DNA of 64,000 nt, taken from NCBI RefSeq assembly GCF_009930795.1, contig NZ_CP017146.1, positions 744,001 to 808,000 of the forward strand, read 5' to 3'. A model generated the notes under the pieces. The model was not told the origin of the DNA and searched no databases. It worked only from the letters and a program-made list of their open reading frames with translations. This DNA is from Marisediminicola antarctica (GTDB taxonomy: Bacteria > Actinomycetota > Actinomycetes > Actinomycetales > Microbacteriaceae). The position numbers and the translations under genes were made by a program. Positions 1-64,000 of this stretch are shown in pieces; positions within the stretch are counted from its first letter, which is position 1; every line of letters starts with the position of its first letter.

Positions 1-564
1 CTCGAGTGGCACCATGTGAATGCGACCGGATGCCATAGGCCCCGCCCACTTCGCCGCGCGGGTATTGATCTTCCAGTCGGCCGCAAAAACCGCCGGCCCG
101 AAACCGAAGCGGCCGTAGATCGTCGCCTCCGACACAGTGAGGATCGCGACGGCGATGCCGAGGCGCTGCGCCGTGCGCAGCTCTGCGGTGAGCATGGCGC
201 TCGCAATGCCCCGTCGGCGGTGCGTCGACGCGACCGTGACCGCGCTGATCGCCCACGCCGAGCTGTCGCTCCCGCCCGGCAGGGTCAGCCGTGCCGGCCA
301 CGAGCTGACCGTGGAGACCGGGGAGGATGGGTCGGCGGCCGAGTCGTCGTACACGGCCGAGGTGCGCCGGTCTGTCAGGCCGCGCAGCTGGGCGGCGAGC
401 AGCTCGGGCGAGAGCCGCGACTGGTGGAACCCCCGGGCGTCGGCCTCGAGCCACTGCCCGAAGGCATCAGCATCGCCGGTGTCGACGAGTGCGAGGCGCA
501 GCCCGCCTGCGCGCATCCGTTCGGCTGATTCGTCGTCGATCGGAAGGCTCAGGTACTCGGTCAT
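1..564 (-). CDS. Eis-like GNAT N-acetyltransferase (N-terminal part, runs off the left edge)
   Basis: Reading the minus strand from the ATG at 564 gives an open frame to the first base of the window (188 codons seen, no stop). It begins MTEYLSLPID. Around residues 75-110 is the core of a GNAT fold, with AISAVTVASTHRRRGIAS being motif A (acetyl-CoA pyrophosphate-binding RRRGIA), followed by MLTAELRTAQRLGIAVAIL and SEATIYGRFGFGPA. That arrangement is typical of the Eis (enhanced intracellular survival) family of amine acetyltransferases, which normally exceed 400 residues and end in an SCP2-like domain; that part lies outside the window. The acetyl acceptor cannot be told from the sequence. The gene is divergent from the small frame at 721. 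Confidence 0.8.
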   Translation of the reverse strand, partial: MTEYLSLPIDDESAERMRAGGLRLALVDTGDADAFGQWLEADARGFHQSRLSPELLAAQLRGLTDRRTSAVYDDSAADPSSPVSTVSSWPARLTLPGGSDSSAWAISAVTVASTHRRRGIASAMLTAELRTAQRLGIAVAILTVSEATIYGRFGFGPAVFAADWKINTRAAKWAGPMASGRIHMVPLE

Positions 565-720
565 GGTTTCAGGCTAACGGCAGGCCCGTCGACGGCGCAG
601 ACGGACCCGAATCCACGTGCATTCGTCGCGTTCACCGGCTTGTCGCGCATACTCGAAGGAGGATTACAGTCCGGACCCCGCTGCTAAACGCAGATCTCTT
701 GCGCTTGTCGGAGGTGGGAA

Positions 721-888
721 ATGCGAGACCAATTGGCTGCAACCGTCGATCACAACACCACGGCGGGATCGCTCGAGCACCTACTCGTTCGCGCCGGCCA
801 CGGCGACCAGGGTGCCTTCGCGCTGGAGCGCTTGCGGGCCGAGGACGGCATGGAGGTTCCCGGGGCGCGACAGTCGTCGGGTGCGTGA
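721..888 (+). pseudogene. Possible N-terminal remnant of an ECF sigma factor gene
   Basis: A 55-codon frame begins with ATG at 721 directly behind a strong GGAGGTGGG ribosome binding site. Residues 17-33 (SLEHLLVRAGHGDQGAF) resemble the start of region 2 of SigK-type ECF sigma factors (xxLLxRxAxGDQxAFA). After that the similarity stops and the frame ends 22 residues later. No sigma region 2.2-4 is visible downstream in any frame. I read it as the leftover start of a deleted sigma gene. A genuine small protein is also possible, since the start signal is good. Confidence 0.35.
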
Positions 889-1262
889 TTGGCCACCGGA
901 GCGATTCGATGGGTTCGGTTGTTCCGGCCCGGTGTGCCGGTTCAGGAGCTTGTCGGCGGAGGCATGAGCTAATCGAAGCTCATGTTTTTCGGGTTATTTC
1001 CTCACGTTCTCCCTGATGAGACTGACTTTCCTCACGTTTGCACGAAGGCGAGACAGAAGGTACGTTTACCGAGCACAATTCGATTCAGTTCGCGCCATAA
1101 ACGGGTCGCGACAGCGTTGATGCGAGCCGCGACCTGAGGCGGTGCACAGGTGGGCTAGGCGTGATCAACCGGGGGGTCGATCGCGCCTAGCGTACTTGCC
1201 CATGGCGCCACGTCGGAGGCATGGTCTGCGGGTCCTGCCTCGCCGGATGCTTGAATGGCCAC
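889..1262. other. Non-coding stretch with one hairpin
   Basis: No convincing gene is seen here on either strand. It holds a hairpin with 8-bp arms GCTAGGCG (1154-1161) and CGCCTAGC (1184-1191). The hairpin lies about 70 bp before the M18 peptidase start and could be a terminator, operator or leader structure. The element TTCCTCACGTT also occurs twice near 1000-1040. Confidence 0.5.
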
Positions 1263-2531
1263 ATGAGCGATTCGATGGCCCACCTGCACGACCTCGCCGA
1301 CTTCGTCCGCGCATCCCCCTCCTCGTTTCACGCTGTCGAGGAGGCCGGTCGCCGGCTCACCGCCGCCGGATTCGTGGCGCTCGACGAGATGGACCCCTGG
1401 GAGCGCGGGCCCGGCAAGCGGTTCGTCATCCGAGACGGCGCCATCGTCGCCTGGATCGAGCCCGCCTCGGCGACCGCCACCACCGGATTCCGGATCCTCG
1501 GCGCGCACACCGACTCGCCCGGATTCAAGCTCAAGCCCAAGCCGACGACCACCTCGCAGGGCTGGATCCAGGCGGGGGTCGAGGTCTACGGCGGTCCGCT
1601 GTTCAACTCCTGGCTCGACCGTGAGCTCGAGTTTGCCGGCCGGCTCGTCTTCGATGACGGCACGACTGCGCTCGTGCGCACCGGACCGTTCCTCCGGTTC
1701 CCGCAGCTGTCGGTGCACCTCGACCGCGCTGTCAACGAGGGTCTGAAGCTCGACCCGCAGGCGCACCTCAACCCGGTTATCGGCGTCGGCGACCCGGCGG
1801 ATGCCGATGTGGTCGACCACCTCGCTCACCTCGCCGGACGGCGTGGATCGGCCGTTGCCGGCTACGACATCGTCGTCGCCGACACCGCACCGCCCGCGGT
1901 GTTCGGCCTCGGCTCGCGCCTGTTCGCGTCAGGCCGGCTCGACAACCTCTCCTCGGTGCACGCGGGGCTGACCGCGTTGCTGCGGGTGCCGACGGAGTCG
2001 GAGCACATCCTCGTCTTCGCCGCCTTCGACCACGAAGAGGTCGGCTCGGCAACACGGTCGGGGGCCAGCGGCCCGCTGCTGGCCGACGTGCTCGCGCGCA
2101 TCAAGGAGGGCTCCTCGGTCTCGGATCAGGCGCGCGCGCTCGCCGCATCGTGGTGCCTGTCCGCCGACGCCGGGCACGCCGTGCACCCGAACTACGCCGA
2201 ACGGCACGACCCCGCGAATCGGCCCATTGTCGGCGGTGGCCCACTGCTGAAGATCAACGCCAACCAGCGCTACGCGACGGATGCCGTCGGGGCCGCCGAG
2301 TGGGCGCGCGCCTGCGGTCAGGCGGGGGTCGGGTACCAGGAGTTCGTCTCGAATAACTCGTTGCCGTGCGGGTCGACGATCGGGCCACTGACGGCGACCA
2401 GGCTCGGCATCCGCACCATCGATGTCGGCATCGCGCTGCTTTCGATGCACTCCGCCCGCGAGCTCTGCGGCGTCGACGACCCGGCGGCGTTCACCGACGC
2501 GATCGAGGCGTTTCTGGCGCCGGCCGGCTGA
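1263..2531 (+). CDS. apeB: M18 family metallo-aminopeptidase
   Basis: A cytoplasmic di-metal aminopeptidase that removes N-terminal residues (the family favours acidic or neutral ones). The 422-residue product has the M18 landmarks in order: GAHTDSPGFKLKP (first His ligand), the SADAGHAVHPNY region, DHEEVGS (the catalytic/ligand Glu pair) and the C-terminal MHSARE His ligand. The reading frame is open upstream to 1221, but homologous N-termini begin near LHDLADFVRASPSSFHAVEEA, so ATG 1263 (MSDSMAHLHDL) is preferred; ATG 1275 is an alternative. The gene stands alone and converges on the minus-strand helix-turn-helix gene at 2607. Confidence 0.93.
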   Translation: MSDSMAHLHDLADFVRASPSSFHAVEEAGRRLTAAGFVALDEMDPWERGPGKRFVIRDGAIVAWIEPASATATTGFRILGAHTDSPGFKLKPKPTTTSQGWIQAGVEVYGGPLFNSWLDRELEFAGRLVFDDGTTALVRTGPFLRFPQLSVHLDRAVNEGLKLDPQAHLNPVIGVGDPADADVVDHLAHLAGRRGSAVAGYDIVVADTAPPAVFGLGSRLFASGRLDNLSSVHAGLTALLRVPTESEHILVFAAFDHEEVGSATRSGASGPLLADVLARIKEGSSVSDQARALAASWCLSADAGHAVHPNYAERHDPANRPIVGGGPLLKINANQRYATDAVGAAEWARACGQAGVGYQEFVSNNSLPCGSTIGPLTATRLGIRTIDVGIALLSMHSARELCGVDDPAAFTDAIEAFLAPAG

Positions 2532-2553
2532 CACCAGGCGGTGGGCGCTCGTC

Positions 2554-2593
2554 GGGTCTCGCCGGGTCGGGCCGGGTCTCGCCGGGTCGGGCT
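2554..2593. repeat. 20-bp tandem duplication in a convergent gap
   Basis: Two near-perfect copies of GGGTCTCGCCGGGTCGGGCC lie between the stops of the M18 peptidase and the helix-turn-helix gene. The array is short and GC-rich, has no spacers, and probably arose by slippage. Confidence 0.75.
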
Positions 2594-2606
2594 TCGGGAG
2601 GTACAG

Positions 2607-3092
2607 CTAGGCCTCGAGGTCAGGGTCGTCGGGGAGGAAGACTCGCTTGTATTTGCGGCCGTCGGCGAGGTCGACCGTTCGGGCGGTGAGCGTTCCGCGG
2701 GACACCTTGAGGTAGACGGCCTGCGGGGTCACCCCGAGCCGAGCGGCGGCATCCGAGACCGAGAGCCCCGGCAGGTCGGTGGGCACGCTGCTCGGCCGCG
2801 CGGCACGCTTGCGCCCCGCCTCATGCCGTGCCGTGATGTCGTCGTCGGTGCCCTGCCAGCGCCACTTGGCCGCCGCCGGTCCGAGTCCGGCAGCCTCGGC
2901 GACCTCGTTCCAGGAGCTTCCGCGCTCGAGCGCCTCCCGCACGCTCTGCAGCATCGCGGACTCGGTCTCGAGGGCGGCGGTGAGCGCGCGGATGCAGCGC
3001 ACCCGCGTGAGCGGATCGGGCGGCGACTCCGCAGACTCGTCCTGAGCGAGTCGATCGAGCGCGGCGCGGGAGGATTCGGAGAGGAAGGGCAT
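2607..3092 (-). CDS. Predicted helix-turn-helix DNA-binding protein
   Basis: 161 residues, soluble, no signal peptide. Two possible DNA-binding segments are visible. Near residues 55-75, GSSWNEVAEAAGLGPAAAKWRW has the shape of an HTH. Near residues 108-130, LSVSDAAARLGVTPQAVYLKVSRGTL is a clear MerR/excisionase-like HTH, followed by TARTVDLADGRKYKRVFLPDD, a likely wing. I recognise no named family. It is probably a transcriptional regulator or nucleoid-associated protein; no target can be inferred. It is transcribed towards the M18 peptidase. Confidence 0.75.
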   Translation of the reverse strand: MPFLSESSRAALDRLAQDESAESPPDPLTRVRCIRALTAALETESAMLQSVREALERGSSWNEVAEAAGLGPAAAKWRWQGTDDDITARHEAGRKRAARPSSVPTDLPGLSVSDAAARLGVTPQAVYLKVSRGTLTARTVDLADGRKYKRVFLPDDPDLEA

Positions 3093-3127
3093 GATGCCGC
3101 CATGCTAGCGGCGCTCCCGCGTGGCGG

Positions 3128-3571
3128 TTAGGCGGTCGCGCCGCCGACGGGAAAAAGGTAGTCGTCCGGTGCGACCCAGCGCACCCCGCGGGCGTGGCTG
3201 AGCAGAACCCCGCGCAGGATCAGACTCGACGCCGCCGCCGCGGCGTGCAGGGTGCTGGCCCAGGCGAGGTCGGAGGGGGCGAGCATGTGGTCGGCGTACC
3301 GCTCGATTACGACAATGACGCCGGCCGCATCGGTGGCCTCGCCGACGTGCGACAGCATGCGGGTGAACCGCTCGGGGTCTCCGGGCGCGGGAAACGAGGG
3401 GTGGTCCTGAAGGGGCAGGATAATCGGCAGTTGGGCGTCGCGATGGTTGACGAAGAGGAACCAGATCTCGCGCCGGGTCGCTCGTCCGACGAGGGAGAGC
3501 ACCCGGCCCTCGATGCGTTCGGGAGTCGAGAGCGGGAGCATCTGGTCGGGGTCGTAGTGTGGCGGCTTCAT
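3128..3571 (-). CDS. Conserved-looking hypothetical protein
   Basis: The frame is open from 3730, but the first 53 codons are a proline/histidine-rich translation of a repetitive region, so the ATG at 3571 (MKPPHYDPDQMLPLS) is chosen, giving 147 residues. It appears to be a soluble alpha/beta protein with the strands EIWFLFVN, AGVIVVIERYA and SSLILRGVLLSHARGVRWVAPDD. There is no signal peptide or membrane segment. It sits just downstream of the helix-turn-helix gene on the same strand without recognisable functional linkage. I do not recognise the family. Confidence 0.65.
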   Translation of the reverse strand: MKPPHYDPDQMLPLSTPERIEGRVLSLVGRATRREIWFLFVNHRDAQLPIILPLQDHPSFPAPGDPERFTRMLSHVGEATDAAGVIVVIERYADHMLAPSDLAWASTLHAAAAASSLILRGVLLSHARGVRWVAPDDYLFPVGGATA

Positions 3572-3912
3572 CACCCCAGAGTCGCCCGCGAGTGCGGCGG
3601 GCGGGCGGCGCGGCAGCGATGTGTGGATAACTCCGACGGGGTGCACGGTTGGCGCGGGTCGGCGCGGGTGGGTCGGCGCGGGCGGGTCGGCGCGGGGGGG
3701 GTGGGAGTGTCTCGGTGTCTCGTCCGGCATGTGCCGGGACTGTGGTGGTAGTCCGCCGCCAGCTAGCGCGCCCGTTCGTAGCTACTGCGCCCGGTCGACC
3801 GGGCGCGGATGCGTCAATCGGTCGCGGATGCGTCAATCGGGCGCACACCCTGGCCGTGGGGGTGATTACCGGTGCGGGCGCCGGCGCAGTCCGACCGAGA
3901 GTCACCGCCGGG
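3572..3912. repeat. Repeat-rich intergenic stretch
   Basis: No gene is supported here. The gap contains G-rich slippage repeats (GTCGGCGCGGGTGG-like units, about 3651-3701) and a direct duplication of CGCGGATGCGTCAATCGG at about 3804-3841. It separates the hypothetical gene from sbcC, both on the minus strand. Confidence 0.6.
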
Positions 3913-6900
3913 TCAGGCGAGCACCCGGGCGTCGGCGATCTCGCTCCAGCCGTTGCTGGACACCGTGATCTCGAGGTGCGCCGTGATCTGCTCCTTCATC
4001 GCCTCGACGTGGCTGATCAGGCCGATCGTTCGCCCGCCCGCCCGCAGTGAGTCGAGGGTGCTCATCGCGATCTCGAGTGTGTCGCCGTCGAGCGACCCGA
4101 AGCCCTCGTCGATGAACAGGGTGTCGAGCCGGATGCCGCCTGCCTGGTTCTGCACGACCTCGGCGAGACCCAGGGCGAGCGCGAGCGAGGCGAGGAACGT
4201 CTCGCCGCCGGACAGGGAGTGAGTTGCTCGGGCACGTCCGCTGTGCTCGTCGCGGATGGCGAGGCCGAGCCCGGACTGCACGTTGCGGTAGGCGACGGCG
4301 TCGTCGTGCTCGAGGGCGTACCGGCCGCTCGTCATGGTGCGCAGGCGTGCGTTCGCGGCAGCGACGATCTCCTCGAGGCGGGCGGCGAGCACGTAGGTCT
4401 CGAGGCGCATCCGCTTGTCGTTGGGCTCCTTGCCCTCGACCGCGTTCGCGAGTTCCCGCAGCTGGCGTTGCTCGTCGAGCATCGCCCCGGATGCCGTGAT
4501 CCGACGCCGTGCGGACGCGACAATGGTGCCGAGTTGCTCCACGCGGGCGCCGAGCGAGGTGCGAGCGGCGAGGGCGGCGTCCCGTGCGCTCGCCGTTGCG
4601 TCTCGCGCAGCCTCGGCCGGGAGGAGCTCGACCGTGTCGTCGGGCACGGCCGCGATCGCGGGCTCCGCGAGAGTCGCGGCGGCGGCGGCGAGGGCATCGT
4701 CGAAGCGGCGGATGCGCGCCTCGATCGCCGCGACTTTGCTGGCGTCGCGCCGCGCGTCAACGACCGAGGACTCGTCGGCGAAACCGTGCTCGTCGAGCAC
4801 CTCGCGAACGGCCGCGGCCGCGGTGGCGAGCGTCTCGGCGCGCGTGGAGACCGCGGCGATCGCGTCGGCGAGGGCGGACGCTGCATCCAGCTGGTGCCGC
4901 AGTGTGGCCTCTCGGACCGCGACGGAGTCGAAGTCGCCGCGGTGGGTCGCGATCCGTGCCTCGAGCGCGGAACACCGGGTGCGGCTCTCGACCAGCTGCC
5001 TCTCGGCGTCGTCGCGGTCGGACCGAATCTGGTCGAGGGCGGTCGCGGCCTCCGCGAGCTCGGCCGTGAGGCGCCACAGCTCCAGCTCGAAGTCGGCCGA
5101 TTCTGCGGCGGCGGACACGGCGGTGGCCAGCCGCTCGCGAGCCTCGGCGAGTTCGACCCGCAGCTGTTCGCTCGCTTTGCCCCCCGCGATCGCGCGCGCC
5201 TCGGCGACCCGACGGTCGAGATCCTTCGTGGCCTCATGCGCCGCATCGAGGTCGGCCTGCCGCGCGGATGCGGCCGTGCGGGCGCGCTCGATGTCCTCCG
5301 GAGTGACCGGGGCGCCGTCAAAGGTTGCCGGGGCCGGATGCTCCGCCGAGCCGCAGACGGAGCAGGCTTCGCCCTCCCGCAGCTCGCCGGCAAGCTCAGC
5401 GGCATGCCCGGAGAGCCGCTGCGCCATCAGGTCGTGGACGAGGGCGGCGGACGCCGCGGCCTCCCCGCTCGCAGTGCTCGCGGCGGCGAGCGCGGCAGTG
5501 AGCTTCGGCTCGAGGCGGTCCACCGTCGTCGCGGCCTTCTCGGCGGCGGTGAGCCGCTCGACGCGCTCGGCGGCGTCAGGTTCTGCCGCGCCGAGCACCT
5601 TCACCTCGCCCAGTCGGGAACGGATGACCTCGAGCTCGGCGGGCCGCGACTCGGCTAGCGCTATCTGCTTGGCGACCTTGGTCGCAAGGTCGACGCACCC
5701 GCGCTGCAGCGTGTCAGTTGCGCCGGTCAGCGCGGGGAGTGCGGCCTCGTCGGCGAGAGCGTCGGAAACAGTGCCGAGCGTTTCTCTGAGTTCGTCGATT
5801 TCAGCGCGAAGGTCACCCGTGCTCGGGGAGCGGTCGCCCGCGAAGTGCGTGCGATACCCCTCCCTCGCGACGGTCTCGGCGGACCGGGCGGAGTCGAGCG
5901 CGGCGGCGGCGGTTCGCCTCGCGGTCACCTGCGGCGTCGCGGCGGCAGCGTGGCGCGCGAGATTGACGACCTCGCGCTCCAGGGCAACGGCAGCGCGCTC
6001 GGCCTCAAGCTCGGCGAGGCGGTGTCGCGCGTCATCGCGCCGCTCCTGCTGCTCGCGCGTCTTCTCGAGTGCGCGATGGGCCCGGTCGGCGACCGTGAAC
6101 TCGGCGTCGGCTCGCGTTGCGGCATCCGTCGCGGCACGGAGCCGCTCGGTCAGCGCGGCGAGCCCCTGCTCGAACCAGCCGAGGTCGGGATCCAGCGGTG
6201 TCGGGATGCTGGTGCCGGCCGTACCGCCAGCCGACGAGTCGGACTCGCCCGTCGCGTCCGTCGCGTCCGTCGCGTCGGACTCGCCGGGGGCGGTGGGCCC
6301 GCGGGAGTCCGAGCCGGGCTCGCCGTTCGCCTCACCGTCGCCCAGCAGCGCGGCAGCGTGGGCCGCGTCGACGGCGATCGCCTCGCGCGCGGCCCGCAGC
6401 CGCTCGTCGAGTGCCTTGCGCTGGTCGACGAGGGCGGTCTCGATGTCGAGGAAGCGGTGGGTGCCGAAGAGGCTGCGCAGCACCTTCTGCCGGTCGTCGT
6501 TTTTCGCAAGCAGGAACTCCTGGAACCGGTTCTGGGCGAGCAGGATGACCTGCAGAAACTGGTCCTTGGTGAGCCCGACAATCCGCCGCACCTCGGGGCC
6601 GACCTGGGCAGGGATGGCGGCGATGCCCTCCCAGTGCTCGCCTCGGCGCACGGCGAGCTCCGCGGTGGCCTTCTCCAGCGCCATCCCGACGCCCCTCTTC
6701 TTCGGACGGTCGTACGCCGGGCTGCGCGAGAGCCGGTAGTCGGTGTCGTGCACGGTGAACACGAGCTCGACCCGGGTCGGGTCATCGGCGGCGCAGTGGT
6801 CGCTGCGCAGGTTCGACTCTGTGCCGTCGTAGCGGGGCACGCTGCCGTAGAGGGCAAAGCAGATCGCGTCGAGGATGCTCGACTTGCCCGCCCCCGTTTT

Positions 6901-7005
6901 TCCGGTGATGAGAAAGAGGCCATCCCCGGCGAACCGGTCGAAGTCGACAAGCTGGCGCTGCTTGTACGGGCCGAACCCCTCGATCTCGAGCGTGCGGATT
7001 CTCAT
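3913..7005 (-). CDS. sbcC: Nuclease SbcCD subunit C (Rad50-like ATPase)
   Basis: A 1030-residue SMC/Rad50-type ATPase that partners SbcD to process DNA hairpins and double-strand breaks. The N-terminus MRIRTLEIEGFGPYK leads to Walker A ITGKTGAGKSSILDAI (about residues 34-49) and the Q-loop region around LLAQNRFQEFLLAKNDDRQ. Long alanine/glutamate-rich coiled-coil arms flank a zinc-hook CSVCGSAEHP in the middle. The C-terminus has the signature HSLSGGETFLASLALALGLAEVV and Walker B TLFIDEGFGSLD. Near residues 242-252 a 9-bp repeat encodes a short ATDATDATGESD linker. Its ATG overlaps the sbcD stop by 4 bp, so the two are translationally coupled. Confidence 0.96.
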   Translation of the reverse strand: MRIRTLEIEGFGPYKQRQLVDFDRFAGDGLFLITGKTGAGKSSILDAICFALYGSVPRYDGTESNLRSDHCAADDPTRVELVFTVHDTDYRLSRSPAYDRPKKRGVGMALEKATAELAVRRGEHWEGIAAIPAQVGPEVRRIVGLTKDQFLQVILLAQNRFQEFLLAKNDDRQKVLRSLFGTHRFLDIETALVDQRKALDERLRAAREAIAVDAAHAAALLGDGEANGEPGSDSRGPTAPGESDATDATDATGESDSSAGGTAGTSIPTPLDPDLGWFEQGLAALTERLRAATDAATRADAEFTVADRAHRALEKTREQQERRDDARHRLAELEAERAAVALEREVVNLARHAAAATPQVTARRTAAAALDSARSAETVAREGYRTHFAGDRSPSTGDLRAEIDELRETLGTVSDALADEAALPALTGATDTLQRGCVDLATKVAKQIALAESRPAELEVIRSRLGEVKVLGAAEPDAAERVERLTAAEKAATTVDRLEPKLTAALAAASTASGEAAASAALVHDLMAQRLSGHAAELAGELREGEACSVCGSAEHPAPATFDGAPVTPEDIERARTAASARQADLDAAHEATKDLDRRVAEARAIAGGKASEQLRVELAEARERLATAVSAAAESADFELELWRLTAELAEAATALDQIRSDRDDAERQLVESRTRCSALEARIATHRGDFDSVAVREATLRHQLDAASALADAIAAVSTRAETLATAAAAVREVLDEHGFADESSVVDARRDASKVAAIEARIRRFDDALAAAAATLAEPAIAAVPDDTVELLPAEAARDATASARDAALAARTSLGARVEQLGTIVASARRRITASGAMLDEQRQLRELANAVEGKEPNDKRMRLETYVLAARLEEIVAAANARLRTMTSGRYALEHDDAVAYRNVQSGLGLAIRDEHSGRARATHSLSGGETFLASLALALGLAEVVQNQAGGIRLDTLFIDEGFGSLDGDTLEIAMSTLDSLRAGGRTIGLISHVEAMKEQITAHLEITVSSNGWSEIADARVLA

Positions 7006-8165
7006 GCCACGGCCTCATCGAGATCGTCGGATGCCGCCTGCACGGCGATGGCGTCGCGGATGGTCTTACGCTCGTACTCGCTGGGCCCGGAACCGTTGCG
7101 CACGAAGGTGAGGAAATCGGCGACGATCTCGTTGTCTGACTTGCCGCGTACCCGCTCGGCGTAGCTTTCATCGCCAGCATCGGCGGTGACCTGCGGACGG
7201 TGCTGCACATTCACGCAGTGCGGGAACCGCTGCTGCAGCCTGCGCATGCCGTCGAGCGGCCGCACCTGGTCGGTGAGCACGGCGGAAACCCACGCGTCGG
7301 CGTCGGCGTCGTGGCGGGCATCCGTCAGCAGCTCCTCGATCGTGCCGGTGAGAGCGGCGAGCCGCCGGGGGATCGGGAGGTCGACCCAGCTCACCTCGCC
7401 GAGACCGGCAGCGTCGAGCTGCACAAGCCAGGCGCCACGCGGCCGGGTCGCCTCGCCGAAGGAGTAGTGCAGCGGCGCGCCCGAGTAGCGCACGCGCTCG
7501 CTGATCGTGTTGCGGGAGTGGATGTGGCCAAGCGCGATATAGTCGGGCCCGTCGAACACTCCCGCGGGAACATAGTCGATGCCGCCGGAGGTGATGTCGC
7601 GTTCGACGTCGCTCGATTCGACGCCCACCGCGAAGCAGTGCGAGAGCACGACCGAGCGGCCGCCACGGGCTGCGAGGTCGGCGCGCACCCGCCCCATCGC
7701 GAAGCCGAGCACCTGCTCGTGCGTGGTCAGCTTCGCTTCGGGGTAGAGGTGCCGCACGAGCGACGGCTCGAGGTACGGGATGCCGTAGAAGTGCACCGGC
7801 CCGTGCTCGTCGGAGATCGTCACCGGGGTGTCGAGCTGGTCGTGCCTCGTGATGACGTGGATGCCGGCCAGCTGCGCGAACTCCGACTGGAAGCCCAGCC
7901 TCGTGGCCGAATCGTGGTTGCCGCTCGTCAGGATCACCGTGGCCCCGGCCTCGCGCAGCTGCCGAAGGGCGGAGGTGAGCACCGTGTAGAAGTCCGCGGC
8001 CGGCGTAGCCGAGTCGAAGATGTCGCCGGCGACCACGACGACATCGACCGCGCGCTGCCGCACCTCGTCGACGAGCGCGGCGAGCACGACGCGCAGATTC
8101 TCGACCGTCGAGTGCCCGTGGAAGGTGCGCCCGATATGCCAGTCGGAGGTGTGGAGGATTCGCAT
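7002..8165 (-). CDS. sbcD: Nuclease SbcCD subunit D (Mre11-like exonuclease)
   Basis: The metallophosphoesterase subunit of SbcCD. MRILHTSDWHIGRTF at the N-terminus gives phosphodiesterase motif I (DxH), followed by VVAGDIFDSATP (GDxxD), LTSGNHDSATRLG (GNHD), VLSHCF and ALGHIHSRN (GHxH). It is 387 residues from the ATG at 8165; the in-frame extension to 8225 lacks family similarity. It is the first gene of the sbcDC operon, with a 4-bp overlap into sbcC. Mn-dependent nuclease activity is inferred from the family. Confidence 0.95.
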   Translation of the reverse strand: MRILHTSDWHIGRTFHGHSTVENLRVVLAALVDEVRQRAVDVVVVAGDIFDSATPAADFYTVLTSALRQLREAGATVILTSGNHDSATRLGFQSEFAQLAGIHVITRHDQLDTPVTISDEHGPVHFYGIPYLEPSLVRHLYPEAKLTTHEQVLGFAMGRVRADLAARGGRSVVLSHCFAVGVESSDVERDITSGGIDYVPAGVFDGPDYIALGHIHSRNTISERVRYSGAPLHYSFGEATRPRGAWLVQLDAAGLGEVSWVDLPIPRRLAALTGTIEELLTDARHDADADAWVSAVLTDQVRPLDGMRRLQQRFPHCVNVQHRPQVTADAGDESYAERVRGKSDNEIVADFLTFVRNGSGPSEYERKTIRDAIAVQAASDDLDEAVA

Positions 8166-8256
8166 GTGTCCGACGCTAACCCGCACCACCGACACTGGCG
8201 GTGGGAGCGCGCCGGTCACTTTCACGGATGCGCCGGCGCGGGGCTAACATCGGCGA

Positions 8257-8898
8257 ATGGCACCCGGAGCAGAGCGCATGGACGGCACTCTCGTTTCGTG
8301 GAAGGATTCGCGCGGTTTCGGCTTCATCGCCCCGGCGAACGGAGGCGACGACGTATTCGTGCACATCTCCGAGTTCGTCGATGCGAGCAGACGGCCGCTC
8401 AGCGGCGAGTCCTTCACCTTCGAGGTCGGGGCAACGCCAGAGGGGAAGATCAGGGCGCGCCGCGTGCTCGCGATCGGCGCGACGCTCGACGACACCCCAA
8501 CGCCGGCCAAACGAGCGCTCAATCTGGGCCTCGCCGGCTATCTCGCTGTCGCCGCCTTCGCCGTGCTTTTCGCCCTCATCGCGACCGAGCGGGACCTGCC
8601 GGTCTGGACGATCGGCCTCTACGTGGGCACGAGCATCCTGACCTTTCTCGTCTACGCCGATGACAAGTCCGCCGCGGCGTCGGGGCGCTGGCGCACCCCG
8701 GAGGGCTCGCTGCTCGCGCTCGGACTCGTCGGCGGTTGGCCGGGAGCCGTCATCGCCCAACGGATGCTGCGCCACAAGACCCGCAAGATGAGCTTCCAGC
8801 TGGCGTTCTGGGGCACTGTCGCGCTCAACATCACGGCGTTCGTCGCGTTCAGCTCGCCGGAGTTTCTCGACCTCGTCGCGCGGCTCTCGCAGCCGTAG
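8257..8898 (+). CDS. Cold-shock domain fused to a DUF1294 membrane domain
   Basis: 213 residues. The N-terminal 65 residues form a cold-shock (OB-fold) domain with the RNP-like segments SRGFGFIAP and DDVFVHISEF. The rest is a DUF1294 integral membrane domain with about four hydrophobic helices (LAVAAFAVLFALIA, IGLYVGTSILTFLVYADDKSAA, LLALGLVGGWPGAVIAQRM, ALNITAFVAF) and the family motif GGWPGA..RHKTRK. This fusion is a known family of unknown function, presumably a membrane-tethered nucleic-acid-binding protein. It is divergent from sbcD (91 bp apart). Confidence 0.9.
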   Translation: MAPGAERMDGTLVSWKDSRGFGFIAPANGGDDVFVHISEFVDASRRPLSGESFTFEVGATPEGKIRARRVLAIGATLDDTPTPAKRALNLGLAGYLAVAAFAVLFALIATERDLPVWTIGLYVGTSILTFLVYADDKSAAASGRWRTPEGSLLALGLVGGWPGAVIAQRMLRHKTRKMSFQLAFWGTVALNITAFVAFSSPEFLDLVARLSQP

Positions 8899-8946
8899 CG
8901 GGGCGGCGGGTTTCGACACGGTCGCTGCGCGACCTGCTCGGGTGCG

Positions 8947-9165
8947 CTACTGCGAGTTGGCGATGTCGTCGGCGATGGCGTCCGCGTCGGCCGCGGTCAG
9001 CGGCACGCCCGCCTCACGCGCCCGCTGCTGCAGTTCGGCCGAGACATCGACATCCGCGCTGTCGAGATCGATGTCGGCTTTCACCTGATCGGCGATCCCC
9101 TGAATCTTCTCGTCGACGGTTGAGTCGTTGCCGTCTTGCATCGGTTCGTTCTGGAAGTCAGCCAT
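8947..9165 (-). CDS. Small acidic hypothetical protein (paralogue of the 9275 product)
   Basis: 72 residues, very acidic, no membrane segment. ATG at 9165 (MADFQNEPMQDGND) is chosen over the longer open frame to 9306. The C-terminal half, LQQRAREAGVPLTAADADAIADDIANSQ, aligns without gaps to the C-terminus of the divergent gene at 9275 (LTERLRRAGLEVRPEEVEDLAEEIENHA), so the two appear to be homologous small proteins. Function unknown. Confidence 0.65.
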   Translation of the reverse strand: MADFQNEPMQDGNDSTVDEKIQGIADQVKADIDLDSADVDVSAELQQRAREAGVPLTAADADAIADDIANSQ

Positions 9166-9274
9166 GCTCCATCGTCGCAGTATCCCCTGCTTGCCGACTA
9201 CCGGTTTCGGCCAAGGGGCTTGAAGCCCATGCGAACGGCGCGCACTATGAGGGGCAACGAGGAGAGGTGAGGTC

Positions 9275-9496
9275 ATGACCGGAGAGGGCGTGAGCGGCGG
9301 CGGCACCGGGCAGTCCGGAACCGGTCAGTCCATCAAGGGGATCGTGAGGGACCTTCTGGCCGACATCCAGTTGGGGCACATCGACGACGACGTCGTGAAC
9401 GTTCTCACTGAGCGACTTCGACGGGCCGGGCTCGAGGTGCGGCCGGAGGAGGTCGAGGACCTCGCCGAAGAAATCGAGAACCACGCCTCCCGGTAG
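9275..9496 (+). CDS. Small hypothetical protein (paralogue of the 8947 product)
   Basis: 73 residues with a good GAGGAGAGG ribosome binding site just before the ATG. A glycine/serine-rich start is followed by a predicted helical domain (GIVRDLLADIQLGHIDDDVVNVLTERLRRAG). The last 28 residues mirror the C-terminus of the divergent small gene at 8947-9165. No known family is recognised. Confidence 0.7.
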   Translation: MTGEGVSGGGTGQSGTGQSIKGIVRDLLADIQLGHIDDDVVNVLTERLRRAGLEVRPEEVEDLAEEIENHASR

Positions 9497-9554
9497 CCGG
9501 GGCCGCGACCTCCTGGCCGATTACGGCTACGTCGCCCGCGCCAGGGCGCGCACA

Positions 9555-10153
9555 GTGCGCTCCGGACTGCGCCCGCCGCTGCTGGACCAGGGCAGCGAGG
9601 CACCCGTGCTTCTCATCCCGGGGGTATTCGAGACCTGGCACTATCTCGAGCAGCTCGCCGAGACGCTGCACCGCCACGCGCATCCGGTCTATTTCGTGCA
9701 CACCCTCGGCTTCAATAGCCGCGCGATCGACGTGTCGGCGACGCTCGCGCAGCAGTTTCTGCGCCACAGGGACCTGACCGGCGTCATCATCGTGGCGCAC
9801 AGCAAGGGCGGGCTCATCGGCAAGCGGATGATGGTCGCCGACGACGTGGAGGGGCGCATCGACCGGATGATCGCGATCAACACGCCCTTCTCCGGGTCGC
9901 CGCTCGCGAGGTACGCCCTCGGCCGGGCGATGCGCGAGTTCCGGCGCGAGCATCCGACCATGCGCACGCTCCTGCGCGAGGAGCGCGTGAACTCACGCAT
10001 CACGTCGCTGTTCAGCTCGTTCGACCACCCGATGGCAGCGCCCTCGAAGGGGCGGAGAACGTGCGTCTGCCGCTCGTCGGGCATTTCCGGCCGCTCGGGC
10101 ATCCGCTGCTCATCGGCGAGGTGCTGAAGCGGGTGGGCGCGGCGAAGAGCTGA
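9555..10153 (+). pseudogene. Alpha/beta-hydrolase (lipase-like) gene with a C-terminal frameshift
   Basis: The frame from GTG 9555 encodes a lipase-like hydrolase: LLIPGVFETWHYLEQLAETL (oxyanion region), VIIVAHSKGGLIGKRMM (AHSKGG, nucleophile Ser as in GxSxG) and DRMIAINTPFSGSPLARYA. At about 10028-10033 the similarity leaves the frame after SSFDHP. The next frame continues with DGSALEGAENVRLPLVGHFRPLGHPLL, which supplies the catalytic His (GHF), and ends at 10151-10153. One extra C in the CCC run would restore FDHPDGSALEGA. It is therefore either a true single-base loss or a homopolymer sequencing error. No other ATG/GTG/TTG lies between 9555 and the upstream in-frame stop. The gene follows the small 9275 gene. 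Confidence 0.75.
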
Positions 10154-10197
10154 GCGGGGCGGCGAAGAGCTGAGCGGCGCGCTCGTAAACTTCAGGC

Positions 10198-11733
10198 ATG
10201 GACCAGCGCGATACCCCCTACGCCGACGCCATGCGCGCGTATGCGACATCGCATCCGGCCCGCTTCCACCTGCCCGGACACGGCGGCTCCGGCGACAGCC
10301 TCGGCGACTACTTCGGCGAGCGGATGCTGTCGCTCGACCTCATGCCGATGATGCACGGCATCGACATGGGCGTCACGCCCACCCCGCTGGAACGGTCGCT
10401 GCGGCTCGCCGCAGAGGCGTGGGGCGCGCGGCGCAGCTGGTTCCTCGCGAACGGTGCCAGCCAGGGCAACCAGATCGCCGCCCTCGCGATCGCGGGGCTT
10501 CGCCCCGGCGGCCAGATGCTCGTACAGCGGTCGGTGCATTCGTCGGTCGTCGACGCGCTCGTGCTCACCGGAGGCTCAGCCCGCTTCGTCGCGCCCGTCG
10601 TCGTCGACGGGATGGCGCACGGGCTTGTCGCAGCAGATGTCGCGGCGGCGATCGGTGCTGCCGGTGCTGCCGCCGAGGGGGGCGCTACGATCGGCGCTGC
10701 CGGTGCTGCCGGTGCTGCCGGTGCTGCCGGTGCTGCCGGTGCTGCCGGCGCTGCCGCCCTGTCGTGCGTCTACGTCGTGAGCCCGAGCTACTTTGGCTTC
10801 GTCTCCGACATTGCCGCGCTCGCCGGTGTCGCCCACGCGGCCGGGCTGCCCCTCGTCGTCGACGAGGCGTGGGGCGCCCACCTCGGATTCCACCCCTCGC
10901 TGCCACAGAACGCCCTGCGCCAGGGTGCCGACCTCGTCGTGTCGTCGACACACAAACTCGGCGGATCGCTGACCCAGTCGGCGATGCTGCACCTCGGACA
11001 CGGCCCGTTCGCCGACGAACTCGAGGCGCAGGTCGACCGCGCGCGGAGCATCGTGCAGAGCACAAGCGAGAGCAACCTGCTGCTCGCCTCGCTCGACCTC
11101 GCCCGCTGCCGACTCGCGACGGGCGCCTCACAGATCGGCGACGCGCTCGACATCGCGGAGGCCCTTCGCGATCGGGTGCGCTCGGGAGGGCGGTTCGGTA
11201 TCGCCTCCGACGGATTCTCGCTCGTGCCGGGTTGTGGGGGTGTCGACCCGTTCCGTATCCCAATCGACACCCGGGTGGGAGGCATCACCGGGCACCGGGC
11301 GCGCACGATTCTTGCCGAGGAACACGGCATCCTCGTCGAGATGGCGACGGACGCCGGAATCGTCGCACTCTTCGCGGCATCCGCGGCCCCGTCGATCGAC
11401 GGACTCGTCGCCGCTCTTCACGCGCTGCCGGTCGACCCGCCCGCGCGCCGCGAGTCGCCGATGCCGCCGCTTCCGCCGTGGGGCAGAGCGCGGATGACCG
11501 TGCGCGACGCCTTCTTCGCGCCGAACGAGATCGTGGCCGCCGCGGATGCCGTGGGGCGCGTCGCCGCCGACTCCCTCGCCGCGTACCCGCCCGGCATCCC
11601 GAACATCATGCCGGGGGAGGAGGTCACCCGTGAGCTCGTCGACTTCGTGCAGGCGGTGGCGTCGGCCGAGTTCGGGCACGTGCGCGGCGCCATCGATGCG
11701 GGCGTGCGGCGGATGCGGGTGGTGGCGCGGTAG
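10198..11733 (+). CDS. PLP-dependent Orn/Lys/Arg decarboxylase-family protein
   Basis: 511 residues of the aspartate-aminotransferase-fold Orn/Lys/Arg decarboxylase group I family. Visible are FHLPGHGG near the start, DLMPMMHGIDMG, FLANGASQGNQIAAL (phosphate-binding turn), PLVVDEAWGAHLGFHP (DEAWGAH, PLP-binding Asp) and VVSSTHKLGGSLTQSAMLHLG (Schiff-base lysine in STHK). The C-terminal domain ends SAEFGHVRGAIDAG. Between the strand SARFVAPVV and CVYVVSPSYFGF there is an alanine/glycine insertion coded by 9-bp tandem repeats. The substrate (lysine, arginine or other) cannot be decided. The gene is monocistronic. Confidence 0.9.
   Translation: MDQRDTPYADAMRAYATSHPARFHLPGHGGSGDSLGDYFGERMLSLDLMPMMHGIDMGVTPTPLERSLRLAAEAWGARRSWFLANGASQGNQIAALAIAGLRPGGQMLVQRSVHSSVVDALVLTGGSARFVAPVVVDGMAHGLVAADVAAAIGAAGAAAEGGATIGAAGAAGAAGAAGAAGAAGAAALSCVYVVSPSYFGFVSDIAALAGVAHAAGLPLVVDEAWGAHLGFHPSLPQNALRQGADLVVSSTHKLGGSLTQSAMLHLGHGPFADELEAQVDRARSIVQSTSESNLLLASLDLARCRLATGASQIGDALDIAEALRDRVRSGGRFGIASDGFSLVPGCGGVDPFRIPIDTRVGGITGHRARTILAEEHGILVEMATDAGIVALFAASAAPSIDGLVAALHALPVDPPARRESPMPPLPPWGRARMTVRDAFFAPNEIVAAADAVGRVAADSLAAYPPGIPNIMPGEEVTRELVDFVQAVASAEFGHVRGAIDAGVRRMRVVAR
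10693..10755 (+). repeat. 9-bp in-frame minisatellite (GGYGCTGCC x7)
   Basis: Seven contiguous units, five of them exactly GGTGCTGCC, encode Gly-Ala-Ala repeats inside the PLP decarboxylase. Units are multiples of three, so copy-number change would alter loop length without breaking the frame. Confidence 0.9.
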
Positions 11734-11741
11734 CGCGCGGT

Positions 11742-11850
11742 GCCTGCGCTCGCGCGCGGTGCCCGCGCCTGCGCCTGCGCCTGTGCTCGCGCTCGCGCTC
11801 GCGCCTGCGCCTGCGCCTGCGCCCGCGCCCGCGCCTGCGCGCGCGCGGTT
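11742..11850. repeat. GCGCCT/GCGCTC hexamer low-complexity tract
   Basis: More than 100 bp of degenerate hexamers (GCGCCTGCGCCTG, GCGCTCGCGCTCG) fill the gap between the convergent decarboxylase and uracil permease genes. No coding signal is seen. Confidence 0.8.
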
Positions 11851-11896
11851 GCTGTTCACAAACGCGGCAGTAATCGCACGCGCGGGAGTGAACAGC
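11851..11896. terminator. Inverted repeat between convergent genes
   Basis: Perfect 9-bp arms GCTGTTCAC (11851-11859) and GTGAACAGC (11888-11896) with a 28-nt loop lie between two convergent genes. It could act as a bidirectional terminator. No T-tract follows, so an operator or simple palindrome is possible. Confidence 0.4.
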
Positions 11897-11920
11897 GTGC
11901 GCGCGAACGCAGGTGTGTGG

Positions 11921-13246
11921 CTACTTCCGCTCGCCGGCTGCCGTGCGCTTGCCGACGTCGGCACCAGCATCCGCCGCCTCGGCATCCGTACCGCGCAGCT
12001 TTCCGAGGCCGTTCATCAGGTGGTACACGACGATCGCGGCGACCGTGCCGAGCACGATGCCGGTGAATTCGACGTCGCCGAGCACGATGGTGAAGTTCGC
12101 GATTCCCATGATGAGGGCGATGCCCGCGGTGAGCTGGTTCTTGGGCAGGCTGAAGTCGACGCGGTTCTCGACCCAGATGCGCACGCCGATGATGCCGATC
12201 AGGCCGTAGAGCGCGGTCGTCACCCCGCCGAGCACCCCGGGCGGGACCGAGAAGATTATTGCGCCGACCTTGGGCGACATGCCGAGCAGGATTGCGGTGA
12301 TTCCGGCCACCCAGTAGGCAGCGGTCGAGAACACTCGGGTTGCCGCCATCACGCCGATGTTCTCGCCGTAGGTCGTGGTGGGGGAGCCGCCACCGATGCC
12401 GGAGATCACGGTGGCGAGGCCGTCGGCGAAGAGCGCGCGTCCGGTGAGCGGGTCGAGGTTGCGTCCGGTGAGCTGGCCGACGCCCTTGATGTGTCCGACG
12501 TTCTCGGCGATGAGTGCAAGCACGACCGGCAGGAACATCAGGTACACGCCGATGTACTCGAGGGAGAAGCTCGGGGTCGTGAACTGCGGCAGACCGACCC
12601 AGGGGGCGTCGCCGACCCCGGAGAAGTCGATCTGCCCGGCGATGACGGCGGCGACATAGCCGACGGCGACGCCGACGACGATCGAGAGGCGTCCGAGGAG
12701 ACCCTTGAAGAGCACCGCCGCGAGGATGATCGACAGCAGCGTGATCGTCGCGATAAGCGGTGAGGCCGCGAAGTTGTCGCGGGCGGCCGGGGCGAGGTTG
12801 AAGCCGATGAGGGCGACGATCGCGCCGCTCACGATGGGCGGCAGTGCGACGTTGATCCAGCGGGTGCCGCTGAGGTGCACGATCACGCCGACGATCGCGA
12901 GCAGCGCGCCGACGACGATGACGCCGCCGAGGGCGACAGACTGTCCGCCCGAGCCGACAGCCGCACCAATCGGCGCGATGAACGCGAACGAGGAGCCGAG
13001 GTAGCTCGGCAGCTTGTTCTTCGTGATGATCAGGAACAGCAGCGTGCCGAGGCCCGAGAACAGCAGTGTTGTCGCGGGCGGGAACCCCGTGATGAGCGGC
13101 ACCAGGAATGTCGCGCCGAACATTGCGACGACATGCTGGGCGCCGAAGCCGATGGTGCGCGGCCAGGTGAGGCGCTCCTCCGGCTGCACGATCTCGTTCG
13201 CTGCGACGTTCTTGCCGTCGCCGTGGAGCTTCCAGGGGAGTGCCAT
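11921..13246 (-). CDS. uraA: Uracil permease (NCS2/UraA family)
   Basis: 441 residues with about 14 hydrophobic segments, a proton-coupled nucleobase transporter in the cytoplasmic membrane. After a short cytosolic start (MALPWKLHGDGKNV) come PRTIGFGAQHVVAMFGATFLVPLITG (conserved QH in TM1), the NCS2 substrate-site segment LIAENVGHIKGVGQLTGRN and the signature GGGSPTTTYGENIGVMA. The SxxTTxxxENIG form is typical of uracil rather than xanthine carriers. It ends in a charged tail. It stands alone; no pyrimidine gene or PyrR-type leader was recognised upstream. Confidence 0.92.
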   Translation of the reverse strand: MALPWKLHGDGKNVAANEIVQPEERLTWPRTIGFGAQHVVAMFGATFLVPLITGFPPATTLLFSGLGTLLFLIITKNKLPSYLGSSFAFIAPIGAAVGSGGQSVALGGVIVVGALLAIVGVIVHLSGTRWINVALPPIVSGAIVALIGFNLAPAARDNFAASPLIATITLLSIILAAVLFKGLLGRLSIVVGVAVGYVAAVIAGQIDFSGVGDAPWVGLPQFTTPSFSLEYIGVYLMFLPVVLALIAENVGHIKGVGQLTGRNLDPLTGRALFADGLATVISGIGGGSPTTTYGENIGVMAATRVFSTAAYWVAGITAILLGMSPKVGAIIFSVPPGVLGGVTTALYGLIGIIGVRIWVENRVDFSLPKNQLTAGIALIMGIANFTIVLGDVEFTGIVLGTVAAIVVYHLMNGLGKLRGTDAEAADAGADVGKRTAAGERK

Positions 13247-13398
13247 CTGATTCCGCTTCCTGTCGGGGAGCGGATGCCCGCGCCCGCGCCCATCGTGGGT
13301 CGGACTCGACAGTATCGGACCGCGGGCCCGGTGCGTCGCACGAGGGCCGGATGCCGGTGGGTGTTGCGAGGGCCGGATGCTGGTGGTGCCGACTCCGC

Positions 13399-13788
13399 TC
13401 AGCCGCTCGTGCGGGTCTCGCGCGCGTTCGCCTTCTGCAGCGCGTCGACGAGCTCCGACTTGTTCATCGAGGAGCGTCCCTTCACATCGAGTCGTCTCGC
13501 AAGATCCATCAGATGTTCCTTCGAGGCGTTCGCATCCACCCCTCCCTTGGTCTGGCCCGTTCCGCGCGGGCCAGCGGCTCCGGAGTCGGACGGCCCCGAC
13601 TCGGCCTTCCTCTCCCAGTGGTCGCCGACCTTCTCGTACTCGCGCTTGAGCGCGGCGAAGGCGGTGCGGTGGGCTCGCTCGCCCTCCCCGTAGCTGTCAA
13701 CAGCCGAGTCGTGCGCCTTCGACCAGAGCGACTGGGCATGCGTGTCCGACCGGCGGAGCGTGTCGGGCATCTCGTCCGATGCGGGCAT
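13399..13788 (-). CDS. ChaB-like protein with a C-terminal Rho-N/SAP-like motif
   Basis: 129 residues, starting at ATG 13788 behind an AAGGAG ribosome binding site; a longer open frame upstream is the shadow of the CPBP gene. Residues 1-60 match the ChaB fold (MPDTLRRSDTHAQSLWSKAHDSAVDSY, then RAHRTAFAALKREYEKVGDHW). The last 40 residues, SKEHLMDLARRLDVKGRSSMNKSELVDALQKAN, are a Rho-N/SAP-type helix-extended-helix motif known to bind nucleic acid. The role of this common actinobacterial pairing is not established. Confidence 0.82.
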   Translation of the reverse strand: MPASDEMPDTLRRSDTHAQSLWSKAHDSAVDSYGEGERAHRTAFAALKREYEKVGDHWERKAESGPSDSGAAGPRGTGQTKGGVDANASKEHLMDLARRLDVKGRSSMNKSELVDALQKANARETRTSG

Positions 13789-13874
13789 CTCGAACTCCTT
13801 ATCTCTCGATTTTCCCGGGCCGCGAAGCTCGGCCAGGCCCGCAAGCGAGGAGCCTAGCCCTTCAGCAGCGACGA

Positions 13875-14690
13875 TCAGTAGAAGAAAATCGGCAGCCACT
13901 CGCGGTTGTGGGCATGCACGAGCACCAGGAACACCACGAGGTCGAACAGCAGGTGCACGCACACGACATAGGTGAGCGACTTCGTCTTGGAGAATATGTA
14001 CCCCTGCAGCAGCGCGAACGGGGCGGTGAGCAGCGGTCCCCACGATTGGTAGCCGAGCTCCCACAGGAACGACACGAAGATCACCGCCTGCAGAATGTTC
14101 GCCTGCCACATCGGGAAGTGGCGGCGCAGCAGCGCGAAGACGGTGCAGATGAAGAACAGCTCGTCCCAGATTCCCACGGCGTTGACACCGACGAACAGCC
14201 GCGCGATTTCGTCGGGCGTGCTGATCGCCGGCCAGTTCTGGTACGCGCCGGAGCCGATGAAGTAGAACGGCAGGATCGTCCAGCCGAGCACGAGCACGAT
14301 CGCGAGGTAGGAGCGCTCGAGCGTCGACCACTTTTGCCCGGTGCGGACCGGGAACACGATCGTGCGCCGCCTGTAGCCGTACCGGTCGATCAGGAACGGC
14401 ACCAGAACCGCGAGCGTCAGCACGGTGCCCATGAGCAGCATGTTGCCGTAGCTGATGTCGGCGGCGACCGAGATGGTGGAGATGATGCCCATCCCGATCC
14501 CGATGAGCAGCAGGTCGCTCGCCAGCGACCGGTCGATGACGAAGGCGAGGATCAGGCTCCCGACGAGCACCGCGTATCCGGCGGGCAGGTTCAGCAGGCC
14601 GAAGATGAGGATCGCGGATGCTGAGACCCCGGCCGCCGGAATGAGGCCCCACGACAACTGCTGCTTAACCTGTGGTTGCACCGTGACCAT
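13875..14690 (-). CDS. CPBP-family intramembrane metalloprotease homologue
   Basis: 271 residues with about eight membrane helices. The C-terminal half carries the CPBP (type II CAAX prenyl endopeptidase) pattern: GIWDELFFICTVFALLRRHFP at the first motif, FVSFLWELGYQSWGP at the second, and CVHLLFDLVVF with the motif-4 histidine. The first motif reads D-E rather than the usual E-E, so the active-site pair is partly substituted; activity is plausible but not certain. It starts with GTG or ATG near 14690 (MVTVQPQVKQQLSWG). Substrate unknown. Confidence 0.82.
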   Translation of the reverse strand: MVTVQPQVKQQLSWGLIPAAGVSASAILIFGLLNLPAGYAVLVGSLILAFVIDRSLASDLLLIGIGMGIISTISVAADISYGNMLLMGTVLTLAVLVPFLIDRYGYRRRTIVFPVRTGQKWSTLERSYLAIVLVLGWTILPFYFIGSGAYQNWPAISTPDEIARLFVGVNAVGIWDELFFICTVFALLRRHFPMWQANILQAVIFVSFLWELGYQSWGPLLTAPFALLQGYIFSKTKSLTYVVCVHLLFDLVVFLVLVHAHNREWLPIFFY

Positions 14691-14824
14691 GTGTCAAGCA
14701 TGCCAGCACCCGGCCGGGAATACTCCGACGATTCCCGCCATCGGCTGGTGTTCCCAGAAAGCCGCGGCCGCAAACTGAGGGAACAGCGCCTCCGGGAGGT
14801 GCACAACACGCGTAGGGTTTTGGT

Positions 14825-15664
14825 GTGATCGACGAATGTATCCATGGACTTGACCGGGACCGCTGCGACGCCTGCAGCCCCACGGCGCCCCCCACGCCAG
14901 CCTCCGCAAAACCGCCCGTCAAACGGGCCGCAGCACGAACCACGACCAGCCTCCGCACCACCCCGAGCAGCCTGAGGGCTCCTGCCACGAAGTCCCCCGC
15001 GGCCAGACGGGCAGCAGCCGCCGCCCCAGCCAAGCCCGTGCCGAGCCTCGGGGAGCAGCGCATCTACCACGTGACCCACGCGAGCAACCTCCCCGGCATC
15101 CTGGACAGCGGCGCGCTGAACGCCGAGACGAGCCCGGTCACCGATATCTCCTCGGAGGAAGCCCGCACCGCCCGGCGCGCGACGACCGTCGCAGGCCCGG
15201 ACAGCGCAACCGTCGCCGAGCACGTGCCGTTCTACCTCTCGCCCAACGCGAGGCTCTGGGAGTCGATGCGCGCGGGATCCACGGACCCTCGCCTCGCGCC
15301 GTCAGCCCATGGCCTCGCCGCCGCTGAGTTCGTCATCCTCGTGAGCACCGTGAAGACCGTCGCGACCGATGAGGCATCCATCGTCGTGACCGACGGCGAC
15401 GCGACCGGACAGCTCACCCGGTTCGCCGCGACGGACGAGACCTGGAAGCGGTTGCTGTACCGGCTGATTTCCGACGACGAATCCGATGCGCTGCTGAGCG
15501 CCGAGTTCCTGGTCAAGGACTCGGTTCCGTTCGACGCGGTGACCCTCATCGGCGTACCGCACGACCGGGCCCGGGATGCCGTGAAGCTGGCGCTCGCGGG
15601 CTCGTCGCACGTGCCGCGCGTCGCGGTGCACCCGCCGTGGTTCGCGGTGCCGACCGAGGACTGA
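14825..15664 (+). CDS. DarT-like DNA ADP-ribosyltransferase (DUF4433), orphan
   Basis: 279 residues from GTG 14825. Residues 1-20 contain a small putative metal site, CIHGLDRDRCDAC (C-x-H-x7-C-x2-C), followed by a 50-residue Ala/Pro/Thr/Arg linker. The catalytic domain begins at about residue 77 with RIYHVTHASNLPGIL (DarT NAD-binding start). EHVPFYLSPNARLW matches the VPFYFxPRxP motif, and LLSAEFLVKDSVPFDAVTLIGV carries the catalytic Glu (residue 227). DarT enzymes ADP-ribosylate thymidine in single-stranded DNA and are normally neutralised by a neighbouring DarG macrodomain protein. None is present here; the next gene is an SDR remnant. Confidence 0.78.
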   Translation: MIDECIHGLDRDRCDACSPTAPPTPASAKPPVKRAAARTTTSLRTTPSSLRAPATKSPAARRAAAAAPAKPVPSLGEQRIYHVTHASNLPGILDSGALNAETSPVTDISSEEARTARRATTVAGPDSATVAEHVPFYLSPNARLWESMRAGSTDPRLAPSAHGLAAAEFVILVSTVKTVATDEASIVVTDGDATGQLTRFAATDETWKRLLYRLISDDESDALLSAEFLVKDSVPFDAVTLIGVPHDRARDAVKLALAGSSHVPRVAVHPPWFAVPTED

Positions 15665-15693
15665 CCGCGGCAGCGCACCTGCTTGACCGGCGG

Positions 15694-16458
15694 TCAGGCC
15701 CGAGCCGACCGCCGCGGGATCAAGCGCGTGCGAGACGGTGCCTCCGAAGCGGTGCGCATCGCCGAGAGCATCCGAGGCAGGATCACGGCCGCGGTGCCGA
15801 CGAGCACCGACCAGCCAATGAACCCGCGCGCGAGTTCGCGATTCTTGCCGTTCCAGCCGCCGTCCACCCGCCGTCCACCCGCTGCTCGTCGGCGGGGGCC
15901 GGCTCAAACAGGGTGCCGTCGGTCACCGGCACCCCGCGCCGCGGCGAGAGGTGGGTCTTCTCGACCAGCGCGGCCATCTGCGCCTCGATCGCCTGCGGGG
16001 TGCGTCGGTGCTGGCGCGCCATTGCCCGGCCGGCCCGGCCGCTCCGACCGGATGCTTGCCCCGAGTGACCGGATCGCGGCCCTCGAGCCATAGACGCAGC
16101 CCATCAGGTTGACGTCGAGGACGCGACGGAAGTCCTCAAGCGGCACCTCGAGAAACGAGGCGAAGAGCGTCGTTCCGGCGTTGTTGACCCACACGTCGAT
16201 GCGTTCGAATGCCTCAACGGCGGCGGCAGCGGCGGCAGCCAGGGCTTGCACATCGGTGAAGCCGGCGACCTCGGTCGGCACGGCGATCGCCCGGCCGCCC
16301 AGGTTCTCCCACTCCCGCACGAGCCCGATGAGGGCCTCGTCGCTGCGACTGGCAAGCACGAGACTCGCCTCCTTTTTAGCGAAACGGAGGGCGGTCGCGC
16401 GCCCGATTCCGCTCGATGCGCCGGTGATCACGACGACGGGATCCTTTCTCTTCGACAC
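15694..16458 (-). pseudogene. Decayed short-chain dehydrogenase/reductase (SDR) gene
   Basis: The N-terminus is intact: VVVITGASSGIGRATALRFA (TGxxxGIG NAD(P) site), VNNAGTTLFASF (NNAG) and DFRRVLDVNLMGCVYGSRAA. The catalytic Ser-Tyr-Lys segment is missing. Reading jumps from GSRAA to IRSLGASIRSE and then, in another frame, to ARQHRRTPQAIEAQMAALVEKTHLS, pieces that normally sit far apart in this SDR subfamily. Near the end an 11-bp tandem duplication (15859-15880) shifts the frame. Removing one copy joins DGTLFEPAPADEQRVDGGW to NGKNRELARGFIGWSVL, the usual C-terminal membrane anchor, ending at 15694. I infer two internal deletions plus one duplication; a functional enzyme is very unlikely. Confidence 0.8.
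15859..15880. repeat. 11-bp tandem duplication causing a frameshift
   Basis: Two exact copies of GCCGTCCACCC sit side by side within the SDR remnant. Deleting one copy restores the reading frame between the GGW motif and the C-terminal anchor, so the duplication is itself an inactivating lesion. Confidence 0.9.
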
Positions 16459-16524
16459 GAGATTTTCCTTGTCCTGAGCTCGGGGTGGCAGCCGAATCCA
16501 CGCTCGCCGAGCCAGAGGCGGAGG

Positions 16525-17331
16525 TCAAGAGGTAGCGGGATTCGCCTGCCGTGACGCAGACGCGAGTGCGTCCCTGCTGAGCATCGTCGCGCCGGCGACG
16601 GCGGCGGGCATGATGACGACCGCGCCGAGCGGGACGAGGAAGAGCACGTAGGTGAGCACCCCGAAGCCGAGGGTCGAGGCGCGCCGGGCACCCAGCATCC
16701 GTCTCCGGTCGCGCAGGCGCAGTCCGCGCGCGTCGAACGCGAAGCCGGTGAGCTCGAGCGTGAGGAACCAGCCGCCCAGCAGGGCGCCGAGCACCGGGAC
16801 CGCCGTCTGGCCGACGATCGGGATGAAGCTCACGGCGAAGAGCGAGAGGCCGACCGTGGCGGTAAGGGCGAACAGTCGGATGCCGCTGCCGATGCCGCGC
16901 GTCGCCGAGCGCCAGAACGGCTCGTCGATCTCGACCGGGGCGTCGCCCATCCGCTGTTCCACCGCACGCCAGATGCGCTCGTAGAACGGGTTGCCCAGCG
17001 TGAGCGTCACGGCGACGAAGGTGTACACGGCGAGCAGCATGGTCACCGCGCCGAGCGCGGTGCCGGCGGCGATCCGGGTGCCGGCACGGAGCGGGTCGAC
17101 CCAGCGGTCTGCGAACGGGGTAATCAAGGTGGCGAGCGACTCGAGGTTGATCGCGAACAGCACCAGCGCCGTGGCGAAGAAGAGACCGACGACGAGGGCG
17201 GGAAGCGCGCCGAGCAGCATCAGCCGCGGGGAGGTGACCCAGAGGCGGAGTCCGCGCACGAGGTAGCCCATTCCGCCCAGAAATTGCCAGACAAGACCGG
17301 GCGGCCGTGCGCTCGTTTTACTGCTGTCCAC
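16525..17331 (-). CDS. EI24 domain-containing membrane protein (CysZ-like)
   Basis: 268 residues with about five or six hydrophobic segments. The EI24/CysZ fold is suggested by VWQFLGGMGYLVRGLRLW, RLMLLGALPALVVGLFFAT, YTFVAVTLTLGNPFYERIW (the conserved NPFYERI motif) and IPIVGQTAVPVLGALLGGWFLTLEL. Members of PF07264 include the sulfate transporter CysZ. No cysteine-biosynthesis gene is nearby, so the solute is not assigned. It is divergent from the alpha/beta hydrolase at 17392, only 60 bp apart. Confidence 0.87.
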   Translation of the reverse strand: MDSSKTSARPPGLVWQFLGGMGYLVRGLRLWVTSPRLMLLGALPALVVGLFFATALVLFAINLESLATLITPFADRWVDPLRAGTRIAAGTALGAVTMLLAVYTFVAVTLTLGNPFYERIWRAVEQRMGDAPVEIDEPFWRSATRGIGSGIRLFALTATVGLSLFAVSFIPIVGQTAVPVLGALLGGWFLTLELTGFAFDARGLRLRDRRRMLGARRASTLGFGVLTYVLFLVPLGAVVIMPAAVAGATMLSRDALASASRQANPATS

Positions 17332-17391
17332 CCCTCCACACTACGAGGCGATGAGAGTCGTTCGTCAACGTGTGGCAGACATAATCGAGCA

Positions 17392-18177
17392 GTGACCATT
17401 TTCGATCGATTCCGGCGGGTGAAGACCCCGCCGCTGCACGTCGCGATCGATGAGGGCACCGGCCCGGTCGTTGTGCTCGTGCATGGCATCGCCTCGTCGT
17501 CGGTCACGTTCGAGAACCTGATTCCGCTGATCACCGACCGGCACCGCGTGATCGCGGTCGACCTGCTGGGGTTCGGCGAGTCGCTGGCCCCGGAGTCGGC
17601 GACCTTCACGATCGAGGAGCACGTCGAGGCGCTCGAGGACACCCTCGACGCGCTGCGGCTGAGACATCCGTTCGTGCTCGTCGGGCATTCGATGGGGAGC
17701 CTGATCGCGAGCCGCTACGCCGCGACCAACCGCAAGCGGGTCTCCAAGCTCGTGCTCGTGAGTCCGCCCGTGTACATGAACCCGGAGGCGCTCGGTGATC
17801 CCGTCGAGCGTGCCGCGATGGGACTGTACCTCAAGGCGTACGAGTTTCTGCGCACGAACCAGAACTTCACGATGCGCAACGCCGCGATGCTCGCGCGCAT
17901 CTCGCCGATCAAGAACGTGCTTGAGGTGAACGCCCGCAACTGGAAGGCTTTCGTGCTGTCGCTCCAGAACTCGATCGAGTCGCAGACCACGGTGAGCGAC
18001 ATCGCGTCGGTGACCGTGCCGGTCGAGATCATCTACGGCGCGCTCGATCCGTTCCTGATGCCCGGGGGCCTGCGCATTGTCGAGCAGATGCGGCTCGTGA
18101 CGGTGCATAAGGTCGACGCGAGCGATCACCTCGTGCGCAAGCGGCTGGCCCGCGTCGTGGCGGTCGCGATCGGGTGA
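17392..18177 (+). CDS. Alpha/beta-fold hydrolase
   Basis: 261 residues from GTG 17392; the open frame extends to 17284, but that part overlaps the EI24 start region and lacks similarity. Motifs: VVVLVHGIASSSVTFENLI (HGxxxS oxyanion hole), VIAVDLLGFGES, VLVGHSMGSLIASRYA (GHSMGS nucleophile Ser), ALDPFLMPGG (Asp) and DASDHLVRKR (His in SDH). The triad is complete, so it is likely an active esterase or related hydrolase of unknown substrate. It converges on the MFS gene with 11 bp between stops. Confidence 0.9.
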   Translation: MTIFDRFRRVKTPPLHVAIDEGTGPVVVLVHGIASSSVTFENLIPLITDRHRVIAVDLLGFGESLAPESATFTIEEHVEALEDTLDALRLRHPFVLVGHSMGSLIASRYAATNRKRVSKLVLVSPPVYMNPEALGDPVERAAMGLYLKAYEFLRTNQNFTMRNAAMLARISPIKNVLEVNARNWKAFVLSLQNSIESQTTVSDIASVTVPVEIIYGALDPFLMPGGLRIVEQMRLVTVHKVDASDHLVRKRLARVVAVAIG

Positions 18178-18188
18178 TGCCCGGCAGG

Positions 18189-19910
18189 TCAGGTGGCTGC
18201 CGGCCGCGTCGGTTCCTCGGTGGCCGCTGGCTCGTCCGACGGGTCTGACTCGGCCGGCTCGTCCGGCCTACCCTCCTGCGGGTCGTCCTCGGCCGGCTTG
18301 CCCTCCTGCAGGTTGTCCTCCTCGGGCTCGTGCCGGCGGGCCGAGAGCCGAAGAGTCGCCAGCAGCCCGACCACGAGGAACCCGGCCGCGGCGAATGCGG
18401 AGTACCTTGTGCCTTCGCTGAACGCCGCTCGGGCAGCATCCGCGATCTCGGCGCCCTGCGCATCGAGCGAGGGAATCGCCGCACCCGCACTGTCGACGAC
18501 GGTGGCCACGATCTGCGAGCGGGACTCGGCGGGGAGGTCGCTCAGTTTCGCGTCGAGCGAGGCGCCGACCGAGGTGAACAGGATTGTGCCGAGCACGGCA
18601 ATGCCGAGCGCCGAGCCGATCTGGCGTGCGGTGCTCGAGGTGCCGGACCCCTGCCCGCTCTGGGCGACCGGGACGTCCCTGAGCACCACGCTCGTCAGCT
18701 GCGCCGTGGCGAGGCCAACACCCAGCCCGTAGACGAAGAGGAACGGCACGATGCTGAGCCAGGTCGCATCGGGGGAGATGGCAACGCCGAGGCCCACAAC
18801 TCCGACGATCTCGGCGATCAGGCCGATGCGCACGATGGTCTCGGGTGAGACGCGGTTGGCGAGCGCCCCGGCGACACCGCTCGCGACGAAGGATCCGATC
18901 GCGAGGGCGAGCAGCACGAAACCGGTCTGCAGCGCGGTGTACCCGAGCACGTTCTGCAGCCACAGCGGGAGCGAGAGAATGATGCCGAACTCACCCAGCG
19001 ACACGATGAGCGCGGCGATGTTGCCGTTGCGGAAGGAGGCGATACGGAAGAGGCCGAAAGCGAGAAGGGTGGACGCTCCGGCGCGTTGCCGGCGGAGGCC
19101 CCAGCGCACGAAGGCAATTCCCGAGACGATGGTTACGAGAAACACCAGCGGAATCGGCGAGACGTCGAACGGCCAGGTCCACGCTCCGATCGTCGGCGCG
19201 TCATTCGTGGTCCACCACCCGAAGGTGCGCCCCTCGATCAGCCCGAAGACCAGGCTCGCGCTCGTGACCACCGAGAGGATCGCGCCAACAACGTCGATGC
19301 GTCGCGGCTCGCCGGCATCCTTCGACTCGATCACGTAGAGGAGCACGCCGACGATGATGATGATCCCGAGCGGCACGTTGATGCCGAACGCCCAGCGCCA
19401 CGAGTAGTAGGTGGTGAGCCAGCCGCCCAGCAGCGGCCCGACGGCGACCATGCCGCCGATCGTCGACCCCCAGATCGCGAAGGCGATCGCCCGATCCCGA
19501 CCACGGAACGTGGCGTTGATGATCGACAGGGTTGTCGGCAGCACCATCGCTCCGCCGATGCCCTGGATCACGCGCGATCCGATCAGCAGATCTCCGCTGG
19601 AGGCGAAGGCGGCGAGCACGGATGCCGAGGCGAACACCACAACCCCGGTCAGCAGAATCCTCCGCCGCCCGTAGCGATCGGCCAGGGCTCCGAATACGAG
19701 CAGCAGGGCGGCGAAGACGAGGGTGTAGCTCTCCTGCACCCATTGCACCTGTGTCGAGGTGATGCCGAGATCGGCCACGATCGACGGGATGGCCACATTG
19801 ATGATCGTTGAGTCGACGATGATCAGGGCGACCGCGATGCTGATGAAGAGCAGCCCTATCCAGCGGGCCCGCGGTGAGTGCACCCGCGGGAGCGCAACAA
19901 TCTCGCTCAC
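18189..19910 (-). CDS. DHA2-family MFS drug transporter (EmrB/QacA-like)
   Basis: 573 residues from GTG 19910, 14 predicted helices. Visible are the DHA2 start VDSTIINVAIPSIVADLG, motif A GALADRYGRRR and a motif C-like segment around AIWGSTIGGMVAVGPLLGGW. After the last helix (SAFAAAGFLVVGLLATLRL) comes an acidic, repetitive 50-residue tail (EEDNLQEGKPAEDDPQEG). It is probably a proton-driven exporter. It overlaps the upstream tspO-like gene by 4 bp, and the divergent MarR regulator at 20807 is the likely controller of the pair. Confidence 0.93.
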   Translation of the reverse strand: MSEIVALPRVHSPRARWIGLLFISIAVALIIVDSTIINVAIPSIVADLGITSTQVQWVQESYTLVFAALLLVFGALADRYGRRRILLTGVVVFASASVLAAFASSGDLLIGSRVIQGIGGAMVLPTTLSIINATFRGRDRAIAFAIWGSTIGGMVAVGPLLGGWLTTYYSWRWAFGINVPLGIIIIVGVLLYVIESKDAGEPRRIDVVGAILSVVTSASLVFGLIEGRTFGWWTTNDAPTIGAWTWPFDVSPIPLVFLVTIVSGIAFVRWGLRRQRAGASTLLAFGLFRIASFRNGNIAALIVSLGEFGIILSLPLWLQNVLGYTALQTGFVLLALAIGSFVASGVAGALANRVSPETIVRIGLIAEIVGVVGLGVAISPDATWLSIVPFLFVYGLGVGLATAQLTSVVLRDVPVAQSGQGSGTSSTARQIGSALGIAVLGTILFTSVGASLDAKLSDLPAESRSQIVATVVDSAGAAIPSLDAQGAEIADAARAAFSEGTRYSAFAAAGFLVVGLLATLRLSARRHEPEEDNLQEGKPAEDDPQEGRPDEPAESDPSDEPAATEEPTRPAAT

Positions 19911-20725
19911 GTGGTCACGGCGGAGGCCGGCAGCGGCGGGGTCATGAGCCGCAGCGCGACGGTGAAGCCGATGACCGCGAGCACGGAAACGAGAGCGGCG
20001 GCAGCGGCGGGCTGGGAGACGAGGTCGCCGGTGAGGCGGGCGACGGCGACCCAGGCGAGCCCCCACGAGAGCGAGATCGCGGGACCGAGCCGGCCGCGGC
20101 CACGGAAGGCGAGCAGCACGCCGACCAGGCCCGCCACAGCGATGACCCCGACGGCCCACGCATCCGCGTCGAGGCCGAACCCGTCGAATCCGGTCGTGAC
20201 GAGCCACGCGGTGATGTTCGCGGCTGTCGCGACGCAGACCCAGCCGAGGTAGAGGCCGACGGTGCCGTCGGCGACGAGCGCCTCGACGAGGGTGCGCGGC
20301 CGCGTCACGATCGTCATCCGGAAGGTGTAGACCAGCACCGCGAGAAGCAGCACAATCACGGGAACGCTGAGGGGCAGCAGGTCGAACTGGATGCTGAGGA
20401 TCCAGGCCGCATTGAGGATGAGGCTCGCCGCGATGGGGTAGCCGAGCAGCCGCTGCCGCGGATCCGACTTCTGCGCGGGCAGGAACTGCCAGATCGCGTA
20501 CGCGATGAGGCCGACGTAGATCACCGACCAGATGCCGAAGGCCGCACCGCCGGGGGCGATGAGCGTCGCGTCCGTCGCGAGCGCGCCGCCCGCGGCATCC
20601 TGAATCGGGGTTCCGCCCGCGGCCCCCGAGCCGATGAACGACCCGACGATCGCGATGACCGCGCTCGCCGCCACCACCGATTGGCGGAGGAGGTCGTTGC
20701 CCGTGTGAACCGTGGCGCTTGTCAT
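19907..20725 (-). CDS. TspO/MBR-family membrane protein
   Basis: 272 residues with about nine short hydrophobic segments, larger than the usual 160-residue TspO. IAPGGAAFGIWSVIYVGLIAYAIWQFLP matches the TspO/MBR start (P-x-x-x-F-x-x-W-x-x-x-Y), and ILNAAWILSIQFDLLPLSV and GWVCVATAANITAWLV resemble later helices. TspO-type proteins bind tetrapyrroles or cholesterol-like ligands; the longer actinobacterial form is uncharacterised. Its stop overlaps the MFS start (GTGA), so the two form an operon beside a divergent MarR gene, which suggests an efflux or stress role. Confidence 0.82.
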   Translation of the reverse strand: MTSATVHTGNDLLRQSVVAASAVIAIVGSFIGSGAAGGTPIQDAAGGALATDATLIAPGGAAFGIWSVIYVGLIAYAIWQFLPAQKSDPRQRLLGYPIAASLILNAAWILSIQFDLLPLSVPVIVLLLAVLVYTFRMTIVTRPRTLVEALVADGTVGLYLGWVCVATAANITAWLVTTGFDGFGLDADAWAVGVIAVAGLVGVLLAFRGRGRLGPAISLSWGLAWVAVARLTGDLVSQPAAAAALVSVLAVIGFTVALRLMTPPLPASAVTT

Positions 20726-20806
20726 GTCGTCCCCATCCGTGATCTCGCTGCTGAACCAAGCTAGAATTGAGGGTAGTCCGGTGACGATCCTGTGAGGGAG
20801 AGCACA

Positions 20807-21262
20807 GTGAACGATAGAACATCAACGCAGGCCAAGGTCTTCGGGGCCGCCGACATTGAATCGTGGCCCACCGGCCGACTTCTCTCTACGGCTGCGCGGC
20901 TCGTCGAAAACGCGTGGTACGAGTCCCTCGAGAACCTCGGGCTCAGCCACACCGGCCTCGTGGCCCTGCACCATCTGGGCGAGGGGCCGATGAGCCAGAC
21001 CGAACTCGCTCGTCGAGCGCGCGTCAACAACCAGAACCTGTCCCGCACCCTCGAGCAGCTCGAGACCGATGGTTACATCGTGCGAGTGCAATCGCCGCGG
21101 GATGCGCGTCGACGAGTGGTCACGCGCACTCCCGCGGGGAGTTCCATCTGGACGACGGCGCAGCATCTCGAGGCGAACATGTTTCCGCCGGCGCCTGAGA
21201 CCAAAGAACTCAGGCGGGCACTGCTCGAGATTATCGCGGCGTCGCCAGCGAGGCGCTGGTAG
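20807..21262 (+). CDS. MarR-family transcriptional regulator
   Basis: 151 residues from GTG 20807, 6 nt behind GGGAG; an earlier GTG at 20792 is possible. Winged-helix core: TGLVALHHLGEGPMSQTELARRARVNNQNLSRTLEQLETDGYIVRVQSPRDARRRVVTRTPAG, with the MarR recognition helix (VNNQNLSRTLEQLE) and the wing (DxRRRVV). It is divergent from tspO-MFS with 81 bp between starts, so it probably binds that gap and represses the exporter operon until a ligand is bound. It converges end to end on trxA. Confidence 0.9.
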   Translation: MNDRTSTQAKVFGAADIESWPTGRLLSTAARLVENAWYESLENLGLSHTGLVALHHLGEGPMSQTELARRARVNNQNLSRTLEQLETDGYIVRVQSPRDARRRVVTRTPAGSSIWTTAQHLEANMFPPAPETKELRRALLEIIAASPARRW

Positions 21263-21643
21263 CTACTCGGTGCTCTCGGAAGCCCCGCGCTGCTTGGCGA
21301 TCTCGGCGTGGACAACGTCCATGTCGAGCTCCTTCACGGCGGTGATGACCTGCTCGAGTGCCGGGGCGGGGAGCGCTCCGGGCTGGGAGAAGACGAGCAC
21401 GCCGTCGCGGAATGCCATGAGCGTGGGGATCGAGGTGATCCCTGCGGCGCCGGCGAGGGCCTGCTCGGCCTCGGTATCGACCTTCGCGAAGGTCACGTCG
21501 GAGTGCTGCTCGCTCGCAGCGTCGTAGATCGGGGCGAAGGCCTTGCAGGGCCCGCACCAGTCTGCCCAGAAGTCGACAAGGGTGATGCCGGGGCTCGTGA
21601 CGGTCTTCTCGAATACATCGTTTGTCAGTTCGACGGTGGCCAT
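21263..21643 (-). CDS. trxA: Thioredoxin
   Basis: 126 residues from ATG 21643 (MATVELTNDVFEKTV). The active site WCGPC sits in VDFWADWCGPCKAFAPIYD. FAKVDTEAEQALAGAAGITSIPTLMAFRDG gives the cis-proline loop (SIPT). The C-terminal extension (MDVVHAEIAKQRGASESTE) is about 15 residues longer than E. coli thioredoxin. Cytoplasmic disulfide reductase; its reductase is not in the window. Confidence 0.95.
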   Translation of the reverse strand: MATVELTNDVFEKTVTSPGITLVDFWADWCGPCKAFAPIYDAASEQHSDVTFAKVDTEAEQALAGAAGITSIPTLMAFRDGVLVFSQPGALPAPALEQVITAVKELDMDVVHAEIAKQRGASESTE

Positions 21644-21725
21644 GGGGTCCTCATTTCTGTGGATGATGGGTTGTCTAGTCCACAACAACGTCAACGGCCG
21701 GTCAAATCTTCCCCGGCTGCTCGTG

Positions 21726-22015
21726 CATCATTCAGGAGTTGGGCGGGCCCGAGGTGATCCCAAGCGTCTGACTGGGCTTTCATCATTCAGGAGTTGGGGT
21801 CTGCCGGAGTTGGTCCAGGCCGGTTCTGGGCTTTCATAATTCAGGAGTTGGTGGGCGGATGCCGGTTGCTGACGCAATCATCTGGCGTGCCACCGCGCCC
21901 CACGCGGGTATTCGCCCCTGAGTCGGCAAATTCATGCGTGAGAGCCGAAGCCGGGCTGGCCCGGCTCCTGAATGATGAAAGTGGTTGGGTGGGCCCGGCT
22001 CCTGAATGATGAAAA
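21726..22015. repeat. Array of five CATCATTCAGGAGTTGG-type repeats
   Basis: Three copies in plus orientation begin near 21726, 21780 and 21834 (54-bp spacing), and two in minus orientation (GGCTCCTGAATGATGAAA) begin near 21963 and 21998. No gene is supported between trxA (21643) and 22183. The opposite orientations could let the whole 290 bp fold into a large hairpin. It is not CRISPR-like, because repeats are short, few and in mixed orientation. Confidence 0.8.
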
Positions 22016-22182
22016 TAGACCGGCGGTGGGGTCAACCCCGAGACCTGGACGCACGGCTCGAGCGAGCAGCGCCAGAGGTGGTTCATGACCGGGTACGACA
22101 GCGGGCCCGGCGCCTGCGATACCTTCGCGGTGAGCGCCGAGCAGCTGTAGAGGGGGTGCCGCGGGTCAGCGGCCCGCCGGGC

Positions 22183-22524
22183 TCAGGAGCAACAGCCGCC
22201 TCCGCAGCATCCGCCCTCGGCCTTGTCCTCACCGCTGGCTTCGGTGCTGTCGGATGTGCTGTCGGATGCCTTGTCGGACGGTGCGGATGCGGCGACCAGC
22301 GGGATCATCGCGACGGGCTTGCGTGCCACGACAGCCGGGGTGAGCGGAGCGGCCTCGGGTGCGACGGCGACCGGCTTGGTCGTCGCACGGATCGCGCTCG
22401 GCGCGTCGTCGCGCGCGGAGGCGGCAGCGGCGGCGTCGGTTTCGGCGAGGTCGAAGTGGCGCTTCGGCTTGCGCGCCGTCGCGACGGACCCTTCGGTCGA
22501 CGGTGTGGTGGCGGAATCTGGCAC
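22183..22524 (-). CDS. Small protein with a C-terminal GGCCGGGCCS tail
   Basis: 113 residues from GTG 22524 behind AAAGGAGAC; the longer frame to 22659 is not preferred. It is alanine-, serine- and threonine-rich, without hydrophobic helices. The middle has HFDLAETDAAAAASARDDAPSA, and the end is EDKAEGGCCGGGCCS, a paired-cysteine tail suited to metal binding, modification or disulfide formation. I recognise no characterised family. It lies in its own unit next to the repeat array. Confidence 0.7.
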   Translation of the reverse strand: MPDSATTPSTEGSVATARKPKRHFDLAETDAAAAASARDDAPSAIRATTKPVAVAPEAAPLTPAVVARKPVAMIPLVAASAPSDKASDSTSDSTEASGEDKAEGGCCGGGCCS

Positions 22525-22663
22525 GGGTGTCTCCTTTGCCTGTGGGAACCCCCAGTCTGTCACCGCTTGCTGCGCGGCGCGCAGACTGTGCCCACGCAGC
22601 GAAGTGCGGTGTCGTGCACTGTCGTGCGGTGTATACGTGGGACTACCTTCATTCGGCACGGGT

Positions 22664-22731
<68 letters not shown>

Positions 22732-22754
22732 ACGCGAGGGCGTAGCCTCGACCC

Positions 22755-23219
22755 ATGAAGCGCTCGCTCGCCGCCGGGCTCGTTGCCGTGCAACTGCTCC
22801 TCATCGCCGCGCTCGTGCTCATCCCCAACGGAACGCTCTGGCCCCTCTCGCCCGCCGTTCTGACGGTCGGCATCCTGCTCGGCATCGCCGGACTGGTGAT
22901 CGCCATTCTCGGCGTGCTCGGCCTCGGCCCGGCCCTGACCGCGAGCCCGATCCCGCGCGACCGGGCGCCGCTCGTCACGGGCGGGCTCTACGGGTGGGTG
23001 CGGCATCCGATCTACACCGGCCTCCTGCTGGGCGGCATCGGCCTCGTGCTGTTGGGTGGTTCGGCCTGGCACCTCGTGCTCTGGCTCGGGCTGTTCCTGC
23101 TGCTCGCGATCAAGTCGCGGTGGGAGGAGCGGATGCTGCTCGACGAGCATCCGGACTATCGCGAGTACGCCGCCGACGTCGGCCGGTTCGTTCCGGGCAT
23201 CGGGAAACTCCGCCAGTAG
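22755..23219 (+). CDS. Isoprenylcysteine carboxyl methyltransferase (ICMT)-family membrane protein
   Basis: 154 residues with four predicted helices. After two N-terminal helices comes the family core: PLVTGGLYGWVRHPIYTGLLLGGIGLVLLGG (RHPxYxG) and the C-terminal KSRWEERMLLDEHPDYREYAADVGRFVPGIG (E-E-x-L...YxxY). Family members are SAM-dependent methyltransferases or related DUF1295-like proteins; the actinobacterial substrate is not known. It is convergent with the DMT gene across the 18-bp repeat array. Confidence 0.87.
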   Translation: MKRSLAAGLVAVQLLLIAALVLIPNGTLWPLSPAVLTVGILLGIAGLVIAILGVLGLGPALTASPIPRDRAPLVTGGLYGWVRHPIYTGLLLGGIGLVLLGGSAWHLVLWLGLFLLLAIKSRWEERMLLDEHPDYREYAADVGRFVPGIGKLRQ

Positions 23220-23228
23220 AAGGTGGCG

Positions 23229-23372
23229 CGGTCAGCCGATCACAAACGGTCAGCCCATCGCACGCGGTCAGCCGATCACAAACGGTCAGCCCATCGCACG
23301 CGGTCAGCCCATCGCACGCGGTCAGCCCATCGCACGCGGTCAGCCCACCGCACGCGGTCAGCCGATCGCGAA
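23229..23372. repeat. Tandem array of eight 18-bp units derived from the 3' end of a transporter gene
   Basis: Units start CGGTCAGCC every 18 bp from 23229. The last unit contains the stop codon and final four codons of the minus-strand DMT gene (FAIG-stop). Units 1-7 are degenerate copies of that gene terminus, each still containing an antisense TGA. There are no spacers. The array fills the convergent gap. Confidence 0.9.
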
Positions 23373-24242
23373 CAATCCCGCCGCGGCGACCGCAAGCACG
23401 AGGCCGACCACCTGCGGGGGAGCGAGCCGCTCGCGCAGGACCAGCGCCGCGAGCACGACCGTGACCGCCGAGCATAGCGCCGCGAGAACCCCGATGATCG
23501 ACACGTCGCCAACGCGCACGCCGGTCAGCATGAAGACGTCCGCGGTAGCGGCGAGCAGCCCGCCGGTCAGGCCCAAGCGGATGCCCCCGACCCAGCCGTC
23601 CCGCCAGCCGTCCCGCCAGCCGCCCCGCCACCCGCTCGCACGGCGCGGACCCCGGGCGGCCACCACGGCGACGGCGGCGAGCAGCACGGTCACCGCGACG
23701 ACGCGGCCGACGACGAGGGGCAGGATGCCGGAGTCGTCCGGAGTGTTGTCGAGCACGATGATGCCGGTGCCCATGCACGCTCCGGCGAGGATCGCGAGCA
23801 CGATGCCACTGGCCCGTGGGTGCACGGCCTCCTTGTGCGGCACGAAGCCGACCAGCACCACCGCGGCGAGGGCGACCACGACTCCCGCATAGCCGGTGAG
23901 GGCGAGCTGCTCGCCGCTCGCGAGTCCGTAGACGACCGGAACGATCGCCGCGACCACGGCCAGGAGCGGCGCGAGGATGCTCATCGGCCCGATCGCGAGG
24001 CTCGCGTAGAGCAGCGCGACGGTGCAGGCTGCGACGACTCCCACGATGACTCCCCAGAAGAGCGCTCCAGCCGACCAGGTGCCACCGAAGAGCGGCAGCG
24101 CCGCGGTGAGCACGATGAGCCCGGCGAGAGCGCTCAGTGCGGATGCCCGGATCGCGAGGATTCGACCCGCTGCGAGCCCGCCGAGGAAGTCCGCGGCGCC
24201 GAAGAAGACGGCGGTGCCGAGCCCGAGGATCGCGGTGAGCAT
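23358..24242 (-). CDS. EamA/DMT-superfamily transporter
   Basis: 294 residues, ten predicted helices in two EamA repeats (first about residues 1-135, second about 145-294). It starts MLTAILGLGTAVFFGAADFLGGLAAG. A central cytosolic loop contains the repetitive GWRGGWRDGWRDGWVGG, coded by a 12-bp duplication at about 23595-23635. The closing segment ends GLFAIG, and its 3' end has been amplified downstream. Substrate unknown (metabolite or drug exporter by family). Confidence 0.87.
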   Translation of the reverse strand: MLTAILGLGTAVFFGAADFLGGLAAGRILAIRASALSALAGLIVLTAALPLFGGTWSAGALFWGVIVGVVAACTVALLYASLAIGPMSILAPLLAVVAAIVPVVYGLASGEQLALTGYAGVVVALAAVVLVGFVPHKEAVHPRASGIVLAILAGACMGTGIIVLDNTPDDSGILPLVVGRVVAVTVLLAAVAVVAARGPRRASGWRGGWRDGWRDGWVGGIRLGLTGGLLAATADVFMLTGVRVGDVSIIGVLAALCSAVTVVLAALVLRERLAPPQVVGLVLAVAAAGLFAIG

Positions 24243-24364
24243 CCGGTCCCTTCCGCTGTCGCCGCCACTCAGGCGGGCTGAGCGCCCACACTATCCAGTG
24301 GGTGAGTCGACCGCGTTTCGGGCGGGCTCGCGGCCCGCGGCGGCGTCGCCTGGCCGGTGAATCG

Positions 24365-24682
24365 TCACCGGAAGTATTCGGGCCTGCTGACGTAGGTGTC
24401 GGCGACGAACATCACTCCGCTCGAGCTGTGCAGCATCGCGCGCACCGCATCGATAAGGTCGCCGGCCTTGTCGGGGGGCAACACGGTGATCAGCATCGTG
24501 AGCGTGTCGTACTCGTTGAACAGCAACGCGCCCGAGTGCTGGCCGTGATGTCCGATGCCGGAGACGCCCGAGACCGCCGTGTATCCGGTGGCTCCGGCCG
24601 ACGTGATCAGGTCGCGGATGGCCGGCGCCTCGCGGGCCGATACGACGATCTCGATTCTCGTCATCTTGGTGAGGTTGTTCAC
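24365..24682 (-). CDS. PII-like regulator of the DAB inorganic-carbon transporter
   Basis: 105 residues from GTG 24682. It has the ferredoxin-like PII layout: TRIEIVVSAREAPAIRDLITSAGATGYTAVSGVSG, then GHHGQHSGALLFNEYDTLTMLITVLPPDKAGDLIDAVRAML and MFVADTYVSRPEY. A T-loop-like stretch (GIGHHGQHSGALLF) is present. Divergent PII-like proteins accompany bicarbonate transporters (SbtB) and DabA genes. Overlap with dabA (4 bp) marks it as the last gene of the dabB-dabA-PII operon. The bound nucleotide is not predictable. Confidence 0.85.
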   Translation of the reverse strand: MNNLTKMTRIEIVVSAREAPAIRDLITSAGATGYTAVSGVSGIGHHGQHSGALLFNEYDTLTMLITVLPPDKAGDLIDAVRAMLHSSSGVMFVADTYVSRPEYFR

Positions 24683-27114
24683 TGCTGTGCTCCTTCTGCT
24701 GGCGGCAGGGGTGCCGTGTGCCAGCCATAGCGGGTGTACTGCATCCACGGGTCGGTGGTCCGCCCGCGAGCGGTGATGGTGATCCACTCGTTGTCGAACA
24801 GGTCGCGCAGCACCTGGTTGCGGGAGATGATCTGGCCGATGGTGTCGAGGGGCGCCTGGACGATGACGGCCAGTCTCAGCGGCTCGTGCAGGAGGGCAGT
24901 GCCGACGCCGACGGACTGCCAGGGAAGGCCGCGCCGTAGGTCTCCGCCCTGACCCGTGATCACGCCGATCGTGCCGATGGCATTGTGGACCGTCTTGGTA
25001 CCCGCTCCGTGGAGGTCGGGATTGATGCTCGAGAAGTAGTACTGGTGGTTGATCCACTGGGCAACGACGACCGGCGCCGTCAGGATCGTCTCCAGTCCCG
25101 TGCCGTCCGGGTCGAGCTCCGGCAGATAGGAGTGAAGGAAGACGCGGCGGGACAGGTCCACTCCGCGGGTCAGCTCACGCGGACCGATGATCATCGCCGC
25201 GTTGCCGGCCAGCCCGAGCTCCGGGTAGACCTCGGCCCAGTCGTGGGCCCTTCGGCGCAGGCGCGTCGCCGAGTGACGCGGGGACGCCCCTGGCAGGTCG
25301 CGGGCGCGTTCGCGAACCAGGCGGTCTGCCGCGGGGATCTGCTGCCGGATGAAGTCGTCCGCCAGAGCGCGGTGTGAGGCGGGCAGGGAGTGGGTGTCGA
25401 GCAGTGTGATCGCGTCGGTGACGGTGTTGTGCTCGGCCGCGACGAACACCGTGTCGTTCGGGATTCGGATGCCGCGGGCGTCGAGCAGCTCGCGCACGCC
25501 GGCGTCGTTGAAGATGAGGGCGGCCGCACGAGCGTTCGCTGCCCCAGGGTTGCCGCCGCACGCACCACAGTCCAAGGCGGACTGGTAGAGGTTGTTGCGG
25601 CTGTCCGATCCGTGCCCGGCCAGCACCACGAGCTGGCCGAACCGCGCCATTCCCATCATCCGCAGGGATGCCTCGGCCAGCACCGCTCTCTCTTCGAGGG
25701 TGAAGGCATCGGCGACGGTGACGCTCGACTCGAGCGCGTTGTCGGCGAGCTGCGCTTCCCTGATCCGCGCCAACAGGCCGGGGGCGAACGTTCGAAGCAC
25801 GCTCGTCAGTCCGTAGAACCACCCGGCCGTCTCGGCGAACGCGAAGGATGTCGCGGTGCCCGATTCCCCCGCGTGCAGCGCTGCGTGCACGGCGTCGCGT
25901 CGGCGCGCGGCGGCAACCCGTCTGGTTGCCGTGGCGTGGTCGTGGGGAGCCTCGGTGACGGTGTGGCGCGGTGTGAGGAGGGCCGGCAGGGAATTGATGG
26001 CGCCCTTCCCGCTGTGGCGGACGAACCGGATCGGAACGCCGAAGAATCCGGCGAAGCCGAAGGTCTCGATGGTCGACGCCGTTTCGAGGTGCCGACGAGC
26101 GCCCTCGGACCGAGGGTCGATGCACATGACGACCTGGATCTGTGGGCGTTCGGTGGGTGCCGGCTCGGTCGACAGCGACGACAGGAGGCGGCGTCGGTAG
26201 TTCAACTCGTAGGCGAGCTGCCAGGTGAACAGATGGTCCCGGGTCGGGTGCGCGGCCAGTACCCGGGACACCGTCGATGTGTCTGCGGGCGTGACGTTCT
26301 CGACCACGAGGTGGCCGGCCAGTAGTTCGGCTCGCCCGCGCAATTCGGCGGCCGGGTTGTGCTCGTGCGGGGTTGAGTCGAGCGAAGGCGGGATCTGCAA
26401 GGCGTGCCGGGTTCCGAACCGCACTGCCAGAAAGGATGTGAGGTCGATATCGCCGACCTTCTCGGCGCGCCACTTGATGTGGCTGGCCCACCCGGGCAGC
26501 TGGTGCAGTTCGCGCGCGAGGACCCGCTGCACATCATCCGCCTCGACTCCGAGCTGCTCCAGCGCCCACGCCAGCCCAGCATCCGGGTCCTCCGGCAGGC
26601 CGCGGAGGCGACGCCGCTCTCCCGGTGCCAGAGAGGGGTCGTGGCCGATGAGGGTGCGCCACGCGGGGTAGAGCCCGCGATCCTTGTGGGGCATCGGCCA
26701 CGGGGAATCAGGCGCCAGATAGGCCGCGACCCACCGGCTGGTGATCTCGTCCAGGCGACTCAGCGTCGGGGCGCGGGGGCCCGCGGCTGTGGCGTGCGAC
26801 TGGTCCTGCTCCAGCTCCAGCGCGGCCAGGCGAGCGGCGGGCAGCGTGCTGCCGCCGATCGTCACCGTGCCCGTCAGCTCGGGGATCCGCAGGCGGACCG
26901 CCGCCTCGAGATCCGTCAGCAGGATCCGGCCCCGCTTGCGGTCGGCCACGTAGTCCGTCCGATGCCGCGTGAGCGCACCGAGCGACTGCGCGGACTCGAA
27001 GGGCAGCGATTCGCTGCCAGCCAGCGGATTGACGGCGATGAAGGAGTCCAGTGGCCAGGCGGGCACGATGTCGTGGGCGGCGGACGCAACGGCGACGCGG
27101 AGCAGGAGGCTCAC
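24679..27114 (-). CDS. dabA: DabA, zinc subunit of the DAB/DAC CO2-hydrating carbon pump
   Basis: 811 residues from GTG 27114 (overlapping the dabB stop), family DUF2309/UPF0753. DabA is a beta-carbonic-anhydrase-like protein that, with DabB, converts CO2 vectorially into bicarbonate. The expected metal and catalytic residues are present with the spacing of characterised DabA: C331 and D333 in VVMCIDPRSEGA, H501 in VVLAGHGSDSRNN, and C516 in LDCGACGGNPGAANARA, 15 residues later. There is no signal peptide; family members are peripheral on the cytosolic face. Confidence 0.93.
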   Translation of the reverse strand: MSLLLRVAVASAAHDIVPAWPLDSFIAVNPLAGSESLPFESAQSLGALTRHRTDYVADRKRGRILLTDLEAAVRLRIPELTGTVTIGGSTLPAARLAALELEQDQSHATAAGPRAPTLSRLDEITSRWVAAYLAPDSPWPMPHKDRGLYPAWRTLIGHDPSLAPGERRRLRGLPEDPDAGLAWALEQLGVEADDVQRVLARELHQLPGWASHIKWRAEKVGDIDLTSFLAVRFGTRHALQIPPSLDSTPHEHNPAAELRGRAELLAGHLVVENVTPADTSTVSRVLAAHPTRDHLFTWQLAYELNYRRRLLSSLSTEPAPTERPQIQVVMCIDPRSEGARRHLETASTIETFGFAGFFGVPIRFVRHSGKGAINSLPALLTPRHTVTEAPHDHATATRRVAAARRRDAVHAALHAGESGTATSFAFAETAGWFYGLTSVLRTFAPGLLARIREAQLADNALESSVTVADAFTLEERAVLAEASLRMMGMARFGQLVVLAGHGSDSRNNLYQSALDCGACGGNPGAANARAAALIFNDAGVRELLDARGIRIPNDTVFVAAEHNTVTDAITLLDTHSLPASHRALADDFIRQQIPAADRLVRERARDLPGASPRHSATRLRRRAHDWAEVYPELGLAGNAAMIIGPRELTRGVDLSRRVFLHSYLPELDPDGTGLETILTAPVVVAQWINHQYYFSSINPDLHGAGTKTVHNAIGTIGVITGQGGDLRRGLPWQSVGVGTALLHEPLRLAVIVQAPLDTIGQIISRNQVLRDLFDNEWITITARGRTTDPWMQYTRYGWHTAPLPPAEGAQQ

Positions 27115-28625
27115 AGTGTTCCTTTCGAGGCGGATGTGGGGGAGAGCGAGGAGGCGAGGGCGCGGCTGTACAGGCGGTCGCGAAGGCCACCCCACCTCCG
27201 CCCGGTACGGGTCAGCAGTCCGACAGCGGCGAGACCCAGAGCCGGCAGGACCAGCATCCACACGGGAGCCGCCGCGACGGATGCCTGCGCGTCGAGCGCC
27301 GAGGCGAAGAGGGCGAGGAACGCGGTGTAGCCGAACCCGATCCCGACGATCGACAGCACGCCCAGGCCGACCGTCAGGGGAGAGAAGTTAGTCGCAAGCC
27401 CAACCGCCAGTGTCACGATTCCGGTGACGGCAACGAAGAGCAGCAGCCCGACGCTCGCGGGGGACACCCCGGGGTTGATCGTCGCCTGCGCTGCGACCAG
27501 CGCGGCGAGGGTGAGCAGCACGGAACCGGCCACGGCCGCCACCACCACCCGCTTCCGGGTGGGCAGGCGCACGGGAAGATCCCGGGACGCGGCGTGCGTG
27601 CGCACACCCATTCCTGCGCCGAGGAACAAAGTGGACTTGAACAGGGAATGGGCGATCAGGTGGAAAATCGCCGCGGCGAACGCACCGAGGCCGCACGCCA
27701 TCACCATGAACCCCATCTGTGCCATGGTCGAAAACACCAGGCGGCCCTTCACATCGGGTTTCACCATGCGCACGGCCGAGGCGTACACAAGGGTTGCCGC
27801 CCCCGCAAGGAAGATGACCGTCATCACGGACTGGTGCAGCGTGATCGCCGGCCCGAATCGGATCAGCAGAATCGCCCCGGCATTCACCACGCCGGCATGC
27901 ATCAGGGCCGAAACCGGGGTGGGTGCCGAGAGGGTGCTCGGCAGCCACGTGTGAAACGGGATCTGGCTGGATCGCGCAAGCGCTCCGGTGACGAGCAGGA
28001 GCGCCACCACAATCTGCACCGTCTCGGGCAGTGTGGCCATGAGGGATCCCAGACGATCCAACGGCACGTCCCCGCCGGCGGTGACGGTGATGACCGCAAC
28101 GGCCAGCAGAACGGCAGTGTCGCCGATCGACAGCTGCACGGCGGTGCGCCGCACGCCGGCCCGGGCGAGTGGAGCTGACGGGTAGGTGGCCAGAAGCAGC
28201 ACCAGTGCCGCGCCCGCGGCAACCCACGCGGCGGCAAAGGTGAGCACAGAGCCGGCGCACACCAGCAACACCGTGAAGCCGGTGAGCAGATTCGCCATCG
28301 TGACGAACCAGCCCTGACGGATGTCGCCCCGGAGGTAGCGCACAGCGAAGGACTGGATGAGCCCGCTCAGCCCCAACACGACGATCGCCAGGAGAACCGC
28401 GAGCGGGTCGAGCCGGACCGCGCCGGCGCCCGCGTCGACACCGGGCTGCGGGCCAAGAACGAGCCACCCGGCGGCCACTGACGCGACGAATCCGACTCCG
28501 ACGAGCGTGCACGCGACTCGAGCCAGCACGTCCCGGTCGATCCCGGCGCGACTTCCGACCGCCGATGACAGGGCGGCGACGAAGGGCAACGCGACGACGG
28601 ACGCCACCAGGAACCAGTTGTCCAC
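27111..28625 (-). CDS. dabB: DabB, NuoL/MrpA-like membrane subunit of the carbon pump
   Basis: 504 residues from GTG 28625, about 13-14 hydrophobic helices of the NADH-quinone oxidoreductase subunit 5/L and antiporter family. Typical are FAVRYLRGDIRQGWFVTMANLLTGF, SSQIPFHTWLPSTLSAPTPVSALMHAGVVNAGAILL (the quinone/antiporter signature) and KPDVKGRLVFSTMAQMGFMVMACGLGA. Without respiratory genes and fused by overlap to dabA, it is the cation-coupled DabB partner that energises CO2 hydration. It is first in the operon, 107 bp from the divergent regulator at 28733. Confidence 0.92.
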   Translation of the reverse strand: MDNWFLVASVVALPFVAALSSAVGSRAGIDRDVLARVACTLVGVGFVASVAAGWLVLGPQPGVDAGAGAVRLDPLAVLLAIVVLGLSGLIQSFAVRYLRGDIRQGWFVTMANLLTGFTVLLVCAGSVLTFAAAWVAAGAALVLLLATYPSAPLARAGVRRTAVQLSIGDTAVLLAVAVITVTAGGDVPLDRLGSLMATLPETVQIVVALLLVTGALARSSQIPFHTWLPSTLSAPTPVSALMHAGVVNAGAILLIRFGPAITLHQSVMTVIFLAGAATLVYASAVRMVKPDVKGRLVFSTMAQMGFMVMACGLGAFAAAIFHLIAHSLFKSTLFLGAGMGVRTHAASRDLPVRLPTRKRVVVAAVAGSVLLTLAALVAAQATINPGVSPASVGLLLFVAVTGIVTLAVGLATNFSPLTVGLGVLSIVGIGFGYTAFLALFASALDAQASVAAAPVWMLVLPALGLAAVGLLTRTGRRWGGLRDRLYSRALASSLSPTSASKGTL

Positions 28626-28732
28626 ACACACCTCATTTTCGTGAAACTCAATACACGAAAAACATAGCAGGTATTGCAGAGCGTGAATACGCTGTGCTGA
28701 GTCTGATGGCCTGTGACGGCTAGGCTGCACCG

Positions 28733-29041
28733 ATGGCCCAATGGACGTTTCTCACCAACCATGCACACGTGCTGATGTGTGTGGCGGAGAATCCCAACGT
28801 GCGGCTGCGCGACGTGGCGCTTCAAGTCGGGATCACGGAGCGCGCCGCGCAGCGGATCGTCACAGAACTCGAAGAGGCTGGCTACCTGGAGCGCGAGCGC
28901 GAGGGTCGTCGCAACAGTTACCGATTGCACACGGCGATGCCGTTGCGACACCCGTTAGACATCAACCATCGGGTGGGGGAGCTGTTGGCGATCTTCGCCC
29001 GGCCATCCGAGGGCACCGTGGCGGCCAGCACCGACGAGTGA
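28733..29041 (+). CDS. Winged-helix regulator divergent from the dab operon
   Basis: 102 residues. FLTNHAHVLMCVAENPNVRLRDVALQVGITERAAQRIVTELEEAGYLEREREGRRNSYRL is a compact MarR/ArsR-like winged helix with a clear recognition helix (ITERAAQRIVTELE) and wing (GRRNSYRL). It has no ligand domain beyond a short helical C-terminus. Head-to-head placement with dabB makes it the probable local regulator of CO2/bicarbonate uptake. The 107-bp gap would hold both promoters. Confidence 0.85.
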   Translation: MAQWTFLTNHAHVLMCVAENPNVRLRDVALQVGITERAAQRIVTELEEAGYLEREREGRRNSYRLHTAMPLRHPLDINHRVGELLAIFARPSEGTVAASTDE

Positions 29042-29246
29042 GCCGGGTGGGCCGAGTGCTGCCGCGAGGCATCGCGCGACGCGCCGCGACTGTGCCGAGT
29101 TTGCCGCGCGGGTAAGGCGGTTCCGGCCAGGAATCGGTCGGCTTCGTCGATAGCGGGCGCGCCAAATTCTTGACCCTTGACCCTGTGGGAAGGGGTATGT
29201 GAGGATCAACCCGACCCGCTTGGCGGGGCGCGACGAGGAGGTTCCC
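29042..29246. promoter_or_regulatory. Intergenic region with a long-spacer promoter-like site
   Basis: At 29170-29175 is TTGACC and at 29196-29201 TATGTG, separated by 20 bp. An imperfect inverted repeat (ACCCTTGACC...GGGAAGGGGT) spans the spacer, the layout seen at MerR-type promoters. It precedes the 29247 gene and the metalloprotease/ATP-grasp gene. This is inferred from pattern only. Confidence 0.3.
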
Positions 29247-29546
29247 GTGACGAAAGATGAGTTCGTCGGAACGTGGATCAACTCCCACGAGGAAGATCGC
29301 GACGGGGTTCAGGTATTCCGCTCTGAGGAGTACGAATTCCCGCCATCACGCGGACGGATGTCGTTCACTCTGCGAGCCGACGGCAGCGCGATCACCGGGC
29401 AACCGGGCCCGGATGACCGGGGCGTGACCGGCGACGGCAGCTGGAGAATCGACGGCACCGTTCTCACCATCCGCAGCCCCGGCGGGTCTGCGACGTACGG
29501 CGTGTTGGCCGCGGACTCGAGCCACTTGGAGTTGCGTCCGCACTAA
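29247..29546 (+). CDS. Small lipocalin-like hypothetical protein ahead of the protease/ligase gene
   Basis: 99 residues from GTG 29247, 6 nt after GAGGAGG. The sequence TKDEFVGTWINSHEED...SFTLRADGSAITGQPGPDD...GDGSWRIDGTVLTIRSPGGSATYGVL has the GTW start and alternating strands of small lipocalin/META-like beta barrels. No signal peptide. It lies 25 bp upstream of the M43-KD-ATP-grasp gene in the same direction, so the two are probably co-transcribed. A chaperone, inhibitor or leader function is only a guess. Confidence 0.65.
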   Translation: MTKDEFVGTWINSHEEDRDGVQVFRSEEYEFPPSRGRMSFTLRADGSAITGQPGPDDRGVTGDGSWRIDGTVLTIRSPGGSATYGVLAADSSHLELRPH

Positions 29547-29571
29547 CTCCGCACCGAAGGAGAGCACCAAA

Positions 29572-32442
29572 ATGGTCACCAAAGCCGAGAAAGCCGAAAT
29601 CGAGGGCGACGAGGCGCCACTACATCGCAGTTGCGCTACGGGCGAGGTCAACGAGAGACTGCTGCGCACCGTCGAGGGCTACGCCGAATCCAGGGCGGAG
29701 ATCGAGAACCGCACCGCCCGTGTGCTCGACGCCCAGGTCGCGCTGCGCACCGGCTGCACCGAGATCCCCGTGGTCGTGCACGTCGTCTACCGCAACTCCA
29801 CCGAGAACATCTCCGACGCCCAGATCGCCAGCCAGATCAGCGCCCTGAACGCCGATTTCCGGGCGACGAACGCCGACAAGGCATCCACTCCGACGGCCTT
29901 CCAGGGCCTGATCGGCGATGCGAGGGTGACCTTCAAACTCGCGACCACCGACCCCGATGGCAAACCGACCGACGGGATCACCCGCACCTCGACCACCACC
30001 ACCCCGTTTAACTCGGACACGGACAACGTGAAGTCCGCGGCGACGGGCGGGGCGGATGCGTGGCCGTCCGACCGGTACCTCAACCTCTGGGTCTGCGGCA
30101 ACCTGCGCAGCGGGTCGGGACAGTCGCTACTGGGCTATGCCCAGTTCCCGGGAGGCCCCACCGCCACCGACGGAGTCGTCGTCATCCACAGCGGGTTCGG
30201 CACCACCGGCACCGCCGCCGCCCCATTCAACCTCGGCCGCACGACGACGCACGAGATCGGCCACTGGCTCAACCTCCGCCACATCTGGGGCGACGACGGA
30301 ACCGGATGCTCCGGCAGTGACTTCGTGGCCGACACCCCGAACCAGGGCGGACCGAACTACGGCGCGCCCACCTTCCCGTCGTCGTCGTGCTCGAACGGCC
30401 CCAACGGTGACCTGTTTATGAACTACATGGACTACACCGACGACCCCGCGATGGTCATGTTCACCGCGGGACAGGTCGATCGCATGCAGGCGGCGCTGGA
30501 CGGACCACGGTCGAGCATCGGCATCAGCGGTCCGTGCGCAGGGAAGCCGATCAAGGAGTTCGTGAAGGACCTGCCGAAGGACCTTCCGAAAGACGTCATC
30601 AAGGACCTTCCGAAGGACGGTATCAAGGACTTCCAGAAGGACGGCGCGAAGGACATTCCGAAGGATGTCGCCAAGGACATCCCGAAAGATGGGGTGAAGG
30701 ACTTCCCGAAGGACGGGGTGAAGGACTTCCAGAAGGATGGAGTGAAGGACAAGCCGAAGGATGTCGTGAAGGACAGCCCCAAGGATCTGATCAAGGACGC
30801 CCCGAAGGACGGCGTGAAGGACGCCCCGAAGGACGGCGTGAAGGACCGCCCGAAGGATTTCATCAAGGATCGCCCGAAGGACCTGATCAAGGACCGACCG
30901 AAGGACCTCGCCAAAGACAGCCCGAAGGACTTCGGCAAGGACATGTTGAAGGACTTCGCCAAGGACCCGGTGAAGGACCCGCGCAAAGAGGGGGTAAAGG
31001 ACCTCCAGAAGGATGCCATCAAGGACACCCCGAAGGACGGCATCAAAGAGTTCGTCGACGACATCCCCAAGCAGCTGCGCGATCCGGTCAAAGAGCTCGG
31101 CGGGGAGATCGGACCGATCGACCCCGGACCGCTGATCAACCCGGCGATCGGCGGCGGCGGGTTCGGCGGTGCGTTCGGCGGTGGCGCGACACCGTTCGTG
31201 ATCGGCGGCCGGGATGAGACGGAGTATGGCGCGGGCCAGCCCGAGGAGGTCTCCCCGCTCGCGGTGATTGCCGAGCAGCTCGGGGGGATGCTGGCCGAGT
31301 ACAGCAGCGCGGCGGCGGCCGGGCAGTTGTCGCCGGCGGACGTTGCGCGCTGGCAGCAACTCGCCAGCGTGTACGCGCAGATCATTGCGCTGCTCGGCTG
31401 GGCGGGCCGACGCCAGGCCCGCCGCGGGGGGGAGCATCCGCCCTCCCGCGGCGGGCCGCGCCAGGCGCGCGCGCGCGATGCGGGGGAGGGCGCAATGATC
31501 CTCATCGTCAGCTTTCCCGACAACGCCCACGTCGAGCGGGTGCTCGAGCACCTCGACCGACCGACGGTCGTCTTCGACATTGCCGACTTTCCACACCGCA
31601 CGCGTCTGGACGCGCGCTTTGGGGCCTCGGCCGACCGGATATCGTTCACGCCCCACGGGCAGGCGGAGATTCCCCTCGAGCAGATCGGTGCGGTCTGGTA
31701 TCGGCGTGTGCGGCCGATCGGGCTGGATCCCGCGCTGACGGATTCCACGAGTCGTCTGTTCGCGTGGTCGGAGAGCACGGAGGCGCTGACCGGCCTGTGG
31801 CACGCGATGGAGTGCTTCTGGATGAACCCGCCCGCCGGCGATGAGGCCGGCCAGCGTAAAATCCGCCAACTGCAGGTCGCCCGCGCGGTGGGGCTGGCGG
31901 TTCCGGAGACCCTCATTACCAACGACCCGGCCGCAGCTCTCGAGTTCATTTCCGCCCGCGACGAGGGAGGCGTCATTCGCAAGGCGTTTCGCAACATCGC
32001 GGAGGCGCCGCGGTCCACCGCCGTCGTCACGGCCGACGACCGGGCGCGGCTCGACGATGTGCGGTACGCGCCGGTCACCTTCCAGGAATTTGTGCCGGCC
32101 GACCTCGACTTGCGGGTCATCGTCGTCGAACACGAGATCTTCGCCGCCGCGATCCTCTCGGAGCCGGAGTACCGCACTGACTACCGCCCCGGCATCGGGT
32201 CGGCGAAATTCAGTACATACGAGCTGCCGGACGAGGTGGCGGCGGCGCTGCTTGCCCTGCACGATCGGCTCGGCCTGGCCTATGGGGCATCCGACTTCCG
32301 GGTGACGCCCGACGGCGAGCACGTGTTCCTCGAGGTGAACCCGGGAGGGGAGTACCTGTTCGCCAGCGACCGCACCGGGCAGCCCGTACCCCAGGCGATC
32401 GCCGCGTGCCTGTCCCGGCACGACCGCGAACACGGCGAATGA
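29572..32442 (+). CDS. M43 metalloprotease with lysine-aspartate repeats, in frame with a graspetide-type ATP-grasp ligase
   Basis: One uninterrupted 956-codon frame. Residues 50-320: pappalysin-like (M43) zinc metalloprotease, with IPVVVHVVYRN at the start, TTTHEIGHWLNLRHIWGD (zinc ligands H227, H231, H237; catalytic E228) and the Met-turn FMNYMDYTDDPAM. Residues 328-495: about 39 KD dipeptides every four residues, largely [KDxPKDxx]. Residues 500-640: helical Gly-rich stretch ending AQIIALLGWAG. Then a GC-rich hairpin and, from residue 642, MILIVSFPDNAHVERVL, an MvdC/MvdD-like ATP-grasp domain (WYRRVRP, IRQLQVARAVGLAVPETLITN, GGVIRKAF, DLRVIVVEHEIFAA, FLEVNPGGEYLF). No signal peptide is seen. 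In graspetides, such ligases cross-link Lys/Ser/Thr with Asp/Glu; here the KD repeats are the obvious candidate substrate. Translation may also restart at ATG 31495. Confidence 0.85.
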   Translation: MVTKAEKAEIEGDEAPLHRSCATGEVNERLLRTVEGYAESRAEIENRTARVLDAQVALRTGCTEIPVVVHVVYRNSTENISDAQIASQISALNADFRATNADKASTPTAFQGLIGDARVTFKLATTDPDGKPTDGITRTSTTTTPFNSDTDNVKSAATGGADAWPSDRYLNLWVCGNLRSGSGQSLLGYAQFPGGPTATDGVVVIHSGFGTTGTAAAPFNLGRTTTHEIGHWLNLRHIWGDDGTGCSGSDFVADTPNQGGPNYGAPTFPSSSCSNGPNGDLFMNYMDYTDDPAMVMFTAGQVDRMQAALDGPRSSIGISGPCAGKPIKEFVKDLPKDLPKDVIKDLPKDGIKDFQKDGAKDIPKDVAKDIPKDGVKDFPKDGVKDFQKDGVKDKPKDVVKDSPKDLIKDAPKDGVKDAPKDGVKDRPKDFIKDRPKDLIKDRPKDLAKDSPKDFGKDMLKDFAKDPVKDPRKEGVKDLQKDAIKDTPKDGIKEFVDDIPKQLRDPVKELGGEIGPIDPGPLINPAIGGGGFGGAFGGGATPFVIGGRDETEYGAGQPEEVSPLAVIAEQLGGMLAEYSSAAAAGQLSPADVARWQQLASVYAQIIALLGWAGRRQARRGGEHPPSRGGPRQARARDAGEGAMILIVSFPDNAHVERVLEHLDRPTVVFDIADFPHRTRLDARFGASADRISFTPHGQAEIPLEQIGAVWYRRVRPIGLDPALTDSTSRLFAWSESTEALTGLWHAMECFWMNPPAGDEAGQRKIRQLQVARAVGLAVPETLITNDPAAALEFISARDEGGVIRKAFRNIAEAPRSTAVVTADDRARLDDVRYAPVTFQEFVPADLDLRVIVVEHEIFAAAILSEPEYRTDYRPGIGSAKFSTYELPDEVAAALLALHDRLGLAYGASDFRVTPDGEHVFLEVNPGGEYLFASDRTGQPVPQAIAACLSRHDREHGE
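30553..31059 (+). repeat. Degenerate 12/24-bp repeat encoding the KD-rich domain
   Basis: Codon pairs AAG-GAC recur every 12 bp for about 500 bp, giving [KDxPKDxx] with variable x (Gly-Val, Leu-Ile, Phe-Ile, Ala). Variable positions differ at both DNA and protein level, so the K and D positions appear maintained by selection rather than by recent slippage alone (inference). Confidence 0.9.
31416..31457. other. Strong hairpin between protease/repeat and ATP-grasp parts (left copy)
   Basis: GGCCCGCCGCGGG...CCCGCGGCGGGCC forms a nearly perfect stem of about 17 bp. It sits within the open frame, 37 bp before the ATP-grasp ATG. The same hairpin is present before the second ATP-grasp copy (51319-51360). 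It may attenuate transcription or set translation of the ligase. Confidence 0.8.
31495..32442 (+). CDS. ATP-grasp ligase, copy A (internal start within the fused frame)
   Basis: Alternative product of the preceding gene: ATG 31495 follows GGGGGAGGG at ribosome-binding distance and would give a free 315-residue ligase, the same length as copy B (51398-52345), which must start there. The domain shows an N-terminal preATP-grasp strand ILIVSF, WYRRVRPIG, the ATP-binding segment GGVIRKAFRNIAEA, and acidic Mg ligands in SDFRVTPDGEHVFLEVNPGG. It differs from copy B at only three residues (L/R, T/E and the last residue E/T). Whether the cell makes the fusion, the free enzyme or both is unknown. Confidence 0.55.
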   Translation: MILIVSFPDNAHVERVLEHLDRPTVVFDIADFPHRTRLDARFGASADRISFTPHGQAEIPLEQIGAVWYRRVRPIGLDPALTDSTSRLFAWSESTEALTGLWHAMECFWMNPPAGDEAGQRKIRQLQVARAVGLAVPETLITNDPAAALEFISARDEGGVIRKAFRNIAEAPRSTAVVTADDRARLDDVRYAPVTFQEFVPADLDLRVIVVEHEIFAAAILSEPEYRTDYRPGIGSAKFSTYELPDEVAAALLALHDRLGLAYGASDFRVTPDGEHVFLEVNPGGEYLFASDRTGQPVPQAIAACLSRHDREHGE

Positions 32443-32563
32443 TCCTGCCGCACGCCGCGGTGCCGGAGGCTGCGGGCGCATGACCGTGCCCCCAGTTGTG
32501 GGTCCGCCCCAGATCGGGGACTGGCGCACGGCGCCGCGCGAGGCTACGTGGCGCGGGGAAACG

Positions 32564-32589
32564 AAAAAACCCCCGCTGAGCGAGGGTTT
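32564..32589 (-). terminator. Copy of the tRNA-Phe terminator (left)
   Basis: Read on the minus strand, ACCCTCGCTCAGCGGGGG followed by TTTTTT is a typical intrinsic terminator. It is an exact copy of the one at 52376-52401. It also lies downstream of the ATP-grasp gene on the plus strand, but has no T-tract in that direction. Confidence 0.75.
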
Positions 32590-32592
32590 AGT

Positions 32593-32640
32593 TGGTGGCT
32601 CCGACGGGCGTCGATCCCGTGACCTCACGATTTTCAGTCG
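32593..32640 (-). tRNA. 3' fragment of tRNA-Phe (left attachment site of the island)
   Basis: 48 bp identical to the CCA end, acceptor 3' strand, T-arm, variable loop and anticodon-arm part of the intact tRNA-Phe at 52405-52480. Identity stops inside the anticodon arm at 32640. It is not a functional tRNA; it marks the left att site of a tRNA-integrating element. Confidence 0.9.
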
Positions 32641-33217
32641 CCATCAGACGCCCGTTGGCAAGCCAGAGGAGCGACAGATCCCTGTACTCTCGGGATATTT
32701 GAGTGCCAGCGGCCACACTAAAGTGACTGCGGGTGTGCCTCGGTTGTGGGCAGCGGGTGGGAACGGAGAAGCAAAACATAACAGAACTGACTGCATAGTC
32801 CCGTGACGTCGACCGAACCGAAGGCTGTCAGTTCTTCGCCCGCCAAACCGGCCGGCACGGGACCGGGCCCTCGTGAAATAGCCTTTCAACAAAGTCAAGC
32901 GGCTCCGACAACATCGATCGGGTCTGCTGCCTCGCCGCTGACTGTTACCCAGGAAGGTCAGCGGCAAACCCACGATACGTAGTTGCGAGAAGCCTCCCTC
33001 AGTCCCGTGTGGCGGCAGAGCATTGCGCTCTTGCCGAGCCTCCGAGCCGTCGTCTTCCTAGGATTGCGCGAGGCCGGGAGAGCGGAGCAACACCCTCGAG
33101 ATCGTTCGTAAGACGCTCGGTCATCGGGCTTAATGTCGGGGCACCTAAACGGCGATCTCCCGAATAGCAGCGAGCTCGATCCCTGTTAGGGCGGGGATGT
33201 GTCCGCTGATCATCCGT
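32641..33217. other. Island left end without recognisable genes
   Basis: About 580 bp with no supported frame on either strand. The ORFs present have no conserved motifs and no ribosome binding sites. It probably contains integrase arm sites and remnants. Confidence 0.5.
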
Positions 33218-33737
33218 CTACCGGACACCCGGAAGATCTAGGTCCAGCACATACGTCTGCGACGGACGTCCCAACAGAGAATGCGGGTATGGCTCTCCCA
33301 GCGGTCGCCAGCCGTACTTCTCGTAAAGGTGCACGGCACCGTGGTGATCGGCAAGAACATGAAGGACAGAGCGCTCATGGCCATGCCCAGCAAGCTCGAC
33401 TGTTGCTCCAGTAAGAAGTGCGCCGCCGAGCCCATCGTCCCTGAGCACCAGGAGCGACAGCGAGCAGGCCGATGACAGGCGAGTCGGGTGGATCACTGGC
33501 CAGACCCGAACCCGGTTTAGTGGCGAGTACAAACCCGATGAGCCCAGCGGCTGCGTCCTCGGCCACGATCCAACATTCTGAATTGTCGAACTTCAGTCGA
33601 GCTCGCTCGGCCACTCCATCGACCGCTTCACCATCCCGAGCAAGGCACGCCGCGACCCAAAGCGAAACGCAAGCCGCCGCATCCTCTGCAGTGCCACTTC
33701 GGAACACGAAATCGATCTCCCCCCACGGATTCTCCAT
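33218..33737 (-). pseudogene. Frameshifted GNAT N-acetyltransferase
   Basis: Starts at ATG 33737 (MENPWGEIDFVFRSG). The first frame runs to SPVIGLLAVAPGAQG, the GNAT beta-4 strand. At about 33444 similarity moves to the next frame: DGLGGALLTGATVELAGHGHERSVLHVL, then DHHGAVHLYEKYGWRPLGEPYPHSLLG, ending at 33218. Removing one A would fuse AQG-DGLGGALL, restoring motif A (Q/RxxGxG/A). Either an inactivated gene or a one-base sequencing error. Substrate unknown. Confidence 0.8.
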
Positions 33738-33974
33738 GTATCGAGTTTCCCACCCGCTTCGATGAACGTTCCCCTTCGAGGATGGCTTGATCAGCGGGCG
33801 ACATAGCCTGTAACTGGGGGCCGACCTGACGGTAAGGGCATAGCGGGTTGTCTCGGAAACGGGTTCAAGAAGGTCAGGAAGTAGACCCCGACGTGTCGCC
33901 ACTTTTATCTATTACGACGACTTGCACTCGTCCCATTCGTGGTTGATCGTGTAGTTATGTGAGGGTGTTGGCCT

Positions 33975-34041
33975 GTCAGGCCCGGCATGGTTCTTGCCCC
34001 CAGTCGCCCATGATCCGGGGGGTGTTGTCACCGGGCCTGAC
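33975..34041 (+). ncRNA. Candidate bridge-RNA region of the IS110 element
   Basis: A perfect 11-bp inverted repeat GTCAGGCCCGG (33975-33985) / CCGGGCCTGAC (34031-34041) with a 45-nt internal loop lies in the 5' non-coding end of the IS. IS110 elements of this layout transcribe a structured bridge RNA from that end, with target- and donor-binding loops. The match is structural only. Confidence 0.4.
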
Positions 34042-34163
34042 TGGCATCAGGTGATCGCTGATAGGGGCTGGACCGGGACTCGTCCCAGGCCCGTTCGTAA
34101 CGTGGATGCCGAGACTTGATGCCGCGGTTCAGGCCGACTTGTGGAACCTGAGACGGAGGATTC

Positions 34164-35362
34164 ATGATCGAGAACTACGACAGCGTCGACGTCTTCATCG
34201 GCGTGGACGTCGGCAAAGGAGAACACCACGCGGTCGCCCTCGACCGGGGCGGCAAGCACTCTTCGACAAGGCACTGCCCAATGACGAAGCGAAGCTCCGC
34301 GAGCTGATCGAGCAGTTGAAACGACACGGCCAGGTCTTGTTCGTCGTCGATCAGCCCGCGACCATCGGCGCCCTGCCGATCGCCGTCGCCCAGGCTGAAG
34401 ACGTGCTCGTGGGCTACCTGCCAGGGCTGGCAATGAGGCGCATCGCGGACCTGCACGCGGGCGAAGCCAAGACCGACGCCCGCGATGCCGCGATCATCGC
34501 CCAAGCCGCGAGGAGCCTCCCGCATGCTTTGCGGTCACTGCAGCTCGCCGACCAGCAGGTTGCGGAACTCTCGATGCTCTGCGGCTTCGACGATGACGTC
34601 GTCGGCCAGATCACCGGCACGAGCAACCGCATCCGCGGGCTCTTGACCCAGATCCACCCCGCGTTGGAGCGAGTCCTCGGCCCGCACTTGGACCATCCGG
34701 CGGTGCTGGACCTGCTGCAGAAATACCCTTCACCGGCCGCGATGAAAACAGCCGGCACCGTTCGGCTCGGCAACCGCCTGGTCAAGCTCGCTCCCCGGAT
34801 GGGCCGCCGCCTTGCCGAGCAGATCACCACTGCCCTGGGCGAGCAGACCGTGGTCGTGGTCGGCACCAACGCCGCCAGCACCGCGCTCCCCAAGCTCGCC
34901 GAACAGCTCGCCGCGCTCCGCCGGCAACGGGACGAGATCGCCGTCGAAGTCGAGCGGCTCGTGGAGGCTCACCCTCTTCACCCCGTCCTGATCAGCATGC
35001 CCGGAGTCGGGATCAGGACCGCAGCCAGACTCCTCACCGAGATCTCCGGGAAGGACTTCGCAACCGCTGGCCACCTCGCCGCCTACGCTGGCCTGGCCCC
35101 CGTGACCAGGCGCTCCGGCAGCTCCATCCGCGGCGAACATCCCTCCCGGCGAGGCAACAAGATCCTCAAACGGGCGCTATTCCTCTCGGCCTTCGCCGCC
35201 CTCCGCGACCCGGTCTCGTGGGCCTACTACGACCGCAAGATCGCCCAGGGCAAGCGCCACAACCAAGCCCTCATCGCCCTCGCCCGACGACGCTGCGACG
35301 TCCTCTACGCCATGCTCCGCGACGGCACCCCCTATCAAACCGACCATCAACTCGCGGCTTGA
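34164..35362 (+). pseudogene. IS110-family transposase with an N-terminal frameshift
   Basis: ATG 34164 begins MIENYDSVDVFIGVDVGKGEHHAVALDRGGK (first catalytic Asp of the DEDD domain). At about 34258 the frame shifts; LFDKALPNDEAKLRELIEQLKRHG continues one base off. The rest is intact: VVDQPATIGALPIAVAQ, GEAKTDARDAAIIAQAAR (second acidic cluster) and the transposase_20 domain PGVGIRTAARLLTEISGKDF...AGLAPVTRRSGSSIRGEHPSRRGNKILKRALF, with the catalytic serine region. A single-base loss would explain the break; otherwise the length matches the family (about 400 residues). Confidence 0.87.
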
Positions 35363-35475
35363 CAAAAACATTGGGGCCCCCCGTGCTGGGGGTAGACCAA
35401 GCAGTGCGCCGCGACTAGATTTTGAGGGATCGGCAGCATAGCAAGGGCGTCGTCTCTTACCAATGGAGGTACAAA

Positions 35476-35811
35476 GTGAAGAGAAAGCAGAAACTCCTCG
35501 GCGGGCTCGCAATGGCGGGTTTGGTCGCCGGGCTAGTCCTGACCCCGATGTCGGCTAACGCCACGGTGTACTCGACCCCCTGTGGCCACACGACACTCAC
35601 GTCGGCGACGTCGACCACCGTGCGGGACTCGGGGAGCGGCTGCTATGCAGTTCGAGCTCGCATCGACCGATACAGCAACGGCGGCCCCTTGAGCTACTAC
35701 GGATCTGAGAACTCGGTTGAGTCCTACGTCTCGGCCTCAAACGGCACCCTCATCCAGCACTACAAGAACGTCAAGCCGTCGAGCACGTGGACCGGCTGGT
35801 CGCCCGCGTAG
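35476..35811 (+). CDS. Small secreted protein, possible bacteriocin-like peptide
   Basis: 111 residues from GTG 35476, 7 nt after GGAGG. Signal peptide MKRKQKLLGGLAMAGLVAGL..LTPMSANA, cleaved near ANA-TV. The mature part of about 80 residues has two Cys (PCGHTT, SGCYAV) and aromatic/serine-rich segments (RIDRYSNGGPLSYYGSENSVESY, VKPSSTWTGWSPA). Position before a lipoprotein, an accessory protein and an ABC transporter resembles lactococcin-972-type bacteriocin loci, but the sequence match to that family is weak, so the call is tentative. Confidence 0.7.
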   Translation: MKRKQKLLGGLAMAGLVAGLVLTPMSANATVYSTPCGHTTLTSATSTTVRDSGSGCYAVRARIDRYSNGGPLSYYGSENSVESYVSASNGTLIQHYKNVKPSSTWTGWSPA

Positions 35812-35832
35812 GAACAGTATTCTTTGAGCCTC

Positions 35833-36405
35833 ATGAAGTCTCAAAAGCGAGTACCCGGCCAGAGGTTGGCGCTGATGGCAGCTTCCATCGCGCTGTTGCT
35901 GGCCGGGTGCGTCGCCCCACAAGATGAGCCCCTCGCGATCAGCGAAGCTTGGAAGCCACAACTCCGCGAGCTTCAGCGGACCGTAACAGCCGAATTCCCA
36001 ACTCAAGTTCTCGAAGACCTGGTCATAACACCCGCCGAGTACGAAGAAGCCACCAACCGATACGTCAGTTGCATGCAGGATCAAGGCATCGACGCGGCAA
36101 AGGTCCCGGAGGGTTCCTTCTACGGATTCTCAATGCCCACATCATCGACTGCCGAAGCCATTGAAGCTGATTGCTACCAAGAGTTCATGGACGGCATCGC
36201 CGTGATGTACGTGTCGATAACCACTAATCCCGCGAACGAGGACTTTTTCGCATTGATGGCTGAGTGCCTCGTGCGATCCGGTGTGGTGGGGCAGGAGTTC
36301 GACGCGGAAGCGTACCTTGCGCTTGAGCCTGGACTCCCGGCATCGGGCACGGTCACTCTCGACTCCCCCGAAGTGACCGCCTGCCGCTTGGATCCTTCTC
36401 AGTGA
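35833..36405 (+). CDS. Secreted lipoprotein of the peptide/ABC cluster
   Basis: 190 residues from ATG 35833 (TTG 35824 possible). Lipobox ALLLAGCVAP gives a lipid-anchored protein. The mature part has two conserved-looking halves, EYEEATNRYVSCMQDQG and EDFFALMAECLVRSGVVG, each with a Cys, a pattern common in actinobacterial lipoproteins of unknown function. Its stop overlaps the next start (GTGA), so it belongs to the operon. Confidence 0.78.
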   Translation: MKSQKRVPGQRLALMAASIALLLAGCVAPQDEPLAISEAWKPQLRELQRTVTAEFPTQVLEDLVITPAEYEEATNRYVSCMQDQGIDAAKVPEGSFYGFSMPTSSTAEAIEADCYQEFMDGIAVMYVSITTNPANEDFFALMAECLVRSGVVGQEFDAEAYLALEPGLPASGTVTLDSPEVTACRLDPSQ

Positions 36406-37448
36406 CCTCGAGCGAACGTGGAAGCCGTAGATTCGCTGCGGCGCCCTTGATCCTTGTGGCGGCAGGAACGATTGCCATGTCAGTAGTGGCCACCCTCGCC
36501 TGGGTCGATGCCACGGAGCCGAATGAGGAAGAGGTGAATGACGCAGCTTCATCGCTTGCCGTAGTCCCTGAAGCTTTCGATGATCCGCGCTCGGTGAGTC
36601 TCACCCTGGATCGAACGCAGTCCGAACCGATTCGGGCCAGTGCGGCAGGCATCATCACCAGCTTCGACTGCACGACGGGCGGATCCTGGACTTCCGGGAC
36701 GGCGCCACTAGCAATCGATGGGACACCCCGGTTGCTGCTGTACACAGAAGTCCCACTCTGGCGGGATCTATTCGGTGGAGAGCGAGGAGCAGACGTCGAC
36801 GCTCTGCAGCGAAGCCTTTCAAGTCTGGGCTTCGCCACGGACACAACCGGCGTTTTTGATTTCGCAACCAGGGAGGCTCTCTCGGACCTCTACGCAAGCG
36901 TAGGTGTCGAACGCCTAGGGCAACTCAACCGCGAACTGGTCATGTGGGCGCCGTCGCCCGAGATAGGAATAGCGTCCTGCACCGCAGGCCTTGGTCTGAC
37001 CGTTCCCCAGGGCGCCCCCGTGCTCGAGCGCCCTCCAATTCTCACCGTTGTGCGGCTCAGCAGCGTTCCGGAAGGACTTGTTCCGGGTGGCCGGATCGTG
37101 CAGTTTGGCACCGTCACCGCCCCCGTGACGGACGACGGCCAAATCTTGGACCCCACGGTGCTAGACAAAATACGGTCGGACCCGGCCGTGACGGCGACCG
37201 CCGCATCCGCCGAGCCGATACCCCTCGGCGCAACCTATCGACTTGCCGAGCCGATCGAAGTGGTAGCTGTCCCGCCCTCGTCGCTGACGAACATCGCCGG
37301 CTCCGCGGCCTGCATCACAAGCGGTGGCGAGTCTTTCACTGTAGAAATCCTTGCATCACTACTTGGCAGCACTCTCGTCCGCCCTACGGGCGCGGATCTT
37401 CCGGAAGAAGTTGACGTACCCGGAAACGCACAAGTGCCGTGCGGCTAA
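36402..37448 (+). CDS. Membrane-anchored protein with a peptidoglycan-binding domain (HlyD-like accessory)
   Basis: 348 residues from GTG 36402. One N-terminal membrane helix (PLILVAAGTIAMSVVATLAWV), then ASAAGIITSFDCTTGGSW (barrel/lipoyl-like start) and a PG_binding_1 domain, GADVDALQRSLSSLGFATDTTGVFDFATREALSDLY. The C-terminal region is beta-rich (VPPSSLTNIAGSAACITSGG). Such proteins act as periplasmic-adaptor-like partners of MacB-type ABC transporters in actinobacteria. It overlaps the ATPase gene by 10 bp. Confidence 0.83.
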   Translation: MTSSERGSRRFAAAPLILVAAGTIAMSVVATLAWVDATEPNEEEVNDAASSLAVVPEAFDDPRSVSLTLDRTQSEPIRASAAGIITSFDCTTGGSWTSGTAPLAIDGTPRLLLYTEVPLWRDLFGGERGADVDALQRSLSSLGFATDTTGVFDFATREALSDLYASVGVERLGQLNRELVMWAPSPEIGIASCTAGLGLTVPQGAPVLERPPILTVVRLSSVPEGLVPGGRIVQFGTVTAPVTDDGQILDPTVLDKIRSDPAVTATAASAEPIPLGATYRLAEPIEVVAVPPSSLTNIAGSAACITSGGESFTVEILASLLGSTLVRPTGADLPEEVDVPGNAQVPCG

Positions 37449-38038
37449 ATCTTGTCGATGTTGGGTTTCAGTACCCCCGTGGCGCCCCGCTCTTTGAGCA
37501 CGTCAACCTCACACTCACCCCAGGGACTATCACGGCTTTCACCGGACCATCGGGCTCGGGAAAGAGCACCCTACTCATGCTCCTGGCCGGGGCGGCAATG
37601 CCAACGCAGGGCACCGTAACCAGCGCAGGGATCCGCACCACTGCGTGGGTGTTTCAGAACCCGGTCGGCACCCCCCGACGATCAGCGGTCGATCATGTGA
37701 CACTACCGCTACTGGCACAATCGCGGGCCCCGAACGAAGCTGACGCTTCTGCGCAGCAACTTCTGGACCGTTTCGGATTGCACGACGTTGCCCATCGGGA
37801 GTTCCGGCAGCTCTCGGGAGGGCAAGCGCAACGGCTCATGCTGGCACGGGCTGTCGCAACGCAACCCGATCTTCTGCTGATCGATGAGCCGACCGCCCAA
37901 CTCGATTCCAGCAACGCTCAAACGGTCATCGACGTCGTACACGAAGTCGCTCAAGCACACTCGATCGTGGTTGTTGCCACGCACGACGCCCGACTGGCTG
38001 CCCAATGCCACACCCGAGTACAGCTAGGGCTCGCATGA
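37439..38038 (+). CDS. ABC transporter ATP-binding protein
   Basis: 199 residues from GTG 37439. Walker A GPSGSGKSTL, Q-loop VFQNPV, signature LSGGQAQRLMLARAV, Walker B LLLIDEPTAQLD and H-loop VVVATHD are all present. It belongs to the MacB/LolD-type exporter ATPases. The last four bases overlap the permease start (ATGA). It powers the adjacent permease, perhaps exporting or giving immunity to the secreted peptide at 35476. Confidence 0.93.
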   Translation: MRLNLVDVGFQYPRGAPLFEHVNLTLTPGTITAFTGPSGSGKSTLLMLLAGAAMPTQGTVTSAGIRTTAWVFQNPVGTPRRSAVDHVTLPLLAQSRAPNEADASAQQLLDRFGLHDVAHREFRQLSGGQAQRLMLARAVATQPDLLLIDEPTAQLDSSNAQTVIDVVHEVAQAHSIVVVATHDARLAAQCHTRVQLGLA

Positions 38039-39108
38039 GGCTGGACGCACTTCTCCGGGAAGCCTGGCGGAACCTCGCTTCAGGCACGACCCGTGGTGTC
38101 TGGTGGGCAGCAGTTCTGGCAGTGGTCTTGGGGTCCGCCACAGTGTTCGACGCAGTGACCGTCTCGTCGATAGGTCGCTCAGCGCAGATGTTTCAGGACC
38201 GTGGAGGCTCCGTCCTCATCGTCGAGAGCATTGGGGCGATCGACGGTGCACAATGTGAAGCTCTCGCATCCTTGGAGCGGGTGCGGGGCGCGGTCGCTCT
38301 TCGGCAAAGCGCTGAGCCGCTTCGCCTGGCAGCACTGCCCTCTTCGCCGCCCGCCCTGTATGAGGCAACTCCCGGTTTCGCGCGGTTCTTCACAACTCAC
38401 CCCTCCGATGAAGGAGCGGGGATATGGCTGTCCGGGCAACTTGAGCAGTCCGTTGGAGAACTGGCGGGTTCGTCACTGATTGACCCTTCCACGAAAGTCC
38501 AGTACGCCGGGTACTTTGACTACCCCGACGACGGTCGATCGATGAGCCTGGCCTACACGGCCGTGATCGAAGTGCCCGCGACGGGCCTATTCGACGAATG
38601 CTGGGTCGACGTCTGGCCCCAAAGAGACGACCTCGCCTCGCTCGCCACGTTTGCCGTTAGGACTCCGCTCGACGCACCCCCCGAGGTTCGGATCCGGCAG
38701 TTGAACACGTCGATGGGCGAGAGCCTGGACCAGGAGCTCGAGTTGGCCAATCGGGTCACTCGTCTGCTTCCGCTGTTCAGCACAGTCATCGCTGGTCTGG
38801 TCGGAGTGGTGGCGGTACGTCTCCGCCGACTCGAGATCGCTTCTGCTCTGCATGTCGGGGTTCGAATTCGCGACCTCGCGGGCCAACTAATGCTGGAGTG
38901 CATCTCGTGGGCAGTTCCTGCAGGCGCCCTGGCTCTCGCCGCAGCATTCCTCATAGCGAGGCCACTCGAAGGCGGTGACGCCGTGTTCGTCTGGCTATCG
39001 GCCGGCTTCACGGTCGCCACAGGAGCTACCGCGGTCATGGTTGGCATCTTCGGCGGGCTTGCTTCGATCCGCTCGAAGCGCTTCTTCCAGTTCTTCCTCG
39101 ACCGCTGA
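38035..39108 (+). CDS. ABC transporter permease (FtsX/MacB-like)
   Basis: 357 residues from ATG 38035. N-terminal helix WWAAVLAVVLGSATVF, a large extracytoplasmic domain (about residues 45-245), then three helices (LPLFSTVIAGLVGVVAV, AVPAGALALAAAFLIA, SAGFTVATGATAVMVGIFGGLA). The four-helix layout with a big loop is that of MacB/FtsX-type mechanotransmission permeases. Last gene of the five-gene cluster; its 3' end abuts a recombinase fragment on the other strand. Confidence 0.85.
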   Translation: MRLDALLREAWRNLASGTTRGVWWAAVLAVVLGSATVFDAVTVSSIGRSAQMFQDRGGSVLIVESIGAIDGAQCEALASLERVRGAVALRQSAEPLRLAALPSSPPALYEATPGFARFFTTHPSDEGAGIWLSGQLEQSVGELAGSSLIDPSTKVQYAGYFDYPDDGRSMSLAYTAVIEVPATGLFDECWVDVWPQRDDLASLATFAVRTPLDAPPEVRIRQLNTSMGESLDQELELANRVTRLLPLFSTVIAGLVGVVAVRLRRLEIASALHVGVRIRDLAGQLMLECISWAVPAGALALAAAFLIARPLEGGDAVFVWLSAGFTVATGATAVMVGIFGGLASIRSKRFFQFFLDR

Positions 39109-39220
39109 TCGATGGTCTCCACGTCATACACGTAGAGCTCGTCATCGGTGCGTCCTTCGACCCTGAGCTCGATCAGCGCATCGCGTTGGGCGATGAGGTC
39201 CTGCTCGGTGATGGAGACCA
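39107..39220 (-). pseudogene. N-terminal fragment of a serine recombinase
   Basis: VSITEQDLIAQRDALIELRVEGRTDDELYVYD on the minus strand corresponds to the segment VSTNEQDLTAQRNALEALGV of the intact recombinase at 40646-41227. It lacks a start and the rest of the catalytic domain. It lies back to back with the permease stop, marking a recombination scar. Confidence 0.7.
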
Positions 39221-39300
39221 AGCAGGGATGGTTTATGTCGTCAACGCGGAAGAGGGTGTTGACGCCCGATACCACCTAGCAAGCATTAGAAATCGACTTT

Positions 39301-39756
39301 TCACCGACGGAGAAGTCGGGCCCTATGAAGGAACATCGCGTTGTACGTGGTTTCTGCGGCCCCCATCGAAGACACACGGTCGCAGACCCTCTTCGTGCGG
39401 TAGGTGCTCGTCTCCCACTGGTCAGCCAACAACTCGTCAGCTTCGCCACCGCGGTCAGTCTTGACCAGTCCGACCGCCTGCGCAATAACCTCAGATTGCA
39501 TATTGAATACTGCCCAGCCTCGCGGGACGATCTCAGTCAGCGCATCCTCAATCTTCTGCATCAATTCCTCCATCCCCACACCGTGCGCGGCCAAAGCATC
39601 CCACTGCGCGTCCAGGTCGCTACTCACAGCGGCCATCCAGCTGGGCGGCGCCGGGCTCTCTCCAAGAGCGTCTAGGAGGGGCAGCATTTTTCCATCGGGG
39701 TCCACTGCGTGGCGGATTTGGGCGCGAATGGATCGCTTCGAAGGCGCAGAACTCAT
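39301..39756 (-). CDS. Hypothetical soluble protein, probably C-terminally truncated
   Basis: 151 residues from ATG 39756 (MSSAPSKRSIRAQIRHAVD). Mostly alpha-helical; segment ALTEIVPRGWAVFNMQSEVIAQAVGLVKTDRGGEADELLADQW, then ending AMFLHRARLLRR. The abrupt basic ending next to a recombinase scar suggests the original protein was longer. Family not recognised. Confidence 0.55.
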   Translation of the reverse strand: MSSAPSKRSIRAQIRHAVDPDGKMLPLLDALGESPAPPSWMAAVSSDLDAQWDALAAHGVGMEELMQKIEDALTEIVPRGWAVFNMQSEVIAQAVGLVKTDRGGEADELLADQWETSTYRTKRVCDRVSSMGAAETTYNAMFLHRARLLRR

Positions 39757-39825
39757 TTGTTGAGCATGCCACTGCCGACCGTCACGGGAGCACTCATTCG
39801 CACGACCTGGCAATAGTTCCTACAA

Positions 39826-39852
39826 GTGCCCGCTCGTGGTTCCCCTTGCGAG
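39826..39852. repeat. Island dispersed repeat, copy 1
   Basis: GTGCCCGCTC followed by GTGGTTCCCCTTGCGAG; a variant of the GGTTC..CTTGCGGGC family found only between genes of the island. Its first ten bases match those of the copy at 42536. Confidence 0.55.
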
Positions 39853-39939
39853 TAGTTCGATTTCCGACGATGCGTTCGCAGTTCATGAAATCCTGCGCGG
39901 TGGACATCGCTGCGTAAGTGGCCGGTGTACAGTCTTGCC

Positions 39940-40194
39940 ATGTCCTCGCCTATTCAGCAGAGAATGGCACTAGAGCGTATCCGCACGTCCGCTATTGTGT
40001 GGACCCTGTTCGGCGGTTTTTGGGGCCTGCTTGCAATCGCCCAATTGCTAGTAGGCGCAGAGCCGACGCGAGGGGCCTTGTTCTTCGTTATCGCGGGAGT
40101 GCTGATCGTCGTTGGGGTTGTCAAAATGAGGCGATACCGGCGGGCACTGGCAGCGTTTGCGGCCGAGAATGGCGTAGACGCCGGCAAGTGTTGA
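39940..40194 (+). CDS. Small membrane protein
   Basis: 84 residues from ATG 39940 (GTG 39925 possible). Two hydrophobic helices, VWTLFGGFWGLLAIAQLLV and LFFVIAGVLIVVGVV, with basic loops (KMRRYRRAL). It stands alone between repeat copies. No family is recognised. Confidence 0.6.
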   Translation: MSSPIQQRMALERIRTSAIVWTLFGGFWGLLAIAQLLVGAEPTRGALFFVIAGVLIVVGVVKMRRYRRALAAFAAENGVDAGKC

Positions 40195-40246
40195 CGGTCC
40201 GGGCGTCTCGCAGGGGGTTCCGCTACCGGGCGGTGGGGAGATCTAG

Positions 40247-40558
40247 TCAGCTGCGCCTGATCCAAAGCTGTTCCTCGAGCCAGCCCAAGGCGATACCCGT
40301 TGAACCCGCTTCGATGTACTCGGTGGATGGAAAGCCTCGAAGGTGGATCGCTGCTCGCGCTGCCCAGTCGCCGTCCTGATGGATGGATTCAATCAGGTAA
40401 GCCATGACCGCGAGTGCGTTGTAGACGCCGAACTCTCTGGGCGTGTCTTTCTGGGTCAGGTGCGCGAGCAGCGGTACCACTTCGGGTCCAAGGCGCTGGG
40501 GAGCGGTCACCAATTTCCGGTTGAATAGACGTGCCTGGTGAGCCGCGATGTTGCGAAT
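40247..40558 (-). pseudogene. C-terminal remnant of an Abi_2-type (HEPN) abortive-infection protein
   Basis: The open frame from 40558 reads IRNIAAHQARLFNRKLVTAPQ and continues to 40247 (GVYNALAVMAYLIES, IALGWLEEQLW). R-N-I-A-A-H is the Rx4-6H catalytic motif of HEPN nucleases and, with QARLFNR, is characteristic of the end of Abi_2 (AbiD/AbiF) proteins of about 300 residues. The N-terminal two thirds are absent; a stop lies immediately upstream in frame and the recombinase gene follows. It is an inactive remnant of a phage-defence gene. Confidence 0.7.
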
Positions 40559-40645
40559 TTAGTTCACGGTCACAATCCAGCGCGGGTTCGGCTGTCCCGT
40601 TGCTGCGTTGCTTAGCTCGGCAACGGGAGCCGGTGAGTGTATCTT

Positions 40646-41227
40646 TCAGCGGTCGACGGACTGTCGTTGAATGGTTCGGTACACGGTGGAGCGAGCAACG
40701 TTGAACAGCTCGGCAAGCTCGCTCGTGGAATGCGTCCCCGCCCGATGAACTTCCATCAGGTGGCGTTGCTGGGCCGTCGATAACTTCGGTTGCTTGCCGC
40801 GCAAATGGCCCTTCGCTTTGGCCACCTGCATCCCTTCGCGTGTTCGGGCGCGGATGAGGTCGGATTCGAACTCTGCCACCATCGCCAGAACGTTGAACAG
40901 CAGACGCCCGACCGGATCAGTCGGGTCGTGCACGGATCCGCCGATGCTGAGTTTGACACCCTTGACGGTCAGTTCGTCGATGATGTCTTTCGCATCCCGA
41001 AGCGAACGGGCTAGTCGGTCGAGTTTGGCGACCACGAGGGTGTCGCCGTTCCGACAAGCGGCGAGGGCTTCGCGGAGACCCGGGCGTGCCCGGTTGGTGC
41101 CGGTGAGTCCATGGTCGGTGTAGATCAGGTTCGATCTAACGCCGAGGGCTTCCAGGGCGTTTCGTTGGGCGGTGAGATCTTGCTCGTTCGTAGACACGCG
41201 TGCGTATCCAATCAGGAATTCATTCAT
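40646..41227 (-). CDS. Serine recombinase (resolvase/invertase family)
   Basis: 193 residues. GYARVSTNEQDLTAQRNALEALGV contains the nucleophile Ser12. Further motifs: YTDHGLTGTNRARPGLREALAACRNGDTLVVAKLDRLARS (LDRLxRS arginines), GRLLFNVLAMVAEFESDLIRARTREG (E-helix), and the C-terminal helix-turn-helix HSTSELAELFNVARSTVYRTIQ. Full length for Tn3-resolvase/invertase types. It could act in DNA inversion or resolution within the island; a second, truncated copy lies at 39107. Confidence 0.93.
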   Translation of the reverse strand: MNEFLIGYARVSTNEQDLTAQRNALEALGVRSNLIYTDHGLTGTNRARPGLREALAACRNGDTLVVAKLDRLARSLRDAKDIIDELTVKGVKLSIGGSVHDPTDPVGRLLFNVLAMVAEFESDLIRARTREGMQVAKAKGHLRGKQPKLSTAQQRHLMEVHRAGTHSTSELAELFNVARSTVYRTIQRQSVDR

Positions 41228-41355
41228 AACTGAAACGCTGCTCGTCGGCTGAGCCAGAGGTCAAGAAAGGTCCCGTAAGCGGCACCCAACCGGGCACCCG
41301 TCCGAGGCTGCAAACCCCGACAATGCGCCCCTCAGGAAAAACCCATTTGCCGTCC

Positions 41356-41380
41356 GGTGAGGGTCTGTCTTACGGGCACC
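41356..41380. repeat. Island dispersed repeat, copy 2
   Basis: GGTGAGGGTCTGTCTTACGGGCACC in the gap between the recombinase and the 41479 gene, preceded by TTTGCCGTCC as in the copy at 45314. Confidence 0.6.
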
Positions 41381-41478
41381 TTGATCTTGCGAAACCACGA
41401 CTATCCGATGGCCCACGTGCGTCGGAGACATCTGCGGACGGTTTGCTCTTGTCCATTTGGTCGACTTAGCCTGAGGAG

Positions 41479-41913
41479 ATGACAGAGAGGCCGTCTCCGA
41501 ATCAGAGCGCCAGCGAGGCTCGCCGCGTCGTCGACCCCATGACGCAGCTGGAAGTACTTGTGCCGCCCGACATCACAGACGAGCGCGCGATCGAACATGC
41601 TCGGAAAGAGCGCAATGGTGAGCTGCACCGCATTCGGTTCTTTGTGGACTGGGGGCACAACTACCCACTGTGGGAGAGCTTCACTGACAAGTACGTGATG
41701 GAGCCAGATGACTACGGCATCTCACTGCAGATAGGTCAACGCCTCAACGAGTGGTCCCGTTTCTGGCAGCAGCATTTCGACCCGTTCGACGGCTGGGATA
41801 CCCAGGAGAACAAGGGCTTCTGGCTGACGACGGGTGACGAGTTGGTACGTCTGCTCGAGATCGAGGTTTACGACATCGCCGTTGTATTGCCGCAGTTTCG
41901 CCAGGGTGAGTGA
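41479..41913 (+). CDS. Hypothetical soluble protein
   Basis: 144 residues with GAGGAG just upstream of ATG 41479. A polar N-terminus is followed by FFVDWGHNYPLWESFTDKYVMEPDDYGISLQIGQRLNEWSRFWQQHF and a short C-terminal helix-strand. Rich in Trp and acidic residues; size and composition resemble small immunity-type proteins, but no family is recognised. Confidence 0.6.
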   Translation: MTERPSPNQSASEARRVVDPMTQLEVLVPPDITDERAIEHARKERNGELHRIRFFVDWGHNYPLWESFTDKYVMEPDDYGISLQIGQRLNEWSRFWQQHFDPFDGWDTQENKGFWLTTGDELVRLLEIEVYDIAVVLPQFRQGE

Positions 41914-41955
41914 GCAGGCGACCGACACGGCGACGATTTAACAACCGTTCACCTA

Positions 41956-41977
41956 GGGTTCGGCCTACGGGCGGCGA
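41956..41977. repeat. Island dispersed repeat, copy 3
   Basis: Contains GGGTTCGGCCTACGGGCGGCG, a variant of the GGTTCGGCTTGCGGGC motif, in the gap downstream of the 41479 gene. Confidence 0.55.
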
Positions 41978-42033
41978 TACGGTACCGCTACTCCTCACCA
42001 ATATTCACAGGTGCGAACGGGAATTGGTCTGCG

Positions 42034-42459
42034 TCAGCCGGCATCGATGAGTGTCGACCAGACGATATCGATCACGCAGAGACCGTCATCCGTTTCTCGA
42101 TAGAAGACATCACCGGGAAACGCATCGCCTGGAGTCGCCCCCTCGGGAAGACGCTCTAGGTTGATGCTCCACTGCGGATCGAGTGGTACTTGTTCACCCC
42201 AGTACTCAGCGACGAACCGTTCCGGCTCGCCTGCGGAGCGGCCTTCCCAATCATTTGCCGTGCCGAGGTCGGCTTCGGCGTCTTCGCAGACGAGGTCGGA
42301 TGTTCCGCCAGAAGCGAGGTCTTTGATGAGGTTCTCCGTAGCTTGGATAACCTGAGCACCGTCGTTCCCCCAAATTAGCGTGTCGACGGAGCACCCGCTC
42401 AAGACCACTGCGGACACAGTTGCGAATCCGGCAAGAGCGAGGACGCGAGGAGGCTTCAT
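42034..42459 (-). CDS. Putative lipoprotein
   Basis: 141 residues. Signal MKPPRVLALAGFATVSAVVLSGC with lipobox VLSGC. The mature part has a second Cys pair (LVCEDAEAD, DGLCVIDIVW) and begins with a helix (NDGAQVIQATENLIKDLASGG). Function unknown; one of several lipoproteins in the island. Confidence 0.72.
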   Translation of the reverse strand: MKPPRVLALAGFATVSAVVLSGCSVDTLIWGNDGAQVIQATENLIKDLASGGTSDLVCEDAEADLGTANDWEGRSAGEPERFVAEYWGEQVPLDPQWSINLERLPEGATPGDAFPGDVFYRETDDGLCVIDIVWSTLIDAG

Positions 42460-42535
42460 GCCTTGAGGCTACAAGATGGCACGTAGCCGCCTCACATGGA
42501 GCGGAGATTCCTAGAGCCCGCGTAATTCCTTATAT

Positions 42536-42568
42536 GTGCCCGCTCCACGTTCGGCTTGCGGGCGGCGG
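42536..42568. repeat. Island dispersed repeat, copy 4 (palindromic form)
   Basis: GTGCCCGCTCCACGTTCGGC followed by TTGCGGGCGGCGG. Arms GCCCGC and GCGGGC can pair around a 14-nt loop. Located in the divergent gap of the 42034 and 42624 genes. Confidence 0.6.
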
Positions 42569-42623
42569 TCCCGAACGATTCGTGCCTGGACTGTTGGCAG
42601 GGGCGTGGTCGTACGCTGGGGTG

Positions 42624-43178
42624 ATGGGGACCCAACGACGGATTGATTTACGAGGGATCCTGCAACTCGCCGGGGCCGCCGTTCTCTTCGCGGTCGTTGC
42701 CGTTTACGTCGTCTCGCTCACCAAGAGTCTGGGTCCACTGGCGATTGTTCTCGTCGGGTTCACAGCCGCGGCTGCTGGCGTCTTCGTTCAATATTGGGAG
42801 TGGAAACGCCTCGGTGGGCGGGCGTCTGTCGTGATGACGGACGAGTGGATTCGCGGAGGCGAAATCCCTTTGAGTGTCCCCCGAGAGGTGTGGGTGCCGC
42901 TTCTCGTGAAAAGGGAGACGCGGGCGGTGAGAAATTGGTGGAGCCTCGTTGCTGGTGCGCTCCAGATTCTGCTCGCTGTCGTTTCCATCATGACCCCCAG
43001 ATCGACCGCTGATCACGCTTTCTGGCTCTGTGTAGTCGTGTTCTGGACTGGAATCATCGCGTGGACGGTGTATTACAACCTGCGGTGGCTACCCGAGATC
43101 CGCCGACTTCTTCGACAAATATCAACCGCGGAAGTGACTCCGGCCGCCGCGAGCCAAATCGCCCCGGGCGCCGCATAG
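42624..43178 (+). CDS. Membrane protein, four predicted helices
   Basis: 184 residues from ATG 42624 (GTG 42621 adjacent); the longer open frame to 42420 is not preferred. Helices: ILQLAGAAVLFAVVAVYVVSL, LGPLAIVLVGFTAAAAGVFVQ, LVAGALQILLAVVSIM and AFWLCVVVFWTGIIAWTVYY. The loop after helix 2 (WEWKRLGGRASVVMTDEW) resembles the start of a bacterial PH-like domain but is too short to assign. Confidence 0.62.
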   Translation: MGTQRRIDLRGILQLAGAAVLFAVVAVYVVSLTKSLGPLAIVLVGFTAAAAGVFVQYWEWKRLGGRASVVMTDEWIRGGEIPLSVPREVWVPLLVKRETRAVRNWWSLVAGALQILLAVVSIMTPRSTADHAFWLCVVVFWTGIIAWTVYYNLRWLPEIRRLLRQISTAEVTPAAASQIAPGAA

Positions 43179-43203
43179 CCATAATTGCTTCAAAGCTCCG
43201 CCG

Positions 43204-43225
43204 AGGGTTCGTCTTGTGGGCCACC
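43204..43225. repeat. Island dispersed repeat, copy 5
   Basis: AGGGTTCGTCTTGTGGGCCACC directly after the membrane protein gene; a degenerate copy of the island motif. Confidence 0.4.
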
Positions 43226-43337
43226 TACGGGGAGGGAGTAACAGTCGACCTTGGCGCCGCAACGCTGCACGCCACTCGGTGATCGGACGATGAGCAGAGC
43301 CCCATTTAGCACCTGCGTAAGCAACTGGCAGACGCGG

Positions 43338-43916
43338 TCACATTCGCCAGCGGTCGGGCGTCGATGGGTAATTCTCAGGGCGGTATTGCCAGCGGCCATC
43401 TTCCACGTACCAATAGCCGATCTCAACGGCGAGGATCCAGCCTTCGATCGACTCGGTGAGCGTGAACCTTGGGAAGCCGTCCAATGGCGATGTCGGATCT
43501 TGGATGAACACCAGGCAGTCCCCGCGTGCTGGGTCTGTCACATCTATCTCCGTCGACGTTTGGCCGCCTTTCAACGTCACCCATCTGGTGGCCGCGGACG
43601 GTTCCCGATCCGCGCCCCAGATATCGTCAGCATCTCCGTCTCGGCGGATCCGCAGAGTAAGGGCTGCCCAATCGATCGCTGACGTCAGTTGCGGAAACAA
43701 ATCCCCGAAGCCGGAGTTGGCTGTTCTGTCTGCGCCGTCGTGCCAACCCCACAGTGCGCGGACATCGGCTGGCAGCGGGAGCTGGTACTTGCGTTCGATC
43801 TCGTCGAGCCCAACCTGGGTCAACCCGGGGCGGAATCCCTGAAGGCTTCCAGCTCCGAGTGACAGCGCTAGCGCTGACCATCGGTCCAACGCATCGACGA
43901 CAGATTCAGCCGACAA
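43338..43916 (-). CDS. SMI1/KNR4-family protein
   Basis: 192 residues. GFRPGLTQVGLDEIERKYQLPLPADVRALWGWHDGAD is the typical SMI1/KNR4 (SUKH) start (E-x-x-L-P-x-x-x-R). SATRWVTLKGGQTSTEIDVTDP..DCLVFIQDPTSPL and SIEGWILAVEIGYWYVEDG complete the fold. Bacterial members often act as immunity proteins against contact-dependent or polymorphic toxins. No toxin gene is adjacent, so it may be an orphan immunity gene. Confidence 0.85.
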   Translation of the reverse strand: MSAESVVDALDRWSALALSLGAGSLQGFRPGLTQVGLDEIERKYQLPLPADVRALWGWHDGADRTANSGFGDLFPQLTSAIDWAALTLRIRRDGDADDIWGADREPSAATRWVTLKGGQTSTEIDVTDPARGDCLVFIQDPTSPLDGFPRFTLTESIEGWILAVEIGYWYVEDGRWQYRPENYPSTPDRWRM

Positions 43917-44162
43917 GCGCGGTCATTTGTCTGTTGATGTTGACCTCTGACATGAAGCTGACAGTATCAGCCGACCTTCCCTGGTGACACAACTCGAGCT
44001 CCGCGGCGAGTCGGTCGCTTCCGCTGTCGAACTGCGCCGCTGATCGTCCCGTTTGCGGGAAGGTGAGGCACCGTGGCTGCTATCACCTGAAATTTGTCAG
44101 GGCGCATTGCTGACACAGGGGGATGTCGCCGCCCCCGTGGGCATCCGCGATACGATCTCGGC

Positions 44163-45197
44163 ATGTGCACCGGCATCTCTTTGACAGCGACAGACAGCTC
44201 CGTGATTGTCGGACGAACCGTTGAATGGGCGCTCAGCGACGCTCACCACGATCGGATCATCGTTGTGCCGCGACACACTCGGTTCACCGCGCTTACCCCG
44301 CAGGGAGCGAACGGTATGCAGTGGACAGGGAAGTACGGGTATACGTCGATCACCGCGTACGGGCAGGATTACGGCCCCGACGGCCTCAACGAAAACGGCC
44401 TCTATGTCGGCATGTACTACTTTCCCGGATTCGCTTCGCATCGCGAATTCGATCCGGCCGAGGTGCACCGCACGCTGTCGGTAGGCGACTTCATGCGGTG
44501 GATGCTCTCGACCGCCTCAACAGTTGACGAGGTGCTTGCTGCCCTCGCACGACCCGACGCACCGATGGTGGTGCGCGTCGACGATCCCCGGTTCGGCGGC
44601 GCCCCACTGCCGTTCCACTGGAAGATCGCCGACCGGACGGGTTCCAGCCGAGTGTTCGAGTTCATCGGCGACGGTGAGCTGCACATTCACAACCCGATAG
44701 CCGGGGTGATCACCAACTCGCCCACCTACGATTGGCACGTTACCAATCTGCGCAACAATCTCGGCCTCAGCCAGGCTCCCGCTGCAGGCGTTACGATCGG
44801 CGGTGTGACGCTGACGCCACTCGGAGGCGGTTCGGGTCTCTTGGGCTTGCCCGGCGACTTTACGCCTCCATCCCGTTTCGTGCGAGCTATCGCTCTTACC
44901 GCTAGTGCGAGGCCCTTGCCCACAGCATTGGATGCCGTGTTCGAAGCATTCCGGCTCCTCGATAGTTTTTCGATCCCGGTCGGCATGACTGCCGATTCAT
45001 CAACACAAGCGACCGACATTGTCAGCGCCACACAGATCACCGTGGTCAGCGATCTGACCAACCGTTCGGTCTACTTCCACACCATGCACGACCGCGCGGT
45101 GCGACGCATCGATCTCTCTCGCGTCGACCTTGATGCCGCCTCGATCGCAGTGTTCGACGACCCGGCACGCATCCAGTCCGTTCGCGATCTCGTCTAA
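44163..45197 (+). CDS. Linear amide C-N hydrolase (choloylglycine hydrolase family)
   Basis: 344 residues from ATG 44163. The Ntn-hydrolase nucleophile is Cys2 (MCTGISLTATDSSVIVGRTVEW). YGQDYGPDGLNENGLYVGMYYFPG, AGVITNSPTYDWHVTNLRNNLGL (conserved Asn in TNSPTYDWHxTNLRN) and PPSRFVRAIAL (SRFxRA) are classic family motifs. Members include bile-salt hydrolases, penicillin V acylases and AHL acylases. No signal peptide is present, so it is probably cytoplasmic. Its presence in a mobile island is unusual. Confidence 0.9.
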   Translation: MCTGISLTATDSSVIVGRTVEWALSDAHHDRIIVVPRHTRFTALTPQGANGMQWTGKYGYTSITAYGQDYGPDGLNENGLYVGMYYFPGFASHREFDPAEVHRTLSVGDFMRWMLSTASTVDEVLAALARPDAPMVVRVDDPRFGGAPLPFHWKIADRTGSSRVFEFIGDGELHIHNPIAGVITNSPTYDWHVTNLRNNLGLSQAPAAGVTIGGVTLTPLGGGSGLLGLPGDFTPPSRFVRAIALTASARPLPTALDAVFEAFRLLDSFSIPVGMTADSSTQATDIVSATQITVVSDLTNRSVYFHTMHDRAVRRIDLSRVDLDAASIAVFDDPARIQSVRDLV

Positions 45198-45610
45198 CCG
45201 GGAACCTGCTCGCGCGCCCGGCAGCAATTCCCATTGAGGTTCCCCTGCGGGCACCTCGACAACGTCGAAATCCAGCCTCGATCACTCTTTCGCGAGCACC
45301 TGAAATGCCGTCCGGTGAGGGTCCCCCTTGCGGGCGCTGTCATTCCCGGCGCAGCTCGGCGAACCGAGGCGCACACAAAAGGGTTCTGCTGAAGCACGCG
45401 ACCTGGTCATCCTCTAGATCAAGAAGGGTCGATCGGTCTGATCTGCCTGCACCGAACGAGCCCAACGGCCCTCAGAGTATGGAGCGAACGGAATTCATCG
45501 ATCCCACTTCGGCTCGGCTTCAATCACTCGCCGACAATTACTGCGGAAGACGGCCATTGCCCCGCCCCGCTGCGTCTGTCACATTAGTGACCATAACGAA
45601 AGGGTGAGCC
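45198..45610. other. Intergenic region carrying two island repeat copies
   Basis: No supported gene; the 100-codon frame here lacks conserved features and overlaps repeats. The region ends with AAAGGGTGAGCC just before the next start. Confidence 0.5.
45236..45337. repeat. Island dispersed repeat, long copy (two half-motifs)
   Basis: About 100 bp beginning GAGGTTCCCCTGCGGGCACC and ending GGTGAGGGTCCCCCTTGCGGGCGC, with CTCTTTCGCGAGC and AAATGCCGTCC between. It aligns along its whole length with 48101-48205, so the full element is about 105 bp. Confidence 0.75.
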
Positions 45611-46069
45611 GTGGATTGGGATGATGACCCAGCGCCGAGGAAGCCAGGTGCGTTGGTCTACGACAATGGGTTGCTGGTTGCACTCGTTCCATTCCTTCTG
45701 GCCGGCTTTGCGATTACGTGGTGGTTCATGACGGGAGCCACCACAACTGGTGACTTCGTCTTCGTGTTTGTGCTGATCATCGTGGGCTTGGTTGTACCAG
45801 CGTCAGTGCTCTGGGCAGCTCTTGAGGATGCCACAAGGGGCTTCACCCGTGGTCACTCAGCTCAACTTATTGTTCTTCTCTGGGCGCCGCCGCTGCTGGT
45901 TGTCGCTGTCGTTGCACTCGGCGTGGTCCTCTCCCTCCTGTCGCTGCCCCAAGCTATGTGGACCGGCGGCCTCGTATTGTTCGCATCATTGCCAACTGCA
46001 GTTTTCGGCGCCGTAAAGGTGCTCCAGACGCGGAAGCTGCCCTACCAAGATCCGCGTGGGGGTGCGTAG
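45611..46069 (+). CDS. Membrane protein, four predicted helices
   Basis: 152 residues from GTG 45611 behind AAAGGGTGA. Acidic start (MDWDDDPAPRKPG), then hydrophobic helices LLVALVPFLLAGFAITWWFM, FVFVFVLIIVGLVVPASVLWAAL, LIVLLWAPPLLVVAVVALGVVLSLL and AMWTGGLVLFASLPTAVFG. No known family. Confidence 0.65.
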   Translation: MDWDDDPAPRKPGALVYDNGLLVALVPFLLAGFAITWWFMTGATTTGDFVFVFVLIIVGLVVPASVLWAALEDATRGFTRGHSAQLIVLLWAPPLLVVAVVALGVVLSLLSLPQAMWTGGLVLFASLPTAVFGAVKVLQTRKLPYQDPRGGA

Positions 46070-46172
46070 GAGTCTCCCGGGTGTCGGGCAAATGGAAAAC
46101 GCGAGTTGACGAGCGATGCAATCTCGACATGGGAGCACCGCTCGACTGGCTCACTGACATTCCCGCTGAGCG

Positions 46173-46430
46173 TTAGGTACGGTCAGCCGATCTGGGCATA
46201 TATGCGCGCACGATGGCACTGACGACGAGGACGACTAGTAGGAGTGCGCTTATCGGGATGACGTACATCGCTCCAAAGCCGACGACCGCGGGCCACACTG
46301 GTTCAGGGCCGTTTAGGCTGCTCCAGTTTTCACCACGAGCCCTGCCGATCGCCGTGTAGGCGACGACCCCCACAAGCGCGGCAATGCTCAAACCGAGTGT
46401 GCTGGCCGCAGCGATGATCCAACGCTTCAT
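46173..46430 (-). CDS. Small membrane protein
   Basis: 85 residues. Two helices: IIAAASTLGLSIAALVGVVAYTAIG and AMYVIPISALLLVVLVVSAIV. The ATG at 46430 follows GGGGAAGAGAA on the minus strand. No family is recognised. Confidence 0.62.
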   Translation of the reverse strand: MKRWIIAAASTLGLSIAALVGVVAYTAIGRARGENWSSLNGPEPVWPAVVGFGAMYVIPISALLLVVLVVSAIVRAYMPRSADRT

Positions 46431-46575
46431 GTTTCTCTTCCCCGAATGGTTTGCTTACTACACTCACATCGATCGATCGGGTTAGCAAGCGGCATTGAGC
46501 ACTGCCGAAGTGCAGTTCTTGATCGCAGCTGAAGTGCATCGCCCGGTCAGGGATGTTTGAATCCTGAAGCGCACG

Positions 46576-46809
46576 CTAGGTGTGCGCCGGAATGAACTGC
46601 CGGTTGCACCGTGCTCCGCTCAGGGTTCCCGAAACGGTCACGATCGAGTCTGCGTAGTTGGCGACACCCATGCCGCGCGACGTGCTGCTCGCGTCGCCGA
46701 ACAGCTGGGCACGCTCCGCCTCTAGCGCCGAAATCGCAGTCGAAGCCACCGAGCTCGTCGCCGCGAACCCGTTGGAACTGATCATCGCGAACGCGTGTAG
46801 TGCCGGCAT
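46576..46809 (-). CDS. Possible small hypothetical protein
   Basis: 77 codons from ATG 46809 (MPALHAFAMISSNGF), ending GTLSGARCNRQFIPAHT. The frame has plausible composition but no ribosome binding site or motif, and the longer frame to 47064 overlaps a better-supported gene on the other strand. It may be a fragment or not a gene. Confidence 0.25.
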   Translation of the reverse strand: MPALHAFAMISSNGFAATSSVASTAISALEAERAQLFGDASSTSRGMGVANYADSIVTVSGTLSGARCNRQFIPAHT

Positions 46810-46918
46810 GGAACCGAAGCCCCTCGGGTAACTCGTGTTTCTAGACACTGGTAGGAGTGGCGAACTGATAGCGTCCGGCTGTAGGTCGGTTTTGGACCAG
46901 CAACCATTTGGGGGAAAA

Positions 46919-47444
46919 TTGAAAATCAAATCCATGGCCGCGTCGAGTGTATTAGCCGTCGCTCTCGTGCTGGGATCCGCCGCACCAAGTTTTGCCGGCT
47001 CCGCAGCTCTGGAATCGGCGGGCACTGGTGGATCAGCTGTGGGCGAGAGTTCAGTGACCCTCACCCAGCTTCAGGAAGCGAGCAAGACCCAAAATGCCTC
47101 CAAGGTCGCGTCCGTGATCGCTACCGCTGGCCCTGCACACCGTGTCTCGGTGCTCATGAACGACGCCGGTCAGGGTATAGCGGCCATCGCAACGCATGCC
47201 TCTGGTATCTCGGCCTTCTCGGTCACACCTGTGGGCCCGTGACACAACGCGACAAGCGCTTGCATCTACCCCTATAGCGGCTACCAGAGCACCGGCGTCG
47301 TTCCATCATCGTCTCCGGCATCAAGACCTTCGCGGGCGGCCACGTTACTACCCAGGCGTCAGGGTGCTGGTCTCGACCGCCGAGGGCTTGCGGGTCGTCA
47401 CCATTGAGGCCCTGTTGCCGTTTGACGCGGCGTGGACCATATAG
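46919..47444 (+). pseudogene. Decayed secreted-protein gene
   Basis: TTG 46919 after GGGGGAA starts a signal peptide (MKIKSMAASSVLAVALVLGSAAPSFA) and a frame that stops at 47240-47242 after SAFSVTPVGP. Directly after that stop, in the same frame, comes HNATSACIYPYSGYQSTGVVP. The frame next door continues SIIVSGIKTFAGGHVTT, and a third continues YYPGVRVLVSTAEGLRVVTIEALLPFDAAWTI to a stop at 47444. These segments read as one original protein of about 175 residues broken by a nonsense change (TGG to TGA would fit) and two frameshifts. A 107-residue shortened product could still be made. Confidence 0.6.
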
Positions 47445-47529
47445 GGCGGCACTCAGCAGTAACGACGAGGAGCGTTTTCGCGGACGTCGCGAGGAATTGG
47501 ATGAGAATAGATTGTGGGGAGCTTGCAGA

Positions 47530-48072
47530 GTGATACTGACCCGCAGGCGCAAGTGGGGTGCTCTCTTGGTGTTGGCCGGGATTGCGCTCTCCCTCACCGG
47601 TTGCCGCACCGAGTACCGCGGTTACGACAGCGGGATCGATGGCACTCTGTGGAGACAGATCGACTCTTTCGAGGACCCATTGAGCCGGAGCCTCTACCAG
47701 CCGCCAGTAAACGAACCGGTTGGCTACCTCGACTCCCTCCAGGGCGAGCGATGGAACAGTTCGGTTGCATCAGCATCCGATCTCGAGCTTCCGGAGGGCG
47801 GTGTGGTCCTCTACGACCTCTCTTCGACGGATTCTGCGGCCGAGGTTTCGGTATTCATCGCTTCGGGTCCTCGACCTGATGTTCCAACCGATGACGGTCA
47901 GCACCACGACGGCCCAAGCCAGGTATTCACGTGCTACCGGATGGAAGCCGCCTTCTCCACAAGAGTGATGCCGTCCGTGGATCGGGTCACGTTTGATGAC
48001 TGCCCGGCGGCCCTCGTCGAGCTGATGCCTGAAGGTGCGGTCTTCGCGAGTGGTGAGGTATTCGACGGCTGA
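47530..48072 (+). CDS. Putative lipoprotein
   Basis: 180 residues from GTG 47530; the longer open frame to 47404 lacks a signal sequence. MILTRRRKWGALLVLAGIALSLTGC ends in lipobox SLTGC. The mature part contains two later cysteines (FTCYRMEAAF, FDDCPAALV) that could form a disulfide. Function unknown. Confidence 0.7.
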   Translation: MILTRRRKWGALLVLAGIALSLTGCRTEYRGYDSGIDGTLWRQIDSFEDPLSRSLYQPPVNEPVGYLDSLQGERWNSSVASASDLELPEGGVVLYDLSSTDSAAEVSVFIASGPRPDVPTDDGQHHDGPSQVFTCYRMEAAFSTRVMPSVDRVTFDDCPAALVELMPEGAVFASGEVFDG

Positions 48073-48100
48073 ACGCGCGAGCGCATCGATGTCATGCCCG

Positions 48101-48205
48101 GAAAGCGTTCCGCTTACGGGCGCCCCTCCCGGGCGAAATCTGGCCGCCAACGCTCTTTCGCAAGCGACCCAAATGCCACCCGGTGATGGACCGGCTTGCG
48201 GGCAC
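48101..48205. repeat. Island dispersed repeat, long copy (two half-motifs)
   Basis: Starts GAAAGCGTTCCGCTTACGGG and ends GGTGATGGACCGGCTTGCGG-GCAC, with CTCTTTCGCAAGCGACCC and AAATGCCACCC between. Full-length relative of 45236-45337. Its beginning also contains the self-complementary GGAAAGCGTTCC. Confidence 0.75.
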
Positions 48206-48393
48206 GGACAGTGCCCAACGCGCCACCGAATCGAGCAACTAAGACAGTGAGGACCAACGGTGCAAAAGGGTACAGCTCATGTCCTCCCAAGTGCTGACTT
48301 GCTCATTACTCACATTTGGCCGAGAGTCTGTCTCAGCGAATTAGGGCAGCCTGCTGAATTTGCTTTTACGCCAAACTTTAGTTGGGTCTCCGA

Positions 48394-48945
48394 ATGTCAC
48401 GCGATAACCGAAGCATCTACCTAGTCGTGCGAAAGTCGAACACGTCGAAACGATCTCGCCGTGCCGACCTCCTAGTCATCTCGACACTGGTGGTGATGAG
48501 TGGTCTCGCTCTCAGCGGTTGTGTGACGAACCCCGTCACGGCGAATCCTTCCTCCCCGGCAGGGTCGGCAGCGCCTTCCGGCCCCGCCGATCCTGCTGGG
48601 TCCAGGGCGGAACCCATTGACCCGCTGGACGATCTCAAAGACCCGGACTCAACCGATTATGTCGAGGGCGAGCTCTCGCCCGTCATCCACGAAAAAGGAA
48701 CCGGACCAAGGGAGTTCGAGATCGAACGACCCGACGAGTCCGTGACCGGACTTAAGTACTTTGTATCCTGCGAACCATCGAGCACCTTCACGGTTACCGA
48801 GAGCACCTTCTACTCAGGGCCGTGTTCCACTCACTTCTCCAATAGTGGCAGCATCCCGCTTTCACCCGGAGATGGTCCTCTGACCGTCTCGATAGACATT
48901 CCTGAGGACATTACCTTCTGGCTGGTAGCTCTACCAGTCCAGTAA
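48394..48945 (+). CDS. Putative lipoprotein
   Basis: 183 residues from ATG 48394 (upstream TTG 48382 or internal GTG starts possible). Lipobox LALSGCVTN follows a 35-residue charged/hydrophobic leader. A Ser/Ala/Pro linker leads to a beta-rich domain (EFEIERPDESVTGLKYFVSCEPSSTFTV) with two Cys. It ends 12 bp before the next secreted-protein gene, with which it is probably co-transcribed. Confidence 0.68.
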   Translation: MSRDNRSIYLVVRKSNTSKRSRRADLLVISTLVVMSGLALSGCVTNPVTANPSSPAGSAAPSGPADPAGSRAEPIDPLDDLKDPDSTDYVEGELSPVIHEKGTGPREFEIERPDESVTGLKYFVSCEPSSTFTVTESTFYSGPCSTHFSNSGSIPLSPGDGPLTVSIDIPEDITFWLVALPVQ

Positions 48946-48957
48946 GAAAAAGGGGAA

Positions 48958-49491
48958 ATGAAGAAAACACTAGCAACTGCGATCATCGCCACTCTGATGG
49001 TCCTTGGGGGAACCACATCGGCAATGGCCGCTGATCCAGGAAATGCAAGCCCACAAGGCTTGTGTTCGGGAAGCAGAATCGTTTTCAAGTCCACCACAAC
49101 TGGCGGACCGTTCGTTCAAGCTTCCCAACCCAACAGTTCCGTTTCCGGGGGCCCCGGCGTGACGCTCGGAATCAGCACCTCCACCAGCTTCACCGTCAGC
49201 GGAAGCATTACCGCTACTACCGGAATCACGGTAAGCAACGTGGTGGCGTCCGTTAAGGCGGACGTTGGAGTCACCATAGGCGCCAGCAAAACCGGCACCA
49301 CTACGAACTCGGGATCATGGACTGTACCGGCAACGTGGAACGTGGGACGTCTCGCGATTGGCACGGCCAAGTACAGCGGAACGACAAAGCGTTACCTCGA
49401 AAACAGTGCCTGCACGCTTGTCCTCCAGAACTCGACGTCCTATAACGCTCCCCAGCAAGAATGGCGCTTCCAGACGTCCAGAGTTTCCTAG
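48958..49491 (+). CDS. Secreted beta-rich protein
   Basis: 177 residues, AAGGGGAA ribosome binding site. Signal peptide MKKTLATAIIATLMVLGGTTSAMA, cleaved at AMA-AD. The mature protein is Ser/Thr/Gly-rich with alternating strands (SFTVSGSITATTGITVSNVVASVKADVGVTIGASKTGT) and two Cys (GLCSGS, SACTLV). The composition suggests an extracellular beta-sandwich or pore-like protein; family not recognised. Paired with the upstream lipoprotein. Confidence 0.72.
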   Translation: MKKTLATAIIATLMVLGGTTSAMAADPGNASPQGLCSGSRIVFKSTTTGGPFVQASQPNSSVSGGPGVTLGISTSTSFTVSGSITATTGITVSNVVASVKADVGVTIGASKTGTTTNSGSWTVPATWNVGRLAIGTAKYSGTTKRYLENSACTLVLQNSTSYNAPQQEWRFQTSRVS

Positions 49492-49554
49492 CCCGATCCC
49501 TACCCAGCGGGATTTTGGTCGTGCATCACACCTGACAGATCGCAGTGACGGAAT

Positions 49555-49580
49555 AGGGGGCGCGCCCAGGCGCGTCCCCT
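49555..49580 (+). terminator. Likely intrinsic terminator after the secreted-protein gene
   Basis: AGGGGGCGCG and CGCGTCCCCT pair (one G-T) around CCCAGG, 64 bp after the stop of the 48958 gene. The T-tract is weak. Confidence 0.5.
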
Positions 49581-49831
49581 ACTTCGTTAACCGCCGCCTT
49601 CTCGCCCCAAGCTTGGTGTCCCGCCACTTTCAGGCACTTACGGTCCTAGCGTGACCGCCTGCGTCGGATATGCGACATGAGCGGCTGCTGTTCGGTCCGG
49701 GCCTGCCAGCTATCGGAACTTTCCAATGAGCGCGATCCGACCAGAATCGATCGTTGTGACTTCTACATGAGTGAGTCCGAATCGTTTCAGTGGTAGTGGG
49801 CGATGAGGGAGTCGCTTGCGCATCGTGTCCA

Positions 49832-49853
49832 CAGGAGGTTCGGCTTGCGGGCG
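49832..49853. repeat. Island dispersed repeat, copy 8
   Basis: AGGAGGTTCGGCTTGCGGGCGG in the gap before the toxin-antitoxin pair; one of the best matches to the core GGTTCGGCTTGCGGGC. Confidence 0.65.
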
Positions 49854-49963
49854 GTATCGGTCCCGCCTAGCTCGAACTCGGAGAATGGAGTGTTTCGTGA
49901 CCTAAGGGCCCCGAATACGCCCCCCATAGGTTGAAAGTCGTTCTCGCTGCTACGGTGATCGGT

Positions 49964-50293
49964 TCAGCGCAACTCGACGAGATCGTTTCCGGATTCGATG
50001 AGATACACAACGCGTTCGATAAATGGGTCGAACCACTCGAGCAGGGCATGCCGACGAGCATTCCCGGCACGAACCCAGACCACCGTCGGTGGACTGCCGC
50101 GGAGAAGTAGCATGTCGCGAAAGTCCTCGTCCTTTGTGACGAGAACTGCGCCCTGTTCAATCGCGTACGTCCAGAGCGTCAGATCTGCTGCATCGCCCAG
50201 CCCGATGTCAGTTACGTGCTCGGCAATGTGGCCATGCTCTGTCAGCCTCCGCGCCAGTGCGGGTGGAAGCTGCGCATCAATGAGAAAACGCAC
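49964..50293 (-). CDS. DUF5615 PIN-like toxin
   Basis: 109 residues. MRFLIDAQLPPALARRLTEHGH (first acidic residue in LIDAQLP), VTDIGLGDAADLTLWTYAIEQGAVLVTKDEDFRDM (D and KDEDF acids) and PTVVWVRAGN match the Mut7-C/DUF5615 PIN-like nuclease family. Downstream of a DUF433 gene with 3 bp between them, the standard order of this type II toxin-antitoxin family. A ribonuclease toxin by inference. Confidence 0.88.
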   Translation of the reverse strand: MRFLIDAQLPPALARRLTEHGHIAEHVTDIGLGDAADLTLWTYAIEQGAVLVTKDEDFRDMLLLRGSPPTVVWVRAGNARRHALLEWFDPFIERVVYLIESGNDLVELR

Positions 50294-50296
50294 GAT

Positions 50297-50521
50297 CTAT
50301 GAGGCGATGAGGACCGTGTGATTGGCTTGTGCCGCCGCGTACTGCAAGGACGCCTTGATGTCTTCTTCGGTCAGGTACGGGTAGTCCTCAAGAATCTCCG
50401 GCGTTGACGCTCCTGAGGCCAAGAGTGACAGCACGTCCGCGACACGCATACGTGTACCCCGGATCGCGGGGCGCCCATGCACCAGGTCCGGGTCGATGAC
50501 GATGCGGTCAGAAAGCAGCAT
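50297..50521 (-). CDS. DUF433 antitoxin
   Basis: 74 residues. RIVIDPDLVHGRPAIRGTRMRVADVLSLLASGASTPEILEDYPYLTEEDIKASLQYAAA is a canonical DUF433 sequence (HGRPxIRGTR, helix-turn-helix, YPxLTxEDI). It binds and neutralises the DUF5615 product and probably represses the operon. First gene of the pair. Confidence 0.92.
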   Translation of the reverse strand: MLLSDRIVIDPDLVHGRPAIRGTRMRVADVLSLLASGASTPEILEDYPYLTEEDIKASLQYAAAQANHTVLIAS

Positions 50522-50730
50522 CTCCCCAGATTAGCGCGGAGGGTGGACAGGGGGAACCCCGACACGTCCCGTGCGTAGGAGCCTTGCTCGTTCAGGCGGC
50601 CGAAATTCCTGCTCTGCCTACCTCGACGCCCCCGTCCACTGCATGCTCTTCCCAGAGCCCGACCCCTTCACCGCGCATCTCCTCCTCGCTGCTTTCTTCT
50701 GCTCTCTATCTCTTTCCTTATCTCCGCTCT

Positions 50731-50845
50731 TTTTTCCCTTGCCACCGCCTCTGCTTCTAATTCCCAACCTCCCTCGGACAACTTGTTGGGTGGGGGAGGT
50801 TGGGAATCGAGCTCCCCTCGGCAGAGGCGGTGGCAAAGGGAAAAA
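50731..50845. repeat. 115-bp imperfect inverted repeat
   Basis: Outer arms TTTTTCCCTTGCCACCGCCT.. (50731-50754) and ..AGGCGGTGGCAAAGGGAAAAA (50821-50845) differ by one base. Inner arms ATTCCCAACCTCCC (50760-50773) and GGGAGGTTGGGAAT (50794-50807) are perfect. It could form a long cruciform or RNA hairpin. Confidence 0.9.
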
Positions 50846-50955
50846 TCGCCCTTTGCTATTCCGTTGCCCCTTCCAGCCCTTGGAATACCCAAAGGAACAC
50901 TGGAAAGTCGGCCGCGATGCGCGTTCAGCCGAGAACCGCGCCGAAATGCAGTGGG

Positions 50956-50996
50956 GTTCGTTTACCTATTCGCCCTGCATGAATAGGCAAACGAAC
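50956..50996. repeat. 16-bp inverted repeat
   Basis: GTTCGTTTACCTATTC (50956-50971) and GAATAGGCAAACGAAC (50981-50996), one mismatch, 9-nt loop, 100 bp before the integrase start. Possible integrase/excisionase arm site or terminator. Confidence 0.8.
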
Positions 50997-51095
50997 ACAT
51001 CGGGGTTGCCGCGGGAGTGCTCCCTTGCCCTTGAGATCCGGCTACCGTCCCCGGCTCGACGTACCCTCAAGAGACACCACGACAGGGGAGTCACG

Positions 51096-51401
51096 ATGGG
51101 TTCGATCTCGGCTTACGAAACATCCGTTGGCAAGCGCTACCGAGTCCGCTATCGAAAGCCTGACCACTCGCAGACCGACAAGCGCGGGTTTCGCACGAAA
51201 CGCGAAGCCGAAGACTTCATGGCCTCTGTCGAGGTGTCGAAGCTTCGCGGTGAGTGGGTCGACCCGACGCGATCCAAGATGACCGTCGCGGAGTGGGCCG
51301 AGCATTGGTACGACGCCCGGCCCGCCGCGGGAGGGAGCATCCGCCCTCCCGCGGCGGGCCGCGCCAGGCGCGCGCTCGCGGTGCCGGGGAGGGCGCGATG
51401 A
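51096..51401 (+). pseudogene. Truncated tyrosine integrase (N-terminal 72 codons)
   Basis: ATG 51096 follows GGGGAG. MGSISAYETSVGKRYRVRYRKPDHSQTDKRGFRTKREAEDFMASVE is the arm-type (AP2-like) DNA-binding domain of phage and actinobacterial integrases. MTVAEWAEHWYD begins the core-binding SAM-like domain. At 51311 (CGACGCC) the sequence switches to the hairpin/ATP-grasp repeat; the catalytic domain with R-H-R-Y is absent. The frame then runs through unrelated codons to a stop at 51401. It was presumably the integrase of this tRNA island. Confidence 0.88.
51319..51360. other. Strong hairpin upstream of ATP-grasp copy B
   Basis: GGCCCGCCGCGGGAGGG pairs perfectly with CCCTCCCGCGGCGGGCC around a short loop. 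Same hairpin as at 31416-31457, so the structure, not only the gene, was duplicated. Confidence 0.85.
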
Positions 51402-52345
51402 TCCTCATCGTCAGCTTTCCCGACAACGCCCACGTCGAGCGGGTGCTCGAGCACCTCGACCGACCGACGGTCGTCTTCGACATTGCCGACTTTCCACACC
51501 GCACGCGTCTGGACGCGCGCTTTGGGGCCTCGGCCGACCGGATATCGTTCACGCCCCACGGGCAGGCGGAGATTCCCCTCGAGCAGATCGGTGCGGTCTG
51601 GTATCGGCGTGTGCGGCCGATCGGGCTGGATCCCGCGCTGACGGATTCCACGAGTCGTCTGTTCGCGTGGTCGGAGAGCACGGAGGCGCTGACCGGCCTG
51701 TGGCACGCGATGGAGTGCTTCTGGATGAACCCGCCCGCCGGCGATGAGGCCGGCCAGCGTAAAATCCGCCAACTGCAGGTCGCCCGCGCGGTGGGGCTGG
51801 CGGTTCCGGAGACCCTCATTACCAACGACCCGGCCGCAGCTCTCGAGTTCATTTCCGCCCGCGACGAGGGAGGCGTCATTCGCAAGGCGTTTCGCAACAT
51901 CGCGGAGGCGCCGCGGTCCACCGCCGTCGTCACCGCCGACGACCGAGCGCGGCTCGACGATGTGCGGTACGCACCGGTCACCTTCCAAGAATTTGTGCCG
52001 GCCGACCTCGACCTGCGGGTCATCGTCGTCGAGCACGAGATCTTCGCCGCCGCGATCCGCTCGGAGCCCGAATACCGCACCGACTACCGCCCCGGCATCG
52101 GGTCGGCGAAGTTCAGTGAGTACGAACTGCCGGACGAGGTGGCAGCGGCGCTTCTTGCCCTGCACGATCGGCTCGGCCTGGCCTATGGGGCCTCCGACTT
52201 CCGGGTGACGCCCGACGGCGAGCACGTATTCCTTGAGGTGAATCCGGGCGGAGAGTACCTCTTTGCGAGCGACCGCACCGGCCAGCCGGTGCCGCAGGCG
52301 ATCGCTGCGTGCCTGTCCCGGCACGACCGCGAACACGGCACATGA
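51398..52345 (+). CDS. Graspetide-type ATP-grasp ligase, copy B
   Basis: 315 residues from ATG 51398 behind GGGGAGGG. MvdC/MvdD-like ATP-grasp: MILIVSFPDNAHVERVLEHL, AVWYRRVRPIGLD, a long helix around WHAMECFWMNPPAGDEAGQRKI, QVARAVGLAVPETLITND, GGVIRKAFRN, FQEFVPADLDLRVIVVEHEIFAAAI and FLEVNPGGEYLFASD (Mg ligands). It has no protease or KD-repeat gene attached; upstream is the broken integrase. It could act in trans on the KD repeats 20 kb away. Copy A differs in three residues. Confidence 0.9.
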   Translation: MILIVSFPDNAHVERVLEHLDRPTVVFDIADFPHRTRLDARFGASADRISFTPHGQAEIPLEQIGAVWYRRVRPIGLDPALTDSTSRLFAWSESTEALTGLWHAMECFWMNPPAGDEAGQRKIRQLQVARAVGLAVPETLITNDPAAALEFISARDEGGVIRKAFRNIAEAPRSTAVVTADDRARLDDVRYAPVTFQEFVPADLDLRVIVVEHEIFAAAIRSEPEYRTDYRPGIGSAKFSEYELPDEVAAALLALHDRLGLAYGASDFRVTPDGEHVFLEVNPGGEYLFASDRTGQPVPQAIAACLSRHDREHGT

Positions 52346-52375
52346 CGAGGCCGCGTGCTGTGCTGCGGGACAACG

Positions 52376-52401
52376 AAAAAACCCCCGCTGAGCGAGGGTT
52401 T
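52376..52401 (-). terminator. Intrinsic terminator of the tRNA genes
   Basis: On the minus strand, 3 nt after the CCA of tRNA-Phe, ACCCTCGCTCAGCGGGGG forms a stem followed by TTTTTT. It ends the Glu-Asp-Phe tRNA transcript. Confidence 0.88.
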
Positions 52402-52404
52402 AGT

Positions 52405-52480
52405 TGGTGGCTCCGACGGGCGTCGATCCCGTGACCTCACGATTTTCAGTCGTGCGCTCTACCAACTGAGCTACAGAGCC
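52405..52480 (-). tRNA. tRNA-Phe (GAA)
   Basis: 76 nt including an encoded CCA. Starts GGCTCTGTAGCTCAGTTGG, anticodon loop CTGAAAA with GAA, T-arm GGGATCGACGCCC, ends GGAGCCACCA. Its 3' 48 bp recur at 32593-32640, making it the integration target of the island. Confidence 0.97.
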
Positions 52481-52522
52481 AACAAGGCACGGACTACTGG
52501 CGAGAGTAAATCCGTGCCTTTG

Positions 52523-52596
52523 CGACCCTGACCGGACTTGAACCGGCGACCTCCGCCGTGACAGGGCGGCGCGCTAACCAACTGCGCTACAGGGCC
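52523..52596 (-). tRNA. tRNA-Asp (GTC)
   Basis: GGCCCTGTAGCGCAGTTGG, anticodon loop CTGTCAC with GTC, T-arm GCCGGTTCAAGTCCGGT, acceptor CAGGGTC plus discriminator G. CCA is not encoded. It is 42 bp upstream of tRNA-Phe in the same transcript. Confidence 0.96.
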
Positions 52597-52621
52597 ATGC
52601 TATTTAATTCTGATGTTTTTG

Positions 52622-52694
52622 TGACCCCAACGGGATTCGAACCCGTGTTAACGCCGTGAAAGGGCGCCGTCCTAGGCCACTAAACGATGGGGCC
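52622..52694 (-). tRNA. tRNA-Glu (TTC)
   Basis: GGCCCCATCGTTTAGTGGCC, anticodon loop CTTTCAC with TTC, T-arm ACGGGTTCGAATCCCGT, acceptor TGGGGTC plus A. First tRNA of the minus-strand Glu-Asp-Phe set. Confidence 0.96.
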
Positions 52695-52946
52695 ATGAAG
52701 CAAAAGAACTTCGTAGCAACCGAGACGTAAGCATACGTGGGCTGAGGCGAATTGCAAAACCGTGGTGCGTTCTCGCGATGAGGGCGACGCTGATCGCAAT
52801 TTGACGCCTGTGGATAATACACGATACGTTCAGGTGTTCGTTGAGAGTTTTATGGCGCTGCGTGTGCCGACGTCGCTCGGGTTTGCGGCGTTTGAGAAAA
52901 ATGATCGCGTGATCCCGTCAATCGGGATGACAAAAATCGGGGATTC

Positions 52947-54317
52947 ATGAAAAACGCTGAACACCGCCGGGGGGCGACTGGATCACATGTCCGGGTTCGC
53001 CCGCCGATGAGCGCGCGCGTGCGCCTTCTGTCGGTCATCGCGGCAATCGCGATCGCTACGACCGCCGGCATCTCCGGCAACGCATCCGAGCCCGCCTTCG
53101 CGATCGACTACCCCACGTGGGCTGATGTCGAGAACGCCCGCAACAACGAGGCCGCCAAGCAGGCCGAGGTCGCTCGTATTGAGGCAGTGCTCCAGCAGCT
53201 CGCCACTCAGGTCGAAGAGACCAAGGCCGCCGAGAAGGCCCGCGGTGAGGACTACCAGGAGGCCCAGCAGGCATTCGACGAGGCGAAGTACAAGGCGGAC
53301 CAGCTTCAGCTGCAGGCCGACGAGGCCCAGCTGACGGCCGGGGAGTCCAAGCTGCGAGCGGGCCAGCTCGCGGCACGCCTCGCCCGCTCGGGAGGCGGCG
53401 ACGTCTCCGCCTCGCTGTTCTTTGACGGCGCGTCCGCCGCAGACCTGCTCTCCCAGCTCGGCATGGCAAGCAAGATCACCGACCAGTCGGCCGGCATCTA
53501 CCAGAAGGCCATCGAAGACCAGAACACGGCGCAGTCGCTCACCGACCAGGCGAACGTCGCCAAGGACGCCCTGCAGGACCTCGCGGATGCCGCCGAAGCC
53601 GCCCTCCAGGCGGCTACCGAGGCCGCAGATGCCGCAGCCGCCGCCCTCGCCGAGCAGCAGGAGAACGAGGCGGTGCTGCGCGCTCAGCTCTCGGTGCTCG
53701 AGGAGAACCGCGCGGCTACCGAAGCCGACTACCAAGCCGGCGTTCGCGCCCGCGAAGCAGAGGCGAAGCGAGTGGAAGCGGCACGTCAGGCTGCTGTGGC
53801 CGCCGCACGGGCAGCCGCAGCGGCGGAAGCAGCGGCCGCGGCCGCAGCTTCGGCAGGCGCAGGCGCAGCAGCAGCCCCCGCAGCCGCCGGCGGATCGCCG
53901 TCGCCGTCGGGCTCGTGGGTGCGTCCGTCCTCCGGCTACGTCAGCAGCTCCTACGGATTCCGGGTCAACCCGTACTCCGGTGTGTATGCATTCCACGCCG
54001 GCACCGACGTCGGCGCCGGCTGCGGCTACCCTATCTACGCCGCCTCGTCAGGGACGGTCACCTACTCCGGCTGGAGCGGCGGCTACGGCAACTACGTGTC
54101 GATCAACCACGGCGGCGGCTTGTCAACCGCGTATGCCCACATTGCCAACGGCGGGCTGCTCGTCTCCCGCGGACAGTCTGTCGGTGCGGGCCAGCTCATC
54201 GCCCTCGTCGGCAGCACCGGCGGATCGACCGGATGCCACCTCCACTACGAGGTGCGTCGCGGCGGCGCCACTGTCGACCCGGTGCAGTTCATGAGGGCGC
54301 AGGGCGTTTCGTTCTAG
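52947..54317 (+). CDS. Secreted coiled-coil M23 peptidoglycan endopeptidase
   Basis: 456 residues from ATG 52947 (ATG 53007 is an alternative). Signal segment LLSVIAAIAIATTAGISGNASEPAFA. Residues 60-320 form a long alanine/glutamate-rich coiled coil, as in EnvC/RipA-type proteins; SLFFDGASAADLLSQLGMASK is the usual break. A Ser/Pro linker leads to LytM/M23 domain GYVSSSYGFRVNPYSGVYAFHAGTDVGAGCG (H and D zinc ligands), then HLHYEVRRGG (HxH). Likely cleaves cell-wall cross-links during division. It faces away from the tRNA genes and converges on ppa. Confidence 0.93.
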   Translation: MKNAEHRRGATGSHVRVRPPMSARVRLLSVIAAIAIATTAGISGNASEPAFAIDYPTWADVENARNNEAAKQAEVARIEAVLQQLATQVEETKAAEKARGEDYQEAQQAFDEAKYKADQLQLQADEAQLTAGESKLRAGQLAARLARSGGGDVSASLFFDGASAADLLSQLGMASKITDQSAGIYQKAIEDQNTAQSLTDQANVAKDALQDLADAAEAALQAATEAADAAAAALAEQQENEAVLRAQLSVLEENRAATEADYQAGVRAREAEAKRVEAARQAAVAAARAAAAAEAAAAAAASAGAGAAAAPAAAGGSPSPSGSWVRPSSGYVSSSYGFRVNPYSGVYAFHAGTDVGAGCGYPIYAASSGTVTYSGWSGGYGNYVSINHGGGLSTAYAHIANGGLLVSRGQSVGAGQLIALVGSTGGSTGCHLHYEVRRGGATVDPVQFMRAQGVSF

Positions 54318-54378
54318 GACGGATGCTGGTCAGCTGGTTGCTGGCAGCGGCGTCGCACTTGGCCGTCTCCCGGTGTCT

Positions 54379-54436
54379 GCGCCCGTTTGTGACGTTTGCG
54401 CCCGCTCGAGCGGGCGCAGTTGTCACAAAGGGGCGC
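54379..54436. terminator. Bidirectional terminator-like double hairpin
   Basis: Outer arms GCGCCCGTTTGTGAC (54379-54393) and GTCACAAAGGGGCGC (54422-54436) enclose a perfect palindrome GCGCCCGCTCGAGCGGGCGC (54398-54417). It lies between two convergent genes. A further CAAACGGGCGCA copy follows at about 54457. No long T-tracts, so termination is inferred from position. Confidence 0.6.
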
Positions 54437-54570
54437 CCACGCCGAGGCGGATGCTACAAACGGGCGCAGAAGCCGCAGCGAAGAGCGGCTGCCGACGCGG
54501 ATACCGACGTCCGCGCGCCCTCCACAGAGGCGCCGAGAGGCTCGCCGAGTGAGGCGCCCCGTGACGGCGC

Positions 54571-55065
54571 CTAGTGTGTGCCCTCGACCGCGAGCTTCTC
54601 GATTCCCGCGACGATGATCGCGTCGGCCTCGGCCGCATCGCCCCAGCCCTCGGTCTTGACCCACTTGCCGGGCTCGAGGTCCTTGTAGTGCTCGAAGAAG
54701 TGCTCGATCTCCTTGCGGGTGTATTCCGGGATGTCGTTCAGGTCCTGGATGTGCGACCAGCGCGGGTCGGTCGCCGGCACCGCGATGACCTTGGCGTCGG
54801 ATCCACCGTCGTCGGTCATGTTGAATACGGCAACGGGGCGCACCTTCACTCCCACGCCCGGGAACAGCGGGTAGTCGAGCAGCACGAGCACGTCGACCGG
54901 GTCGCCGTCGAGTCCGAGGGTGTTCTCGAAGAAGCCGTAGTCGGTCGGGTACACGAATCCGGTGAACAGCACGCGGTCGAGGTACACGCGACCGGTGATG
55001 TGGTCGACCTCGTACTTGTTACGGCTCCCTTTGGGAATTTCGATAACGGCGTCGTAGCTAGACAT
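54571..55065 (-). CDS. ppa: Inorganic pyrophosphatase
   Basis: 164 residues, family I soluble pyrophosphatase. [25 protein letters not shown] holds the N-terminal active-site E and [36 protein letters not shown] contains signature D-G-D-P-V-D, and [19 protein letters not shown] and [13 protein letters not shown] complete the site. Hydrolyses PPi to drive biosynthesis. Divergent from tilS. Confidence 0.97.
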
Positions 55066-55157
55066 GGCGGGACCTTTCGTGGAACGGCGAAGTGGATGCT
55101 GGTGCGGGAAGTGGATGCGCGGAACCGACCGGCGGCGCGCTGCAATAACGTTACTGG

Positions 55158-56216
55158 ATGACCATGCGCCGCCGTCTGACCCCCGCGATCGCCGATGTGC
55201 GCCGCGCGGTGCGGACGGCGCTCACGGGCGCGTCACCCACAGCGGACGAGCCCACAGCGGACGAGCCCGCCTCCGACGAGCCCACCGCGGTGCACCGTCC
55301 CCTCGTCCTCGTCGCCCTCAGCGGTGGGCCCGACTCGCTCGCCCTTGCCGCGGCGACCGCGTTTGAGGCGCCCCGGCTCGGGCTGCGGGCCGGCGCCGTG
55401 ATCGTCGACCACCGGCTGCAGCCCGGATCCGCGGATGCCGCAGCGGAGGCCGCCCGGGCCGCCGCCGCCCTGGGGCTCGACCCGGTTCTCGTGCGCGAGG
55501 TCACTGTCGATGGCGCCGGGGGGCCGGAGGCCGCCGCGCGCGAGGCCCGCTACGCCGCACTCGATGCCGCGCTCGCCGACACCGGAGCCACCCGCCTCCT
55601 GCTCGGCCACACCCTCGACGACCAGGCCGAGACCGTTCTTCTCGGCCTGGCGCGCGGCAGCGGCGCCTCGAGCCTGTGGGGCATGGCCCGCGAATCCGGC
55701 ACCTACCTGCGCCCGCTGCTGGGCATCCGCCGCTCGATCACGGAGCAGGCCTGCGCGGATGCCGCGCTCGAGCCCTGGCACGACCCGCAGAACACCAATT
55801 CCCTGTACACCCGGGTGCGCGTGCGCCAGCGGGTGCTCCCCACCCTCGAGCACGAACTCGGGCCGGGCGTCGCGGAGGCCCTCGCGCGCACAGCCGAGCA
55901 GCTGCGGGAGGATGCCGAGGCGCTCGACCACTTCGCATCCGAGATCATCGAAGAACTCGCCGAAAGCGCCGAAGCCGGCATCTCGTTGCCCGTCGCCGCG
56001 CTCGCGGCGAATCCGCCCGCACTCCGCCAGCGCCTCATCCGCCTGGCTGTTCGGGCCGAATTCCACGTCTCGCTCGGCCGCGCGCACACGCTCGAGGTCG
56101 CGCGCCTCGTTACCGATTGGAACGGGCAGGGTCCACTGGACCTGCCCGGCGTTAGGGTGGAACGGCGACACGGCCTGATCGTCTTCAGCGCTGCCGCCAT
56201 CCACCCAAACGGCTGA
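55158..56216 (+). CDS. tilS: tRNA(Ile)-lysidine synthase
   Basis: 352 residues. Modifies C34 of tRNA-Ile(CAU) to lysidine. PP-loop [15 protein letters not shown] (SGGxDS), then [65 protein letters not shown] and [28 protein letters not shown] are typical. It is short at the C-terminus, as in other actinobacteria. The N-terminus contains a slippage-type repeat ([15 protein letters not shown]). Start ATG 55158, or 55164. First gene of the tilS-hpt-ftsH run. Confidence 0.94.
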
Positions 56217-56235
56217 CACGACCCACCGGAGCACC

Positions 56236-56790
56236 ATGCAACTCACCGACATTGCCGACGACCTCGACTCGACGCTCTACACCGAGAAGCAGATCCACGA
56301 CAAGATCGCCGAGCTCGCCGCGCGCATCGACGCGGACTACGCGGGGGAGACCCTCCTGCTCGTCGGCGTGCTCAAGGGCGCCGTGATGGTGATGGCCGAC
56401 CTCGCACGGGCCCTCACCCTGCCGATCGAGATGGACTGGATGGCGGTGTCGTCGTACGGCTCCGGCACGCAGTCGTCGGGCGTCGTGCGGATTCTCAAAG
56501 ACCTCGACACCGACCTCACCGGGCGCAAAGTGCTCATCGTCGAGGACATCATCGACTCTGGGCTCACCCTCTCCTGGCTGCGCGCCAACCTCGAGAGCCG
56601 CGGCGCGGCATCCGTCGAGATCTGCGCCCTGCTGCGCAAGCCCAAGGCGGCCAAGGTCGACGTCGACGTGCGCTACGCGGGCTTCGAGATCGCCAACGAG
56701 TTCGTGATCGGCTACGGGCTCGACTATGGGGAGAAGTACCGCAACCTCCGCGGAATCGGCGTGCTCGCGCCCCACGTCTACGGCGACTGA
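56236..56790 (+). CDS. hpt: Hypoxanthine phosphoribosyltransferase
   Basis: 184 residues, purine salvage enzyme. The PRPP-binding loop VLIVEDIIDSGLTLSWLRANL (EDIIDSGxT), LLLVGVLKGAVMVMADL and DWMAVSSYGSGTQSSGVVRILKD (flexible loop SYG) are diagnostic; KVDVDVRYAGFEIANEFVIGYGLDYGEKYRNL closes the site. It lies 19 bp after tilS, the classic tilS-hpt-ftsH order. Confidence 0.96.
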   Translation: MQLTDIADDLDSTLYTEKQIHDKIAELAARIDADYAGETLLLVGVLKGAVMVMADLARALTLPIEMDWMAVSSYGSGTQSSGVVRILKDLDTDLTGRKVLIVEDIIDSGLTLSWLRANLESRGAASVEICALLRKPKAAKVDVDVRYAGFEIANEFVIGYGLDYGEKYRNLRGIGVLAPHVYGD

Positions 56791-56911
56791 CGCCCAGACC
56801 CGGTCATTACGCCGCCAGCAAACACGCGGGAGGCATCCAGCCCGGCGGCGGTAACCTGACAGACACCACTACCACCTTGAAGAAAGGCGCCGGGCCGACA
56901 CCCGGGACACT

Positions 56912-58909
56912 ATGGATTTCAAGAAGTTCCTGCGCGGCCCGCTCGTCTACATCCTGCTGGCGGTCGTCGTCGTCTCGATCGGGTTCAGCCTGCTCACCGG
57001 GTCCGGCTTCAAGGAGATCACGACCCAGGAGGGCCTCGAGCTCCTCAAGGACAACAAGGTCGCGACCGCAACCGTGATCGACGGCGAGCAGCGGGTCGAC
57101 CTCGTGCTCAAGAACTCTGGCGACGACGGCGAGAACGTTCAGTTCAAGTACGCGACCCCCCGCGGCGAAGAGGTCATCACCGCCATCAACGGGTCGAACG
57201 TGACGACGTTCGACGACGAGGTCACCACCACCAACTTCTTCACCTCGCTGCTCGGGCTGATCATCCCGTTCCTCATCATCGGCCTCATCTTCTGGTTCCT
57301 GCTCAGCCGCATGCAGGGCGGCGGCAACAAGGTTATGCAGTTCGGCAAGTCGAAGGCCAAGCTCGTCTCCAAGGAGACCCCGCAGGTCACCTTCGACGAC
57401 GTCGCCGGGGCCGACGAGGCCATCGAGGAGCTCCGCGAGATCAAGGACTTCCTCAAGGAGCCAGCGAAGTTCCAGGCCGTCGGTGCGCGCATCCCCAAGG
57501 GAGTGCTGCTCTACGGCCCTCCCGGGACAGGCAAGACCCTGCTCGCCCGCGCCGTCGCCGGCGAGGCGAACGTGCCGTTCTACTCGATCTCGGGATCGGA
57601 CTTCGTGGAGATGTTCGTCGGCGTCGGAGCCAGCCGCGTGCGGGACCTGTTCACCCAGGCCAAGGAGAACTCACCCGCGATCATCTTCGTCGACGAGATC
57701 GACGCCGTCGGTCGGCACCGCGGCTCCGGCATGGGTGGCGGCCACGACGAGCGCGAGCAGACCCTCAACCAGCTGCTCGTCGAGATGGACGGATTCGACG
57801 TCAAGACCAACGTGATCCTCATCGCGGCGACCAACCGCCCCGACATCCTCGACCCCGCCCTGCTGCGCCCCGGACGCTTCGACCGCCAGATCGGCGTCGA
57901 TGCCCCCGACATGATCGGCCGCAAGAAGATCCTCGAGGTGCACGCCGCGGGCAAGCCGATGGCCGCCGGCGTCGACCTCGAGGTACTCGCCAGGAAGACC
58001 CCCGGATTCACGGGCGCCGACCTCGCCAGCGTGCTCAACGAGGCCGCGCTGCTGACGGCCCGCTCGAACGCCCAGCTCATCGACAACCGTGCCCTGGATG
58101 AGGCCGTCGACCGCGTCATGGCCGGCCCGCAGCGCCGCACGCGCGTCATGCGCGACCAGGAGAAGCTCATCACCGCGTACCACGAGGGCGGGCACGCGCT
58201 CGTGGCGACCGCGATGAACAACACCGACCCGGTCACCAAGATCACGATCCTGCCCCGCGGCCGCGCCCTCGGCTACACGATGGTCATGCCCGTCGAGGAC
58301 CGCTACTCGGTGAGCCGCAATGAGCTGCTCGACCAGCTCGCCTACGCGATGGGCGGCCGCGTCGCCGAGGAGATCGTCTTCCACGACCCGACCACGGGCG
58401 CGTCGAACGACATCGAGAAGGCCACCGCGACCGCGCGCAAGATGGTCACCGAGTTCGGCATGAGCGCGAGCATCGGCTCGGTCAAGCTCGGTTCGAACCA
58501 CAACGAGATGTTCGGTCGCGAGATGAGCGGAACGCGCGACTACTCCGAGCGGCTCTCCGAGCAGGTTGATGCCGAGGTGCGCACCCTCATCGAGAACGCG
58601 CACGACGAGGCGTGGAGCGTGCTCAATGACAACCGTGACATCCTCGACGCGCTCGCCCAGGAGCTGCTCGAGCGGGAGACGCTCGACCAGACCCAGCTGA
58701 AGGAGATCTTCGCGGCGGTCAAGAAGCTCCCGCCGCGCCCGCAGTGGCTCTCGAGCACGAAGCGGCCAGTGTCGGACCGTCCGCCGATCCTGATGCCCGA
58801 GAAAGCACCGATCGACGCAGGCGCGACCGAGGGCGCTATCGATTCGGCGCCCCAACCGGCGGCGAAGCGAGCCCCGCGCCGTCCGGCGCCCGGCGTCGCC
58901 CCGGCCTAG
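56912..58909 (+). CDS. ftsH: ATP-dependent zinc metalloprotease FtsH
   Basis: 665 residues. Two N-terminal membrane helices ([20 protein letters not shown] and [20 protein letters not shown]) flank an extracytoplasmic domain. AAA module: [17 protein letters not shown] (Walker A), [15 protein letters not shown] (Walker B), second region of homology [21 protein letters not shown]. Protease zinc site [12 protein letters not shown] (HExxH form HEGGH) and later acidic ligand. The C-terminal tail is Pro/Ala-rich. Degrades membrane and regulatory proteins. folE starts 4 bp after its stop. Confidence 0.97.
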
Positions 58910-58913
58910 CCCC

Positions 58914-59489
58914 GTGGCCGGCATCGACACCGATCGCATCGCCAACGCTGTCGCCGAGATCCTCGCCGCGATCGGCGAGGATCCGACGCGCCCCGGGCTC
59001 GTCGATACCCCGCGCCGGGTCGCGCTGGCGCACGCCGAGTACTTCTCCGGCCTCGGCCGTGATCCGCTCGAGCACCTCGTCGACACGCTCCCGGTGGACT
59101 CCGCGACGGGCGACCTGGTACTGCTGCGCGACATCGAGGTGCGCTCGATGTGCGAGCACCACCTCCTCCCGTTCACCGGTGTGGCCCATATCGCCTACGC
59201 TCCGCGCGAGAGAATCATCGGACTCGGCCGTCTGCCCCTCGTGGTCGATACGCTGGCCTCGCGCCCCCAGCTCCAGGAGCGATTGACCGAGGAGATTGCG
59301 GATGCTGTTCAAGCGGGCCTTGATCCCCGTGGGGTGCTCGTCGTCGTCGACGCGGCCCACCAGTGTGTTTCGGCGCGCGGTGTGCGCCAAACGCGGAGTT
59401 CGACGGTGACGATGGCAGCCCGCGGCACGCTCGCGGATCCCACCGGGCGGGCCGAAATCATTACGATGATCGGAGCGCCCCGTGTCTAA
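58914..59489 (+). CDS. folE: GTP cyclohydrolase I
   Basis: 191 residues from GTG 58914. First step of folate synthesis: GTP to dihydroneopterin triphosphate. Zinc ligands in SMCEHHLLPFTGVAHIAY and DAAHQCVSARGVRQTRSSTVT; GLGRLPLVVDTLASRPQLQERLTEEIADAV is the conserved helix. Overlaps folP by 8 bp, so it is part of the folE-folP-folB-folK operon downstream of ftsH. Confidence 0.97.
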   Translation: MAGIDTDRIANAVAEILAAIGEDPTRPGLVDTPRRVALAHAEYFSGLGRDPLEHLVDTLPVDSATGDLVLLRDIEVRSMCEHHLLPFTGVAHIAYAPRERIIGLGRLPLVVDTLASRPQLQERLTEEIADAVQAGLDPRGVLVVVDAAHQCVSARGVRQTRSSTVTMAARGTLADPTGRAEIITMIGAPRV

Positions 59490-60399
59490 CCATCCCGCCA
59501 CACCCGTCCAGTCCGCCACACCCGTCCAGTCCGCCACACCTGTTGTCGCGGCACCCACGCGGTCCCGGCGCGCGAAGCCAGCCGGATCTCTCCCGACCGG
59601 CCCGGTGCGACCGCTCATCCTGGGCATCCTCAACGTCACCCCCGACTCGTTCAGCGACGGCGGGGCTCACGACTCCGTTGCCGCAGCCGTGGAGTATGCA
59701 GTCCACATGCGAGAGTGCGGCGCCGACCTCATCGACGTCGGCGGCGAGTCGACCAGGCCCGGGTCCGAACGTCTCCCGGTCGAGGAGGAGCAGCGCCGGG
59801 TGCTGCCCGTGCTCGACGAGCTCGCCAAGCGGCGCATACCGGTCAGCATCGACACGATGAACGCGAGCACCGCCGCGGCGGCCGCCGAGCGGGGCGCCGC
59901 GATCATCAACGACGTGTCCGGCGGCACCGCCGACGCCGACATGGCCAGGGTCGCGGCCGAGACGGGGCTCATGTTCATCGCGATGCACTCGCGCGGGCCG
60001 AGCGGGACGCGCACCACCTACCGGGACGTCGTCGACGAGGTGCGCCTCGAACTCGAGTACCGCGTCGCCGCGCTGATCATGCAGGGGGTGCACCCCGGGC
60101 AGATCATCGTCGACCCCGGAATCGGCTTCGCGAAGGACTCCGCGCAGAGCTGGGAGCTGCTCGGCGGACTCCGCGAGCTGCGCGCCCTCGGCCATCCCCT
60201 TCTCGTCGGCGCCTCCCGCAAGCGATTCCTCGGCGAGCTGCTGCCCACGGGGGCCAAGCCCCGCAAGCGGGACGCGGCGACCGCCGTGATCAGTGCGCTG
60301 TCGGCCGAGGCGGGCGCCTGGGGCGTTCGCGTGCACGACGTGCCCGCGACCAAGGCGGCCCTCGACGTGTGGAGCGCCATGAACGGAGCAGTGCGGTGA
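59482..60399 (+). CDS. folP: Dihydropteroate synthase
   Basis: 305 residues from GTG 59482. The first 35 residues are a repetitive leader (HPATPVQSATPVQSATPV). Core motifs: LILGILNVTPDSFSDGG (DHPS signature), DLIDVGGESTRPGSERL, PVSIDTMNAS, INDVSGG, QIIVDPGIGFAKD, PLLVGASRKRFLGEL. Condenses pABA with the pterin pyrophosphate; sulfonamide target. Overlaps folB (GTGA). Confidence 0.97.
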   Translation: MSNHPATPVQSATPVQSATPVVAAPTRSRRAKPAGSLPTGPVRPLILGILNVTPDSFSDGGAHDSVAAAVEYAVHMRECGADLIDVGGESTRPGSERLPVEEEQRRVLPVLDELAKRRIPVSIDTMNASTAAAAAERGAAIINDVSGGTADADMARVAAETGLMFIAMHSRGPSGTRTTYRDVVDEVRLELEYRVAALIMQGVHPGQIIVDPGIGFAKDSAQSWELLGGLRELRALGHPLLVGASRKRFLGELLPTGAKPRKRDAATAVISALSAEAGAWGVRVHDVPATKAALDVWSAMNGAVR

Positions 60400-60992
60400 C
60401 CACGAGCCAGGACGAGTCCCCGACGACCCCGACGTCCCCGACGACCCCGACGTCCCCGGCGCCCCCGACGTCCCCGGCGCCCCCGGCGCCCCCGACGACG
60501 CCAAAGCTCACCGGTCCGGAGCCGACCGGGCCGACCGGGGTGCCTGAGCACCAGCATCCGGCACCGAAGATCACCGGGCCCGAGCCCACCGGCGAGGAGG
60601 CCGAGCCGGAGCCCGCGTCCGGGTCGCTGCCGCTCGACTCGATCACGCTCACCGGGTTGCGCGCGACCGCACACCACGGGGTCTTCGAGCACGAGCGCGC
60701 CGAGGGCCAGGAGTTCGTCATCGACGTCACCGTCTGGCTCGACTTTGCGGCGGCAGCGGCGAGCGACGCGCTCGAGCGAACGATCCACTACGGCGTGCTC
60801 GCCGAGGAGGTCGTCGCCGCGGTGGAGCGCGACCCGGTCGACCTCATCGAGACAGTCGCCGAGCGCATCGCCGCCGTCGTGCTCGAACACCGGCCGGCCC
60901 GCCGCGTGCGGGTGACTCTGCACAAGCCGTCGGCACCGATCACGGTGCCGTTCGCCGACGTCGCCGTAACCATCACACGGGCGCGCCCGTGA
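60396..60992 (+). CDS. folB: Dihydroneopterin aldolase with a Pro/Thr-rich N-terminal extension
   Basis: 198 residues from GTG 60396. Residues 1-75 are low complexity (TTPTSPTTPTSPAPPTSPAPP, then KLTGPEPTGPTG and KITGPEPTGEEAE). The aldolase core begins at about residue 79: DSITLTGLRATAHHGVFEHERAEGQEFVIDV (A/RGxxHHGVFxxE) and ends VRVTLHKPSAPITVPFADVAVTITR. Usual FolB is about 120 residues, so the leader is extra and probably slippage-derived. Overlaps folK by 4 bp. Confidence 0.93.
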   Translation: MTTSQDESPTTPTSPTTPTSPAPPTSPAPPAPPTTPKLTGPEPTGPTGVPEHQHPAPKITGPEPTGEEAEPEPASGSLPLDSITLTGLRATAHHGVFEHERAEGQEFVIDVTVWLDFAAAAASDALERTIHYGVLAEEVVAAVERDPVDLIETVAERIAAVVLEHRPARRVRVTLHKPSAPITVPFADVAVTITRARP

Positions 60993-61546
60993 TCCGCGAG
61001 CAGCGGATGAGGGTCGAGCTTCCGGCTGTCATCGCCCTCGGCAGCAACCTCGGAGACCGCGAGCAGGCTCTGCGGGATGCGGTGCGCGCGATCGACGAGC
61101 TGCCCGGCGTTGTCGTCAGCGCGGCGTCGGAGATCGTGGAGTCGCCCGCGCTCAAGCCGGACGGCGTCGACGAAAGCGCCCCGAGCTACCTCAACGCGGT
61201 CATCGCCGTGCGCAGTGCGATCGGTCCGCAGCAGCTCCTCGACTGCCTCAACGAGATCGAGCAGCGGCTCGGCCGGGTGCGCACCGAGCGCTGGGGCGAT
61301 CGAACACTCGACCTCGACATCATCACTGCGGCCGGGCCGCACGAGAACAACGACCGGCTCACCCTGCCGCATCCGCGGGCCTGGCAGCGCGGATTCGTGC
61401 TCGTGCCGTGGGCGCAGATGAACCCCGGAGCTCAGTTGCCTGGCCACGGCCCGGTGGCCGACCTCGCCGCCGCGACGACCGACGTCGTGCTGCCCTACCC
61501 CGCGGCGCCCCTTATGGCGACGGTGCGGTCCGGACGGCCATCGTGA
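60989..61546 (+). CDS. folK: HPPK, 6-hydroxymethyl-7,8-dihydropterin pyrophosphokinase
   Basis: 185 residues from GTG 60989. VIALGSNLGDREQALRDAVRAI (GSNxGDR) starts the fold. YLNAVIAVRSAIGPQQLLDCLNEIEQRLGRVRTERWGDRTLDLDIITA carries the catalytic R-W-x-x-R-x-x-D-x-D, and LPHPRAWQRGFVLVPW the C-terminal motif. Supplies the pyrophosphorylated pterin to FolP. Overlaps the DUF3180 gene by 4 bp. Confidence 0.96.
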   Translation: MIREQRMRVELPAVIALGSNLGDREQALRDAVRAIDELPGVVVSAASEIVESPALKPDGVDESAPSYLNAVIAVRSAIGPQQLLDCLNEIEQRLGRVRTERWGDRTLDLDIITAAGPHENNDRLTLPHPRAWQRGFVLVPWAQMNPGAQLPGHGPVADLAAATTDVVLPYPAAPLMATVRSGRPS

Positions 61547-62031
61547 AGCGCACCAAGGCGTCGACGCTCCTGCTGCTCGTCGCGATCGGCGCTTTCGGAG
61601 CCGGACTCGTGCAGGCGGTGCTCGCCTCCGTGGGCCGACCCATCATCATCCCGCCGTTCACGCTGCCCGCCGCACTCGCCGCCATCGGCGTCATCGTCGT
61701 GATGATGGCCGTGCCGATCAGCCGCATGGTGCGGGGCACCTCGAGCGCGCGCGGCCCCGTCGACCCGTTCTACGCGACCCGGGTGGTGATGCTCGCCAAG
61801 GCATCCGCTCTCGGCGGCGGGCTGCTCACCGGAGGCGGAATCGGGCTCCTTGTCTACCTGCTGAGCCGATCGGTCGCACCGGGGGTAGGCTCGCTGGGAT
61901 TGACGATCGCCGCCCTCGTCGGCGCTGGGGTGCTGCTGGCCGGCGGCCTCATCGCAGAATTCATGTGCCGCATCCCTCCCGACAACGACAACGATGATGA
62001 CAAGCCCCTCCGCGCGAGCCCAGGGGCGTGA
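61543..62031 (+). CDS. DUF3180 membrane protein
   Basis: 162 residues from GTG 61543. Four helices: TLLLLVAIGAFGAGLVQAVL, FTLPAALAAIGVIVVMMAVPI, ALGGGLLTGGGIGLLVYLL and LTIAALVGAGVLLAGGLIAEFMCRIPPDND. YATRVVMLAKASALGG and EFMCRIPPDD are DUF3180 hallmarks, and its place right after folK is conserved in actinobacteria. Function unknown. Confidence 0.92.
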   Translation: MKRTKASTLLLLVAIGAFGAGLVQAVLASVGRPIIIPPFTLPAALAAIGVIVVMMAVPISRMVRGTSSARGPVDPFYATRVVMLAKASALGGGLLTGGGIGLLVYLLSRSVAPGVGSLGLTIAALVGAGVLLAGGLIAEFMCRIPPDNDNDDDKPLRASPGA

Positions 62032-62549
62032 CCGAGCAGAGCCCCAGTAAGGACACCGTGAGCACCGTGACCAATCGAGTCGACCTGCCCGGGATCACCT
62101 GGCGGCGTGTATCGGGCAAGTATGTCGTCGCCGAGCTGCTCGGACTTGTCGCCACCGCGGTCGTGCTCGCTGGCGCGACCACCCCCCTCTACCTCATCGG
62201 CTGGGACGGCGCCCCGTGGGCGACGCTCGCCGCGGTCGGGTTCGTGCTGCTCTTCGCGGCGTTCACCCCGCGCCGTGTGCGCGCCATCGGGTACCAGCTG
62301 CGCGACGACGACCTCGTGTTCCGCCGCGGGGTGCTGCAGCAACGGTTCGTCGCTGTGCCCTACGGGCGCATGCAGCTCATCGACATCAACCGCGGACCGC
62401 TGTCCCGCGTGCTCGGGCTGAGCGAGCTGCGGTTCGTCACCGCCGCCGCCTCGACCGGGGTGACCATTCCCGGGCTGCCCGCCGCCGACGCCGAGGCACT
62501 GCGCGACGCTCTCGTCGAGCTCGCCGAGAGCAGGCGGGCGGGGCTGTGA
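62028..62549 (+). CDS. PH-domain (bPH_2/DUF304, YdbS-like) membrane protein
   Basis: 173 residues from GTG 62028. Two N-terminal helices (VVAELLGLVATAVVLAGATT, WATLAAVGFVLLFAAF) are followed by a bacterial PH domain: GYQLRDDDLVFRRGVLQQRFVAVPYGRMQLIDINRGPLSRVLGLSELRFVTAAA, the standard YdbS pattern (RxGVLxxRxxxVPYxRxQ). Works by inference with the next gene, as YdbS/YdbT pairs do. Overlaps both neighbours by 4 bp. Confidence 0.92.
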   Translation: MTEQSPSKDTVSTVTNRVDLPGITWRRVSGKYVVAELLGLVATAVVLAGATTPLYLIGWDGAPWATLAAVGFVLLFAAFTPRRVRAIGYQLRDDDLVFRRGVLQQRFVAVPYGRMQLIDINRGPLSRVLGLSELRFVTAAASTGVTIPGLPAADAEALRDALVELAESRRAGL

Positions 62550-64000
62550 CCGACGAAGGCGAGCGCCCGGCACACGGCCGTCGCGCGGCCGGTGTCCCCC
62601 TCGATCGCGGCGAGCCCGTCACCGAGCTTGCCGCGTCGCTGAGCGACGGTGAGTGGCACCATCTGCATCCCGCCTCCCCGCTTCTCAAGGGCGGCATCGT
62701 GCTCATCGCCGTGATTGGCATCGTGATCTCGAACCTGCGTGAACGCTTTTTCGAGAACTTCGTGCCCGGCGCGAACTTCCGCGGCGACGACCCGATCGAG
62801 CTCCTCTTCCAAGAGGGCGTCTTCGGCTGGGCGCTCCTCGCGCTGCTCGGGGTGCTGTCGGTGCTCGTCCTCGGCTTCTACATCTCGTGGCGCATGCACA
62901 CCTTCCGGATCACCGACGAGGTTGTCGAGGTGCGCTCCGGCGTGCTGTTCCGCACCAACCGCAAGGCGAGACTCGACCGCATCCAGGGCATCAACATCGT
63001 GCGGCCGTTCTTCGCGCGGCTGTTCGGTGCCGCGCGGCTCGAGGTCAACCAGGCCGGACAGGACGCCAACGTGCGCCTGGACTACCTCGGCTCTGCCGCG
63101 GCGGACGACTTGCGCCGCGAGATCCTGAGGCTCGCGTCGGGCACGCGCGCGGCATCCGTCGCCCGCGCGAATGGCGTCGGCCCGGGTGTCGGGGCCGGCC
63201 CGTCCCTCGCGGCCGGCCCGTCCCTCGGCGCCGCCGCGTCGATCGTCGAGCAGCGGATGCACGAGTTCCTCGCCCCCGAACTGGACCCCGACGCAGCCGA
63301 GCCGGAGTCAGTCGTCAAGCTCGGCACCGGGCGACTCATCGGATCGATCCTGCTGAGCGGCGCATCCGTCTTCCTTGTCGTGGCGATCGTCGCGGTCATC
63401 GTCGCCTCGGTCTTCGCCCCCGAGTCACTTTTCGTCTTCTTCGGCCTCGTTCCGGCGGTACTCGGCGTCGCGGGGTTCTACGTGCAAAGGTTCATGAAGT
63501 CGCTGCGCTACTCGATCGCGGGCACCCCCGACGGCGTTCGAGTCGGCTTCGGGCTGCTCACAACGAGCAACGAGACGCTGCCGCCCGGCCGCATCCACTC
63601 GGTCAAGGTGAGTCAGCCGCTGCTCTGGCGCGGCCCCGGCTGGTGGGAGGTCAAAGTCAATAGGGCCAGCCAGTCCTCCACAAATGGGGCGGCCGGACAG
63701 CAGAACACGACGATCCTGCCGGTCGGCAACCTCGCCGACGTGGCCCGCGTGCTCGCCCTCGTGCTGCCCGACCTGCTCGACGAGGGGCTCGCCCTGACCG
63801 GGCTGACTGGACCGGGTGCGCCGGACGACGGTTTCACGAACTCGCCGGGCCGCGCCCAGGGGCTCCGCTGGTTCTCCTGGCGGCGCAACGGGTTCGCTGT
63901 CACACCGACCGCGGTGTTGCTGCGCAAGGGAGCAATCTGGCGTGAACTCGTGCTTGTGCCGCACCCGCGGCTGCAGAGCGTGTCGGTGCAGCAGGGCCCG
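62546..64000 (+). CDS. PH-domain (YdbT-like) membrane protein, cut by the right edge
   Basis: 485 codons seen from GTG 62546, no stop in the window. Two membrane/PH modules are visible: KGGIVLIAVIGIVISNLRE and ALLALLGVLSVLVLGFYISWRMHTFRITDEVVEVRSGVLFRTNRKARLDRIQGINIVRPFFARLFGAARLEV; then SILLSGASVFLVVAIVAVIVASVF, LRYSIAGTPDGVRVGFGLLTTSNETLPPGRIHSVKVSQPLLWR; and the start of a third PH segment at the edge (FAVTPTAVLLRKGAIWRELVLVPHPRLQSV). Partner of the preceding YdbS-like protein; function in the family is poorly defined. Confidence 0.92.
   Translation, partial: MTDEGERPAHGRRAAGVPLDRGEPVTELAASLSDGEWHHLHPASPLLKGGIVLIAVIGIVISNLRERFFENFVPGANFRGDDPIELLFQEGVFGWALLALLGVLSVLVLGFYISWRMHTFRITDEVVEVRSGVLFRTNRKARLDRIQGINIVRPFFARLFGAARLEVNQAGQDANVRLDYLGSAAADDLRREILRLASGTRAASVARANGVGPGVGAGPSLAAGPSLGAAASIVEQRMHEFLAPELDPDAAEPESVVKLGTGRLIGSILLSGASVFLVVAIVAVIVASVFAPESLFVFFGLVPAVLGVAGFYVQRFMKSLRYSIAGTPDGVRVGFGLLTTSNETLPPGRIHSVKVSQPLLWRGPGWWEVKVNRASQSSTNGAAGQQNTTILPVGNLADVARVLALVLPDLLDEGLALTGLTGPGAPDDGFTNSPGRAQGLRWFSWRRNGFAVTPTAVLLRKGAIWRELVLVPHPRLQSVSVQQGP

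What the first reader, a model, noticed from the sequence alone, without database searches (positions are those of the whole stretch)
14825..15664. DarT-like toxin domain with a zinc-type N-terminus and no DarG
Seen: the DarT core including the catalytic Glu is preserved, but it is preceded by a C-x-H-x7-C-x2-C motif and long linker, and no macrodomain gene is next to it. Either an antitoxin is encoded elsewhere, the N-terminal module regulates the toxin in cis, or the activity differs (for example guanine or RNA modification).
Basis: partly seen in the sequence, partly recalled or inferred. Interest (0 to 1): 0.55.

Follow-up and report, generated by a model that had tools for sequence, protein, structure and literature searches.

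The report
Antitoxin-less DarT-like enzyme with zinc tag
This gene encodes a relative of a bacterial DNA-modifying toxin that one family of soil and plant bacteria carries as an ordinary chromosomal gene without its antidote, with an added zinc-binding tip and an altered target pocket, so it probably modifies something other than the toxin's known target.

Summary
A 279-aa ORF (GTG start) carries C5-x-H7-x6-C14-x2-C17 (spacing six, not seven), a 57-aa basic linker and a DarT domain (Pfam 87.6 bits; Z 24.5 to Thermus DarT). No macrodomain, NADAR or ARH family is detected anywhere in the complete genome. It is not a stray gene. The motif occurs in 148 of 299 Microbacteriaceae genomes, all-or-none in 59 of 63 genera sampled at least twice. 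All 149 hits were read: 145 of 148 distinct proteins have the DarT domain. No neighbour is conserved, no macrodomain is adjacent in 33 of 33 genomes checked, and the domain is under purifying selection. NAD-side residues are kept (H13, R51 and E160 equivalents in 144, 143 and 145 of 145). The base-locking residue, His or Asn in all 18 canonical DarTs compared, is Asp in 131 of 145 and His in none; M78 and H65 equivalents are also replaced. Best reading: a vertically inherited stand-alone DarT-fold ADP-ribosyltransferase with a changed acceptor, not a DarTG toxin. The zinc tip looks like a portable module: it also heads unrelated proteins and persists in one genus where the catalytic core is deleted. 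Substrate and activity are untested.

The parts
14825..15664 (+). zinc-DarT gene: 279-aa stand-alone DarT-fold ADP-ribosyltransferase
   Evidence: ORF; Pfam/PADLOC; fold
14837..14875 (+). putative zinc knuckle C5-I-H7-G-L-D-R-D-R-C14-D-A-C17 (ligands 14837-14839, 14843-14845, 14864-14866, 14873-14875)
   Evidence: coordinates; invariant in A1, A2 and the 122-protein set; metal binding inferred from the motif, not shown
14882..15052 (+). 57-aa linker, 10 Lys/Arg and no Asp/Glu, with two SLRx(1-2)P motifs at residues 42-44 and 49-51; predicted disordered (38-55 pLDDT under 50)
15053..15646 (+). DarT-fold ADP-ribosyltransferase domain (residues 77-274)
   Evidence: Pfam match 81-273; pLDDT 90-97 in the blocks from residue 71 to 270; Z 24.5 to 7omv
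15068..15070 (+). H82, equivalent of Thermus DarT H13 (NAD adenosine ribose)
   Evidence: alignment; role from PMC9967889 passages
15173..15175 (+). R117, equivalent of catalytic R51
15398..15400 (+). D192, at the position of base-locking H119 (DarT2) / N104 (DarT1): His or Asn in canonical DarTs, Asp here
   Evidence: roles
15503..15505 (+). E227, equivalent of catalytic E160 (DarT2) / E152 (DarT1)
14813..14818 (+). TAGGGT, starting 12 bases before the GTG start: likely -10 element of a leaderless promoter
   Evidence: TANNNT peaks at -12 in 21 of 181 distinct upstream regions; not an experimental promoter

Best explanation
It is a stand-alone, vertically inherited chromosomal ADP-ribosyltransferase of the DarT fold, specific to Microbacteriaceae. 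SHOWN by sequence: the DarT fold and NAD-side residues, family-wide conservation, purifying selection, no linked partner, a changed base-recognition position, and an invariant Cys-His-Cys-Cys N-terminus on a basic linker. INFERRED: the domain still binds and cleaves NAD+; it places ADP-ribose on an acceptor other than the ssDNA thymine or guanine of DarT2/DarT1, chosen by the altered pocket (Asp for His/Asn); the zinc knuckle and basic linker dock the enzyme to its target (a nucleic acid or nucleic-acid-bound protein) rather than serving as an antitoxin; restraint comes from low expression (mostly GTG/TTG starts), narrow specificity or a conditional trigger, so no DarG-type partner is needed.
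For: Fold: pLDDT 90-97 over the ART domain; Z 24.5, rmsd 2.6 over 196 residues to Thermus DarT; 23.8 to M. tuberculosis DarT; 14.6 to DarT1; 8.3 to tRNA 2'-phosphotransferase. One branch (100/100, 71 rows) apart from 18 canonical DarTs. Motif in 148 of 299 family genomes, reversed-pattern control 1 of 299; 59 of 63 multiply sampled genera all-or-none. No relative in viral contigs; plasmids and phages give only canonical DarTs. No neighbour family shared by more than 6 of 31 loci. Macro adjacent in 0 of 33 zinc-DarT genomes against 14 of 19 other actinobacterial DarT genomes and in all 5 plasmid/phage loci opened. Of 145 ART-bearing proteins: H82 144, R117 143, E227 145; D192-position D 131, E 4, Y 3, N 3, P 2, V 1, A 1, H 0, against N 12 and H 6 in 18 canonical. 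dN/dS of the ART domain 0.04-0.26 in 19 distinct close pairs.
Against: No biochemistry. M78 and Y71 equivalents are also mostly lost, and a DarT1 M71A mutant is inactive, so catalysis could be weak or absent. Two relatives lost R117 (L182, L183), one lost H82 (L059), and one genus deleted the core, so activity is dispensable in places. M. tuberculosis DarT has Asn at the base position (read from the alignment), so the acceptor cannot be read from this one residue. A missed or unknown antitoxin cannot be excluded.
Confidence: 0.55

Rival explanations
1. It is a true DarT-type DNA toxin held in check in cis by the zinc N-terminus, or by an unlinked or unknown antitoxin; released under stress or phage attack.
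For: DarT fold and catalytic Arg/Glu kept; PADLOC calls it DarT; DarTG is a phage-defence and growth-control system in print (search listings and abstracts); non-ATG starts in 165 of 181 distinct upstream regions suggest low expression; 17 of 33 genomes have a Macro gene somewhere.
Against: 16 of 33 genomes, the complete own one included, have no Macro hit and none of 33 has NADAR. Presence is genus-stable, unlike a mobile toxin module. Base-locking residue replaced in nearly the whole lineage. Zinc module also sits on non-ART proteins.
Confidence: 0.2
2. It is a degenerate pseudo-enzyme that binds NAD+ or nucleic acid but no longer transfers ADP-ribose; the zinc module and C-terminal tail carry the function.
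For: Loss of M78, Y71 and H65 equivalents; genus g19 (L169, L170) keeps the zinc N-terminus and C-terminal tail with the core deleted.
Against: Catalytic Glu in 145 of 145 and Arg in 143 of 145 despite pairwise identities to the window protein down to 32% in A1, and dN/dS well under 1 in the ART domain, which fits retained catalysis.
Confidence: 0.15
3. It is a single-gene anti-phage effector that modifies phage nucleic acid on a zinc-module trigger.
For: DarT relatives defend against phages (search listings); the best solved relatives are DNA-acting.
Against: Ordinary neighbours, not a defence island; genus-stable inheritance is unusual for defence genes; no phage-borne copies found.
Confidence: 0.1

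Closest known systems
DarT2 of DarTG2 (Thermus sp. 2.9 DarT, PDB 7omv/7omy; M. tuberculosis DarT, 7yk3)
   Same: Fold (Z 24.5 and 23.8), H13, T15, N19, R51 and E160 equivalents
   Different: No linked DarG; H119 position Asp, M78 and H65 replaced, Y71 mostly Phe/Ser in the lineage; zinc N-terminus and basic linker added; separate 100/100 branch
DarT1 of DarTG1 / DarT-NADAR (E. coli C7 DarT1, PDB 8baq)
   Same: ART fold (Z 14.6), catalytic Arg and Glu
   Different: More distant in fold; DarT1 uses N104 on guanine; no NADAR in any of the 33 zinc-DarT genomes
PF22531 DUF7002
   Same: Weak match at residues 79-146 (E 0.022, below cut-off; 6 of 31 A1 members at E up to 1)
   Different: Not significant; DarT scores 87.6 bits over the same region and beyond
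tRNA 2'-phosphotransferase Tpt1/KptA
   Same: Distant ART-like core (Z up to 8.3)
   Different: Far below DarT matches; only part of the domain aligned

Membership tests
DarT fold family (PF14487) | Match over the Pfam cut-off and DarT fold | tested here: met
   87.6 bits against 22.5; Z 24.5
DarT fold family (PF14487) | Catalytic Arg (R51) and Glu (E160) | tested here: met
   R117, E227; 143 and 145 of 145 relatives
toxin DarT equivalog (NCBIfam NF048013) | Score over the equivalog cut-off of 150 bits | tested here: not met
   90.7 bits
DarT2 (thymine-specific) | Base-locking residue at the H119 position (His or Asn in all 18 canonical proteins compared here) | tested here: not met
   D192; D in 131 of 145, H in 0 of 145
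DarT2 (thymine-specific) | M78 that stabilises the oxocarbenium ion | tested here: not met
   L144; M in 5 of 148 rows against 16 of 18 canonical
DarTG2 toxin-antitoxin system | Adjacent macrodomain antitoxin DarG | tested here: not met
   0 of 33 genomes adjacent; none in own genome
DarT1-NADAR (DarTG1) system | NADAR partner | tested here: not met
   0 of 33 genomes. Caution: PF08719 missed the NADAR-like neighbour seen by eye at L051
DarT toxin | Toxicity of the unpartnered protein and ssDNA base ADP-ribosylation | not testable with these tools
   Needs expression and assay
Zinc-binding protein | Bound Zn through C5, H7, C14, C17 | not testable with these tools
   Ligand pattern invariant in A1; no solved or Pfam relative of the 23-residue module found

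The most novel reading that the evidence does not exclude
A whole bacterial family uses a domesticated DarT as a normal, partnerless writer of a new ADP-ribose mark (on RNA, a different DNA base or a DNA/RNA-bound protein), addressed by a portable Cys-His-Cys-Cys module, with no known eraser in many of the species.
Probability: 0.3. Interest if true: 0.75.

Novelty: new variant of a known kind. Interest (0 to 1): 0.5.

Why it matters
DarT is known as a toxin that is lethal or growth-arresting without its antidote. A DarT-fold enzyme that a bacterial family has kept through genus-level descent without any recognisable antidote would show that this chemistry has been turned into ordinary physiology. 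It would also break the habit of calling every DarT hit a toxin or a defence gene: PADLOC's DarT profile matches this protein. The Asp-for-His/Asn change gives a direct, cheap test of how DarT enzymes choose their target.

Tried and rejected
Unlinked DarG: rejected as a general answer. NADAR eraser: none. ARH eraser: none in own genome; present in 5 of the 16 Macro-less genomes. Mobile toxin: no copies in viral contigs; plasmid and phage hits are canonical DarTs at under 60% identity. Operon partner: no conserved neighbour. The zinc module as a known family: no Pfam, NCBIfam, PHROGs or PDB hit for the module or its other carriers, and no plasmid relative of L260 (one irrelevant PHROGs hit at E 0.34). 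The motif as an actinobacterium-wide family marker: without its leading Glu it is at background outside the family (17 of 396 genomes, three of them in the own family; the reversed control is of the same order), with L306 a likely true exception. Fold rows below DarT and Tpt1 (other ARTs, Z about 5-6) were not pursued. Print: searches of the held open-access library listed no paper on a zinc-bearing or partnerless Microbacteriaceae DarT; nine were run, judged on listings, abstracts and passages only; subscription papers are mostly not held.

Limits: the SLR count (55 of 119 proteins against a shuffle mean of 0.7, maximum 3; 3 of the 122 proteins were left out because the domain start was not recognised by the script) is not corrected for relatedness. 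dN/dS is by the Nei-Gojobori method, 20 printed rows of 25 pairs, one of them the window pair repeated. Start codons were taken as the nearest candidate upstream of the motif. PF08719 missed a NADAR-like neighbour at L051, so NADAR absence is weaker than Macro absence. The 122- and 148-protein sets were chosen by the zinc motif, so they cannot by themselves show that all DarTs of the family carry it; (31 of 31 same-family DarT hits) do. The tree used 71 of the zinc proteins then in hand.

Full report
OBSERVATION. The ORF at 14825-15664 (+) is real: 279 aa, GTG start. Residues 81-273 match Pfam DarT at 87.6 bits, cut-off 22.5; PADLOC DarT gives 101.5 bits; the NCBIfam toxin-DarT equivalog gives 90.7, below its cut-off of 150. 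phmmer finds M. tuberculosis and Thermus DarT among solved structures (entry titles). The genome is one contig, 3.35 Mb, with a single DarT hit, no Macro hit, no NADAR hit, no ARH hit and a single match to the DNA form of the motif.

A FAMILY, NOT A STRAY GENE. Of 99 related genomes, 32 have a DarT hit: 31 of the 60 in the same family (own included) and 1 of 39 others. All 31 same-family proteins begin with the zinc motif; the outsider (L051) does not and looks like DarT1 with a NADAR-like neighbour (by eye). In genome contigs, 172 relatives were found and 80 kept; 77 of the 80 titles name Microbacteriaceae or genera I recall as belonging there, and three are MAGs with broader titles. The stricter motif E-C-x-H-G-x5-C-x2-C-x-P occurs in 148 of 299 family genomes, once each except G640 (two), with one reversed-pattern match. 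Of 63 genera sampled at least twice, 30 have it in every genome, 29 in none and 4 are mixed. That is descent with lineage loss. Viral contigs gave no relative; plasmids gave 8 and phages 1, all under 60% identity, covering about 64-71% of the query and not the N-terminus.

NO PARTNER. Pooling ORFs of 32 loci (the window among them; L051 has no zinc-DarT), the largest neighbour family reached 6 of the 31 zinc-DarT loci. In the window the flanks are a Rce1-like membrane protease gene on the minus strand and a broken short-chain dehydrogenase on the minus strand, then EI24, alpha/beta hydrolase and permease genes: no defence island. Macro domains: 0 of 33 zinc-DarT genomes have one within 10 kb of the gene, 17 have one somewhere, 16 have none. 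As a control, 14 of 19 other actinobacterial DarT genomes have Macro next to DarT (13 clear, G113 weak; two of the five without are at contig edges or truncated), and all five plasmid or phage DarT loci I opened (of nine hits) have a macrodomain gene next door (in the phage record it is annotated as an ADP-ribose phosphatase-related protein). NADAR: 0 of 33. ARH: 5 of the 16 Macro-less genomes. Streptomyces SCO6735-type macrodomains remove thymine-ADP-ribose and are common in Actinobacteria (PMC9411070, passages), so a trans-acting eraser is conceivable in the 17, not in the own genome as far as PF01661 can see.

ACTIVE SITE. Published roles (PMC9967889 and PMC11543638, passages only): H13/T15/N19 hold NAD; Y71 stacks on nicotinamide; R51 and E160 are needed for catalysis; M78 stabilises the intermediate; H119 locks the thymine (N104 the guanine in DarT1). 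I aligned all 149 motif hits, 148 distinct proteins, with 18 canonical DarTs. Three of the 148 lack the ART domain. Of the other 145, the H13 position is His in 144, R51 Arg in 143 and E160 Glu in 145. The H119 position is Asp in 131, Glu 4, Tyr 3, Asn 3, Pro 2, Val 1, Ala 1, His 0; the canonical set has Asn 12, His 6. The M78 position is Met in 5 of 148 rows (16 of 18 canonical); Y71 is Tyr in 16, Phe in 66, Ser in 29; H65 is mostly Ala (108). The neighbouring residue W145 is Trp in 145 of 148 rows and Leu/Met/His in the canonical set. So the NAD side is kept and the acceptor side is remodelled the same way in nearly the whole lineage. Asp can pair with amino/imino edges of guanine, adenine or cytosine or act as a base for an OH or NH acceptor (general chemistry; inference).

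STRUCTURE, TREE, SELECTION. AlphaFold2 on A2 (79 rows) gives pLDDT 85.9, 90-97 in the ART domain, under 50 in residues 38-55 and 74-83 over the zinc block. Best solved matches are all DarT. In an 89-row tree the 71 zinc rows and 18 canonical rows fall on two sides of one branch, 100/100 (bootstrap not settled, canonical rows of unlike composition). dN/dS in the ART domain is 0.04-0.26 over 19 distinct close pairs; the zinc block has almost no amino-acid change.

THE ZINC MODULE. It is at the very N-terminus (start codon 2-4 codons before the Glu in 180 of 181 distinct upstream regions). It is kept in L169 and L170 (two species of one genus) whose proteins of 148 and 151 aa have lost the R117 and E227 region and carry Leu at H82. 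It heads a different 127-aa protein in G640 (L260), a relative of it in G589 whose frame is broken (L309), and another protein in an actinobacterium of another family (L306). It is therefore best read as a portable targeting module, which weakens the cis-antitoxin idea. The linker carries SLRx(1-2)P in 55 of 119 proteins (shuffles: mean 0.7, maximum 3), a possible docking or phosphorylation site. The window gene has TAGGGT at -12; TANNNT peaks sharply there in 21 of 181 upstream regions, and start codons are GTG 97, TTG 68, ATG 16, which fits an autonomous, weakly translated gene.

VERDICT. It is a DarT-fold family member but not a DarTG system member. It probably works like an ADP-ribosyltransferase with another acceptor. 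Activity, metal and target are untested here. I found no paper on it in nine searches of the held library (18, 47, 48, 49, 77, 78, 91, 92, 93); 'DUF4433' occurs in 8 papers there, of which I opened one (PMC5179494, passages). PMC10482375 (one passage) lists DarTG among systems enriched in Actinobacteria; whether zinc-DarT contributes to such counts I did not test.

Noticed in passing
L169:1495-1938 and L170:1101-1553: In genus g19 the same gene has lost the ART core but keeps the zinc N-terminus and the C-terminal tail in frame: a natural catalytic-core deletion.
   Followed up: partly
L260 (G640), L309 (G589), L306 (G134): The same E-C-x-H-G-x5-C-x2-C N-terminus heads other proteins without a DarT domain; the domain in L260 has no Pfam, NCBIfam or PHROGs match. 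The frame of L309 is broken.
   Followed up: partly
window 14882-15052: Two SLRx(1-2)P motifs in the disordered linker; the motif is in 55 of 119 relatives.
   Followed up: partly
window 14813-14824: Likely leaderless promoter (TAGGGT at -12); GTG/TTG start codons in 165 of 181 distinct relatives' upstream regions.
   Followed up: partly
window 15783-16458: Short-chain dehydrogenase on the minus strand loses its frame after about residue 130; a possible C-terminal remnant lies in another frame at 15783-16091. Looks like a pseudogene.
   Followed up: no
window 10692-10756: Nine-base tandem repeat (7.2 copies) coding Gly-Ala repeats inside an Orn/Lys/Arg decarboxylase gene.
   Followed up: no
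window 11742-11840: GC-rich 6/12/36-base tandem repeat between the decarboxylase and a uracil/xanthine permease gene.
   Followed up: no
window 13399-13797: Small protein joining a ChaB domain and a Rho_N domain.
   Followed up: no
L051:5190-6627: DarT1-like gene beside a NADAR-like gene that the Pfam NADAR profile does not report in that genome.
   Followed up: no
L167:2471-4227 (Thermus phage phiMa): A phage-borne DarT/macrodomain pair whose DarT is annotated as a hypothetical protein.
   Followed up: no
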